Assembly: GCA_023544525.1 (NCBI GenBank)
Contig: JAMJFU010000009.1
Location: forward strand, 1 to 41,219
Source of the DNA: Anaerolineae bacterium
GTDB taxonomy: Bacteria; Chloroflexota; Anaerolineae; JAAYZQ01
Length of the DNA stretch: 41,219 nt
Direction of reading: 5' to 3'
Made by a program: the position numbers and the translations under genes. This document shows positions 1 to 41,219 of the stretch, piece by piece. The notes under the pieces were generated by a model. The model saw nothing but the letters and a program-made list of their open reading frames with translations, made no database searches and was not told the origin of the DNA. The first letter of the stretch is position 1, and each line of letters begins with the position of its first letter.

Positions 1-490
1 GCACGTCTCGATCGGGACGGGGGATGCTGAACACGCAGCGGGGCTCGCCGCCAGTGATGGGCAGCACGTAGGTCTCGAAATACCCGGAGCGGTCCGAAAT
101 GAAGGCAATCTGATCGCTAGCCGGTGACCAGGCGAAGTGGGGCTTGATGGTGTCGGGTGTGCCGGCTGTCAGGTTGGTGTGTACCTGCCCCAGCAGGTCA
201 TAGACCCAGATATCGTACTGCTCCCCGCCCTCGAGATCCACGACGTAGGCCAGGCGCTGGCCGTCGGGCGACCAACGAGGGGCCAACTTGGCGCCCGGCC
301 CGCCAGTGACCTGGCGGGGCGGGCGGGAGCCGTCCAAGGGCATGGTATAGATCTCCCATTGCCCCGTGCCGTCGCAGGCAAAGGCCAACAGACCGCCGCC
401 CCTGGGCGAGAGGTCAAAACCATGGTCTGGATCGACATAAGGCACGCGTAACAACGAATCTAGGTCCGGCACGTGCTCCGCCATTTCCAC
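1..490 (-). CDS. Partial S9/TolB-like beta-propeller protein (N-terminal part)
   Basis: Leftward reading frame open from about 490 to the window edge, so only the N-terminal ~163 residues are present. The translation contains repeated propeller-blade signatures: LSPRGGGLLAFACDG, then APRWSPDGQRLAYVVD, then PHFAWSPASDQIAFISDRSG, each followed by a short beta strand such as WEIYTMPLDG or YDIWVYDL. This is the pattern of the N-terminal propeller in S9 prolyl-oligopeptidase/acylaminoacyl peptidases and of TolB/WD40-like repeat proteins. No signal peptide is visible, which favours a cytoplasmic S9 peptidase over periplasmic TolB. Start: a GTG at 490 has AGGAG 7 nt upstream; an ATG at 484 in the same frame is the alternative. 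The catalytic domain, if any, is outside the window, so enzymatic function cannot be confirmed. Confidence 0.7.
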   Translation of the reverse strand, partial: MEMAEHVPDLDSLLRVPYVDPDHGFDLSPRGGGLLAFACDGTGQWEIYTMPLDGSRPPRQVTGGPGAKLAPRWSPDGQRLAYVVDLEGGEQYDIWVYDLLGQVHTNLTAGTPDTIKPHFAWSPASDQIAFISDRSGYFETYVLPITGGEPRCVFSIPRPDRDV

Positions 491-611
491 CCCCGGGCTC
501 CTGGTTCTGAGGCGAGGGGCCTCGCCTGCAAGGGGATCATAGCAGCGATAGGGCTGGCTGTCAATCTTCGATGCCCTTTCCCCACACGACCGCTACATTG
601 CCCCTTGGCCC

Positions 612-710
612 AGACTTCCGAGTTTTCTCTGCCCAAGCGCCACTACTCCCTTGCGGGTAGATTCTCACCGCTGCGAACATCACGCTCTTCCGGGTAAAAC
701 TCGGAAGTCT
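612..710. repeat. Perfect 15-bp inverted repeat with 69-nt spacer
   Basis: AGACTTCCGAGTTTT at 612-626 is the exact reverse complement of AAAACTCGGAAGTCT at 696-710. The 69-nt spacer includes a small internal hairpin (CTAC-T-CCC pairing with GGGTAG near 643-660). The element lies in the 330-nt intergenic region between the divergent propeller gene and padR, where I find no convincing gene. It could be the stem of a small structured RNA, a miniature transposon remnant, or a distant operator pair. No function can be assigned. Confidence 0.7.
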
Positions 711-761
711 ATTGCTTGCTGGCTCTGCAGCGGTTCCGGTTCCGCGGCCGACCGGGTTGCT

Positions 762-790
762 TTGACAGGAGCACCCAATTATGGTATAAT
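762..790 (+). promoter_or_regulatory. Consensus sigma-A promoter of padR
   Basis: TTGACA at 762-767 and TATAAT at 785-790 with a 17-bp spacer, both perfect matches, plus an extended -10 TGG. Transcription should start near 797, just before the palindrome at 801-823. Confidence 0.88.
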
Positions 791-800
791 AGGACCAACA

Positions 801-823
801 ACATATATCGAATCGAGATATGT
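801..823. promoter_or_regulatory. Palindromic operator overlapping padR start
   Basis: ACATATATCGA (801-811), a central A, then TCGAGATATGT (813-823): arms match at 10 of 11 positions. It begins about 4 nt after the predicted transcription start and covers the first possible ATG. PadR-family dimers bind AT-rich ATGT/ACAT-type palindromes, so negative autoregulation is the natural reading; this is inferred from position and symmetry. Confidence 0.65.
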
Positions 824-1401
824 CTGCCGGAATGGTGAGCCTTCGCTACTTTGTCCTGGGATTGTTGGCCCAGAAGCCAATGTCTGGTTATGACATCAGG
901 CGTTCACTCAAGGGCCTCAGTTGGTTGATCAGTAGCCCAAGTCCTGGGAGTTTATATCCCATCTTGCGCGAACTGCTGCGAGACGGGCTCGTGCTCATGG
1001 AGGTGGTGCCTGGCCTTGATCGGCCAGACCGCAAGGTCTACAGCATTACCGAAGCTGGCGACCGGGCACTGCGATCCTGGATCGGCAAGCCGATCCCGCC
1101 CAGTGCTCCCCTGAAGGCTTTTCTCATGCACCTGCTCTTGGCGGGCAACGTCTCGTCTTCGAAACTGATTGGCCATCTACGGCAACGGCGTGAGCAGGTT
1201 GGTACCTCTCACGCTACCCTGCAGGAAGCTGCCGAAGCGGCAGATGAAGACACGAGTCCGGGGCGCCAGTTGGCGCTGGACTATGCATTGGCACTGGCAA
1301 CCGCCGAACTGAGCTGGTTGGATACCATACTGGAACGGCTATCTGAAGGACCACTACGCGAGGGGATGCTGCAAGAAGCCAGCATTGCCTCGACAACCTA
1401 A
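820..1401 (+). CDS. PadR-family transcriptional regulator
   Basis: 193-residue protein with the PadR N-terminal winged helix: LRYFVLGLLAQKPMSGYDI opens helix 1, and SPGSLYPILRELLRDGLV is the recognition helix, followed by the wing (RKVYSITEAGDRAL). The C-terminal half (about 90-180) is helical and charged, as in the Vir_act_alpha_C dimerisation domain of longer PadR proteins. These proteins usually repress a neighbouring transporter or efflux gene in response to a small molecule; no such neighbour lies downstream, so the target is unknown. Start is uncertain: ATG 820 lies inside the operator, and ATG 832 or GTG 835 would give the more usual MVSLRYF start. None has a Shine-Dalgarno, suggesting a short-leader mRNA. 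Confidence 0.9.
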   Translation: MSAGMVSLRYFVLGLLAQKPMSGYDIRRSLKGLSWLISSPSPGSLYPILRELLRDGLVLMEVVPGLDRPDRKVYSITEAGDRALRSWIGKPIPPSAPLKAFLMHLLLAGNVSSSKLIGHLRQRREQVGTSHATLQEAAEAADEDTSPGRQLALDYALALATAELSWLDTILERLSEGPLREGMLQEASIASTT

Positions 1402-1536
1402 GGTGTGCGTTCGGAGAGAATCTGCCTTCTGCCTTTGACCCGTTGGAGCTTGGCTCCAAACTGCATTCAGTAGATCCAATTTCTACGGAGCGACACATGG
1501 TTTTGTATCGAGCTCCGCTGATTGGAGTCTGCAGGG

Positions 1537-1590
1537 GACCTGGATCTGGCCGTAGCTGCGGAGCGGATGGCGGCTTAACCAGGTCTTTTT
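1537..1590 (+). terminator. Possible intrinsic terminator/attenuator between padR and rpsU
   Basis: GACCTGG (1537-1543) pairs exactly with CCAGGTC (1579-1585), immediately followed by TTTTT (1586-1590). The 35-nt loop is long and may contain inner pairing. It could end the padR transcript or act as an attenuator in an rpsU leader. No clear promoter is visible between it and rpsU. Confidence 0.4.
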
Positions 1591-1616
1591 CGTTGCCAGG
1601 GAATGGCGATTAGCAG

Positions 1617-1635
1617 CCTCATCGTCAGGATGAGG
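1617..1635 (+). promoter_or_regulatory. Hairpin in rpsU leader
   Basis: CCTCATC (1617-1623), loop GTCAG, GATGAGG (1629-1635): a perfect 7-bp stem 18 nt before the rpsU Shine-Dalgarno. It has no U-tract, so it is not a terminator. It may stabilise the mRNA or serve translational control; function is unknown. Confidence 0.35.
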
Positions 1636-1653
1636 GAATCCATAGCGTGAACA

Positions 1654-1663
1654 AAAGGAGGTG
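1654..1663 (+). promoter_or_regulatory. Extended Shine-Dalgarno of rpsU
   Basis: AAAGGAGGTGA-type sequence, an almost full match to the 16S anti-Shine-Dalgarno, ending about 9 nt before CTG 1671. It fixes the start codon: a TTG at 1686 would be 24 nt away and no ATG or GTG is in frame after the stop at 1662-1664. Confidence 0.75.
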
Positions 1664-1670
1664 AGTTCAA

Positions 1671-1883
1671 CTGGCTACTGTTGTCTTGAAATCAGGAGAA
1701 TCACAAGAGCAGCTGCTCAAGCGCTTTCGCAAGACGGTACAGCGCGAGCGGGTGTTGAGTGAGGCGAAAAAGAAGCGATTTTTCATGTCCAAGAGTGAGC
1801 AGCGCCGGATTGCCCTTCGTAAAGCAAAGCGCCGTGAGCGACGGCGACGAGGGCGCAACCAGCGGGGACGCAACCGCTACTAA
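1671..1883 (+). CDS. rpsU: 30S ribosomal protein bS21, probable CTG start
   Basis: About 70 residues. After the start the protein reads ATVVLKSGESQEQLLKRF, then RKTVQRERVLSEAKKKRFF and an Arg/Lys-rich tail, the complete bS21 pattern. bS21 binds the small-subunit platform near the anti-Shine-Dalgarno and helps initiation. The family normally begins with M-x-x-V-V-L, which here corresponds to CTG GCT ACT GTT GTC TTG; the CTG at 1671 stands 9 nt after a near-perfect Shine-Dalgarno. The only other in-frame start is TTG 1686, which would delete the conserved first strand. It opens a cluster of small ribosomal-protein genes (rpmI and bS22 follow at 52 and 10 nt). Confidence 0.9.
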   Translation: MATVVLKSGESQEQLLKRFRKTVQRERVLSEAKKKRFFMSKSEQRRIALRKAKRRERRRRGRNQRGRNRY

Positions 1884-1935
1884 TCACAGTCTTTGAATTA
1901 TCGATCGAGCGAAACAAGAAAGAGAGTATTCTTGA

Positions 1936-2142
1936 ATGCCGAAACTAAAAACACACAAGGCCACGGCCAAGCGCTTCAAAGTAACTGGCAAGGGCAAACT
2001 ACGCCGTCTCAGGGCAGGCCGCAGCCACCTCCGCCGCAAGAAGTCAAAGCGGGTGCTCCGCGCCTTCGACAAGTACGAGTCGGTAGACCCGGTCGATCGC
2101 AAGCGGGTGCGGCGGCTGCTCGGCCTCAAGCGCAGAAAGTAA
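1936..2142 (+). CDS. rpmI: 50S ribosomal protein bL35
   Basis: 68-residue basic protein starting MPKLKTHKATAKRFKVTGKG, with the family's KLRRLRAGRSHLRRKKS core and ending near GLKRRK; full length. bL35 is a late-assembling large-subunit protein. In most bacteria it sits in infC-rpmI-rplT; neither IF3 nor L20 is here. Instead it lies between S21 and a bS22-like gene. The ribosome-binding site is weak (AAGAAAGAGAG region), which could make translation partly dependent on its neighbours. Confidence 0.96.
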   Translation: MPKLKTHKATAKRFKVTGKGKLRRLRAGRSHLRRKKSKRVLRAFDKYESVDPVDRKRVRRLLGLKRRK

Positions 2143-2152
2143 GGCGTAGCCT

Positions 2153-2248
2153 ATGGGAAGTGTGAAGAAATGGCGCAAGAAGCGCATGGCAAAGCACAAA
2201 CACCGGAAGCGACTGAAGCATACGCGCTGGCAGCGTCGCAAGAAATAG
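2153..2248 (+). CDS. bS22/COX24-like mini ribosomal protein (31 aa)
   Basis: A 31-codon gene 10 nt after rpmI. The protein begins MGSVKKWRKKRMAKHKHRKR and ends with an Arg/Lys tail (HTRWQRRKK); two thirds of the residues are basic. This is the AURKAIP1/COX24 C-terminal motif (M-G-S-V-x-K-x-R-x-K-R-M-x-K-x-K-H-R-K), known as the mitochondrial small-subunit protein mS38 and as the about 33-aa bS22 described in mycobacterial ribosomes. It would lie on 16S rRNA near the decoding region. Location among S21 and L35 genes supports a ribosomal role. It is easily missed because of its length. Confidence 0.85.
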   Translation: MGSVKKWRKKRMAKHKHRKRLKHTRWQRRKK

Positions 2249-2323
2249 GGAGCTGTAGCCCCACCGGTGGCTGGCGGTAGACCCGAGCACGTCTTTGAGA
2301 CCGCCCACGAGAGGAGCAAGAAC

Positions 2324-2827
2324 ATGCAGTATTCCGTCGGCGATAAGGTTGTCCACCCGTACCACGGTCCGGGCCAGATCATCGGCGTAGAGCGCAAGGA
2401 GTTGATCGATGAAGCCAAACGCTACTACGTGATTCAGATCCCGGTACAGGATCTGACGGTCTATGTCCCGCGCCGAACGGTGGACGAGGTCGGTGTTCGC
2501 CCGGCAATGTCCCGAGCAAAGCTATCACGCGTGATCGAGACATTGAAGGGGAGGCCGCGCCACCTGCCGCCAGATCACAAGGATCGCCAGGAGTTGGTCT
2601 GGGAGAAGCTCAAAACCGGTAACGTCATGCAGCTTGCCGAGGTTGTCAGGGATCTGATCTGGCACAAAGAGCTGGCTCACCTGACCAAGAAGGATGGTGA
2701 TTACCTGGATCGGGGGCGTAGCCTCCTGGCGGCTGAGATGGCGCTGGTTTCCGATAGCGACATTGACGAGGCCGAACGGATGATCAACGACACATTGGCC
2801 GCCAGCGTGGCTGGCCGGGAAGCCTGA
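2324..2827 (+). CDS. CarD/CdnL-type RNA polymerase-binding regulator
   Basis: 167 residues from ATG 2324, which has GAGGAG 7 nt upstream; an upstream in-frame start at 2267 has no such site. Residues 1-60 form the Tudor-like RNAP-interaction domain (YSVGDKVVHPYHGPGQIIGV, then YYVIQIPVQDLTVYVPR), and residues about 65-160 the helical CdnL C-terminal domain (RELVWEK-like, AEVVRDLIW, LLAAEMALV). CdnL/CarD binds the RNAP beta subunit (1-lobe) and stabilises open promoter complexes, notably at rRNA and ribosomal-protein promoters. Its position directly after three ribosomal-protein genes fits growth-rate coordination. Its partner rpoB lies 9 kb downstream. Confidence 0.95.
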   Translation: MQYSVGDKVVHPYHGPGQIIGVERKELIDEAKRYYVIQIPVQDLTVYVPRRTVDEVGVRPAMSRAKLSRVIETLKGRPRHLPPDHKDRQELVWEKLKTGNVMQLAEVVRDLIWHKELAHLTKKDGDYLDRGRSLLAAEMALVSDSDIDEAERMINDTLAASVAGREA

Positions 2828-2872
2828 TCAACTCCTGCAAGCCTATCGGCGAGCAGGTTATCGGAGGTAGGC

Positions 2873-3799
2873 ATGGCCCAGGAAGTGGCTCCCAACGTCC
2901 TGGTCGAGACCCGTTTTCATGGGGCTAATGTCGGCTGCATCGTCACGGGCGAGGGCGTGATCCTCATCGACACGCCCATGTTGCCCGACGATGCACGCCG
3001 CTGGCTCCAGGACATCCGAGAACGAACCGACCAGGAGGTCATCTACATCATCAACACCGACCACCATCGTGGTCACGTGATCGGCAACCAATACTTTCCC
3101 ACTGCGACGGTGATCGCCCACGAGTTCGCCTGGAAGAACATGAAGAGTTATGGCGACAGCTTCCGAACTCGTCTGCTGAATCTGTACCGCGATCGGATCC
3201 CCAAGGCAGTGAAGGAGTGGAAAGAACATCTCGAGATTGTCGAACCCGAGATCACTTTTACCGACCGGACCATCCTTTATAAGGGAGATAAGGAGATTCA
3301 CCTCATACCTCTCGGGGGTCACACGGAGGCTACGACGGTGGTCTACCTGCCGGACGACGGCCTGCTGTTTGCAGGTGATCTGGTCGTCACGGACCGGCCA
3401 CCGTTTCTGTCTCAATCTGACACCAAAGAGTGGTTGGGCGCGTTGACCTACTTGCGTAAACTTCGGTACGACGTGCTTATCCCAGGCCATGGCGAGCTGT
3501 CGGGCAAAGAGGCCACAGAAAAGATGTCCGAGTTCCTGCGGCTGGTCCGTCGCAAGGTGCGGAGCGCCTATCGCGGCGGACTTTCCAAGGCGGACACGGC
3601 CCGCAGCCTGAAACACCTGATCCACTTCTGGCCCATACCACCTTTCGAGAAACCCAAAGCCGACCGCCGCTTCAAATCCTCGCTGAGCCGGGTCTGGAAC
3701 GAAATGCGCGCTGAAGAATCGGCCAAAGCCAGGGCCAAGGCGAGAGCCAAAGCCAAGGCCAAAGCCCAGAAAGGGACCAAACAGTCCGCGTCGGTATAG
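2873..3799 (+). CDS. Metallo-beta-lactamase-fold hydrolase with altered metal motif and Lys/Ala tail
   Basis: 308 residues; ATG has GGAGG 6 nt upstream. The MBL fold is clear: N-terminal NVGCIVTGEGVILIDTPM, second-metal strand HLIPLGGHTEATTVVYLPDDGLLFAGD, and late RYDVLIPGHGELSG. The first metal motif, normally T-H-x-H-x-D-H, reads T-D-H-H-R-G-H (NTDHHRGHVIGN), so the first His and the metal Asp are replaced; metal content or activity may differ from classical members. The C-terminus is an unusual tail (about residues 284-302) of alternating Ala, Lys and Arg, resembling histone H1-like tails and suggesting nucleic acid or membrane binding. Substrate unknown. Co-directional with CarD, 45 nt apart. 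Confidence 0.85.
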   Translation: MAQEVAPNVLVETRFHGANVGCIVTGEGVILIDTPMLPDDARRWLQDIRERTDQEVIYIINTDHHRGHVIGNQYFPTATVIAHEFAWKNMKSYGDSFRTRLLNLYRDRIPKAVKEWKEHLEIVEPEITFTDRTILYKGDKEIHLIPLGGHTEATTVVYLPDDGLLFAGDLVVTDRPPFLSQSDTKEWLGALTYLRKLRYDVLIPGHGELSGKEATEKMSEFLRLVRRKVRSAYRGGLSKADTARSLKHLIHFWPIPPFEKPKADRRFKSSLSRVWNEMRAEESAKARAKARAKAKAKAQKGTKQSASV

Positions 3800-3830
3800 G
3801 TTAAGTAAGAGGTTTGGGGGTGCAGAGGAA

Positions 3831-4190
3831 ATGTCACACCAACAGCGCAGCGCTGCGTGCACGCGATGTGGGAGCGGATTCGTACTGACTTCGACCTACC
3901 GCGACCTGCTCAATCGCAGGAACGTGAAGGTAGTTGTGCCGGTACTCTGCCCTACATGTTTTCTGACGAAAGGTCCGCTGCCCAAGCAGCGGGGAGAGGT
4001 TAAATGGTTTAATCCCCAGCGGCATTATGGCTTCATCCAGAGCGAGGCCGGGGAGGAGGTCTTTTTCCACGAGAAGCAGCTCTTTGGCACGAGCCAGAAT
4101 GGGTTGCAGGAAGGCCAGGAAGTCCGGTTCCACGTCCATTATCCGGTCAAGGGACCAGAGGCCCTGAACGTAGAGGTGCTGGCGGACTAG
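3831..4190 (+). CDS. Zinc-ribbon plus cold-shock domain protein
   Basis: 119 residues. The N-terminal half has two Cys pairs, CTRCG (11-14) and CPTC (about 40-43), forming a likely zinc-binding treble-clef or ribbon. The C-terminal half is a cold-shock OB-fold: GEVKWFNPQRHYGFIQ with RNP1-like residues, then EEVFFHEKQL (RNP2) and a final VNVEVL-like strand. CspA-type domains bind single-stranded RNA or DNA; stand-alone CspA is about 70 aa, so this is a fusion with a metal-binding module. It ends the rightward cluster and is followed by a strong terminator. An RNA-binding role linked to translation is inferred. Confidence 0.88.
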   Translation: MSHQQRSAACTRCGSGFVLTSTYRDLLNRRNVKVVVPVLCPTCFLTKGPLPKQRGEVKWFNPQRHYGFIQSEAGEEVFFHEKQLFGTSQNGLQEGQEVRFHVHYPVKGPEALNVEVLAD

Positions 4191-4241
4191 GTTAGCGCGG
4201 CTCGGAACCTGGTTGTGGGCCGCGGTTCACATAGAGAAGGG

Positions 4242-4277
4242 GAGGCTGCTCGATCCTGTCGGGCAGCCTCGTTTTTT
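4242..4277 (+). terminator. Rho-independent terminator
   Basis: GAGGCTGC (4242-4249) pairs perfectly with GCAGCCTC (4263-4270), followed by G and six T (4272-4277). It ends the rpsU-to-cold-shock run and separates it from the convergent murF-alr operon. Confidence 0.92.
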
Positions 4278-4304
4278 GTCGTTACCGGGGCCTGCGGACC
4301 TGCC

Positions 4305-6905
4305 CTAAACGACGCGGGGCACGCGGGCCAGGATCTCGCTGACGACCTCATAGTTGATGGTACCCAGCCGCTCGGCGACGTCCTCGGCCGTGATGCGGTC
4401 CTTGCCCTGCTCACCGATGAGGACAACTTCGTCACCCTGGCGCACGCCAGGGATATGGCTTACCTCGATCATCGTTTGATCCATGCATACCCGCCCGACG
4501 ATGGGCGCCCGCTGGCCGCGGACCAGGACATGGCCCCAGTGGTTGGGCGCCCGCCGGAAGCCATCGGCATAGCCGACAGGGATGACGGCGATCTGCTGCA
4601 CGTCCGTGGTCTGGTAGGCATTGCCATAACTGACAAAGCTACCTGGCGGCAGGGTCTTGACCTGGGCTACCTGCGTTTTGAAAGCCAGGGCTGGCCGAAA
4701 GTCAGGTGGGCAGCGGACCTGAGACGAAGGATCCAGGCCATACATGGCGATGCCCAGGCGGACCATGGTGAAATGGCTGCCCGGCAATGCCAGGATGGCG
4801 GCGGAATTAGCCGCATGGACGAGGGGGAACTCGATGCCTGCTTCTTCCAACCCAGCCAACACCTGGCGAAAGCGGCCGGCCTGCCACTGCGTATACTCGG
4901 GGCTGCTGTCGGCCACCGAAAAGTGGGTAAAGATCCCCTCCAGGATCAGGTCGGGCAGCATCTGCAATTCGTGGACAAAGGGCAGGACCTGGTCGGGCAA
5001 CAGGCCGAGCCGGCCCATGCCGGTGTCTACCTTGACGTGGACGCGGACCTTGCGGTTCAGCTCGCGAGCAGCCCGGCTGAGTGCACGGGCCACGTCCAGG
5101 TCAAAGACCGTGGCCGCGAGATCGTTGAGCACCAGTTCGCGGGCCTGCCAGGCAGGGGTAAAGCCCAAGACGAGGACCGGCGCGGCGATACCTGCTTGGC
5201 GCAGGATCGCGCCTTCGTTGATGCTGGCCACCCCCAGGTACTTGGCACCGTTGTTGAGCGCCGTACGGGCGACGCGAACGGCCCCGTGGCCATAGGCGTC
5301 TGCCTTGAGCACAGCCAGCACACGGCTCGCCGGGCCGACCATGCCGGCTATCCTCCGCACGTTGTGAGCAATGGCCTCCAGATCGACTTCGAGCCAGGTG
5401 GGCCGCCCTGGACGCAGCAGCCGTACTTTGCGCCAACCGGTGGTCTGGCGCACCAAGCGGCTCTCGGCCTGGTCCGGGTGCGCCATCAGGCCAGCTACCA
5501 CGTCTTCCATGCGGGATTCTACGCTGCCTTTGATCAGCACCGTGTCGCCCGGCGCCAGGCGGCTGCGGAGCCCGCGCAAGGTGTCGTCGCTGGTATAGGT
5601 CACCAGGATCCTGTCGGAGGCCAGTCCGGCGGCCCGTGCTTCGGCGGCAATGTGCCGGGCGCCGTCACCCTGGGCTACCAGGAGGTCGGCAACCTGTGCC
5701 GTCCGCTGGCCGATCTGGCGGGAGGCGATGGCGTCAAAGCTGCCAGGTTTGGGCGCCACTTCGCTCGGGTGTTCCAACAGGTCGCCCAGGAGCGCGATCC
5801 GCCGGCCTTTGTCAAAAAGGGCCAGGGTCTCCAGCGCCACCAGGGTCGAGGCGGCGCTGGCGTTAAAGCTGTCGTCCAGGATGCGGGTGTCGTTGACACC
5901 GGCCAGTGGGTTTAGCCTTCCGGGCAGGGGTTGCACGGCCGCCAGCACGCCCAGGGCTTCTTCGAGCGGAACGTCGAGGACCAGGCCCACGGCCACGGCC
6001 GCCAGGGCAGCATAGACGCTGTGCGCACCCAGCAGCGGCAGGCGGACGCGCAGCTTGCGCTTGCCGCGCAGGCCCGGTACCGGGAAGAACTCTTTGACAA
6101 AGACTGTGAAGGACACCCCTGATGGATTGGCGGCCACAGAGCCGGCCACGAGGTCGGCGTCCGGATCCGTGCCGTACGTTACCAGCCGGGCCCGGGTGCG
6201 CGCGGCCATGGCCCGGACACGTTCGTCATCGTAGTTCAGGATGGCCACGCCCCCCGCGCTGGCCGCTGGCAACGCCTCTACCAGGCGGCCCTTCTCGGCG
6301 GCAATGGTCTCGAGCGATCCGAGATAGGCCATGTGGGTCTCGTTCACCGAGGTCACCACGCCGATGCGGGGGCGGGTCAAGGCAGCCAGCTCGCGGATCT
6401 CGTCGACGCCGTCGCAGGCCATTTCCAGGACGGCCACCTCGTGTTTGGGCTCCAGCCGTCCCAGGGCGATAGGCAGGCCGTAGCGGTCGTTGTAGTTCCC
6501 AAAATTGCTCAGGACTGTGTGGTGGCGGGCCAGGACGGCGGCGGTGATCTCTTTCGTGGTGGTCTTGCCACTGGAACCGGTGATGCCCACGACGGTTGGA
6601 TTCAGCTTGTGGAGCACGAAACGTGCCCAGTCGACCAGGGCCTGTCGCGTGTCGTCGATGACGATGCAGGTAACGCCATAGGCTTCCAGGTCAAGGGGCC
6701 GTTGGCAGAGCACACCCGCGGCCCCACCGCGGGCTGCATCCAACACATAATCGTGGCCATCGCCCTTTTCCGTTGCGACGGCCAGGAATAGCTCTCCCGG
6801 GTTTAGCAGGCGGGTGTCGTAGCAAAAGTCGACAAAGGTGGTGGCAAAGACAGGGCCGTGGACCCTCCCCCCAGTAGCTGCCAGAAGGTCATCCAGGTAG
6901 ATCAA
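4305..6905 (-). CDS. murF-alr: Bifunctional MurF ligase / alanine racemase fusion
   Basis: 866 residues from TTG 6905. Residues 1-475 are MurF (UDP-MurNAc-tripeptide:D-Ala-D-Ala ligase): P-loop GITGSSGKTTT at 107-117, SNFGNYNDRYGLPIAL, and the C-terminal ligase domain with LDDSFNASA. Residues about 503-866 are a PLP alanine racemase: WLEVDLEAIAHNV, catalytic Lys534 in VLKADAYGHG, MGRLG, RLGIAMYGLDP, and catalytic Tyr760 in FVSYGNAY. Both active sites look intact, so one polypeptide would make D-Ala and add D-Ala-D-Ala to the peptidoglycan precursor (the Ddl step is needed between). Similar fusions are known in Bacteroidota. The start overlaps the upstream pseudokinase stop as TTGA, with GGAG 5 nt before it, indicating translational coupling; a longer frame starting at 6989 would overlap by 88 nt and lacks support. 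Confidence 0.94.
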   Translation of the reverse strand: MIYLDDLLAATGGRVHGPVFATTFVDFCYDTRLLNPGELFLAVATEKGDGHDYVLDAARGGAAGVLCQRPLDLEAYGVTCIVIDDTRQALVDWARFVLHKLNPTVVGITGSSGKTTTKEITAAVLARHHTVLSNFGNYNDRYGLPIALGRLEPKHEVAVLEMACDGVDEIRELAALTRPRIGVVTSVNETHMAYLGSLETIAAEKGRLVEALPAASAGGVAILNYDDERVRAMAARTRARLVTYGTDPDADLVAGSVAANPSGVSFTVFVKEFFPVPGLRGKRKLRVRLPLLGAHSVYAALAAVAVGLVLDVPLEEALGVLAAVQPLPGRLNPLAGVNDTRILDDSFNASAASTLVALETLALFDKGRRIALLGDLLEHPSEVAPKPGSFDAIASRQIGQRTAQVADLLVAQGDGARHIAAEARAAGLASDRILVTYTSDDTLRGLRSRLAPGDTVLIKGSVESRMEDVVAGLMAHPDQAESRLVRQTTGWRKVRLLRPGRPTWLEVDLEAIAHNVRRIAGMVGPASRVLAVLKADAYGHGAVRVARTALNNGAKYLGVASINEGAILRQAGIAAPVLVLGFTPAWQARELVLNDLAATVFDLDVARALSRAARELNRKVRVHVKVDTGMGRLGLLPDQVLPFVHELQMLPDLILEGIFTHFSVADSSPEYTQWQAGRFRQVLAGLEEAGIEFPLVHAANSAAILALPGSHFTMVRLGIAMYGLDPSSQVRCPPDFRPALAFKTQVAQVKTLPPGSFVSYGNAYQTTDVQQIAVIPVGYADGFRRAPNHWGHVLVRGQRAPIVGRVCMDQTMIEVSHIPGVRQGDEVVLIGEQGKDRITAEDVAERLGTINYEVVSEILARVPRVV

Positions 6906-8158
6906 TCGTTCTCCGTGTCCTCTTCTCCGTGTTTGGGGACCTCCCACATGGGCGGCACTTCGGGCATGGGCGGTGGGGTCTCGGCCCAATCGATGTTGGG
7001 CATTTCGGGAGGTTCGGGCATGGCGACGGGCTGCTGCTTGCCCATTTCGGGCCAGAGATCGCTCAGGTCCAGCGAGGGCATCTGCAGCGGCTCAGGGAAC
7101 TCGGCCGACACCTCGCCGGTGGCCACGGGGGTGGGTTCGGCGATGACCGTGTCCTGGACCTCGATGCCGTGGCCGACCTCGACCCGCCCCACTTCCACGC
7201 GAGTGATCTGGATCGGCTCATCCAGCACCACCTCCTCGGGCAGCGGCGGGCGGGACGGTGGGGGCGGTGGCTGCTCCAGGCGCAGCCCGCACTTGCGGCA
7301 GAAGCGCCCGCCCTGGTTCTTTGTCCCGCAGCGGGGACATTCCTGCCCGGTGGCTTGTGGCTGTGGCTTCTGTACGGAAGCGACGAGGGCCGAGCTGCCA
7401 AGTGCAGCCAGGAAGGCCTTGACGTCGGGATAGCGGTCCGCTGGCGAAGGGGAGAGGGCCTTGACGACGGCCTGGTCGATGCCCGGGGAAACGTCAGGAT
7501 TGAACCGGCTGGGCGGCAACACCCGGTCTCTTACGACCTGGGGCGGGCGCTCGGTGAGCAGCCTGTACAGGATGGCGGCCAATGAGTATACGTCGTCGCG
7601 AGCATCTACCGCCTGCCCGGACCGCCGCCCGGGGGATAGATAGGGTGATGCCCGGTCGGCGAACTCGGCCCCGACCAGGCTCATCAATTCACCCAGGCCA
7701 AGGTCGGTGACCTGCACCCGGCCGTCGTCCAATAGCACGATCTTCTCAGGCGTGAGGGTGCCGTGGGTGACCCCCTTCCGGTAGGCGTGCTCCAGGGCCT
7801 GCCCCACCTGCATCGTGAGGTCAGCGGCAGCGTCCACGGCCCATGGCTGATCCAGCTTGGCGGCCAGGGGGTGGGCCTTTTCGAGCGACTGGGTGACCAA
7901 ATAGGGCAACCCTGCCTCTTGCCCGACTTTGCGGACAGAAGCGATGTTGGGGTGGTTGAGCTGCCGGATGGCCCGGGCCAGCCTCTCGAATCGGTGGGCG
8001 ATCTGCGGATCCTCGCCCAGCAACCGGGGCAGGATCTTGATCGAAACGAGATCCCTGCTATCCGGATCCTGGCCACTGAACAGGATATAGCCCTCCTCCT
8101 GCCTTTCGAGCCTGAGTGATTTGTAACTCTCTACGATCCGTCGAACCAGGTCACGCAT
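6902..8158 (-). CDS. Zinc-ribbon pseudokinase (Ser/Thr kinase fold, catalytic residues lost)
   Basis: 418 residues from ATG 8158 (AGGGG about 8 nt upstream); an in-frame GTG at 8194 touching the cutA stop is the alternative. Residues about 20-260 follow the PknB-type kinase fold: Lys41 in LVSIKIL, RLARAIRQLNHPNIASV, DDVYSLAAILYRLLTERPP, PADRYPDVKAFLAAL. The catalytic loop HRDLKPxN is replaced by HGTLTPEK (132-139), so the base Asp, Lys and Asn are gone; DFG is DLG (152-154), and the glycine loop and helix-C Glu are absent. A zinc ribbon (Cys 274, 277, 287, 290) follows, then a Pro/Glu-rich acidic tail of about 120 residues. No membrane segment. It probably binds ligands or partners without phosphotransfer. 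Coupling to murF-alr suggests a scaffold or regulator of wall synthesis. Confidence 0.88.
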   Translation of the reverse strand: MRDLVRRIVESYKSLRLERQEEGYILFSGQDPDSRDLVSIKILPRLLGEDPQIAHRFERLARAIRQLNHPNIASVRKVGQEAGLPYLVTQSLEKAHPLAAKLDQPWAVDAAADLTMQVGQALEHAYRKGVTHGTLTPEKIVLLDDGRVQVTDLGLGELMSLVGAEFADRASPYLSPGRRSGQAVDARDDVYSLAAILYRLLTERPPQVVRDRVLPPSRFNPDVSPGIDQAVVKALSPSPADRYPDVKAFLAALGSSALVASVQKPQPQATGQECPRCGTKNQGGRFCRKCGLRLEQPPPPPSRPPLPEEVVLDEPIQITRVEVGRVEVGHGIEVQDTVIAEPTPVATGEVSAEFPEPLQMPSLDLSDLWPEMGKQQPVAMPEPPEMPNIDWAETPPPMPEVPPMWEVPKHGEEDTEND

Positions 8159-8193
8159 GGTCTTTTCCCCTATTCCGGCAGGAGCAGATGCCA

Positions 8194-8532
8194 CTAGTCA
8201 ACCCCGTGCCAATCGCCCTGGGTTTCGCGGTCAATCCAGAGCAGATACGGTTCGCTCCCGCCAACGATTGGCAGGGCGATGACCTCCGGCACGTCGTAGC
8301 TGTGCAGGCCACGGACGTGCTGGATCAGTTCCTCCAGGACATCACGGCGGGTCTTGGCCAGCAATAGCCATTCCTGGTCACGCTGGATCTCGTCCTCCCA
8401 GCGATACACCGAGGTCATGCTGGGAATGATGTTCACACAGGCTGCCAGCATCGCCTTGACGAGGGAACCTGCGATCCGCTCTGCCTCTTCCTGGGACCCA
8501 GCGGTCATCAGCACCACCAGTCGCTCAGACAT
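8194..8532 (-). CDS. cutA: CutA divalent-cation tolerance family protein
   Basis: 112 residues, full length for CutA. Contains the family signatures LVVLMTAGSQEEAERIAGSLV at the N-terminus, LAACVNIIPSMTSVYRWEDEI, and the C-terminal SYDVPEVIALPIVGGSEPYL. CutA forms a trimer with a PII-like ferredoxin fold; linked genetically to copper tolerance, but its molecular role is unsettled and a signalling role has been suggested. ATG 8532 has GAGGAGGT 4-5 nt upstream. It is the first gene of the leftward operon cutA - pseudokinase - murF-alr. Confidence 0.97.
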   Translation of the reverse strand: MSERLVVLMTAGSQEEAERIAGSLVKAMLAACVNIIPSMTSVYRWEDEIQRDQEWLLLAKTRRDVLEELIQHVRGLHSYDVPEVIALPIVGGSEPYLLWIDRETQGDWHGVD

Positions 8533-8553
8533 AGCACCTCCTCGAGCATGACA

Positions 8554-8582
8554 ATTGTACCATAGCGCACGGCGGGATGCAA
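8554..8582 (-). promoter_or_regulatory. Promoter of cutA operon (extended -10)
   Basis: On the minus strand TTGCAT (8582-8577), 17 bp, TACAAT (8559-8554) preceded by TGG. The -35 is poor but the extended -10 and position 21 nt before the cutA start are good. Confidence 0.65.
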
Positions 8583-8641
8583 CGGTCTAATCCCGACCCT
8601 TCCCCGACGTGCACCTGACGTCCCTGGCGGCACCCGGATGC

Positions 8642-8857
8642 CTATTTTGCCCTGACCTCCCCACCCGGAAACAGGAGGAGGCCATGGTCTCCCAGCGTCC
8701 TCTCGTCGGTAACCCACAGGACCAGACCTTCCTTTTCGTCCTGGAGCGTAGGACGCACCAAGAAGATGCGGCCGCCCTTGTGCAGCTTTTGCCCGGCCTC
8801 GTAGGCGGCTTGAGCTTCCTCGTAGGTGATCTCGGGCCAATCGGTCGTCACGGTCAC
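8642..8857 (-). CDS. Uncharacterised 71-aa protein
   Basis: 71 residues from GTG 8857, overlapping the previous stop as GTGA; AAGGAGG lies just upstream. The sequence (EITYEEAQAAYEAGQKLHKGG, FLVRPTLQDEKEGLVLWV, GLLLFPGGEV) is soluble with one helix followed by beta strands and no Cys or membrane segment. I do not recognise a family. It is the last gene of the radC operon, tightly coupled to the small membrane protein. The longer frame starting at 8962 is a shadow of the membrane gene. Confidence 0.65.
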   Translation of the reverse strand: MTVTTDWPEITYEEAQAAYEAGQKLHKGGRIFLVRPTLQDEKEGLVLWVTDERTLGDHGLLLFPGGEVRAK

Positions 8858-9036
8858 TCCTCCTTCTCCTCGTCGTTGGGGCTGCTCATCCGTTCTCTGA
8901 GGATGATCGTCAGGTTCAAGATGGCCAGCACGGCGAGCCCAAATTCCGCTGCTTCCCGCCAACCCGCCAGCAGAGCGAGGAGCAGTACCGCCGCCCCGGC
9001 CAAATTGGCCAGGACAAGGTCCCGTCGCCTGCTCAA
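8854..9036 (-). CDS. Small two-helix membrane protein (60 aa)
   Basis: 60 residues with two hydrophobic stretches, about 9-27 (ANLAGAAVLLLALLAGW) and 31-48 (EFGLAVLAILNLTIILRE), and a charged acidic C-terminus (SSPNDEEKEE). ATG 9036 overlaps the HAD gene stop as ATGA, and its own stop overlaps the 71-aa gene, so all three should be co-translated. Both ends are predicted cytoplasmic. No family recognised; the acidic end could contact the co-encoded proteins. Confidence 0.65.
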   Translation of the reverse strand: MSRRRDLVLANLAGAAVLLLALLAGWREAAEFGLAVLAILNLTIILRERMSSPNDEEKEE

Positions 9037-9716
9037 GACGTTACCTCACCCATCACCGCCCAGCCTTCGGCCCGGGCCCGGGCCAGCAGCGCTTCGTCCG
9101 GATAGACGGCGGTTGGATGGCCGACCTGGTAGAGCAGGGGCGCATCGATGTCCCGGTCAGCGTAGGCTGAACTGGCCGGCCAGTCCACGACCAGGCCTTT
9201 TTCGGCCAGGTACGTCCTCGCGCGCTGGGGCTTGCCCTCACCCTGGCAGACCGGCGGCACGATGCGGCCCGTGTAGCGCCCATCGCGCACTTCCAGGGGT
9301 GTGCCAACGGTATGGTCGATGCCCAGTGCGCGGGCGACCTGTTCCAACCAGGGCGCAAAGGTGCCCGACACCAGGGCTACGAGGTGTCCGTCCGCCTGGT
9401 GTTCCCGCAGGCAGGCCAGGATGTCGCCGCGCAGATTGGGCAGGATCGTTTCCTGCGTCAGGTGTGCAAACAGGTGCTCTGCCTCCTCTACGGTCCACCC
9501 GCGCAGCAGCCAGCCCATGGTCCGGGACCAGGTATGAAAATAGGCTTCTTCGCTCTGCATCCCCAGTTTGTAGAGGGGCAGGGGCAGCATATTCCGGACC
9601 AGGTAGGCGACCACCCAGTGTCTATGGCGCCTGGTGTGCCAGTGGTGGCCCACCAGATCTTGCCAGATGTGCCCGGTGTAGAGGGTGCCGTCAAAATCGA
9701 AAAGGGCAGCGATCAT
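9033..9716 (-). CDS. HAD-superfamily IB phosphatase (SerB-like)
   Basis: 227 residues. HAD motifs are complete: motif I LFDFDGTLY (7-15) with nucleophile and acid Asp, motif II VALVSGT, motif III Lys in GEGKPQRA, motif IV YADRDIDAPLL. The helical cap (about 20-95) is of the IB type found in phosphoserine phosphatase and in CicA/PlsC-associated HAD proteins. Substrate unknown, a small phosphate ester is likely. It starts 12 nt after the radC stop and overlaps the next gene by ATGA. Confidence 0.9.
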   Translation of the reverse strand: MIAALFDFDGTLYTGHIWQDLVGHHWHTRRHRHWVVAYLVRNMLPLPLYKLGMQSEEAYFHTWSRTMGWLLRGWTVEEAEHLFAHLTQETILPNLRGDILACLREHQADGHLVALVSGTFAPWLEQVARALGIDHTVGTPLEVRDGRYTGRIVPPVCQGEGKPQRARTYLAEKGLVVDWPASSAYADRDIDAPLLYQVGHPTAVYPDEALLARARAEGWAVMGEVTS

Positions 9717-9728
9717 GAACGCTTCTCT

Positions 9729-10427
9729 TTAGCTAAAACCCAGGCCACGTTCCTTGAGGCTGACGAATCGGAGGTGGCCGACGATGAGGTGGTCCAGCAC
9801 CTCGACATCCAGCAGCTTCCCGGCCTCGGCAATCTGGCGCGTGACCGCCACGTCTTCCGGGCTGGGCGTGGGATCGCCGGAAGGGTGGTTGTGCACCACG
9901 ATCAGCGAGGCGCAGTTGGCGCGGATCGCCTCGCGGAAGAGCTCGCCGACCCGGATCAGGCTGGTGTTTAACGAGCCAACATAGACGGTGGGGGACTCGA
10001 GTACGCGGTTCTTGGTATCCAGGAGGATGACGCGCAGGTTTTCCTGTTCTAACAGCCCCATCTCGGACATGACCAGGTTGGCGGCATCGGCAGGCGAGCG
10101 GATCTGGGGGCGTTCACCAGGCGCCGCGACGAGGAGCCGGCGGCCCAGTTCCAGGGCCGCCTTTAGCTGGGCGACCTTGGCGGGCCCCAGGCCTTTCTCC
10201 GCTGTCAATTGGTTGACATGGGCCTGGACCAGGCCACCCAGACCATCAAAGGTCTTGAGCAAGCGCTGGGACATCCGCAGGACGTTTTCGTCGGACGTGC
10301 CGGTCCGCAGGATGATGGCCAACAGCTCGCCGGTCGAAAGCGCGCCCGGACCATAGTGCAATAGCCGCTCGCGGGGCCGTTCGCTGCTGGGCAGCTCCTT
10401 TATGGTGTAATTGTAATCTGCCGCCAT
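9729..10427 (-). CDS. radC: RadC/JAB-domain protein
   Basis: 232 residues from ATG 10427 with GAGGAG 8 nt upstream; upstream frame to 10634 lies beyond the promoter and is rejected. Residues 5-75 form the UPF0758 N-terminal HhH region ([37 protein letters not shown]). Residues 100-230 are an MPN+/JAMM domain with Glu in [10 protein letters not shown], the metal motif [14 protein letters not shown], and DHLIVG near the end. Historically linked to DNA repair in E. coli, but the function of RadC proteins is unresolved; a metalloprotease-like or DNA-associated role is possible. First gene of a four-gene leftward operon. Confidence 0.95.
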
Positions 10428-10476
10428 CTGCTCGCTCCTCAGGCTTGGGGCCAGACGCAGATCCACTGCTGCAGTC

Positions 10477-10505
10477 ATTTTACCCCAGGGCCCTGCCAGT
10501 GTCAA
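10477..10505 (-). promoter_or_regulatory. Promoter of radC operon
   Basis: Minus strand TTGACA (10505-10500), 17 bp, TAAAAT (10482-10477), 50 nt before the radC ATG. Divergent to the promoter at 10531-10559. Confidence 0.85.
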
Positions 10506-10530
10506 ACTCGATGACAACTTGCCTCTGGAA

Positions 10531-10559
10531 TTGCCATCCTGGCCTAATTGTGCTAGAAT
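10531..10559 (+). promoter_or_regulatory. Promoter of the zinc-ribbon membrane protein gene
   Basis: TTGCCA (10531-10536), 17 bp, TAGAAT (10554-10559) with TGC extended -10. The transcript would begin in a small hairpin GCCGCA/TGCGGC (10561-10580) before the Shine-Dalgarno GGAG. Confidence 0.78.
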
Positions 10560-10610
10560 CGCCGCATTCTCATCTGCGGCTATGGGCGCGGAAGACGCTA
10601 AGGTAGGAGC

Positions 10611-11768
10611 ATGACATCGGAGAAAAAGGCCCACAAGTTTCCCTGTCCCAAGTGTGGGGCAGAGGTGGATTTTGACGCGGAGCAGGGTACGTTGCTCTGC
10701 GCCTTCTGTGGTTACAAGGCGACAGTACCCGTCACCGAACAGGCCATCCAGGAGTATGACCTGAAGAGCGCCCTGCGGGAGATGATGGCCGCTCCTCAGG
10801 AGACGGGCTATGGGGAGGGCAAGCGTTCCCTCAAGTGCGAGAGCTGTGGGGCGGTCAACACCGTCGATGCCAGCATCATCTCTGCAGAGTGCGCTTTCTG
10901 CGGTTCAAACCAGGTGGTGCCGCTGGATCAGGTCGCCCAGGTTATCAAGCCCGAGTCACTGTTACCCTTCCAGGTGGACCAACAACGGGCGGCGGCCGAG
11001 TTTCGGGCCTGGCTTGGGCGGGGATTCTTCCGGCCCAATCCGGTTAAAAAGATCGCAAAGGACGCCAGCGCCAAACTACATGGAGTTTACCTGCCTTTCT
11101 GGACCTTCGATGCCCACACCTCCTCCTGGTGGCGCGCCGAAGCAGGCTACTATTACAATGTCACCGAGACCTACATGGCCACCGATGACCAGGGCAAGCA
11201 GGTGCAGCGCACGCGGGAGGTCCGCAAGATCCGCTGGGAGCCAGCATCGGGCCACCTGCAGCTCAGTTTCGACGATGTGTTGGTGCCCGCCACCGACAGC
11301 GTCGAACGGAGCATGGTGGAACGGGTCTATCCCTTTGAGACAGATGCGCTCGTCCCCTACGAGCCAGGATTCCTTTCGGGCTGGGCCGCTGAGGCGTACA
11401 CAATTGGCCTGGAACAGGGCTGGGAGACAGGCCAGCAGATCATGGATCAGGAGGTGTACCAGGCATGTGGTCTCGAGGTGCCTGGCGATACCCATCGCAA
11501 CCTCCAGGTCAAGACGGCGTATTCTCACATGACCTACAAGCACGTCCTGTTCCCGGTCTGGCTGGCATCGTACCGCTACGGTGAGAAGGTCTATCACTTC
11601 CTGGTCAATGGCCAGACGGGGGAGGTGCAGGGGCAGGCGCCAATCAGCTGGATCAAGGTGGTCCTGGTTATCCTCGTGGTCGTGGCAATCCTTGGTGTTC
11701 TGATCTGGCTTTTGTCTCAAGGAGAAGAGGGCGCGGCGCTAAACATCTATCGATCGCTGTTCATCTAG
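10611..11768 (+). CDS. Double zinc-ribbon membrane-anchored protein
   Basis: 385 residues. Two zinc ribbons at the N-terminus: CPKCG...CAFCG (12-38) and CESCG...CAFCG (76-97), both with TFIIB/primase-type spacing. A central region (about 110-345) is rich in aromatic residues ([48 protein letters not shown]), typical of a family often named TFIIB-type zinc ribbon-containing protein. A single C-terminal membrane helix ([22 protein letters not shown], about 347-368) anchors it with the ribbons probably cytoplasmic. Function unknown; the family is commonly found near SPFH or PspA-type membrane genes, but none is adjacent. It precedes rpoB but rpoB has its own promoter. Confidence 0.85.
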
Positions 11769-11792
11769 ACAGCGCCAACCCCGCGCAGGGAT

Positions 11793-11821
11793 TTGACAGT
11801 AGACAGGGAGTTGAATATAAT
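11793..11821 (+). promoter_or_regulatory. Consensus promoter of rpoB
   Basis: TTGACA (11793-11798), 17 bp, TATAAT (11816-11821), a perfect match in both boxes. Predicted start near 11828 gives a leader of about 190 nt. Confidence 0.92.
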
Positions 11822-11825
11822 GTAC

Positions 11826-11851
11826 ATTCGCTGCCAGAATGGGCAGCGAAT
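11826..11851 (+). promoter_or_regulatory. 5'-terminal hairpin of rpoB mRNA
   Basis: ATTCGCTGCC (11826-11835), loop AGAATG, GGCAGCGAAT (11842-11851): a perfect 10-bp stem right at the predicted transcript 5' end. It could protect the mRNA or be a feedback control element. As a DNA palindrome covering the start site it could also bind a regulator. Confidence 0.6.
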
Positions 11852-11876
11852 GGTTTAGTGCGCCTGCGTGAGTTGA

Positions 11877-12017
11877 ATGCTGATTTGTCTACTACATTAC
11901 CGACCGCTCTATCCTCGGCGGCTGCATCGCCCCCTATTTTCGACGACAGGCGTGTCCAGAACGAGGCCAGGAGAAGGGATGGTAGCCCGCCTGGTCAATT
12001 GCCAAGGAGTGTGTTGA
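11877..12017 (+). CDS. Possible 46-aa upstream ORF in rpoB leader
   Basis: ATG 11877 opens a 46-codon frame (begins MLICLLHYRPLYPRRLHRPL) whose TGA at 12015-12017 directly abuts the rpoB ATG at 12018. Shine-Dalgarno is weak and there is no homologue I recognise. The exact abutment would allow translational coupling, but chance is quite possible. Confidence 0.22.
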   Translation: MLICLLHYRPLYPRRLHRPLFSTTGVSRTRPGEGMVARLVNCQGVC

Positions 12018-15000
12018 ATGCCCAGTCGACCTGAGCGCAAATCGTATGCGCGTATTCCTGATGTCTTGCCTTTGCCGGACCTCATCGAGGTCCAGTTAGA
12101 CTCATATCGCTGGTTCCAGAGCGAGGGCCTGCGTGAGCTCTTTGATGAAGTCTCACCCATCGAAAGTTTCAACGGCAACCTCGAACTCCACTTTCCTGGC
12201 CTGAACGAGGAGATCAACGAGAAGTTGGATCTCGGTTACCGGTTCGAGGAGCCCAAGTACACCCAGGAGGAATGCCTCGAGCGGGATATTACCTATGCCG
12301 CGCCGTTGTACGTCCGGGTAGCCTTGTGGAACAAGGAAAGCGATGAATGGACGACCCAGGACGTGTTCATGGGCGATTTTCCGTTGATGACCGAGAATGG
12401 CACCTTCATCATCAATGGGGCGGAGCGCGTGGTGGTCAGCCAGCTCATCCGCTCGCCGGGTGTCTATTTCTCGGTTTTGGAGGACCGCATCAGCGGTCGT
12501 GAGCTGTGCACTGCCAAGTTGATCCCTAACCGGGGAGCCTGGCTCGAGTTCGAGACGGCCAAGCGCGACATTCTCTCGGTCAAGGTGGATCGTAAGCGCA
12601 AGCTGGCGGTCACCATCCTTCTCCGGGCCATTGGCTTCGGCACGGACGAGGAGTTGCACGCCCTCTTTGAGAGGTCGGATATCATGCCCGAGCACCCCTA
12701 CATCCAGGCCACCATCGAACGGGATCCGACCAAGACGACTGAGGAAGCCCTCATCGAGTTCTACAAGAAACTGCGCCCGGGCGATCCGCCCACGCTGGAT
12801 AATGCCAAGGGCTTTTTGGAATCACTGTTGTTCACCCCGCGTCGCTATGACCTGGGCCGCGTAGGCCGGCACAAGCTCAACAAGCGCCTGGACCTGGAGA
12901 TCCCGCCAGACAAGCGGACGCTCACGTCAGAGGACCTGGTGCGGGTCGTAGAGCGGATGATCCAGATCAACAATGGCGTCGAGGGACCGGATGACATCGA
13001 CCACCTGGGCAACCGCCGGGTCAAGACCATGGGCGAGCTGATCCAGAATCAGTTGCGCATTGGGCTGCTCCGCATGGAGCGTGTGGTCCGCGAGCGCATG
13101 AGTATCCGGGAACCGGAGCAGATGACGCCTATCTCGCTCATCAACGTCCGGCCGGTCGTGGCCTCCACCCGCGAGTTCTTTGGGGGAAGCCAGCTCTCGC
13201 AGTTCATGCAGCAGACCAATCCGCTGGACGAGCTGACGCACAAGCGCCGGCTCAGCGCTCTGGGTCCCGGGGGCCTGCGGCGCGAGCGAGCGGGCTTTGA
13301 CGTGCGCGACGTCCACCACTCGCACTATGGCCGCATCTGCCCCATCGAGACGCCCGAAGGTCCCAACATTGGCCTCATCGGCTCGATGGGCACCTATGCG
13401 CGGATTAACGAGTTCGGCTTTATCGAGACGCCCTACCGCAGGGTGATCCACTCTGTCCCGAATCGCAAGGAACGGCTGGTAGGCATGACCGTTCGCGAGC
13501 AGATCGTCGATCCGGAGACGCAGGACATCATCGTCCGGGCCAACGAGCGGATCGATGAGGCAACAGCCGAGCGGCTGGAGGGCCTCTTTAGCGATCTGCC
13601 CGAGATCCAGATCCAGCCCATGGCCACGGACGAGATCATTTTTCTCTCGGCCGACGAAGAGGACAAGTATACCATTGCCCAGGCCAATGCCGAGCTGGAC
13701 GATCACGGCCAGTTTGTCAGCCAGCGCGTGTCGGTGCGGCGCAGGCAGGAATTCCTGGAAGAAACGGTGACCAAGGTCGAGTACATGGACGTTTCGCCCA
13801 AGCAGATCGTGGGTGTCACCGCGGCGCTGATCCCGTTCCTGGAGCATGATGACGCGAACCGTGCCCTGATGGGCTCCAATATGCAGCGCCAGGCGGTGCC
13901 CTTGGTCCAACCGGAGGCACCTTTGGTCGGGACAGGCATCGAGTGGCAGGTAGCCATCGATTCGGGCCAGATCGTCGTGGCCGAAGAGCCTGGTGAGGTC
14001 GTGGATGTCACCGGCGAGCAGATCGTGGTGCAGGGCGAGAGCGGCCGGCGGGCCTACAAACTGCGGCGCTTTCAGCGATCCAACCAGAGCACCTGCCTGG
14101 ATCAGAAGCCGATTGTCCACAAAGGTGAGATGGTGAACCGACACGATGTGCTGGCCGACTCTTCGTCGACAGAGCTCGGCGAGCTGGCCCTTGGCCAGAA
14201 CGTACTGGTGGCCTTTATGAGCTGGGAGGGCGGCAACTATGAGGATGCTGTGCTCATCAGCGAGGAGGTCGTCCGGGCCGACAAGTTTACGTCGATCCAC
14301 ATCGAAAAGCACGAGATTGAGGCCCGCGACACCAAGTTGGGCCCGGAAGAGATCACGCGGGACATCCCCAACGTCGGCGAGGACGCGTTGAAGGATCTGG
14401 ACGAGACAGGCATCATCCGCGTCGGCGCCGAGGTGGGCCCTGGCGACATCCTGGTAGGCAAGATCACGCCCAAGGGCGAAACCGAGCTCACACCGGAGGA
14501 AAAGCTCCTGAGGGCCATCTTTGGTGAGAAGGCTCGAGAGGTGAAGGACTCTAGCTTGCGGCTTCCTCACGGTGAGCATGGCATCGTCGTCGATGTCAAA
14601 GAATTCTCCCGCGAGGAGCATCGCGACTTGCCAGCTGGCGTGGAGAGGACGGTACGCGTCATGGTTGCCCAACGGCGCAAGGTGACCGAGGGCGACAAGA
14701 TGGCTGGCCGTCACGGAAACAAGGGTGTCATCAGCAAGGTAGTGCCCGTGGAGGATATGCCTTTCCTGCCAGATGGCACAGCCGTACAACTGATCCTTAA
14801 CCCCCTGGGCGTGCCGGCTCGCATGAACATCGGCCAGATTCTGGAGACCCATCTGGGTTGGGCTGCTGATAGGCTGGGCTTCAAGGCAGTGTCGCCCGTG
14901 TTTGATGGCGCCGATGAGGAAGAGATCCAGGCTGAACTGGCCCGAGCCTGGCTGATGGATCGTGCCTGGGATGTCGTGAAGGGGCGGGCCTGGGAGTGGG

Positions 15001-15899
15001 CCGCCGAAGTGGAGATGGAGCCTGATGAGGCGACCGACGATGAGGTCCTGGGTTTCTATCTGCTCCAGTGGCTGGGCGACAAAGCCTACGATGAAGAAAG
15101 GCTCGTCCGTGACCACCGGTATGCTCGTGAGGCCGTTCTGCAAGAATGGCTGCGAGAGCGGGGTTACGTGCCAGAGGACTTGATCGCCTTTGGCTTTGCC
15201 TACGCGCCTGCCGATGAGCGCCAGGCCCGGCGCGAGCGGGCGCGGATCGTGTGTCTCCGCGAGTGGTTGCAGTCTGTCGCCGAGGAACTGGAACGCCAAG
15301 AGCGATCCTGGCCCGAGGGGGTATCCCGCACGCCCGAAACGGACAATGACGTGACCATGGCTGCCCTGCAGCTGAGCCGCGAGACGGGCTATCCGATGCC
15401 CATCACCGGCAAGATGCTCCTCTTCGACGGCAAGACCGGTGAGCCCTTTGACCAATCGGTGACGGTAGGCATCATCTCTATGATGAAGCTGGCACACCTG
15501 GTCGAGGACAAGGTGCACGCCCGTTCCACGGGACCTTATTCGCTGGTCACACAGCAGCCGCTAGGCGGCAAGGCCCAATTCGGTGGGCAGCGCTTCGGAG
15601 AGATGGAGGTCTGGGCCCTGGAAGCCTATGGCGCGGCCTATACCCTCCAGGAGATGCTCACCGTCAAATCGGACGACGTTCAGGGCCGGACCAAGACCTA
15701 CGAAGCCATCGTGAAGGGTGAACAGATTGTCGAGCCCGGTGTGCCCGAGGGTTTCCGGGTCCTGGTCAAGGAGCTGCAGTCGTTGGCCCTGTCGGTGGAG
15801 GTTCTGGACGAGGAAGCTGAAGAGCTCCACTTTGGCAAGGACGAGGACGAGGAACAGCTGCCAGACCTGGGTATGGGCCTTGATTTGATGAATCTGTAA
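12018..15899 (+). CDS. rpoB: RNA polymerase beta subunit, with lineage insertion
   Basis: 1293 residues; ATG follows AAGGAG by 8 nt. All conserved regions are present: rifampicin pocket [17 protein letters not shown] (from about 388) and [30 protein letters not shown], the catalytic-core lysines in [11 protein letters not shown], and the C-terminal [20 protein letters not shown]. Two oddities: the residue equivalent to E. coli Asp516 is Gln398, and residues about 979-1119 form an insertion of about 140 residues, rich in Trp, Glu and Arg, between [14 protein letters not shown] and the [12 protein letters not shown] strand. The gene is monocistronic: strong own promoter, structured leader, terminator after it. 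rpoC is 12.4 kb downstream and no L7/L12 or L10 gene precedes it. Confidence 0.99.
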
Positions 15900-15927
15900 T
15901 CTGCCCTCGTATGGGGCGAGATATCGA

Positions 15928-15954
15928 CGGGGGGTGGATGCCACCCCCCGTTTC
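15928..15954 (+). terminator. Terminator of rpoB
   Basis: CGGGGGGTGG (15928-15937), 3-nt loop, CCACCCCCCG (15941-15950), then TTTCC. Very stable 10-bp G/C stem; the U-tract is short. Confidence 0.75.
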
Positions 15955-16030
15955 CTATGGGCGGTTTCCTGGTGTTTGCTCGCTCCTGGCGCTTCCTGGA
16001 TGGTCGCTGCAGGAGGGGCGAGGTCACGGT

Positions 16031-16059
16031 TTGACTAATATGGCGGTTGGCGGTATGAT
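16031..16059 (+). promoter_or_regulatory. Promoter of amidase gene
   Basis: TTGACT (16031-16036), 17 bp, TATGAT (16054-16059); 35 nt before the TTG start at 16095. Confidence 0.75.
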
Positions 16060-16094
16060 TCTGCCATATTCCGATAGATTGCGGAGCGGGGAAC

Positions 16095-16853
16095 TTGGAA
16101 GACACGCCAGGCACGAAACAACGGACTGTTGGGCTGCTGGCCCTCGCCTTTTTGCTGGGCGTTGTCTATGTGGCCTGGCTTGCTGCGGGAGCACCAGATG
16201 GTTCCGCAGCCACGTCGCCTGAAGAGACCGCAACGACCAGACCCTCCCGTACACCGCGGCCCACTCGGACGCCGCGCCCCACTGCGACCGAAGAGATCAT
16301 CCCCACGCTTACGCCTACGCCCCAGCCCGCGAAGGTTGGGGTCGTCGCCGGACACTGGAAAAGTGACTCTGGGGCTGTCTGCCCTGACGGGTTGGAGGAA
16401 GTGACCATCAATCTGGACGTGGCGTCCCGGGTCGTTGCCATCCTGCAGTACGAGGGGTACAGGGCCGAACTCCTGCCCGAGTTTTCAGAAAAGCTCGAAG
16501 GCTACCAGGCTGACGCCTTTGTGTCCATCCACGCCGATTCATGTTCGATCGCGGAGGCGTCTGGCTTTAAGGTTGCCCGCGTGGCTTCGAGTGCCATTCC
16601 CGAAGAAGAGGACCGCCTGGTAGCCTGCCTGACCCGAGAATATGCCAAGGCTACAGGGCTCTCGGTCCACAAGAACAGCATCACCTTTGACATGACGATC
16701 TACCATGCCTTCAACGAGATCGACCCCGAGACGCCAGGAGCCATCATCGAGTTGGGCTTTCTGGCGGCCGACCGCGACCTGTTGACAGACAAGGCCTACG
16801 AAGTGGCCCAGGGTGTGGCGCGGGGCATTGCCTGTTTCCTGGAACAGGACTAG
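16095..16853 (+). CDS. Membrane-anchored N-acetylmuramoyl-L-alanine amidase (Amidase_3)
   Basis: 252 residues from TTG 16095 (GGGGAAC just upstream). Residues 12-32 are a hydrophobic signal anchor (VGLLALAFLLGVVYVAWLAAG). Residues 35-75 are a Thr/Pro/Arg-rich linker (TRPSRTPRPTRTPRPTAT), low-complexity and probably spanning the wall. Residues 80-250 are the zinc amidase domain: metal His in VVAGHW, metal Glu in GLEEVTINLDVA, His in VSIHADS, and catalytic Glu in AIIELGFL. It would cleave the MurNAc-L-Ala bond in peptidoglycan. No SPOR or LysM repeats. Sits between the rpoB terminator and a convergent membrane-protein gene. Confidence 0.92.
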   Translation: MEDTPGTKQRTVGLLALAFLLGVVYVAWLAAGAPDGSAATSPEETATTRPSRTPRPTRTPRPTATEEIIPTLTPTPQPAKVGVVAGHWKSDSGAVCPDGLEEVTINLDVASRVVAILQYEGYRAELLPEFSEKLEGYQADAFVSIHADSCSIAEASGFKVARVASSAIPEEEDRLVACLTREYAKATGLSVHKNSITFDMTIYHAFNEIDPETPGAIIELGFLAADRDLLTDKAYEVAQGVARGIACFLEQD

Positions 16854-16954
16854 GTGGCCTCGCCGACCAAGGACACTTCAGGTATTGCGGGGGCGCGGGA
16901 CTGACCCCCCAGCCCTTGGATAGCCCCACGGCGCGGCATTCAGCGCCGGCTCAA

Positions 16955-18697
16955 TCAGCCGTAGAGAGGTCCACGGCCCGGCTGGCTGCCGTTCCGATAG
17001 ACAACCAGCCGCGCGTATCGTCGCGCTTCTGCAAGGCCCGCTAGCGGGACTAGCGGCCCTCCCAGCCACAGCCAGCAGGTCTCCCCGCCCGAATCCGGCT
17101 CGCGAGCCGGCATCGCTTCCAGGTGCCGCATCTGTTCCATCTCTGACGGGCCAGCCCGGAAAAAGCGCCTGGTCCATTCACGGGCGGTCCGGTGGTGGTC
17201 AAAGAGGGCGATGGCACAGGACGTTGGATCGCACTCGAACAGTTGATATACCTGCAGGAAATCGCAGATCGACTCATAGATCTGGGCTTTGGACGTGACT
17301 GACGGCACGAACAAGACCTTGTTGTCCAGGGAGAGGGTCGTTGCCAAGCGGGTTCCTGACAACTTGCGGGTGATGAAGCCACTACAGAGGTACTGGAACG
17401 TGTTCTCCAGGAGGATCAGGTACGTGGCTCCCAAGGTGAGCCAATTGTCCAGCGTCGACGTATCCAGGCTGGACACGAGGGTAGCCCTGGGGTGCCACAC
17501 GGCTGTCTGCAACAGGATCAGCGAGGCCACGACCACGCCCTCAAAGAAGGCCAGCTTCAAGAGCGGCTCTTGCGCCCAATCGGTCAGATCTGCTCCTGCA
17601 ACGCTGGCCCAGAACCCATTGCCCAGTGCGTCCTGCAGGTCGTCTACGGCCAACAAGACCTCCGGCTGCTGAGCTTCCTCGGTGAAGGCAAAATCAACCA
17701 TGACGTCCCGGGGCATGATTACAAACACGGACATGATGATCATCAGCGTGACCAGGACAAAGGTCGATCCACTCAGCAGAAAGCCCGTCCACCGGGAGCG
17801 CCCGGTCAAGGCGATCTCCAGCAGTGATCCGGCTCTGGACACGAGATTGTCCAGGTTCTTCCACTCAAGCCGGGCCTCGATCGCGTCCACCCAGGCGGCG
17901 TCCACGAGAGCCGCGCCGGCCTTTGCCTGTGCTGAACGGAGTGCTGTGTCCAGGCTATAGAGCCGGACACGGTCCCAGTTCTGGACGCTATGGCCCACCG
18001 CGCGGCGGACCCCGGCCTTGGATACCCAGATGAACGATAGTCCCGCGACCAGGTACAACCCTCCACCAAAGACCAGGAGCCGGTCCCACCCAATCTGGCC
18101 CACCGATCGCCACAGGCTGCTAACGCTCAGGTTGGCAAATAGACCGGCAATAATAGCCATCGAGGCTAGACTGGCCCAGACCTGGAAGGCCGGGGCCATC
18201 TGTCTCAAGCGGGTTCTCCACCACCTACGAAATTGGCGCCAGGAGCCATAGTGCTCGGGATGTTCGAGGGAATCCTGGACGGTGCGGTAGATACACCACT
18301 GGAACGCACCTCTAAAGAGCGCCCCAGGCAGGGATTCTCCCCCCAAGAACAGGGCGACCCCGGCAGCGCTGATGCCCAGGGCCCAATAGAACGGTGGGCG
18401 GATGCGCTCCCAGAGGAAAGGCCACAAGAGCACCGGCTCCAGCGCTCCACCCCGCCTCCGGTAGCGTTCAGCCGTCTCCACCGCCAGGGCAACGAGCAGG
18501 CTCAGGAGGATGCCGGGGAAAGGCAGGCCCAAGAATCCCAGGGCCGACAGGAAGATCAGGGCGATCCGCAAGAACAACAGGTCATGGTGCCGTTGGGAGA
18601 GGGGGACCAGTCCGGCAAGACCGCCGTCGATGAGGGTCTCGCGCAGTAGGTGTTCCAGGACCTGTTTCTGCCCCGTCGCTGGCCGGTTCTGGTTCAT
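16955..18697 (-). CDS. Unknown multi-pass membrane protein coupled to NifS-SelD
   Basis: 580 residues; I do not recognise a family. Hydrophobic segments suggest about seven membrane helices: two near 41-78 (LLFLRIALIFLSALGFLG), 104-122, about 171-190 (ASLASMAIIAGLFANL), about 208-226, about 311-334 (FVLVTLMIIMSVFVIM) and about 385-402 (GVVVASLILLQTAVW). Between these are large soluble stretches, and the C-terminal about 160 residues look cytoplasmic. ATG 18697 overlaps the nifS-selD stop as ATGA, so it is translated right after it. The coupling suggests a partner in selenium or sulfur handling, for example transport, but nothing in the sequence proves it. No conserved Cys clusters or transporter motif seen. 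Confidence 0.8.
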   Translation of the reverse strand: MNQNRPATGQKQVLEHLLRETLIDGGLAGLVPLSQRHHDLLFLRIALIFLSALGFLGLPFPGILLSLLVALAVETAERYRRRGGALEPVLLWPFLWERIRPPFYWALGISAAGVALFLGGESLPGALFRGAFQWCIYRTVQDSLEHPEHYGSWRQFRRWWRTRLRQMAPAFQVWASLASMAIIAGLFANLSVSSLWRSVGQIGWDRLLVFGGGLYLVAGLSFIWVSKAGVRRAVGHSVQNWDRVRLYSLDTALRSAQAKAGAALVDAAWVDAIEARLEWKNLDNLVSRAGSLLEIALTGRSRWTGFLLSGSTFVLVTLMIIMSVFVIMPRDVMVDFAFTEEAQQPEVLLAVDDLQDALGNGFWASVAGADLTDWAQEPLLKLAFFEGVVVASLILLQTAVWHPRATLVSSLDTSTLDNWLTLGATYLILLENTFQYLCSGFITRKLSGTRLATTLSLDNKVLFVPSVTSKAQIYESICDFLQVYQLFECDPTSCAIALFDHHRTAREWTRRFFRAGPSEMEQMRHLEAMPAREPDSGGETCWLWLGGPLVPLAGLAEARRYARLVVYRNGSQPGRGPLYG

Positions 18698-20913
18698 GCT
18701 TTCACTAGGATACGGCCTGTTCCTTGACTGTTGACCTGGCCAATCACCGCTGCGGCCACCACGCCCCGCGACCGGAGCTCCGCCACCAATCGATCGGCGT
18801 CTTGGGCAGGCAGGCTGATCAGTAGCCCACCTGAGGTCTGGGCATCGCCCAGGATCAGCCGGTCGACTGCCGAAACCTCCGGCTCGAAGCGTACGTGTGG
18901 CTCCACGTAGGCCAGGTTATTGAGGGTCCCGCCGGGCACCACATCGGCTCCGGCAAAGGTTCGGGCAGCGGGCAGGAAGGGTACGGCGCTGGCCCGGATG
19001 GTCACGTCTACCTTGCTGCCGGCGACCATCTCGCGCAAGTGCCCCAGCAGCCCAAAACCGGTGATGTCTGTGCAGGCGTTCGCCCCAATTGCCAGCATCA
19101 CCTCGGCAGCGTCACGATTGAGCGCGGCCATTACCTCGGCGACCTCCCGGGCGGTGGCCTCGTCTGCGAGGCCGCGTTTGACGGCCGTAGAGACAATGCC
19201 TGTGCCCAGCGGTTTAGTCAGCACCAGGGCATCTCCCGGGCGGGCGGTGCTGTTGCGCACGATGCGATCTGGGTGGACCGTCCCGGTGACGGCCAGGCCG
19301 AACTTGGGCTCTGGGTCATCCACCGTGTGTCCGCCCACGATCGGGATGCCGGCCTCCTGCGCCTTGTCCAGGGCTCCGCGCAGGATCTCTTCCAGCACAC
19401 GCATCGGCAGGCGGTTGGAGGGAAAGCCAACGATGTTCAGAGCAAACAGGGGCTGGGCGCCCATGGCGTACACGTCACTGAGGGAGTTGGCTGCCGAAAT
19501 GGCGCCAAACCAATAGGGATCGTCGACGATGGGGGTAAAGAAATCGACGGTCTGGACCAGGGCCACCTCGTCACCAAGCCGGTAGACGGCTGCATCATCG
19601 GCGGTATCGATGCCGACCAGCAACGCTGGATCGGCTGGCCGTGGGAGGCGAGCCAATACTGCTTCCAGGGCCTGGGGCCGGAGTTTGCAGGCACAGCCGA
19701 GGCCATGGGTGTAGCGCGTCAGCCTCACGTCCTGCTCGTCCCGCAGCAGCACAGGTTCGGCCAACGCTGCCCGGGGCTGGAGGCGCCGCACCGCCCCGGC
19801 AACGATCTCGACAGCCCGGTCTACCGCCTCCGCGGAGGTGTCGCGCCCCACCGAGAAGCGGATGGTGCCCATCGCCCACTCGACCGGCACGGCCATCGCT
19901 TCCAGCACCGCCGAGACGTCCACCTCGTCCGCGTGGCAGGCGGCTCCGGCAGAAGCTGCCACCTGGTCGCCAATCTCGGACAGGAGGGTATTGGCTTCAA
20001 CACCTCGGAAGCTGAGGCTGAGGGTGTTTGGCAAGCGTTTCTCGGGGTGGCCGTTGAGCTTCAGCGCTTCGGCGCCAAGTTCGCGGAGCAATCCCTGGTG
20101 CAGCCGGTCGCGCATGGCCTGGAAGTGGGCCATATTCTCTGCCAGGTCGCGCCGGGCGATCTCGCAGGCCTTGCCCAACCCCACGACCTCCAGTACGTTC
20201 TCTGTGCCGGGCCGCCGACCGCCCTCGTGCCCGGCGCCATGGATCAAGGGTTCCAGAGCCACACCGGTGCGGATGTAGAGGGCGCCAATGCCCTTTGGCG
20301 CATAGACCTTGTGTCCGGCTACAGATAGCAGATCGACGCCGAGGTCATCGACGTGGACCGGGATCTTGCCCACCGACTGGGCGGCATCGGTATGCATCAG
20401 GGCGCCGTGTTGATGGGCGATCTCGGCCAGCTCGCGGACCGGCTGGATGGTGCCCACCTCGTTGTTGGCGTGCATCACCGTCACCAGCAGCGTGCCGGGG
20501 CCAATGGCGCGTTGCAGGTCGGCGGGGTCCACGAGGCCATCACCGTCGACCGGCAGGACCGTGACGCGGAAACCCTGCCCTTCTAACCAGTGGCAGACCT
20601 CGATGACGGCCGGATGTTCGATGGCGGTGGTAATGATATGGTTTCCACGGCTGCGGTGAGCCAGGGCAATGCCCTTGATGGCATAGTTGTTGCTCTCTGT
20701 GCCGCCGCTGGTAAAGACGACCTCGTTTGGTTGGCACTTGAGCAAGGCCGCTAACTGGGATCGAGCGCCTTCCACGGCGCGCTTGGTCGCCACGCCAAAT
20801 GGATGGCTGCTGGAGGGATTGCCAAAGTGCTCATAGAGGTAGGGTGCCATCGTCTCAGCAACTTCGGGGGCGATGGGCGTTGTGGCGTTATAGTCCAGAT
20901 AAATCGGATCCAC
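18694..20913 (-). CDS. selD: Cysteine desulfurase-selenide water dikinase fusion (NifS-SelD)
   Basis: 739 residues from GTG 20913. Residues 1-385 are a class V cysteine desulfurase: YLDYNATTP, HANNEVGT, PLP Lys202 in SVAGHKVYAPKG, catalytic Cys326 in AGAACHADEVDVS. Residues about 390-739 are SelD: GLGCACK with Cys407, Cys409 and Lys410 (the catalytic Cys position is Cys, not selenocysteine), VQTVDFFTPIVDDPYWFG, DITGFGLLGH. The fusion would free selenide from selenocysteine and pass it directly to selenophosphate synthesis, feeding Sec or selenouridine formation. Such fusions are annotated in several bacteria. An upstream GTG at 21000 lies at the predicted transcription start and is rejected. 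First gene of an operon with the 580-aa membrane protein. Confidence 0.96.
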   Translation of the reverse strand: MDPIYLDYNATTPIAPEVAETMAPYLYEHFGNPSSSHPFGVATKRAVEGARSQLAALLKCQPNEVVFTSGGTESNNYAIKGIALAHRSRGNHIITTAIEHPAVIEVCHWLEGQGFRVTVLPVDGDGLVDPADLQRAIGPGTLLVTVMHANNEVGTIQPVRELAEIAHQHGALMHTDAAQSVGKIPVHVDDLGVDLLSVAGHKVYAPKGIGALYIRTGVALEPLIHGAGHEGGRRPGTENVLEVVGLGKACEIARRDLAENMAHFQAMRDRLHQGLLRELGAEALKLNGHPEKRLPNTLSLSFRGVEANTLLSEIGDQVAASAGAACHADEVDVSAVLEAMAVPVEWAMGTIRFSVGRDTSAEAVDRAVEIVAGAVRRLQPRAALAEPVLLRDEQDVRLTRYTHGLGCACKLRPQALEAVLARLPRPADPALLVGIDTADDAAVYRLGDEVALVQTVDFFTPIVDDPYWFGAISAANSLSDVYAMGAQPLFALNIVGFPSNRLPMRVLEEILRGALDKAQEAGIPIVGGHTVDDPEPKFGLAVTGTVHPDRIVRNSTARPGDALVLTKPLGTGIVSTAVKRGLADEATAREVAEVMAALNRDAAEVMLAIGANACTDITGFGLLGHLREMVAGSKVDVTIRASAVPFLPAARTFAGADVVPGGTLNNLAYVEPHVRFEPEVSAVDRLILGDAQTSGGLLISLPAQDADRLVAELRSRGVVAAAVIGQVNSQGTGRILVKA

Positions 20914-21003
20914 GTCAGTCTTCCGGGAGGGTCCCCTGTTCGATCGCGCCCTGGGACCGAAAACCGTCCATTCTCTAGTAGTGGCTCCGTGCTGACCCAC
21001 CGT

Positions 21004-21032
21004 ATTTTACCATACTTCCACAGAGGGAGCAA
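21004..21032 (-). promoter_or_regulatory. Promoter of nifS-selD operon (extended -10)
   Basis: Minus strand TTGCTC (21032-21027), 17 bp, TAAAAT (21009-21004) preceded by TGG. Transcription would start near 20997, leaving an 85-nt leader. Confidence 0.72.
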
Positions 21033-21098
21033 TCCAGTTATGTGCACCAGGGCGGAACTCAAGAATCGCCTGATGATAGGCCATGGCGACCCTCTGTG
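21019..21098. repeat. 9-bp inverted repeat around nifS-selD promoter
   Basis: CACAGAGGG (21019-21027) is the exact reverse complement of CCCTCTGTG (21090-21098); 62-nt spacer. The left arm lies between -10 and -35 of the operon promoter. Could be a looping operator or chance. Confidence 0.4.
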
Positions 21099-21172
21099 CT
21101 CAGGATGACTGTCTGAACCCGAGGCGGTGCAGGGCTGTTTCTACCTCCTCGTCTGGCTAAAGGCGTCTCCGC

Positions 21173-22030
21173 TCAGGCGGACCGTGCCGCGTGGGCATCA
21201 GGCAAGACGCGCGCTGCTTGCTCCGCGTGCAGGGCTGCACCCAAAGCCCCGACAATCTGCGGATCGTCGGGGACCGCCAGGTCTACGCCCAGGGCCTGGC
21301 TGAATAGCTGTTGCAGGCACGGGTTGAGGGCCACACCCCCGGCAAAAACAAAGCGCTCCTGGACGCCCACCCTGCGCACCATGCCTCCGACGCGGTCCAC
21401 GATAGCCTGGTGCAAACCGAGGGCTACCCGGTGGCTGTCCTCACCCCGGGCGATGAGGGACACTACCTCCGACTCGGCAAAGACCGTGCACATGCTCGAG
21501 ATGCGGACCGGTGCGCCCCTGGCTGAGAGGGCATGGGGGCCAAAGTCCTGGACAGCCAACCCCAGGGCGTGGGCCATGTTTTCGAGAAAGCGCCCTGTTC
21601 CGGCAGCACAACGGTCGTTCATCTCAAAGCGCAGGACGCGGCCCCCTGGGCCGATGCGGATGACCTTGCTGTCCTGCCCGCCGATATCGAGGACCGTGCC
21701 GGCGTCGGGGTAGAGGTGGTAGGCCCCCAGACCGTAGGCTTTGATCTCGGAGATGACCTCGCCGGCAAGCTCGCGCTCTGCGGCCAGATGCCGGCCATAG
21801 CCGGTAGCGACCAGGTGCCGGTAGGACCGGCCTTCCATCAGGCCCCGGGCGTTACGCACCGGGTCTGTGCCCGTATCCACCACCTGGGCGCGGGTGATCT
21901 CTCTCCCATTCCACTCGACCAGAGCGATCGTCCGCGAGCCGATGTCCAGGCCGGCGAAGGGGGCCTGGGCGCCGCGCTCGGGGGAACCTACAGCCGGCCG
22001 CTCAGGCTCCAGCCTGCCAGGCACCATCAC
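21173..22030 (-). CDS. 2-Hydroxyacyl-CoA dehydratase activase (BadF/HgdC family ATPase)
   Basis: 285 residues. ASKHA-type ATPase with phosphate-1 loop GLDIGSRTIALV, adenosine region AGGVALNPCLQQL, and TVLDIGGQDSKVI. The two Cys that bind the bridging [4Fe-4S] cluster of the homodimer are present: NDRCAAGTGRF and SSMCTVFAESEV. The activase uses ATP to inject an electron into 2-hydroxyacyl-CoA dehydratases or benzoyl-CoA reductase-type enzymes. No dehydratase subunit is in the window. The N-terminus carries about 25 extra residues (PGRLEPERPAVGSPERGAQ) that look like linker, so a later start is possible. Start GTG 22030 overlaps the cupin stop (GTGA), with AAGGAG upstream. Confidence 0.92.
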   Translation of the reverse strand: MMVPGRLEPERPAVGSPERGAQAPFAGLDIGSRTIALVEWNGREITRAQVVDTGTDPVRNARGLMEGRSYRHLVATGYGRHLAAERELAGEVISEIKAYGLGAYHLYPDAGTVLDIGGQDSKVIRIGPGGRVLRFEMNDRCAAGTGRFLENMAHALGLAVQDFGPHALSARGAPVRISSMCTVFAESEVVSLIARGEDSHRVALGLHQAIVDRVGGMVRRVGVQERFVFAGGVALNPCLQQLFSQALGVDLAVPDDPQIVGALGAALHAEQAARVLPDAHAARSA

Positions 22031-22380
22031 TCCTTGTTTTCTGCTTCGACGCTCAGATACAGCGTCAAATGCGGGAAGTGGAGCCGGTATGAGGTGCCGC
22101 CAGCCAATACAGCGGACTCTCCCTGGCTGATGGTGGTCATTTTGCCGCCGGCATCATAGATCTCGCCATAGCCGTCCAGGACCCACAGCAGGCGATCGCG
22201 GGTGATCGGCTCGGGAGCCACGCTTAGCTCGCCATAGCCGGCCTTGATGCAGGCCTGGAAGCCGTCAGTCCGGGCCAGGTCCAGCCCGACGCTGGCCGAG
22301 TCGCCGGACAGGACGCGTCCGGCGGCCAGCCTGCGTACCTGTTTCTTGAGTTGCTCGACATCGATAACCTTCGGTTGCAT
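22027..22380 (-). CDS. Cupin-fold protein, EutQ-like
   Basis: 117 residues from ATG 22380 (GAGGGTG upstream). C-terminal 70 residues are a small beta barrel of the cupin type: LLWVLDGYGEIYDAGGK then ISQGESAVLAGGTSYRLHFP. There is no clear metal-binding His pair (G-x5-H-x-H), similar to EutQ-like cupins. N-terminal VEQLKKQVRRLAAGRVL is a helix. It overlaps the dehydratase activase gene, suggesting a shared role such as substrate or cofactor sensing. Not firmly assigned. Confidence 0.7.
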   Translation of the reverse strand: MQPKVIDVEQLKKQVRRLAAGRVLSGDSASVGLDLARTDGFQACIKAGYGELSVAPEPITRDRLLWVLDGYGEIYDAGGKMTTISQGESAVLAGGTSYRLHFPHLTLYLSVEAENKE

Positions 22381-22436
22381 GGCACCCTCGAACAGTGTTA
22401 TGAGCCAGGTCTGGTTCACAGCATCAGAACGACTGC

Positions 22437-22465
22437 ATTATAGTGTAAAAGCAGACCGGCAGCAA
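22437..22465 (-). promoter_or_regulatory. Promoter of cupin-activase operon
   Basis: Minus strand TTGCTG (22465-22460), 17 bp, TATAAT (22442-22437), about 57 nt before the cupin ATG. Confidence 0.7.
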
Positions 22466-22505
22466 GCAAGGGATACGGCGGGGATGCGTGGGCAGGGATA
22501 CGCCC

Positions 22506-24185
22506 TCAGGCGTCGCGCCAGTGAGAAAAGGTCATTGCCAGAATGTGGCCGCCGAGGCCGTAGCCCAGCAGGAGCAGGGCAGCCCAGGCCGGCTCGAGGG
22601 GCTGCCAGCCAAAGCTGATGCCCGGTAGCTGGTCACCTGAGGCCAGGGCGAGGGTGCAGGCGATGGGCGAGTAGCTGCTCGCCCTCGCGATCAGGCCTGG
22701 ATCGCCTAGCGTTATGGTCGGTGCCAGCAATGCCAGCCAGTCGGCTACCAGGAAGCCGAGGCCAAAGAGCAGTGCACCCCAGGAGCCCCCTGTGAGCGCG
22801 CCTCCTACCTGGATAGCGGCCACATAGGGGCTCGTTGCCAGCAGACCGGCGATCGCCGTGGTGGCTGCCGGGGCCAGATACCAGGTGCTGGAGACTTGGG
22901 CGCCGATCAGCACGATGAGCGCCGTTGTGAGGGCCAGGATGCCACCAAGCATGGTGATCAGGCCCAGGCTCTGTCCCACGATGGCCTGGCTACGAGAAAT
23001 CCCCCGGGCCAACTCTGCCCGGCGTGTGCCAAGGGCCAGCTCACTGCTGATTGCCAGCGCGCCCACCACCGTGGCCAGCGGCCCCACTATCAGCAGGCCT
23101 ACTACGAAGGCGAGGGGGGCACTGCCGCCAGGCGCGACCTTGAATAGTAAGTCCTCAAAGCCGGATGCTTCCGTTGCCCGGCCCAGGCTCCACAGCGTCA
23201 GCGTGAAAAACAGGGAGACCAGGGTGCCGATCCGGACCAAGGCGGTCCGGCCGAGCTTGAAGAGATGCGCCCGGGTTAACCGGACGAGCAGCGGCCAGCC
23301 TGTCCGTGCAGACGGAAGCCTCGACTGCCTGCCAGAGAATCGAGGTTCGCCTCTGTACCGGGCACGGCGCGGGACAAGGCCCCAAAGCCGGGCCCTGCCC
23401 TCCACCACGTCTGTCACGTCCCGGCGATAGACCAGCGCCACAGATCCGCCCAGGCCGGCGAAGGTGTAGACAGCCAGGAGCAGCCCCGAATAGGCGACGG
23501 GCTTGGGCAGGACATAGAGCAGGATGTTGATGGCCGCTGGCGCATCCTGCCAGTTCGCCAGATAGGTCCAATTGGCACTGTTGTAGCCCAGGCTCCATTG
23601 GTAGAGGCTGCCGCTCAGCCCTTCGTGGGTAAAGATCCGCCAGGCATCGGGAATGGCCTCAGGGATGGCCGCCAGCGGGGCCATGAGCAGCCCATGAAAC
23701 TGCTCAAGACCCAGCACGAGGACGCCCAGCACGAGTGCCGGGCCCCCGTTCCGGGCCAGCACGGCCAAGAACAGGGTCAATGCCACATAAGGCCACAGCC
23801 CCAGCCAGGCACGAAAGAGTTCGGCCCAGGGCAGATCGGGCCGCACGCCGAGCGCGGTGCCCAGCCCTTCGGCTCCGGCCAGCAGCATGCCTGCAACGAG
23901 GACCAGGGCCGCGAATTTGCCGAGGAGGAACTGCCAGCGGGGCAAGCCGCGGCCAACCAGCGAACGAAAGGTGCCGCCGGCAAACTCCTGGCCCATGCTC
24001 ACGGCGGTGATGATGATGAGGGCTGCTGCCACGAGATGGAAGCTCCACAGGCCGTCCCACGGAATCTGGGGATCTGGCGGCCAGACCAGGCCACGGAGCG
24101 CTACCAACAACACCAGGATCACCACCAGCCACCTGGGCTGGCCCTGGCGGGCCAGCTTGTACAGCTCGGCGCGCAGCAGGTTCAC
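22506..24185 (-). CDS. ABC-2 type permease, two fused halves
   Basis: 559 residues, about twice a single ABC-2 permease. Two similar halves: each begins with an amphipathic N-terminus (RAELYKLARQGQPRWLV at 5; RAHLFKLGRTALVRIG at about 305) followed by about six membrane helices and a mid-segment motif (MGQEFAGGTFRSLVGRGLPR; SSELALGTRRAELARGISR). So one polypeptide forms the full 12-helix channel. GTG 24185 overlaps the ATPase stop as GTGA. Exported substrate unknown; ABC-2 systems of this type move drugs, lipids or peptides outward. Confidence 0.9.
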   Translation of the reverse strand: MNLLRAELYKLARQGQPRWLVVILVLLVALRGLVWPPDPQIPWDGLWSFHLVAAALIIITAVSMGQEFAGGTFRSLVGRGLPRWQFLLGKFAALVLVAGMLLAGAEGLGTALGVRPDLPWAELFRAWLGLWPYVALTLFLAVLARNGGPALVLGVLVLGLEQFHGLLMAPLAAIPEAIPDAWRIFTHEGLSGSLYQWSLGYNSANWTYLANWQDAPAAINILLYVLPKPVAYSGLLLAVYTFAGLGGSVALVYRRDVTDVVEGRARLWGLVPRRARYRGEPRFSGRQSRLPSARTGWPLLVRLTRAHLFKLGRTALVRIGTLVSLFFTLTLWSLGRATEASGFEDLLFKVAPGGSAPLAFVVGLLIVGPLATVVGALAISSELALGTRRAELARGISRSQAIVGQSLGLITMLGGILALTTALIVLIGAQVSSTWYLAPAATTAIAGLLATSPYVAAIQVGGALTGGSWGALLFGLGFLVADWLALLAPTITLGDPGLIARASSYSPIACTLALASGDQLPGISFGWQPLEPAWAALLLLGYGLGGHILAMTFSHWRDA

Positions 24186-24934
24186 GATCCGGGTCTCTCG
24201 GAAGTGGCGATGTCTGCAGCGCCAGTGAGCTCTACGAACATGGTTTCCAGGTCACGCCCGGCGGCCAGCTCCGCCAGCGGCCCCTGGCCCACCAGGCGGC
24301 CTGCTTCGATGACGGCAGCATGGTCGCAGATCTGTTCGACCTCGTAGAGCTGATGGCTGGAGAGGAAGATGGTCTTTCCCGTCTCGCTGGCAAGACGGCG
24401 GATCAGGGTCCGGATGGCGCGTTGGCCCACCGGGTCCAGGCCGGTGGTCGGTTCGTCGAAGATGAGGAGCTCTGGGTCGTTGAGCAGGGCGGCAGCCAGC
24501 CCCAGCCGCTGCTTCATGCCAGCCGAGTAGGCTCCGAAGCGGTCGTCGGCCCGCCCGGCCAACTCGACCGTCTCCAGTGCTTCCTCGATGCGCTGGCCAG
24601 CTGTACCGCCCAGGGCTTGGGCCACCACCCATAGGTTTTCACGGCCTGTAAGGTAGGGATAGAACGCCGGTTGGTCGAGCAACACCCCCGTGCGGCGCAG
24701 TGCTGTATTCAGGTCTCGTCGTACATCGTGGCCCAGCAGCCAGGCTTCGCCGCTGGTCGGCCGCAGCAGCCCAAGCAGCATGCCGATGGTCGTTGTCTTG
24801 CCCGCGCCATTACGGCCAAGAAAACCAAAGACGGTACCGCGGGGTACACGCAGATCCAGATCCAGGACAGCGGGGTGGCGGCCGTAGTGTTTGGTCAGGC
24901 CGTGGGTTTCGATTGCCAGACCGGTGAGCGCCAT
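24182..24934 (-). CDS. ABC transporter ATP-binding protein
   Basis: 250 residues. Walker A GRNGAGKTTT (40-49), Q-loop LLDQPAFYPYLTGREN, degenerate signature YSAGMKQRLGLA, Walker B LLIFDEPTTGLDP, H-loop SSHQL. This is the CcmA/DrrA-like exporter class. ATG 24934 has GGAGG 5 nt upstream. Forms an operon with the fused permease. Confidence 0.97.
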   Translation of the reverse strand: MALTGLAIETHGLTKHYGRHPAVLDLDLRVPRGTVFGFLGRNGAGKTTTIGMLLGLLRPTSGEAWLLGHDVRRDLNTALRRTGVLLDQPAFYPYLTGRENLWVVAQALGGTAGQRIEEALETVELAGRADDRFGAYSAGMKQRLGLAAALLNDPELLIFDEPTTGLDPVGQRAIRTLIRRLASETGKTIFLSSHQLYEVEQICDHAAVIEAGRLVGQGPLAELAAGRDLETMFVELTGAADIATSERPGS

Positions 24935-24964
24935 GAAAGCCTCCGTGCTAGCGAGCTGGCCCCC

Positions 24965-24993
24965 ATTATATCAGAATCTGCGGTGCTGACCAA
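24965..24993 (-). promoter_or_regulatory. Promoter of ABC exporter operon
   Basis: Minus strand TTGGTC (24993-24988), 17 bp, TATAAT (24970-24965) with TGA extended -10. Divergent to the ftsY promoter. Confidence 0.78.
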
Positions 24994-25007
24994 GGGCCGC
25001 GCCATTC

Positions 25008-25036
25008 TTGGCGGATCTTGTCCTTTGGGGTATAAT
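25008..25036 (+). promoter_or_regulatory. Promoter of ftsY
   Basis: TTGGCG (25008-25013), 17 bp, TATAAT (25031-25036). Start near 25043 excludes upstream ATG codons at 25008 and 25037 as starts. Confidence 0.78.
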
Positions 25037-25070
25037 GTTAGATTGGAATCTCAAAGGAGCAACGCCATTC

Positions 25071-25982
25071 GTGTTTAGAAGATCCAAGAAGCTACGGGAT
25101 AGCCTGACCAAGACCCGCCGCTCATTTTTCGGCCAGATCGCAGGTTTGCTGGGGGCGGGAGAGATCACAGAGGAGACGTGGGAGGATCTGGAAGCCCTCC
25201 TCGTCCAGGCCGACGTTGGCGTGAACACCACCATGGCCCTGGTCGAAAGACTGCGGGAGCAAGTGGACCGGGGCAAGGCGCGCAACACGCAGGAGCTGGA
25301 GGATCTGCTCAAGCAGGAGTTGCTGGGCCTGCTCGACGCCCCACCGCCCATGCGGGTCGACGAGCCCCGGCTACTCACCCTGGTTCTGGTGGTGGGTGTT
25401 AACGGCTCGGGCAAGACGACGACCATCGCCAAGCTGGCCAAGTATTACAGACAGCGAGGGCGCAAGGTCCTGCTGGCTGCGGCCGACACTTTCCGGGCGG
25501 CTGCCATTGACCAGCTCAAGATCTGGGGGGAGCGGGCGGACACGCCGGTCATTGCCCACCAGCCGGGCGCTGACCCAGGTGCGGTGGTCTATGACGCCAT
25601 CCGCGCCAGCCAGAGCCGCAAGGCCGACCTGCTCATCGTAGACACAGCCGGGCGGCTGCACACCAAGTACAACCTCATGGAAGAGTTGCGCAAGGTGCGC
25701 GGGGTCGCCCAGAAGAGGGTCCACCAGGCGCCTCACGAGACGTTGTTGGTGCTGGATGCGACCACGGGGCAAAACGCCCTGTCGCAGGCTCGTCACTTCA
25801 AAGATTCAGTCGACGTAACCGGCGTCGTTGTGGCCAAGCTCGATGGGACCGCCAAGGGCGGGGTCGTCTTTGCCATTGCCCACGAACTCGGTCTTCCGGT
25901 TCGTTTCGTCGGCACCGGTGAGACCCTGGACGACCTCGCGGAGTTTGACCCTGAGGCCTTTGTGGAAGGGCTCTTTGAATAG
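25071..25982 (+). CDS. ftsY: Signal recognition particle receptor FtsY
   Basis: 303 residues from GTG 25071 with AAAGGAG 11 nt upstream. N-terminal four-helix bundle N domain ([33 protein letters not shown]) then the NG GTPase: G1 [31 protein letters not shown]3 [17 protein letters not shown]4 [10 protein letters not shown], closing [20 protein letters not shown]. It has no long acidic A domain. The N-terminal Phe/Arg/Lys-rich start may mediate membrane contact. It delivers SRP-bound ribosomes to SecYEG. Alone, with its own promoter; prfB follows after 114 nt. Confidence 0.97.
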
Positions 25983-26096
25983 GCACGCGGGGGTGAAACC
26001 TGGCGCGTGTTCCAGCCCGTAGCTACACATATTTGACAGGTGAGAGGGGTGCTGGTGGCGTTACGCATGCCGCCCTGCATCCCCGGAGGTGAATTG

Positions 26097-27195
26097 ATGG
26101 AAGAGTTGAGAAGCAAGCTAGCCGAGTTGGACGAGCGGATCAAAGAAATACAGGTGCGTCTTTGACCTAGCCGGCAAACAGCGGCAGATCGAGGAGCTGG
26201 AAAAAAAAGCGGCCGAACCCGAGTTTTGGGATGATCCCGCCAGAGCCCAGGGGGATATGCAGGACCTTTCAGACATGAAGGGTGAAGCAGAATTGTGGCA
26301 GGCACTGGAGCGGCGGGTGACGGATGCCCTGGAGCTGCTAGAGCTGGCGGAGGCTGACGAGGATGAGGCCTTGGTCCAGGGTATCGAGACGGAAGCCGCC
26401 AGGGTTGAGGCTGAGCTTGCCCGGCAGGAGTTCTATCTCATCCTTTCGGGCCCGCATGACCGCGACTCGGCCATCCTGGCACTGCATGCGGGCGCCGGGG
26501 GCACCGATGCTCAGGACTTTGTTGGCATCCTGATGCGCATGTACCTGCGCTGGGCTGAGCAGGAGGGCTTCAAAACCGAGGTTTTGGACGCGTTGCGAGG
26601 TCAGGAGGCTGGCTACAAGAGTGTGACGATTGCCGTGCGCGGCACCTTGGCCTATGGCTACCTCAAGGCCGAACGGGGCGTCCATCGCCTGGTGCGCCTT
26701 TCACCCTTTGATGAGGCCCACCGGCGCCACACCTCGTTTGTCCTGGTCGAGGTGATGCCCGAGATCTCGGATGACATCGAGATCGATCTCAACCCCGACG
26801 ATCTAAAGATCGACGTGTTCAAGGCCTCTGGGGCAGGGGGTCAGCACGTGCAGAAGAATTCGACCGCGGTGCGCATCGTCCATGAGCCGACAGGCATCGT
26901 CGTTCAGTGCCAGAACGAACGTTCGCAGTCGCAGAATAAAGACGTTGCCCTCAAGATCCTGCGGGGGAAGCTATACGACTTGGAGCAGCAAAAGCAGGAG
27001 GAAGAACAGGCCAGGCTCAAAGGGAAGCACATCTCTGCCGGGTGGGGCAACCAGATCCGCTCGTATGTGCTCCACCCCTACCACATGATCAAGGATCTGC
27101 GCACTGGCCATGAGACAGGGAACTCGGCGGCGGTCCTGGACGGGGACATTCAAGGCTTTATCGACGCCTACCTGCAGACCACCATCGGAGAGTAG
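26097..27195 (+). CDS. prfB: Peptide chain release factor 2, with programmed +1 frameshift
   Basis: 365 residues once the frameshift is included. ATG 26097 has GGAGG 7 nt upstream. Codon 22 CTT is followed by TGA (26163-26165); slipping by one base at CTTTGAC joins ...EIQVRL to [15 protein letters not shown] and the rest. RF2 marks: SPF tripeptide in [10 protein letters not shown] (UGA/UAA reading) and [16 protein letters not shown] with the GGQ catalytic loop. RF2 low levels favour the shift, giving autoregulation as in E. coli. The first visible ATG in the main frame, 26257, would delete the N-terminal domain. Confidence 0.97.
26152..26166 (+). promoter_or_regulatory. prfB frameshift site
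   Basis: AGGTG (26152-26156), 3 nt, then CTT TGA C (26160-26166). The Shine-Dalgarno-like AGGTG is weaker than the AGGGGG of E. coli but stands at the same distance. The stop is UGA, the codon RF2 reads. Confidence 0.93.
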
Positions 27196-27264
27196 GGCCG
27201 CCTGACGCTGGGTCTCGACGGTGGTATCGGGCTGGGGTGGCTATTGCCACGGTGGGACCCACAC

Positions 27265-27292
27265 TTGACAACCTGCCGATAATGAATATAAT
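27265..27292 (+). promoter_or_regulatory. Promoter of the recombinase-like gene
   Basis: TTGACA (27265-27270), 16 bp, TATAAT (27287-27292). Perfect boxes; the one 16-bp spacer seen in this window. It may also drive rpoC, which has no clear promoter of its own. Confidence 0.85.
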
Positions 27293-27318
27293 GTTAGTCT
27301 GTTTTGGTTTGGACCGGG

Positions 27319-28191
27319 ATGGGTGTAATCGAAAGCAACGGGTTACTGCACAAGTTTGAGACGCTCTTGTCCAGCTCAGCCCTCGCGCCGGCCACGGTAG
27401 CGAACTACCTGGCCGACCTGAGGGCCTTCTTGCGCTGGAGTGAGGAAACCAGGGGCGCTACCTGCTCACCGTGGTCGCTTGAGACCGAGGATATTGAGGA
27501 ATTCTGCGCCTACCTGGAGAACGCCCAGGGCCAAGCTCCTTCCACCGTCAACCGCCGGATCCAGGCGCTACGCAAATTCTACAGCCTGGCCGTGGCCGAG
27601 GGATGGACGGACGAAAACCCTGCAGAGGGGGTCTCGCTACTGCGGGAAAGTGCGTCGGAGCGCTCGCGCTCCCTGACCCCTGACGATATTGGCCGGTTGC
27701 TGGCCGCGGTACGGAACAGCTCGTCGCGCCGTGCTGCCCGAGACTGGGCTGTCATCCAGTTGCTTTTGAGAGCGGGCCTGAAACTCGGCGAGCTAACGGA
27801 ACTGCAATTGTCGGACATTCACTTGGACGCCAGCCAGCCCTATCTCAACATCCGAGACAGGGGTGACGGTCCGGGTCGCCAAGTCCCCCTCGACGCCGAG
27901 GTGCACCAGGCTCTATCGGATTACCTAGCCCGCAGGCGGGCCGTTTCGGGCGTGGAGAACGTCTGCGTGAATCGGGATGGCAAGCCACTTTCGACGCGGT
28001 CGATACAACGGTTGCTCCGCCGGTATGGCCGGGCAGCGGGATTGGAGGGCCTGACGACCCAAGCCCTCCGCTACGTGTATGCAAGCAGGGTCTATAGCAG
28101 AAGTGGTGACCTGAAAACAGTAGCCCGCCGTCTGGGCCACCGTCACCTAGCGACCACAATCCGGTACCTGCGTTCCAATTCAGAAGAATAA
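27319..28191 (+). CDS. Degenerate tyrosine recombinase (XerC/D-like)
   Basis: 290 residues from ATG 27319. N-terminal SAM-like core-binding domain: LAPATVANYLADLRAFLRW, INRRIQALRKFYSLAV-like, NPAEGV. C-terminal catalytic fold from about 115. The active site is altered: the first Arg (GLRxxEL) is Lys155 in AGLKLGEL; the beta-hairpin Lys is missing (RGDGPGRQVPL); HxLRH is QALRY (Gln248, Arg251 kept, Tyr252); LGH His274 and nucleophile Tyr283 in TTIRYL remain. It may bind DNA or act slowly, but full recombinase activity is doubtful. Neighbours are prfB and rpoC, with no phage or integron genes, so it looks domesticated. Confidence 0.9.
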   Translation: MGVIESNGLLHKFETLLSSSALAPATVANYLADLRAFLRWSEETRGATCSPWSLETEDIEEFCAYLENAQGQAPSTVNRRIQALRKFYSLAVAEGWTDENPAEGVSLLRESASERSRSLTPDDIGRLLAAVRNSSSRRAARDWAVIQLLLRAGLKLGELTELQLSDIHLDASQPYLNIRDRGDGPGRQVPLDAEVHQALSDYLARRRAVSGVENVCVNRDGKPLSTRSIQRLLRRYGRAAGLEGLTTQALRYVYASRVYSRSGDLKTVARRLGHRHLATTIRYLRSNSEE

Positions 28192-28251
28192 CGCTTTGAC
28201 GGCTTTTTGCATTCGGTCTCTGGCGACCAAGTCGCCGGATGCCGGATTGCG

Positions 28252-28264
28252 CGCGTTAAACGCG
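28252..28264 (+). promoter_or_regulatory. Short palindrome before rpoC ribosome-binding site
   Basis: CGCGTT, A, AACGCG at 28252-28264, a perfect palindrome overlapping the GAGGAGG Shine-Dalgarno by one base; a GGCGAC/GTCGCC hairpin lies about 20 nt earlier. Possible translational or operator control; unproven. Confidence 0.3.
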
Positions 28265-28277
28265 AGGAGGAAATAAC

Positions 28278-31200
28278 TTGAGTCTCAAGGATTTCAAGGC
28301 CCTACGCATCAGCCTCGCCTCGCCAGAGGAGATTCTATCCTGGTCGTATGGTGAGGTGACCAAGCCAGAGACGATCAACTACCGTCGTCTCCGTCCGGAA
28401 CGAGATGGTCTCTTTTGCGAGGCGATCTTTGGCCCGCAGAAGGACTATCAATGTGCCTGCGGCAAGTACAAGCACCCTCGTTTCCGTGGTGTGACCTGTG
28501 AGCGCTGTGGTGTCGAGGTGACGCGCTCGTCGGTCCGGCGCGAGCGTATGGGCCATATCAAGCTGGCCGCGCCCGTCGCCCACATCTGGTACACGCGACG
28601 GGTACCGAGCTACCTGGGCCTGCTTTTGGATGTCTCGCGCCGCAATATGGACCGGGTCCTCTACTTTGCCCAATACGTGATCACCTACGTGGACGAGGAA
28701 GGGCGCACCAAAGCCCTGCGCCGGCTGGACGAGGACCTCGCGCGGGACAAAACCCGCATGGAGCGCTCGACCCAGGAAAAGATCGAAGAGATCGACCAGC
28801 GGCTCCAGGAGGCGCTGGATAACCTGCAGCACCGGCGGCGGCAGCGGGAAGAGGAGCTGGAAGACAAGGGCACGGCGATGACCGATGCCGTGACCAATGA
28901 GGTGCGGGCCATACAAGGGCGGCTGGAGGCCCTCGTCGGCCAGAAGGCGCCCGAAGACCTGGCCCTCAGCTTTGACGAGACGCCCATCGTGGCCGAAGGG
29001 GAGACGGTGGAACGGGCACATCTGGCCCGGCCCCAGGAGGTGGCGGCCAATCGCCTGGATGAGATCAAGGAGGAGATCCGCCAGGAGATGGAAGATGTGG
29101 CCCTGCTTATCTCTGCCGAAGGGGAGCAGCTGACCTACGAGGCCAACCAGGCAAAGGAGATTCTGAACGAACGCCTGGTCCAGCAAATGGCCGAACTGGA
29201 TGCTGAGGTCGACGAGCAGAAGGAAGAGCTGCGCAACCTGAAGCAGATGACCTTCCTGACTGAGAGTCGATCTCATGAGCTCTCCGAACGGTGGGGGCAT
29301 GTCTTTGAGGCCAAAATGGGCGCCGAGGCCTTTCTGGATATCTGCAAGCAAGTCGATCTGGATGCTCTGAGCAAAGAGTTGCGGGCGACCATGCGCACCA
29401 CGCGCTCAAAGCAGATGAAGAAGAAGGCGACCAAGCGGTTGGGTGTGGTCGAGGCCTTACGCAAGAGCAACAACAGGCCGGAATGGATGATCCTTTCGGT
29501 CCTGCCGGTCATCCCGCCCGAGCTGCGGCCGATGATCCAGCTCGACGGAGGCCGCTTTGCGACCTCGGACTTGAACGACCTCTACCGCCGCGTAGTCAAC
29601 CGCAACAACCGGCTAAAGCGCTTGTTGGATCTGGGCGCACCAGATGTCATCGTCCGCAACGAAAAACGGATGTTGCAGGAAGCGGTCGACTCGCTGATCG
29701 ACAACAGCCGGCGCGGCAAGGCGGTCTCGGCCCGAGGCCGGCGCCCGCTCAAGTCGCTGTCTGATTACCTCAAGGGCAAGCAGGGGCGATTCCGCCGTAA
29801 CCTGTTGGGCAAGCGCGTAGACTATTCAGGGCGGTCGGTGATCGTCATTGGTCCTGACCTGGCGCTGCACCAGTGCGGCCTGCCAAAGAGCATGGCCTTG
29901 GAGCTGTTCCAGCCCTTTGTCATCAACCGGCTGGTGGAATACAACTATGCCATCAATGTCAAGGGTGCAAAACGGATCATCGAACAACAGCGCCCCGAAG
30001 TCTGGGAAGTCCTGGAGGAGGTCATCCAGGAGCGACCGGTTCTCCTGAACCGTGCGCCCACCCTGCATCGCCTCGGTATCCAGGCCTTCGAACCCCGGCT
30101 CGTGGACGGTGAGGCCATCCAGATCCACCCGTTGGTGTGCGCTGCCTTTAACGCCGACTTTGACGGCGACCAGATGGCTGTGCACGTGCCCCTCTCGCGG
30201 AGGGCGGTGGCAGAGGCCCGGGAGCTGATGCTCTCGACCCGCAACCTGCTCAAACCGGCGAGCGGTGAGCCGATCGTGGGTCCGGCGAAGGACATGGTCC
30301 TGGGCTGTTACTACCTGACCATGGAGCGCCGTTCCAGACTGGACCAGCGCCCCACCTTTGGCAACCTGGAAGAGGTGCGCCAGGCATACGATCTGGAGCG
30401 CGTACGCTTGCACGATCCGATCCGGCTGCGATTCCGGAGCTGGATCGACGACGAGCCGCTGGAATACCTGGACCTGAGCGACGAAGTGCGTGAAAGTCTC
30501 GAAGAGGCGTCTGTCCACACCGTTGGCCAGGCTCTCGAGCTGTACCAGCTGGGCAAGCTGCGCAAAGTCACTGGCATTGCGGACGGGGACCAGCAGGAGT
30601 TCCTCGACATGCTCGAGGCTGTCGGGTACCTGCCCGAGGACCGCAGGGAGACGGCGTACATCGAGACGACGGCAGGCCGGGCCATCTTTAACCTTCACCT
30701 GCCGGGCCCGCTGCGCTTTGTCGAGGACACCATGGACAAGGGCAAGCTGCAGGACCTGGTCGCGGTGTGTTACCATCGCCTGGGCATGGATGCTACGGCC
30801 AGTCTGGTGGACGAGATCAAGGCCATCGGCTTCCGCTACGCGACCAAGTCCGGGACGAGCATCGCCGTGAGCGATATCACCGTGCCTCCCGAGAAGGAAG
30901 TGATCCTGAAGACGATCTCCGAAGAGGTGGATCGGGTGGAGCTCCAGTACCGGCGTGGCCTCATCACCGAGGATGAGCAGTACATGCGGACCGTGGAGCT
31001 GTGGACCAAGGCCACGGACGACATTACGGCGGCTGTGGCCCGCAACCTGGATCCGGACGGTCCCATCCGCATCATGGCTGTTTCCGGGGCCACCAAGGGC
31101 AGCTTTACGCCCATCCGCCAGCTGGCTGGGATGCGCGGCCTGATGGCCGACCCGGCTGGACGGATCATCGCCCTGCCCATCCGCTCCAACTTCCGGGAGG

Positions 31201-32846
31201 GCTTGACCGCCCTGGAATACTTTATCTCGACGCACGGTGCCCGCAAGGGCCTGGCCGATACCGCGCTGCGAACAGCCGATGCCGGGTATCTGACCCGGCG
31301 GCTGGTGGACGTGGCTCAGGATGTGATCGTCGATGCCGAGGACTGCGGTACTCGCTCTGGCATCTGGCTAACCCGTGACGAGAGCAAGGAGATGGGCCAG
31401 TCCATCGCCGAGCGGACCTTGGGCCGGGTCGCAGCAGGGCCCATTGTAAACCCGGATACTGGCGAGATCATTGTCGCCGCTGGAGAGTCGATCGAGCAAG
31501 AAGTGGCGGAGCGCATCGAGGAGTCGGGTGTAGACAAGGTCTATGTGCGCTCGCCGTTGACCTGTTCGCTGCGCCACGGGCTGTGCGCTATGTGCTACGG
31601 GCGGGATCTGGCCCGCGGCGGGCGGATCAAGATCGGTGAGGCGGTGGGCATCATCGCTGCCCAGTCGATCGGCGAACCGGGTACCCAGCTCACCCTGCGC
31701 ACCTTCCATACCGGCGGTGTGGCGGGTGCATCCGACATCACCCACGGCTTGCCCCGTGTCCAGGAGCTGTTCGAGGCCCGCATCCCCAAGGGTGAGGCTG
31801 TCATCTCGGACATCGACGGGCGCGTGGAGCTTGAGCAACGGGATGGTGTGCGTGTGCTCAAGGTGGTCCATCACGAAGTCTTTAGCGACGAGTATCTTGT
31901 GCCCAGGAACTATCGTATCCTGGTGGAGGACGAGCAGTCTATCCCCGAAGGGGAGGCGTTGGCCCAGTACGGCGACAGGACGATCGAGGCTGGCAATCCC
32001 GGCCGGGTGTTCGTCGAGATGCCAGCTGTGCTCGTCACGCCGCCGGACTCGTCCTACCCGGTCGAGATCCCTGTGCCGGCGAACTACCGTATCATCGTCG
32101 AGGAGGGCCAGGAGGTGGCGGAGGGTGATGCTGTGGCCCAATATGGCTCGCGGCAGATCACCACTGCTACCGCGGGCAAGGTCGAGGTGCGACCGCAAGC
32201 GACGATTTACGTCCGGCGCGAACAGCGCGACGAGCGGGAGTACGAGTTGGCCTCCACGGCCAGGCTACGGCTCGATCCTGGCTCTACCGTCAGGTCTGGC
32301 GACCAGCTGACAGAGGGGTCCATCAATCCCAACCGGCTGTTGCGGATCCTGGGGCGTGAAGCGGCGCAGGTCTACCTGTTACAAGAGATCCAGCAGGTGT
32401 ACCGGAGCCAGGGCGTGCTCATCAACGACAAGCACATCGAAGCCATCATCCGCCAGATGACCAATCGCGTGCGCGTGGTCCAGTCGGGAGACACCGAGCT
32501 CCTGCCGGGCGAGTTGGTCAATCGCCTGGTCTTCCAGGACATCAACGAAGAAGTCGTCCGGGCCGGTGGCCAGAGGGCGACGGCGCGGCCGACACTCCTG
32601 GGCATCACCAAGGCAGCCTTGAATACCGAGAGCTTCCTGTCGGGGGCCTCCTTCCAGCACACCATCAACGTACTGGCTCAGGCGGCCATCGAGGGCAAGG
32701 TCGACGGGCTCTATGGGCTCAAGGAGAACGTGATCATTGGCAAGCTGATCCCGGCAGGGACCGGCTACCGGCGATCCCGTGAGAGAGCGGCATCTGCCGT
32801 GACCGAGGAAGCTGTCCCGGCACCGCTCCCATCCGCTGCCGACTAG
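28278..32846 (+). CDS. rpoC: RNA polymerase beta' subunit
   Basis: 1522 residues from TTG 28278 with GAGGAGG 7 nt upstream. Zinc site 1: Cys 59, 61, 74, 77. Catalytic loop [13 protein letters not shown] with the three Asp of the Mg site at about 625-631. Zinc site 2: CGTRSG and [14 protein letters not shown] Glu/Arg-rich coiled-coil of about 160 residues lies between [16 protein letters not shown] and FEAKMGAEA, as in actinobacterial beta'. Past [18 protein letters not shown] are two tandem copies (1208-1265, 1266-1323) of a barrel-type segment: [22 protein letters not shown] and [22 protein letters not shown]. The gene is not next to rpoB and may be read from the promoter of the recombinase-like gene 60 nt upstream. 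Confidence 0.99.
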
Positions 32847-32908
32847 GCAGGGTTCCTGAAGCCAACGCCAGGCCGCAAGCGCGGCCATGGCTGCACCGGT
32901 GGATTGTC

Positions 32909-32944
32909 AAAAAAGCGACGTGGAGATCATCCACGTCGCTTTTT
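32909..32944. terminator. Bidirectional terminator
   Basis: A run of six A, then AGCGACGTGGA (32914-32924), loop GATCA, TCCACGTCGCT (32930-32940), TTTT. Symmetric in both directions, it ends rpoC and the convergent ygeY. Confidence 0.95.
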
Positions 32945-32971
32945 GAATGACTTGAACCTGGTAGCGCGATA

Positions 32972-34162
32972 TCAGCGCTTGCCCAGGAGTTCGACCGCCA
33001 GCCGGGCGTAGACCCGCGCGGCGTCTACGACGTCATTGAGGCGGATCTGTTCGTCTCGAGTGTGGGCGTATTGCTCTTCGCCGGGTCCCAGGCCTATGGT
33101 GGGGATATTGGCTACCCCAGCGGTGTAGGTGCCGTCCGTGGAGAAGGACCAGCGTCCGAGCCGCGGCCGGTCGCCCAAGGTCTCGCGGACGCAGCGCACG
33201 GTTGCCTGCACCAGGGGGTGATCTTCGGGCATGACCCAGGCTGGAAAGGCGTTCCTGGCCCGGCACTCGTAGCCCGTATAGCTGGTGGCCTGATACTCGG
33301 TGACCACAACCTCGGCACCTACCTCTTCGGTGTTGATGATGTTCTGGATCTCGGCCAGGGCTTTGCGCTCCGTTTCCCCCAGGGTCAGCCGCCGGTCGAT
33401 GTAGAACGTGCAGCAATCGGGGACGGCGTTGCGGCTGGCGGCGTGGCTCTCGATTTCGGTGACGGCGATGGTTCCCTGGCCCAGAAACTCGTCTGTGGCC
33501 AGCCTGGGGGCCAGCAGTTCTATGCCAAAGATCAGGCGGGCAGCGTTGTGGATCGCGTTGTCGCCCAGGGATGGAGCAGAGGCATGGGCCGCTTTGCCCC
33601 AAACATCCACCCGCATCTCCAACCGGCCCCGGTGACCGAGGCGCACCTGCAGGTTGCTCGGTTCACCGAGGACGACATAGTCAGGGCGGATGCCCTCCTC
33701 TTCCACGAGGACGCGCATGGCCAGTCCCTCACAAGGCTCTTCCTGGACCACAGCAACCACGTAGAGATCGCCGTTGAGCTCGATGCGCGCGTCCTTGAGG
33801 GCGTTTACGGCATAAACCATCGCCGCCAGCCCACCTTTCATGTCACACGACCCACGCCCATAGAGGATGCCATCTTCGATCACTGCCTCGTACGGGGGGT
33901 GGGGCCAGCGAGCCGGTCCCCCCAGGTCCACGGTATCCATGTGGCCGTTGAGGAGCAGTTTAGGCCCACCGCCCTGGCCGACACGCCCGATCACATTGCC
34001 GATGCGGTCGGTCCAGACATCGGCAAACCCCACGCGGCGCATCTCGTCCGCCACCCGTTTTGCCACGCCCTCTTCGTGGGTCGACAGACTGGGGATCCGC
34101 ACCAGGTCCTGCAAGAAGCCGGCCATGGCCTTGGCTTGGTCTGCCCGAAAGGGGATATTCAC
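32972..34162 (-). CDS. YgeY-family selenium-metabolism-linked hydrolase (M20)
   Basis: 396 residues from GTG 34162 (GGAGG 8 nt upstream); E. coli YgeY is about 400. M20 metal ligands are visible: His in LLNGHMDTVDLGG, Asp in GRGSCDMKGGLAAMVYA, the Glu-Glu of VVQEEPCEGL, and His near the C-terminus in QYAHTRDEQ. Other sections resemble YgeY closely, for example GDNAIHNAARLIFGIELL, DEFLGQGTIAVTEI, DCCTFYIDRRLTLGET and WSFSTDGTYTAG. YgeY proteins were grouped by co-occurrence with selenium-dependent molybdenum hydroxylase genes; exact substrate unknown. A generic ArgE/DapE deacetylase is the alternative. Confidence 0.85.
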   Translation of the reverse strand: MNIPFRADQAKAMAGFLQDLVRIPSLSTHEEGVAKRVADEMRRVGFADVWTDRIGNVIGRVGQGGGPKLLLNGHMDTVDLGGPARWPHPPYEAVIEDGILYGRGSCDMKGGLAAMVYAVNALKDARIELNGDLYVVAVVQEEPCEGLAMRVLVEEEGIRPDYVVLGEPSNLQVRLGHRGRLEMRVDVWGKAAHASAPSLGDNAIHNAARLIFGIELLAPRLATDEFLGQGTIAVTEIESHAASRNAVPDCCTFYIDRRLTLGETERKALAEIQNIINTEEVGAEVVVTEYQATSYTGYECRARNAFPAWVMPEDHPLVQATVRCVRETLGDRPRLGRWSFSTDGTYTAGVANIPTIGLGPGEEQYAHTRDEQIRLNDVVDAARVYARLAVELLGKR

Positions 34163-34253
34163 GGCTGGGCCTCCACTGTGAGTTGTACCTCCTGCATTTG
34201 GGCTGGCACTCGGATGGGCCAACCCGCCAATGACTCGATGGCTCGTTAGCGGT

Positions 34254-34282
34254 ATTGTATGCCAACCTGCAGGCGGTGTCAA
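34254..34282 (-). promoter_or_regulatory. Promoter of ygeY-like gene
   Basis: Minus strand TTGACA (34282-34277), 17 bp, TACAAT (34259-34254). Confidence 0.85.
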
Positions 34283-34310
34283 GCATACTCTGCCGCGTCG
34301 CCGGTGGGCT

Positions 34311-34339
34311 TTGCCAGGAAGGGTCAGGGGTGGTATACT
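34311..34339 (+). promoter_or_regulatory. Promoter of glycosyltransferase gene (extended -10)
   Basis: TTGCCA (34311-34316), 17 bp, TATACT (34334-34339) with TGG. Divergent from the previous promoter. Confidence 0.78.
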
Positions 34340-34369
34340 TGACCGCGTTTGCCCAATTTGGAGGCCTAT

Positions 34370-35905
34370 TTGTCTGTGCTCAGTGTGATCTATATGGCAG
34401 CAGCGCTCCTGGTGGCTGTGTACGGAGGCAATGCCCTGTTGCTTTCCGTGCTCTACCTGCGCCGGCGCGGAAAAGGCCCAGTGGAGCCGTCGCTGGTCGA
34501 TTGGCCACGGGTCACTGTGCAACTGCCTATCTATAACGAGATGTACGTGATCAAGCGGCTGGTCCGTGCTGTGGCTCAGCTAGAATATCCGCGGGACAGG
34601 CTCCAGATCCAGGTCCTCGATGATTCCACCGACGAGAGCACCTGGCTGGCGCGCGCCCTGGTCGATCACTACCGGCAACAGGGATTGGACATCGTGCTCG
34701 TCCATCGTCGAGAGCGGCAGGGGTTCAAGGCGGGAGCCCTGGCAAATGGTATGACGACGGCCAGGGGGGAGTTCATCGCCATCCTGGACGCAGATTTCGT
34801 CCCGGCGCCCGATTTCTTGAAGCGAACGGTCGCCCATTTGGTGGCTGATCCGCGCCTGGGTTTTGTCCAAACACGCTGGAGCTACCTGAACGCGGACTAT
34901 TCGTCGCTGACGCTGGCCCAGACCATCGCCCTGGACGGCCACTTTGTGGTGGAGCACCTGGCCCGGAATCGCAATGGGCTGCTGATGAACTTTAATGGCA
35001 CGGCTGGCGTGTGGCGCACAGAGGCCATCAAAGACGCAGGTGGCTGGCAGAGCGATACGCTGACCGAGGATGTGGACCTGAGCTTCCGCGCCCAACTGGC
35101 CGGCTGGCAGGCCCGCTATCTGCCCGAGGTCGAGGCACCGGCTGAACTGCCCCCGCAGATGGCTGCCTTCAAGCGCCAGCAGGCGCGGTGGGCCACCGGT
35201 GCAGCCCAGTGCCTGGTCAAGCTGGCAGGTCCCCTACTGCGCGGTGAGTCTGCGGCCCGGTCCGAGGGAGGGCAAACCCAGCGGGCCGTGCCCAGCCTTT
35301 CGTGGCCCGTACGCCTGGAGGGCCTGCTGCACCTGAGTGTGTGGATAGCGCACCCCATGTCGCTGGTATTGCTCTTATTGCTCGTCCCCATGCTCCTGGG
35401 CCAGATCCCCGTGACTCTAAACCTGACCATGTTCTGGCTCATGGCTCTGGGGCCGATCTTTGCCTATGCCCTGTCCCAGCGGCACCTCCATGCGGATTGG
35501 AAGCGGCGCATGATCGCTTCGATGCCGGTTCTGGCCCTCATCGGCACCGGACTGGCTCTGTCGAACACTGTAGCCATTGCCCGCGGCCTGCTTGCCCGTA
35601 ACCGGACCTTCCAGAGGACGCCCAAATTCCACATCGAAGGCCGGGGCGACCGGTGGGCGGGCAATCGTTACGCCCTCTCCTTTGAGTGGACCGTCGTCGG
35701 CGAGCTACTCCTGGCGCTCTATGCCCTGGGCGCCGTGGTGGTTGCTGTGGTTGCCGGCAATTACTTTGCCGTGCCTTTCCTTTTGCTGTACGTGGGCGGA
35801 TATGGCTACGTCGGGCTGTATGGCTTGCGGGATGCCTGGGCGGGCAAGCAGGCGCGCCCGCGGGTGCGCCAGAAGCCGATGGCGGCCGATTCGCAGGCCA
35901 AATGA
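34370..35905 (+). CDS. Membrane glycosyltransferase, GT2 cellulose/mannan-synthase-like
   Basis: 511 residues from TTG 34370 (GGAGG 5 nt upstream; GTG 34376 also possible; an in-frame TTG at 34349 is too close to the transcription start). N-terminal membrane helix (IYMAAALLVAVYGGNALLLSVLYL), cytoplasmic GT-A domain with processive GT2 motifs: VTVQLPIYNE, VLDDSTDEST, LDADFVPAPDF, TEDVDLSF and QQARW (D, DxD, TED, QxxRW), then four to five helices (LVLLLLLVPMLLG, MPVLALIGTGLALS). Nearest in character to CslA-type beta-mannan/glucan synthases. Product unknown; it could build an exopolysaccharide. Single-gene unit. Confidence 0.9.
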   Translation: MSVLSVIYMAAALLVAVYGGNALLLSVLYLRRRGKGPVEPSLVDWPRVTVQLPIYNEMYVIKRLVRAVAQLEYPRDRLQIQVLDDSTDESTWLARALVDHYRQQGLDIVLVHRRERQGFKAGALANGMTTARGEFIAILDADFVPAPDFLKRTVAHLVADPRLGFVQTRWSYLNADYSSLTLAQTIALDGHFVVEHLARNRNGLLMNFNGTAGVWRTEAIKDAGGWQSDTLTEDVDLSFRAQLAGWQARYLPEVEAPAELPPQMAAFKRQQARWATGAAQCLVKLAGPLLRGESAARSEGGQTQRAVPSLSWPVRLEGLLHLSVWIAHPMSLVLLLLLVPMLLGQIPVTLNLTMFWLMALGPIFAYALSQRHLHADWKRRMIASMPVLALIGTGLALSNTVAIARGLLARNRTFQRTPKFHIEGRGDRWAGNRYALSFEWTVVGELLLALYALGAVVVAVVAGNYFAVPFLLLYVGGYGYVGLYGLRDAWAGKQARPRVRQKPMAADSQAK

Positions 35906-35954
35906 AGGGTTTCTCGTCATCGACCCCCTGTTGAGCGCCCGGCGGGACATCTTT

Positions 35955-35983
35955 TTCACGGCCCATCCACTTTGTGGTATAAT
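35955..35983 (+). promoter_or_regulatory. Promoter of phosphatase/DUF3090/SCO1664 operon
   Basis: TTCACG (35955-35960), 17 bp, TATAAT (35978-35983) with extended TGG. Start near 35990, right before the Shine-Dalgarno. Confidence 0.75.
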
Positions 35984-35998
35984 AGCTCCGGAGATTAC

Positions 35999-36658
35999 AT
36001 GACACCAATGATGAATTTAATCCTGATCCGCCACGCGCTGAACGATTGGGTGGGCGAGAAGCTGGCGGGTTGGACGCCTGCTGTCCATCTGAATGAGGAA
36101 GGTCGTGCCCAGGCGGTTACTCTGGCACAGCGGCTAGCCGGCGTGCCGCTGGCTGCAATCTATAGCAGCCCGCTAGAACGCGCCGTGGAGACAGGGCAGC
36201 CGTTGGCTGATGCCCATGGACTGGAGCTCCGATTACGCGAGGGCCTGGGTGAGACCCGCTTTGGTGAGTGGACGGGGCGCAGCCTGGAAGAGTTAAAGAA
36301 AGAGGAGTTGTGGCCGGTAGTCCAGGTGTACCCTGGCGGGGCCCGGTTTCCGGGGGGCGAGTCTCTGCGCGAGGTGCAAGCGCGCCTGGTTGCAGAACTG
36401 GACAGCATTCGCGATGCCCATCCGGATCAGACAGTGGCGGTCGTGTCTCACTCGGATCCCATCAAATTGGCGGTGGCCCATTACCTCGGCTTGCCCTTGG
36501 ATCTCTTTCAGCGGCTGAGCATCAGCCCTGCCTCTATAACTGTGTTCGCCTTTGCACGCTTTGGTCCGCGCCTGGTGGTGATGAACCACATAGACCCCTT
36601 GCCTTCCTTCAAAATTGAGGAGGAAAAGGAGGCGCCAGAGGAGCAGGAGGAGCAGTAA
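35999..36658 (+). CDS. Histidine phosphatase, MSMEG_4193-type
   Basis: 219 residues from ATG 35999 (GGAG 5 nt upstream). Phosphoglycerate-mutase fold: catalytic His in LILIRHALNDW (RHA, not the usual RHG), Arg in SPLERAVETG, GETRFGEWTG with the acid, and the second His in VAVVSHSDPIK. The N-terminal core and its position before DUF3090 and SCO1664 genes match the MSMEG_4193 subgroup of actinobacteria. The C-terminus is a 17-residue Glu-rich tail (EEEKEAPEEQEEQ). Substrate unknown. Confidence 0.92.
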   Translation: MTPMMNLILIRHALNDWVGEKLAGWTPAVHLNEEGRAQAVTLAQRLAGVPLAAIYSSPLERAVETGQPLADAHGLELRLREGLGETRFGEWTGRSLEELKKEELWPVVQVYPGGARFPGGESLREVQARLVAELDSIRDAHPDQTVAVVSHSDPIKLAVAHYLGLPLDLFQRLSISPASITVFAFARFGPRLVVMNHIDPLPSFKIEEEKEAPEEQEEQ

Positions 36659-36660
36659 CC

Positions 36661-37185
36661 ATGCCCTACCAGGTCATCGAGTTAAAGCCAGTAGACCGGA
36701 TCACCGCGGATGCCATCGGCGAGCCCGGTAGCCGCGTGTTCTACCTCCAGGGGCGCAAGGGGAACCGCTTGGTCACGCTCATCTGCGAAAAAGAACACGT
36801 GGCAGGCCTGGCGGCAGCCATCGACCAGGTCTTGCTGTCCCTGGCAGATGGTGATGCCGGCGCGGTGGTGGCACCGGATCCTGTGATCGAGGGGGGCATG
36901 GACCTGGAATATCCGCTGGATCCCGTCTTCCGTGTTGGGGAGGTGAACCTCGGATATGACCAGGTGAGCGAGACTCTGGTCATCATCGCCTACGAACTGC
37001 TGCCCGAGGATGAGGATGCGCCGCCCTCTGTCGTCCGTTTCTGGGCAAGTCCAGCCCAGATGCGCGCGTTTAGCATGCATGGCCAGGAGGTCGTAGCCGC
37101 CGGGCGACCGATCTGTGCCATGTGTGGAGAACCGATCGACCCGGAGGGGCACTTCTGTCCACGCAGGAACGGCCATCGGCAGTGA
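36661..37185 (+). CDS. DUF3090 family protein
   Basis: 174 residues; ATG two nt after the phosphatase stop, with GAGGAG upstream. Matches the DUF3090 pattern: GSRVFYLQGRKGNRLVTLICEK, FRVGEVNLGYDQVSETLVI, VVRFWASPAQMRAFSMHG, and a C-terminal Cys motif CAMCGEPIDPEGHFCPR (about 151-167), a likely partial zinc knuckle. This uncharacterised family accompanies the MSMEG_4193 phosphatase and SCO1664 protein in actinobacteria and Chloroflexi. The gene overlaps the next by GTGA. Confidence 0.93.
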   Translation: MPYQVIELKPVDRITADAIGEPGSRVFYLQGRKGNRLVTLICEKEHVAGLAAAIDQVLLSLADGDAGAVVAPDPVIEGGMDLEYPLDPVFRVGEVNLGYDQVSETLVIIAYELLPEDEDAPPSVVRFWASPAQMRAFSMHGQEVVAAGRPICAMCGEPIDPEGHFCPRRNGHRQ

Positions 37186-37931
37186 ATGATGACCAAGACC
37201 AGGCCTTCGCGCCAACGCTGGAGCGTATCCTGCGCCTCCTTTCAGAGGGGGAGATCGAGATTGAGGGCCTGATCCCTTGGAGCTCCAATGCAACCCTCCT
37301 GGTGACCGTCCACGACGACGAGTTCTCCACCCTGGCTGTCTACAAGCCACAGCGCGGCGAGCGTCCGCTGTGGGATTTTCCCTTCGGCTCCCTGGGCATG
37401 CGCGAGGTGGCAGCCTATCTTATATCTGAGGCGTTGGGATGGAGACTTGTCCCTCCAACCATATTGCGCCAGGGTCCCCGGGGATTGGGTTCGGTGCAGC
37501 TTTTTGTCCACGCGCCGGAGGAGGCCCATTTCTTTGCCATCCAGGAGGAGGCTGGCTACCGTGAGGATCTGCAGCGGCTGGCAACCTTTGACGCTGTCGT
37601 GAACAACGCCGACCGCAAGGCTGGACACTGCCTCGTCGACCAGGAAGGGCAGCTGTGGGCGATTGACAACTCGCTGACCTTCCATCTGGAACCAAAGCTG
37701 CGGACTGTCATATGGGATTTTGCCGGCCAACCGCTGCCGGAACAGATTTTGGCCGACCTGCGGCGTTTGCAGGGGGCCCTGGGCGACGGCACTTCCCTGT
37801 CCAGGGCTCTAGAGCAGCTCTTGAGCAAAGGGGAGTTGGCTGCGCTGCGCCGCCGGCTGGAGGGGCTCATCCGTGCGGAGTGTTTCCCCGAGCCGGGGCC
37901 CGGTCGCTCTGTCCCCTGGCCCCTGATCTGA
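37182..37931 (+). CDS. SCO1664-family kinase-like protein
   Basis: 249 residues from GTG 37182, overlapping the DUF3090 stop as GTGA. Resembles PI3/PI4-kinase and HipA folds: YKPQRGERPLWDFP (ATP lysine region), GSVQLFVHA hinge, FDAVVNNADRKAGHCLV (catalytic Asp loop) and AIDNSLTFH (metal-binding Asp). These look intact, so a phosphotransfer activity is possible. With the co-translated phosphatase it may form an opposing writer/eraser pair. Target is not known. An upstream frame start at 37122 lies inside DUF3090. Confidence 0.92.
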   Translation: MNDDQDQAFAPTLERILRLLSEGEIEIEGLIPWSSNATLLVTVHDDEFSTLAVYKPQRGERPLWDFPFGSLGMREVAAYLISEALGWRLVPPTILRQGPRGLGSVQLFVHAPEEAHFFAIQEEAGYREDLQRLATFDAVVNNADRKAGHCLVDQEGQLWAIDNSLTFHLEPKLRTVIWDFAGQPLPEQILADLRRLQGALGDGTSLSRALEQLLSKGELAALRRRLEGLIRAECFPEPGPGRSVPWPLI

Positions 37932-37998
37932 GTCGTGGCCTCGGAGTTATGCGCCAAGAGCCGCTGGGCCACGCGGGGCCCACATGGGAAGGGTTTGT

Positions 37999-39333
37999 AT
38001 GAGCGAGAACGTTGTTCGCGACCTGGGAGATGGTCTCGCCCTCCGGCGGGCGACGGTGAGGGACACTGAGGGCCTGGTCGCGTTCCATGCCGATATACAT
38101 CGCGATCCCGGCATGGAAGAGCCAGAGCAGTACGTCGCCGCCTGGGTGCGCGACCTGATGGAGCGCCCTCACCCCACGTTTCAGCCCAGCGACTTTACGA
38201 TTGTCGAGCACAGTGCGACTGGCGAAATCGTTTCGTCCTTGTGCCTGATCTCCCAGACCTGGGCTTACGAGGGCATTGAGTTCGGCGTAGGCCGGCCAGA
38301 GCTGGTTGGCACCCGGCCCGATTACCGACGGAGAGGGCTGGTGCGCGCCCAGATGGAGCTCATCCACCAGTGGAGCGCGGAGCGCGGCGAGAGGCTACAG
38401 GCCATCACAGGCATCCCCTACTATTACCGCCAGTTTGGCTACGAAATGACAATGACCCTCGGCGGAGGACGGGGCGGCTCTGGCAGCTCTGTGCCCAAGC
38501 TGAAGGAGGGTGAGGCCGAGCCATACCGCCTGCGGCTGGCGAAAGAGGAGGACCTGGGTCTCATCGCCCAGGTCTATCGGGAGGGAGCAGCCCGTTGGCC
38601 GGTGGTGTGCGTGCGCGACGCAGCGCTATGGCGCCATGAGCTCAACGGTATGAGTGATAAGAACGTCAACCGCCGGGACCTGTGCATCATCGAGACGGCC
38701 GAGGGAGAGCCGGTGGGCTTTGTCAACCGCAGCCCCAGGCTGTGGCGGGGGCGGGTCGGGATAGGGGCATACGAACTCACGCCGGGTGTTTCCTGGCTCG
38801 ATGTCACCCCGTCAGTCATGCGCCACCTGTGGTCACACGGCGAAGCTTTGGCGGCCGGGGATCCAGAGCAGACGATGGAGACCTTTGGTTTCTGGCTGGG
38901 GACCGAGCATCCCGCCTTGGAGTTGTTCAAACGACGCTTGCCCCAGATCTTGAAACCGTACGCCTGGTATCTTAGGGTCCCCGATCTCGCTGGCTTCCTG
39001 CAGCTTGTCAGCCCGGCCCTGGAAGAGCGGCTGGCAGCGTCACTGCTCAGCGGCCATACAGGCGAGCTCAAAATCAGCTTCTACCAGGGGGGCCTGTGGC
39101 TGCGCTTTGAGGCGGGGCGCGTGACGGGGGTCGAGCCGTGGCAGCCCACCCGTGAGGCGGAAGGCGAGGCGGGTTTTCCAGGCTTGACCTTCCTGCAGTT
39201 GGTCTTTGGCTACCGGACGGTGCAAGAGCTGCAGGATGCCTTTCCCGATTGCTGGACGGCAAACGATGGCGCACAGGTGCTGTTGGACGTTCTCTTTCCC
39301 CAGCAAGCCTCCGATGTCTGGCCGATCTCCTGA
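37999..39333 (+). CDS. Eis-like GNAT acetyltransferase with SCP2 domain
   Basis: 444 residues from ATG 37999 (GAAGGG 5 nt upstream). Domain order as in Eis: N-terminal GNAT (LALRRATVRDTEGLVAFH; acetyl-CoA loop TRPDYRRRGLVRAQM at about 105-119), second GNAT-like region (YRLRLAKEEDLGLIAQVY, about 170-330), and C-terminal SCP2-like sterol-carrier domain (ISFYQGGLWLRFEAGRVTGVEP). Eis enzymes acetylate aminoglycosides or protein lysines; substrate here unknown. It follows the SCO1664 gene after 67 nt and could share its transcript. Confidence 0.9.
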   Translation: MSENVVRDLGDGLALRRATVRDTEGLVAFHADIHRDPGMEEPEQYVAAWVRDLMERPHPTFQPSDFTIVEHSATGEIVSSLCLISQTWAYEGIEFGVGRPELVGTRPDYRRRGLVRAQMELIHQWSAERGERLQAITGIPYYYRQFGYEMTMTLGGGRGGSGSSVPKLKEGEAEPYRLRLAKEEDLGLIAQVYREGAARWPVVCVRDAALWRHELNGMSDKNVNRRDLCIIETAEGEPVGFVNRSPRLWRGRVGIGAYELTPGVSWLDVTPSVMRHLWSHGEALAAGDPEQTMETFGFWLGTEHPALELFKRRLPQILKPYAWYLRVPDLAGFLQLVSPALEERLAASLLSGHTGELKISFYQGGLWLRFEAGRVTGVEPWQPTREAEGEAGFPGLTFLQLVFGYRTVQELQDAFPDCWTANDGAQVLLDVLFPQQASDVWPIS

Positions 39334-39365
39334 GTGTGCTGCCGGGGAGATCCAGGCCCCGACGG

Positions 39366-39394
39366 TTGCATCGCCGGGGTGGGCTTGGTATAAT
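39366..39394 (+). promoter_or_regulatory. Promoter of pepF-like gene (extended -10)
   Basis: TTGCAT (39366-39371), 17 bp, TATAAT (39389-39394) with TGG; gives a leader of about 85 nt. Confidence 0.78.
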
Positions 39395-39485
39395 GATTCG
39401 GGCTTCTGCAACGCAGCAAGATGGTGGGCGGCAGTGACGGAAGCTTTTCCAAGGACGGTCTACTCCATGCCAGAAAAGGATAACC

Positions 39486-41219
39486 ATGAACAACCTGTCA
39501 TATGAGCAAACCCGGTGGTCCCTGGACGATCTGCTGCCAGACACCGAAGGCCCAGAACTGGAACGGGTAATGGAGGAACTGGAAGGTGCGGTGGTGGAAC
39601 TGGAAGCCGGCCGCGACCAGCTCTCGCCAGACCTGGCCGAGGACGAGTTCCGGCGGCTTATGGCCTTGGTCGAAAGAATCACCGCGCTCTCGAGCCGGCT
39701 GGAGGCCTATGGCTACCTGTGGTATACAGAGGATACCCAGGACGAGGATGCCCTCGCCTTTCGGGGGCGAATGGACCGGGTCTTGACCGATGTACGAAAC
39801 CGGACGCTGTTCTTCAGCCTCTGGTGGAAGGGGCTGGAGGACGAACCGGCTGAGCGATTGCTGGCTCTCAGTGGCGACAATCGATACTACCTCGAGTCAT
39901 TGCGGCGCTTCAAGCCCCACACACTGTCAGAGCCGGAGGAACAGATCATCAATCTCAAGGACATCAACGGTGTCCACGGCCTGGTCACAGTGTACGAGAT
40001 GATCACCAACGCCTTCACCTTTGAGGTCGAGCTCGACGGTGAACTGAAGAAGCTGAACCGGTCTGAGCTGATGGTCTACGCCCGCGATCCCCGGCCTGAA
40101 GTCCGGGCCGCGATCTACCAGGAGCTGTACCGGGTGTACGAAGAGGAAAGGGGGGTCCTGGGGCAGATCTACCAGTATGTCGTGCGTGACTGGGCCAGTG
40201 AGAACCTCCAGCTGCGCCAGCACGCGTCGCCCATTTCGGTCCAGAACCTGGCCAATGACCTGCCTGATGCCGTGGTCGATACGTTGCTGGAGGTCTGCCG
40301 CGAGAACGCGACCGTGTTCCAGCGTTACTTCCGGCTGAAGGCGGGCTGGTTGGGCCTGGAAAAGCTACGCCGCTACGACATCTATGCGCCGTTGAGCGCC
40401 TCGGACAAGCGATATGCCTATGATGAGGCGGCAACGATGGTCTTGGAAAGCATGCGACGTTTCTCACCGGTACTCGCCGGGCACGCTCAACGGGTCTTTG
40501 AAGACAACCACATCGATTCCGAGATCCGGCCGCGCAAGGACAGCGGTGCTTTCTGCTACGGCCCGCTGCCCGGCCTTACGCCGTGGGTATTGCTCAACTA
40601 CACCGGCCAGATCAGCGAGGTGTCGACGATGGCCCATGAATTGGGGCATGCCATCCACTCCCTCATGGCAGCCGAGCACTCGCCCCTGACCTTCCACTCG
40701 TCTCTGCCGCTGGCCGAGACGGCGTCGGTCTTTTCGGAGATATTACTCCTGGAGCGTTTGCTGGCGGAGGAAGCCGACCCGGCTGTGCGGCGGGATCTAT
40801 TGGCTCGTTTCGTGGACGATGCCTATGCGACGGTCATGCGCCAGGCCTTTTTTGTCCTATTCGAGCGGGAGGCTCACGAACTGGTACCGGAGGGCCGGAC
40901 CACTGGCTATCTGGCCCAGCGCTACCTGGAGAACCTACACGCGCAGTTTGGCGGCGCCCTGGAGGTGAGTGACGAGTTCGGCTGGGAATGGCTGTCGATC
41001 CCGCATATATACCACACGCCGTTCTATTGTTACGCCTACAGCTTTGGCCAGCTCTTGGTCCTGGCACTCTACCGCCGCTACCAGGAGATGGGTGAAGCCT
41101 TTGTGCCCCAATATCTCAGGATCCTGAGCTACGGGGGCTCCGAAGCCCCGGCAGAGATCCTGGCCGAGGCAGGCATTGACGTCGCGTCGGCCGAGTTCTG
41201 GCAGGGGGGTTTTGATGTC
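39486..41219 (+). CDS. pepF: Oligoendopeptidase F, M3 family (C-terminus cut by window edge)
   Basis: 578 residues up to the window edge, probably missing only the last 10-20 of a protein of about 600. ATG 39486 has AAGGA 6 nt upstream. Metal site: HELGH at 384-388 with a third ligand Glu in LAETASVFSEILLLE. M3B signatures include RWSLDDLLP at the N-terminus, FCYGPLPGLTPWVLLNYTG, and IPHIYHTPFYCYAYSFGQLL near the C-terminus, where His and Tyr bind substrate. A cytoplasmic zinc peptidase that degrades oligopeptides. Complete reading frame with no oddities. Confidence 0.96.
   Translation, partial: MNNLSYEQTRWSLDDLLPDTEGPELERVMEELEGAVVELEAGRDQLSPDLAEDEFRRLMALVERITALSSRLEAYGYLWYTEDTQDEDALAFRGRMDRVLTDVRNRTLFFSLWWKGLEDEPAERLLALSGDNRYYLESLRRFKPHTLSEPEEQIINLKDINGVHGLVTVYEMITNAFTFEVELDGELKKLNRSELMVYARDPRPEVRAAIYQELYRVYEEERGVLGQIYQYVVRDWASENLQLRQHASPISVQNLANDLPDAVVDTLLEVCRENATVFQRYFRLKAGWLGLEKLRRYDIYAPLSASDKRYAYDEAATMVLESMRRFSPVLAGHAQRVFEDNHIDSEIRPRKDSGAFCYGPLPGLTPWVLLNYTGQISEVSTMAHELGHAIHSLMAAEHSPLTFHSSLPLAETASVFSEILLLERLLAEEADPAVRRDLLARFVDDAYATVMRQAFFVLFEREAHELVPEGRTTGYLAQRYLENLHAQFGGALEVSDEFGWEWLSIPHIYHTPFYCYAYSFGQLLVLALYRRYQEMGEAFVPQYLRILSYGGSEAPAEILAEAGIDVASAEFWQGGFDV

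Follow-up and report, generated by a model that had tools for sequence, protein, structure and literature searches.

Introduction

To our knowledge, hardly any bacterial pseudokinases have been characterised, and a plausible partner can be named for few of them. Seven bacterial families have been published, namely ActPs1-3, GLW, CP1, DYD, and DLHK, and Chloroflexi receive no mention in a review (PMC12599244). The MviN pseudokinase of Mycobacterium tuberculosis MurJ, which belongs to ActPs3, serves as a scaffold, with its phosphorylated tail recruiting FhaA (PMC12599244).

The window analysed here, the whole stretch of 41,219 nucleotides from an Anaerolineae bacterium (contig JAMJFU010000009.1), encodes a kinase-fold protein whose gene is coupled to a fusion of murF and alr (Table 1). 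The analysis suggests that this protein, found in a few Chloroflexota lineages, is a previously unrecognised regulator that would act without catalysis on the supply of D-alanine to the cell wall. Elsewhere in the window, a 768-aa fusion of a cysteine desulfurase (NifS type) with SelD (18694-21000, minus strand) overlaps a 580-aa ORF (16955-18697) that has no match in Pfam or NCBIfam.

Table 1. Coordinates of the pseudokinase locus in the window
Feature	Position	Strand	Description
Pseudokinase gene	6902..8158	-	418 aa; kinase fold over about aa 1-264, followed by the zinc ribbon, a linker of low complexity, and the conserved tail; start ATG at 8158, stop TGA 6904-6902
Kinase-like domain	7367..8158	-	aa 1-264; based on PknB alignment, AF2, and dN/dS
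Cys4 zinc ribbon	7277..7345	-	aa 272-294; limited to lineage f1
Conserved tail	6974..7105	-	About aa 352-395; FPEPLQMPSLD...MPNIDW; sole non-kinase part common to 7/7 homologues
TTGA junction	6902..6905	-	Overlap of murF-alr TTG start (6905-6903) and pseudokinase TGA stop
murF-alr fusion	4305..6905	-	866 aa: MurF aa 1 to about 480, Alr aa 500-865
cutA	8194..8532	-	35 nt upstream of the pseudokinase

Results and discussion

Kinase fold and catalytic motifs

The window protein matches the Pfam profile Pkinase (PF00069) with a score of 53.3 bits, above the cut-off of 31.7, and all seven members of its family belong to the protein kinase superfamily by a Pkinase match at E<=0.01. Its AF2 model shows a kinase fold with pLDDT mostly >90, so the structure prediction proposed earlier for the pseudokinase alone gives a confident result, and the best Foldseek matches are PknB, PknA, and PknS, with E values of about 1e-17 for PknB and PknA. 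In alignment with M. tuberculosis PknB, HRDVKPAN is replaced by HGTLTPEK and the helix-C stretch RFRREAQ by RFERLAR, losing the Glu; the glycine loop is missing, while the beta-3 Lys (SIKIL, K41) and the DLG motif (D152) are retained. This agrees with the initial annotation, which had listed the loss of HRD (to HGT), the glycine loop, the helix-C Glu, and the catalytic Lys and Asn, with the VAIK-type Lys and DLG kept. The HRD Asp, catalytic Lys and Asn, glycine loop, and helix-C Glu expected of an active Hanks-type Ser/Thr kinase are all lacking.

The same losses run through the family, with HRD replaced by HGT, HGS, HGN, or HGA in 7/7 members and a glycine loop in 0/7. The beta-3 Lys and DFG Asp are retained in two members, the window genome (G000) and G001, and both are gone in the other five, where erosion is therefore further advanced than in the window. 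This is a true pseudokinase family. The zinc ribbon reported for the window protein holds in part: its four Cys are present, and the relative with 60% identity retains all of them, but the ribbon does not extend to the family as a whole, and the match of its motif (CPRCG...FCRKCG) to Zn_ribbon_3, at E=7e-4, falls under the curated cut-off.

Other HRD-deviating kinases were seen in the sample. The window's own genome encodes a second HRD-less (HGS) kinase-like protein beside an FtsH-like ORF (L215:6256-7710, minus strand), and in G005 PP2C-like, HGD-type kinase, and FHA-like ORFs, as read from the sequences, stand in a row (L214:3189-6412, minus strand).

Family extent and coupling to murF-alr

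Profile searches covered 396 genomes of the class and 400 of the phylum, partly the same genomes. The class-wide search yielded members in seven genomes with E values from 1e-190 to 1e-115, separated by a sharp gap from the next kinases at 1e-55 and weaker, and the phylum sample of 400 gave no further members. They fall into three family-level lineages: f1 (G000, G001), f26 (G026), and f20 (G020, G055, G107, G127). On a tree of 90 kinases the seven cluster with support of 97/88, with one long-branch Thermosporothrix row inside, and the family likely has a single origin. That Thermosporothrix kinase (L116), which joins the cluster on a very long branch, was left out of the member count because its neighbours are unrelated. 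A search of genome contigs returned mostly ordinary kinases, along with the members' contigs JAGVRI010000013.1 and JANWYQ010000188.1 (the latter from Caldilineales). None of the kinases examined outside the family adjoins MurF-Alr; one distant MurF-like match lies elsewhere on L152.

Across the three lineages, all seven members lie directly upstream of murF(-alr). Stop and start overlap by 4 nt (TTGA or GTGA) in five genomes (G000, G001, G055, G107, G127), and the genes are separated by +2 nt in G020 and +9 nt in G026. In the window, the TTGA overlap and its preceding GGAG were confirmed at the junction listed in Table 1, with the GGAG 5 bases upstream of the TTG. In G107 and G127 the contig stops within the MurF part, leaving the Alr part out of view at the pseudokinase locus; the sole Alr match of each lies on another contig, which fits a split assembly without proving a fusion. 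Given that the two genes are paired in seven genomes, the arrangement is not due to chance. Homologues with an intact HRD motif and relatives without the adjacency had been named beforehand as outcomes contrary to the proposal, and neither appeared within the family: intact HRD was found in 0/7 members and adjacency to murF-alr in 7/7.

The fusion also occurs widely on its own, with the pseudokinase beside 5 of 24 full-length MurF-Alr fusions and missing beside 19. Elsewhere the upstream neighbour is an EamA-like gene (G002), URO-D (G043), an M50 peptidase (G041), or cutA (G028), which there directly precedes murF-alr with no pseudokinase between. A gene of the D-Ala-D-Ala-ligase (Ddl) family occupies the pseudokinase's place just upstream of murF-alr in G037 (L071:7562-8704, minus strand). 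G083 lacks the pseudokinase at murF-alr, though it belongs to the same family as four members; its locus has divergent transporter genes upstream, of the same kind as in G107, and no pseudokinase remnant was seen there (best tblastn E 0.14). On the MurF-Alr tree, pseudokinase presence takes four changes, at least three of them forced by well-supported branches, and this patchiness would reflect either an old coupling with losses or transfer. As most relatives' fusions lack it, the pseudokinase would be an accessory regulator, dispensable for the enzyme. A post hoc and weak scan for MurF-Alr columns tracking pseudokinase presence gave four columns, compared with 0-2 under swapped labels. Glu at MurF position 189, seen in 7/7 carriers of the pseudokinase and 1/13 non-carriers, is an equally post hoc and weak signal, making this residue a weak candidate for a contact site.

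Selection and the conserved tail

In three close pairs of genus g52, the kinase-like domain has dN/dS values (NG86) of 0.24, 0.21, and 0.18, compared with 0.27, 0.24, and 0.26 for MurF in the same pairs. With values at or below those of MurF, the domain is maintained and shows no decay. In g52, constraint is weaker on the linker and tail, which change more quickly than the kinase domain.

Towards the C-terminus, the motif FPxPxxMPxΦD...MPx(I/V)DW is kept at an overall between-lineage identity of about 29%. Cross-lineage tail profiles give 19-26 bits to most tails of other lineages, whereas shuffled tails do not exceed 11.9. Two cases are weak: the profile from the other lineage scores G001 at 9.2 vs 8.9, and the two-sequence f1 profile misses G026, which scores 22.6 with a six-sequence profile that excludes it. 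The motif was not found in any other protein of the seven member genomes. In AF2 models of two distant members, confidence over the tail motifs is about 71-80 at best, above the flanking disordered linker, a rise that could reflect alignment conservation alone.

The downstream MurF-Alr fusion

The fused MurF scores 303-306 bits with TIGR01143, above the curated cut-off of 288.6, and the fused alanine racemase 384.9 bits with TIGR00492 (curated cut-off 168). The bifunctional MurF/Alr model NF008897 gives 450.9 bits, short of its equivalog cut-off of 804. Another MurF match occurs elsewhere in 10/10 genomes checked, outscoring the fused MurF where it is complete; the copies in G026, G107, and G002 are split or partial. 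In G000, G001, and G055 this canonical MurF lies inside a dcw-type cluster, as read from its neighbours and not from profiles. A comparison of 10 fusions shows that the fused MurF retains the ATP P-loop along with many further positions. Its activity is uncertain, because 26 of 177 positions invariant in canonical MurF are altered in 10/10 fusions, including residues of the NNEIG and EMGMY motifs. With substrate-side motifs altered in the fusions compared, the MurF half (of the fusion gene at 4305-6905 and of L024-L048) represents a diverged second MurF that is widespread in the class, here called MurF2. The term 'MurF-Alr' itself was not found in use in the literature searched.

The fused Alr is the only match above the alanine racemase cut-off per genome, in genomes that are 83-98% complete, so that a missed copy is possible. 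Because the fused Alr is the only racemase found and a canonical MurF lies elsewhere, D-alanine is likelier to be the regulated quantity than the MurF step. The view of MurF-Alr as a target for controlling precursor supply accordingly narrows: the fusion is intact, but its MurF has diverged and coexists with a canonical paralogue, and Alr alone is unique.

Proposed role and alternatives

The pseudokinase is, on balance, probably a partner of the co-translated MurF2-Alr, binding and tuning it without catalysis. Translational coupling would produce the two proteins together; the kinase-like domain, having lost phosphate transfer, would now act as a binding module, and the mostly disordered C-terminal tail (FPxPxxMPxΦD, MPxIDW) would provide a docking peptide, with the co-translated MurF2-Alr as its likeliest partner. 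The pair would then determine how much D-alanine is supplied to peptidoglycan, or where, since the fused racemase would be the cell's sole route to D-alanine by racemisation. Within this model we infer the binding, the direction of regulation, and any signal sensed. A more specific form, tentative and with somewhat less than even chances, is that this candidate new pseudokinase family is a dedicated, stoichiometric, allosteric subunit of MurF2-Alr whose docking tail makes the sole Alr a regulated step.

Coupling in 7/7 genomes, purifying selection on the kinase-like domain, the cross-lineage tail, the Ddl-family ligase gene in the pseudokinase's place in G037, and the fused Alr as the only alanine racemase found all favour MurF2-Alr as the partner. 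Against it stand the many MurF2-Alr genes without a pseudokinase, including that of G083, the at least three changes on the MurF-Alr tree, and a linker and tail that evolve faster than the kinase domain. The idea that a pseudokinase controls precursor supply is thus upheld as far as conserved coupling goes and weakened by its absence from most MurF-Alr relatives, with regulation itself still putative. The pseudokinase could instead be a scaffold for another partner, for example a component of the divisome or elongasome, the canonical MurF/MraY complex, or an active kinase of the PknB type, its coupling to murF-alr amounting to co-expression for wall growth only. A Pro-rich tail of short motifs is typical of hub-binding peptides, true kinases and a dcw-type cluster are present in the genomes, and the pseudokinase is patchy relative to MurF-Alr. 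This reading is nonetheless rather unlikely, as unbroken adjacency in 7/7, with overlaps of 4 nt, favours dosage matched to the downstream protein.

A switch like that of MviN and FhaA, in which an active Ser/Thr kinase phosphorylates the tail, an FHA protein is recruited, and precursor synthesis is restrained, would draw on the closest functional precedent in cell-wall control (PMC12599244), and kinases are present. The seven proteins contain no invariant Ser or Thr, no MurJ fusion (their best MurJ matches are separate ORFs), and no membrane segment (hydropathy over 19 residues peaks at 1.26 for the window protein and at 1.63 across the members), which makes such a switch improbable and leaves the MviN/FhaA precedent cited in the initial annotation without specific support. 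Residual or altered catalysis, or ATP sensing, through nucleotide binding or another transfer by the window protein is less probable still: K41 and D152 are retained in G000 and G001, but the beta-3 Lys and DFG Asp are gone in 5/7 members, and the glycine loop and HRD are found in 0/7. Least credible is a neutral kinase relic hitchhiking in the operon. The eroded active site and the absence from most relatives, including G083, would suit a relic; intact ORFs in 7/7, a conserved tail, persistent coupling, and purifying selection (dN/dS about 0.2) already disfavour it.

Alanine racemase is an antibiotic target commonly regarded as a housekeeping enzyme, and it would gain a protein regulator if the pseudokinase controls Alr. 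In this system the genetics point to one enzyme, the conserved tail is a peptide open to experiment, and relatives that carry or lack the pseudokinase exist in nature. The second MurF, widespread and joined to the sole Alr, also deserves notice.

Comparison with known systems

The bifunctional MurF/Alr protein (NF008897, PRK11930) shares the MurF-Alr domain order, whereas the Chloroflexota form is distinct and accompanied by a canonical MurF. The Hanks-type kinases PknB, PknA, and StkP are the nearest solved structures by sequence and fold; they are active, while the window family lacks HRD, the glycine loop, and the helix-C Glu. Like MviN, the window protein combines a catalytically dead Ser/Thr-kinase fold with a tie to peptidoglycan precursor metabolism, and the C-terminal tail of MviN binds (PMC12599244). 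MviN is a domain of a membrane flippase in Actinobacteria, whereas the window protein is a separate, soluble Chloroflexota protein coupled to MurF2-Alr. The beta-3 and HRD motifs read VALT and Lsidhpsr in ActPs3 (PMC12599244) and SIKIL and HGTLTPEK in the window protein, and the tail of the window family differs from that of MviN and carries no invariant phospho-acceptor. From this comparison, the window family is probably not of the MviN type, and may resemble MviN only loosely, as a dead-kinase scaffold in wall synthesis.

Follow-up and report, generated by a model that had tools for sequence, protein, structure and literature searches.

What do a histidine phosphatase, a DUF3090 protein and a kinase-like protein, here called P, D and K, do together when they are encoded back to back? 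The question is raised by the window, the whole stretch of 41,219 nucleotides of Anaerolineae DNA that was analysed, in which a sequence-only reading had proposed that K and P could add and remove the same phosphate, with D as their zinc-knuckle substrate or adaptor.

Gene layout and family membership

The three genes follow one another with a gap of 2 nt between P and D, where an AGGAGG stands just 5′ of the D start codon, and a spacing of −4 nt between D and K, whose start codon lies inside a GTGA shared with the D stop; the coordinates and spacing first read for the trio are exact (Table 1). The hairpin in front of P, the one found against a mean of 1.9 in shuffled sequence, is weak alone though well placed, and the promoter-like site behind it has 10 of 12 consensus matches against a shuffle mean of 0.6. 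Both calls are consensus matches only, and from them the trio is probably its own unit.

Table 1. Features of the trio and its upstream region, in window coordinates
Feature	Position	Strand	Remarks
Terminator-like hairpin with T tail	35927..35946	+	3′ of upstream GT2 glycosyltransferase gene, separating trio from GT2
Promoter-like site TTCACG-17-TATAAT	35955..35983	+	TG before −10 (extended −10); ~15 nt 5′ of first ATG
P, histidine phosphatase, TIGR03848 / MSMEG_4193 family, 219 aa	35999..36658	+	ATG to TAA; RH 36029-36034, SH 36446-36451
D, DUF3090 protein, PF11290 / TIGR03847, 174 aa	36661..37185	+	ATG to TGA
D C-terminal zinc knuckle C152-x2-C155-x8-H164-x-C166	37114..37158	+	missing from one homologue clade
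K, SCO1664-family kinase-like protein, TIGR03843, 249 aa	37182..37931	+	GTG to TGA
K catalytic loop D137..N141-N-A-D144-R145-K146-x-G148-H149	37590..37628	+	
K metal-binding motif D162-N-S-L-T-F-H	37665..37685	+	DFG equivalent

An Eis-like GNAT acetyltransferase gene lies directly 3′ of the trio (37999-39333). It was rejected as a fourth member, with no match at any fetched locus, that of G001, a genome of the same family, included; the upstream GT2 and M20 genes, by contrast, are matched at fetched loci. The M20 hydrolase (32972-34171), of the YgeY 'selenium metabolism-linked' family (468 bits, cut-off 321), and a 1522-aa open reading frame at 28278-32846 are not related to the trio.

Family membership is clear for all three proteins. 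P scores 224 bits against TIGR03848 (curated NCBIfam cut-off 203.85), D 168 bits against TIGR03847 (cut-off 117.25) and 157.7 bits against PF11290 (cut-off 27), and K 286.1 bits against TIGR03843 (cut-off 172.4), covering model positions 1-253 of 253. The same three families stand in identical order in the actinobacterial Rv2135c-Rv2134c-Rv2133c / SCO1664 neighbourhood, and SCO1664 has been listed among the signature proteins of actinomycetes and described as 'invariably closely linked' to mshC (PMC4255298). With the families already named and the SCO1664-mshC linkage published, this instance of the trio is not new, and the families are named yet uncharacterised, just as the set had been said to lack an assigned job. 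DUF3090 has been noted as a putative metal-binding protein (PMC9425974), and BCG Rv2134c mutants are listed with altered fitness under rifampicin (PMC11329110). MSMEG_4192, which we infer from its place beside MSMEG_4193 to be the DUF3090 gene, yields mutants that are enriched after dibucaine (PMC10127668) and is present in the ClpC1 interactome (PMC10433963). The transposon phenotypes so far are weak only.

Joint retention of D and K, and fusion of P to D

With the genes of fetched loci called by a composition score, the longest open reading frame being unsuitable in GC-rich loci, roughly 60 of 80 loci, drawn from several phyla, show the order P-D-K. D stands beside K in 77-78 of the 80 loci around kinase homologues, depending on frame calls (L102 is counted as lacking D, and two loci have K alone in the profile scan), and P is there too in 61; in 16 of the 80, D-K has no P nearby. 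This arrangement is well beyond chance, and the conservation in actinobacteria and Chloroflexi that had been stated for the set is borne out by trio families found across both phyla. The K tree mostly agrees with vertical descent within Chloroflexota and Actinomycetota, with copies from Rokubacteria and Tectomicrobia nested inside, and the raw distance correlations (K-D 0.44, K-P 0.41, D-P 0.52) cannot be interpreted without controlling for the species tree. A mobile element or toxin-antitoxin system was rejected: only two plasmid-labelled records and one unannotated phage-labelled contig match, and one of the two plasmid-labelled records is 11.8 Mb, chromosome-sized.

D and K are retained or lost as a pair, as phylogenetic profiling, the check first suggested for this trio, makes plain. 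Across 179 Chloroflexota and Actinobacteria genomes both are found in 86, neither in 92 and D alone in one, counts that are uncorrected for shared ancestry. Among the 119 Actinobacteria, the 56 genomes with K are exactly those with D, and the other 63 have neither; in the 60 genomes mostly of the window's class, both are found in 30, neither in 29 and D only in one (Fisher p 5e-16 for K-D, likewise uncorrected for ancestry). The sole D-only genome, G039, has a contig end where K would lie. P, at a threshold of at least 155 bits, is found in 28 of the 30 genomes with K and in 4 of the 30 lacking it. Two genomes (G023, G057) have P, D and K each on a contig of its own; within a single contig, about 311 kb separate K from P-D in G030, and about 2.3 Mb separate P from D-K in G027. 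The co-occurrence is thus kept when the genes are unlinked, and a by-product of linkage alone does not explain it.

There are exceptions to the full set. Corynebacterium glutamicum, a control genome, has a K match and no DUF3090 match, and P is found without K and D in G006, G014 and G045. P-K pairs without D occur at L102 and, as a second copy, at L266, which fits a reading of P and K as the catalytic pair. The L266 pair lies at 5955-7263 of that locus (G112:C17:147000-161000), and its genome carries a complete trio as well.

Two loci join P and D in one open frame. At L093:8699-9883 the frame is 393 aa long and has a Met where D usually starts, which may give two products; at L079:8281-9402, a clear fusion, P runs unbroken into a diverged, zinc-less D domain, followed by a separate second DUF3090 gene (L079:9407-9907) to which the fused domain is identical at 42 of 142 residues. 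These are 2 of 223 loci, both from metagenome assemblies. Near-perfect co-occurrence of D and K even when unlinked and fusion of P to D in two lineages uphold the functional trio first proposed, and we consider it very likely that P, D and K are one functional module.

Residues and predicted folds of the three proteins

P carries the complete catalytic set of its family. Besides the RH (11-12) and SH (150-151) residues, on which an intact site had been called, R61 and E85 are present, and among 135 homologues all catalytic residues are at least 94% conserved except S150 (Ser, Thr or Tyr in 91%). Its homologue Rv2135c is an acid phosphatase that forms tetramers and lacks mutase activity; those small substrates for which kinetics were obtained had Km values above 10 mM, and the enzyme is inactive on 3-phosphoglycerate, ADP and glucose 6-phosphate (PMC3866925). 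The high Km on simple substrates suggests a special target for P.

The catalytic loops of K, called intact from the window alone, hold up in the family: K55, E75, D144-R145 and D162 are invariant in 51 homologues. An AlphaFold model of K built with these 51 sequences (mean pLDDT 89.6) was compared with the PDB by Foldseek, and the best matches are type II phosphatidylinositol 4-kinases (E 9e-9), followed by FAM20A, hydra FAM20 and Golgi casein kinase FAM20 (E about 1e-7) and CtkA (3akk, E 5e-6), with 5xoo also among the structural matches. The K family profile also matches the sequences of FAM20A (E 7e-5) and PI4K-IIbeta (7e-4) in the correct places. The predicted fold of K is of the PI4K-II/FAM20 type, its catalytic residues are complete and the second metal ligand is a His.

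K differs from each of these kinases. The FAM20 kinases (FAM20B a xylosylkinase, FAM20C a protein kinase) share the fold and the E-helix/VPPT, N-x-DR and DN motifs, and FAM20B is opposed by a histidine phosphatase, PXYLP1. K, however, is about half their size at 15-18% identity, has a His replacing the FAM20 residues after DR, and lacks secretory features: it has two Cys and, like P and D, no long hydrophobic segment. A FAM20-like way of working would rest on fold and motifs. Type II PI4-kinases, which phosphorylate an inositol lipid, have GSxQLF and DNGL-type motifs in common with K, whereas K scores 17.1 bits against PF00454 (PI3/PI4 kinase), under the gathering score of 27.1, with no membrane-binding loop seen and no inositol-gene link; by the PF00454 score the likeness is structural only. 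HipA-type kinases (CtkA, HipA, HipBST) have the same broad fold and an operonic small partner protein; in contrast to these, the trio has P and D as neighbours of K rather than a HipB-like DNA-binding partner, and is single-copy, mostly vertically inherited and essentially absent from plasmids and phages. The stretches GERPLWDF and KLRTVIW and the C-terminal PWP of K, conserved specifically in this family, probably make up its predicted substrate site.

D is modelled as a strand-rich alpha/beta protein (pLDDT 89.1) and has no match at E 0.001 in the PDB or in a viral structure library, nor one among DNA-binding families. Its best PDB match is Pur-alpha (E 0.096, prob 0.69), which has a similar topology, and profile comparison with hhalign gave PUR/Whirly homology no support over shuffled columns; we take Pur-alpha as a topological lead for D without sequence support. 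In 149 DUF3090 sequences the near-invariant residues are G20, G23, R25, F27, Q30, E43, K44, Q46 (His in the window), L50, P85, G148, R149 and N170. The zinc knuckle named in the sequence-only reading is present in the window (C152, C155, H164, C166), yet the CxxC is complete in 130 of the 149 and absent in 18, of which ten or so group as one supported Chloroflexota clade when K is placed in a tree, while a few more are truncated reads. As the trio persists where the knuckle is missing, zinc binding is not the essential role of D; the family alignment marks the knuckle as dispensable and lost in one Chloroflexota clade.

A model for the trio, its rivals and its candidate target

We propose a model in which P, D and K work as a single phosphorylation module in the cytosol. 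K, as a bacterial relative of the FAM20 / type II PI4-kinase branch of the protein-kinase-like fold, would transfer phosphate to a specific target, and P would remove that phosphate or keep the product in check. D would be the dedicated partner of both, either holding K and P together or presenting or sensing the target, and would act via its conserved charged core (R25, E43, K44, R149), with the zinc knuckle as a dispensable stabilising element. We put the probability that K and P act as kinase and phosphatase on one phosphate, D being their dedicated partner, at about 0.5.

Cysteine/thiol metabolism is hinted at by the neighbouring genes as the first place to look for the target. Actinomycetes loci have the order uppP-P-D-K-cysQ-mshC, while the Chloroflexota trio is without adjoining uppP, cysQ or mshC. 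By sequence cluster the commonest neighbour is the CysRS/MshC group, with mshC 3′ of the trio in eight Actinomycetes and a divergent cysS in three Thermoflexales. As this signal comes from two or three lineages, it is a lead only. In the Thermoflexales loci (L062, L063, L065, about 6690-8160) D-K is divergent from a PIN/TRAM-like gene and a cysteinyl-tRNA synthetase gene, a folC-like gene lies directly 3′ of D-K, and the phosphatase is elsewhere or missing.

The strongest rival is that the trio is metabolic rather than signalling, K phosphorylating a small molecule, P dephosphorylating that molecule or a later intermediate and D binding the metabolite. FAM20B phosphorylates xylose and hydra FAM20 phosphorylates sugars (PMC7948968), which together with the 5xoo match would suit such a role for K. 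The nearest characterised relatives of P are small-molecule phosphatases (alpha-ribazole, phosphoserine), an IMPase/CysQ-type gene adjoins K in three lineages (Actinomycetes, L101, L133), and D has a conserved charged core with almost no conserved hydroxyls. Against this, neighbour statistics gave no biosynthetic genes that recur around the trio across lineages, and Rv2135c acts poorly on the metabolites tried. Neither of two candidate pathways tracks with K. MshC-like genes do not do so in 60 Chloroflexota relatives, and mshC above cut-off was found in none of 45 trio-locus genomes tested and not in the window's genome. Inositol-1-phosphate synthase, as PF01658 (a PF07994 search was dropped, having missed the C. 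glutamicum control), is found in 22 of 30 genomes with K and 17 of 30 without, and was undetected in the window's genome and G001. By these gene-content searches, neither mycothiol nor inositol is the shared factor behind the trio, and we regard a metabolic role as somewhat unlikely. In nine Chloroflexota genomes (G033, G029, G037, G014, G036, G060, G063, G065, G067) a second CysRS-like gene reaches 345-405 bits against the MshC model, under its cut-off of 485, and could be an MshC-like branch outside Actinobacteria.

The substrate role first offered for D is weakened further. D as phosphoacceptor would be a phospho-switch that K phosphorylates at the Ser/Thr of column 39 and P reverses, and this residue is Ser or Thr in 96% of 149 sequences and close to the invariant E43-K44, in a protein that is almost never without K. 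Column 39 is, however, the sole hydroxyl with strong conservation and falls within a predicted strand, and K occurs without D in C. glutamicum, at L102 and in the second G112 copy, which makes a phospho-switch improbable.

With the invariant His149 (51 of 51 homologues) at the usual place of the Asn metal ligand, five residues past the catalytic Asp, phosphotransfer by K is itself presumed, and SelO and SidJ, as cited in PMC7948968, offer a precedent for such folds switching chemistry; a K that carries out AMPylation, glutamylation or similar, with P independent, is nevertheless very improbable, as K retains the Lys, the Glu, the catalytic Asp and the DFG Asp and P-K pairs persist even without D.

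We retain the kinase-phosphatase pair with D as partner. Its fullest form, a previously unrecognised reversible-phosphorylation system of Actinobacteria and Chloroflexota with a FAM20/PI4K-type kinase, an opposing histidine phosphatase, an obligate DUF3090 scaffold without a confident PDB fold match and a cysteine/thiol or translation-linked target, we advance only tentatively. New here are the joint keeping and loss of D and K, the two P-D fusions, the predicted K fold, the dispensable knuckle as read from the alignment, and mycothiol and inositol as not common to the trio.

SCO1664 is an actinomycete signature protein of mycobacteria and Streptomyces that has so far had no assigned job. The pairing of D with K and the joining of P and D in a single polypeptide make a single testable complex out of three orphan families and show which protein pairs to test first. 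If the kinase-phosphatase switch is true, bacteria would possess a conserved kinase related to the FAM20/PI4K branch, together with an eraser of its own.
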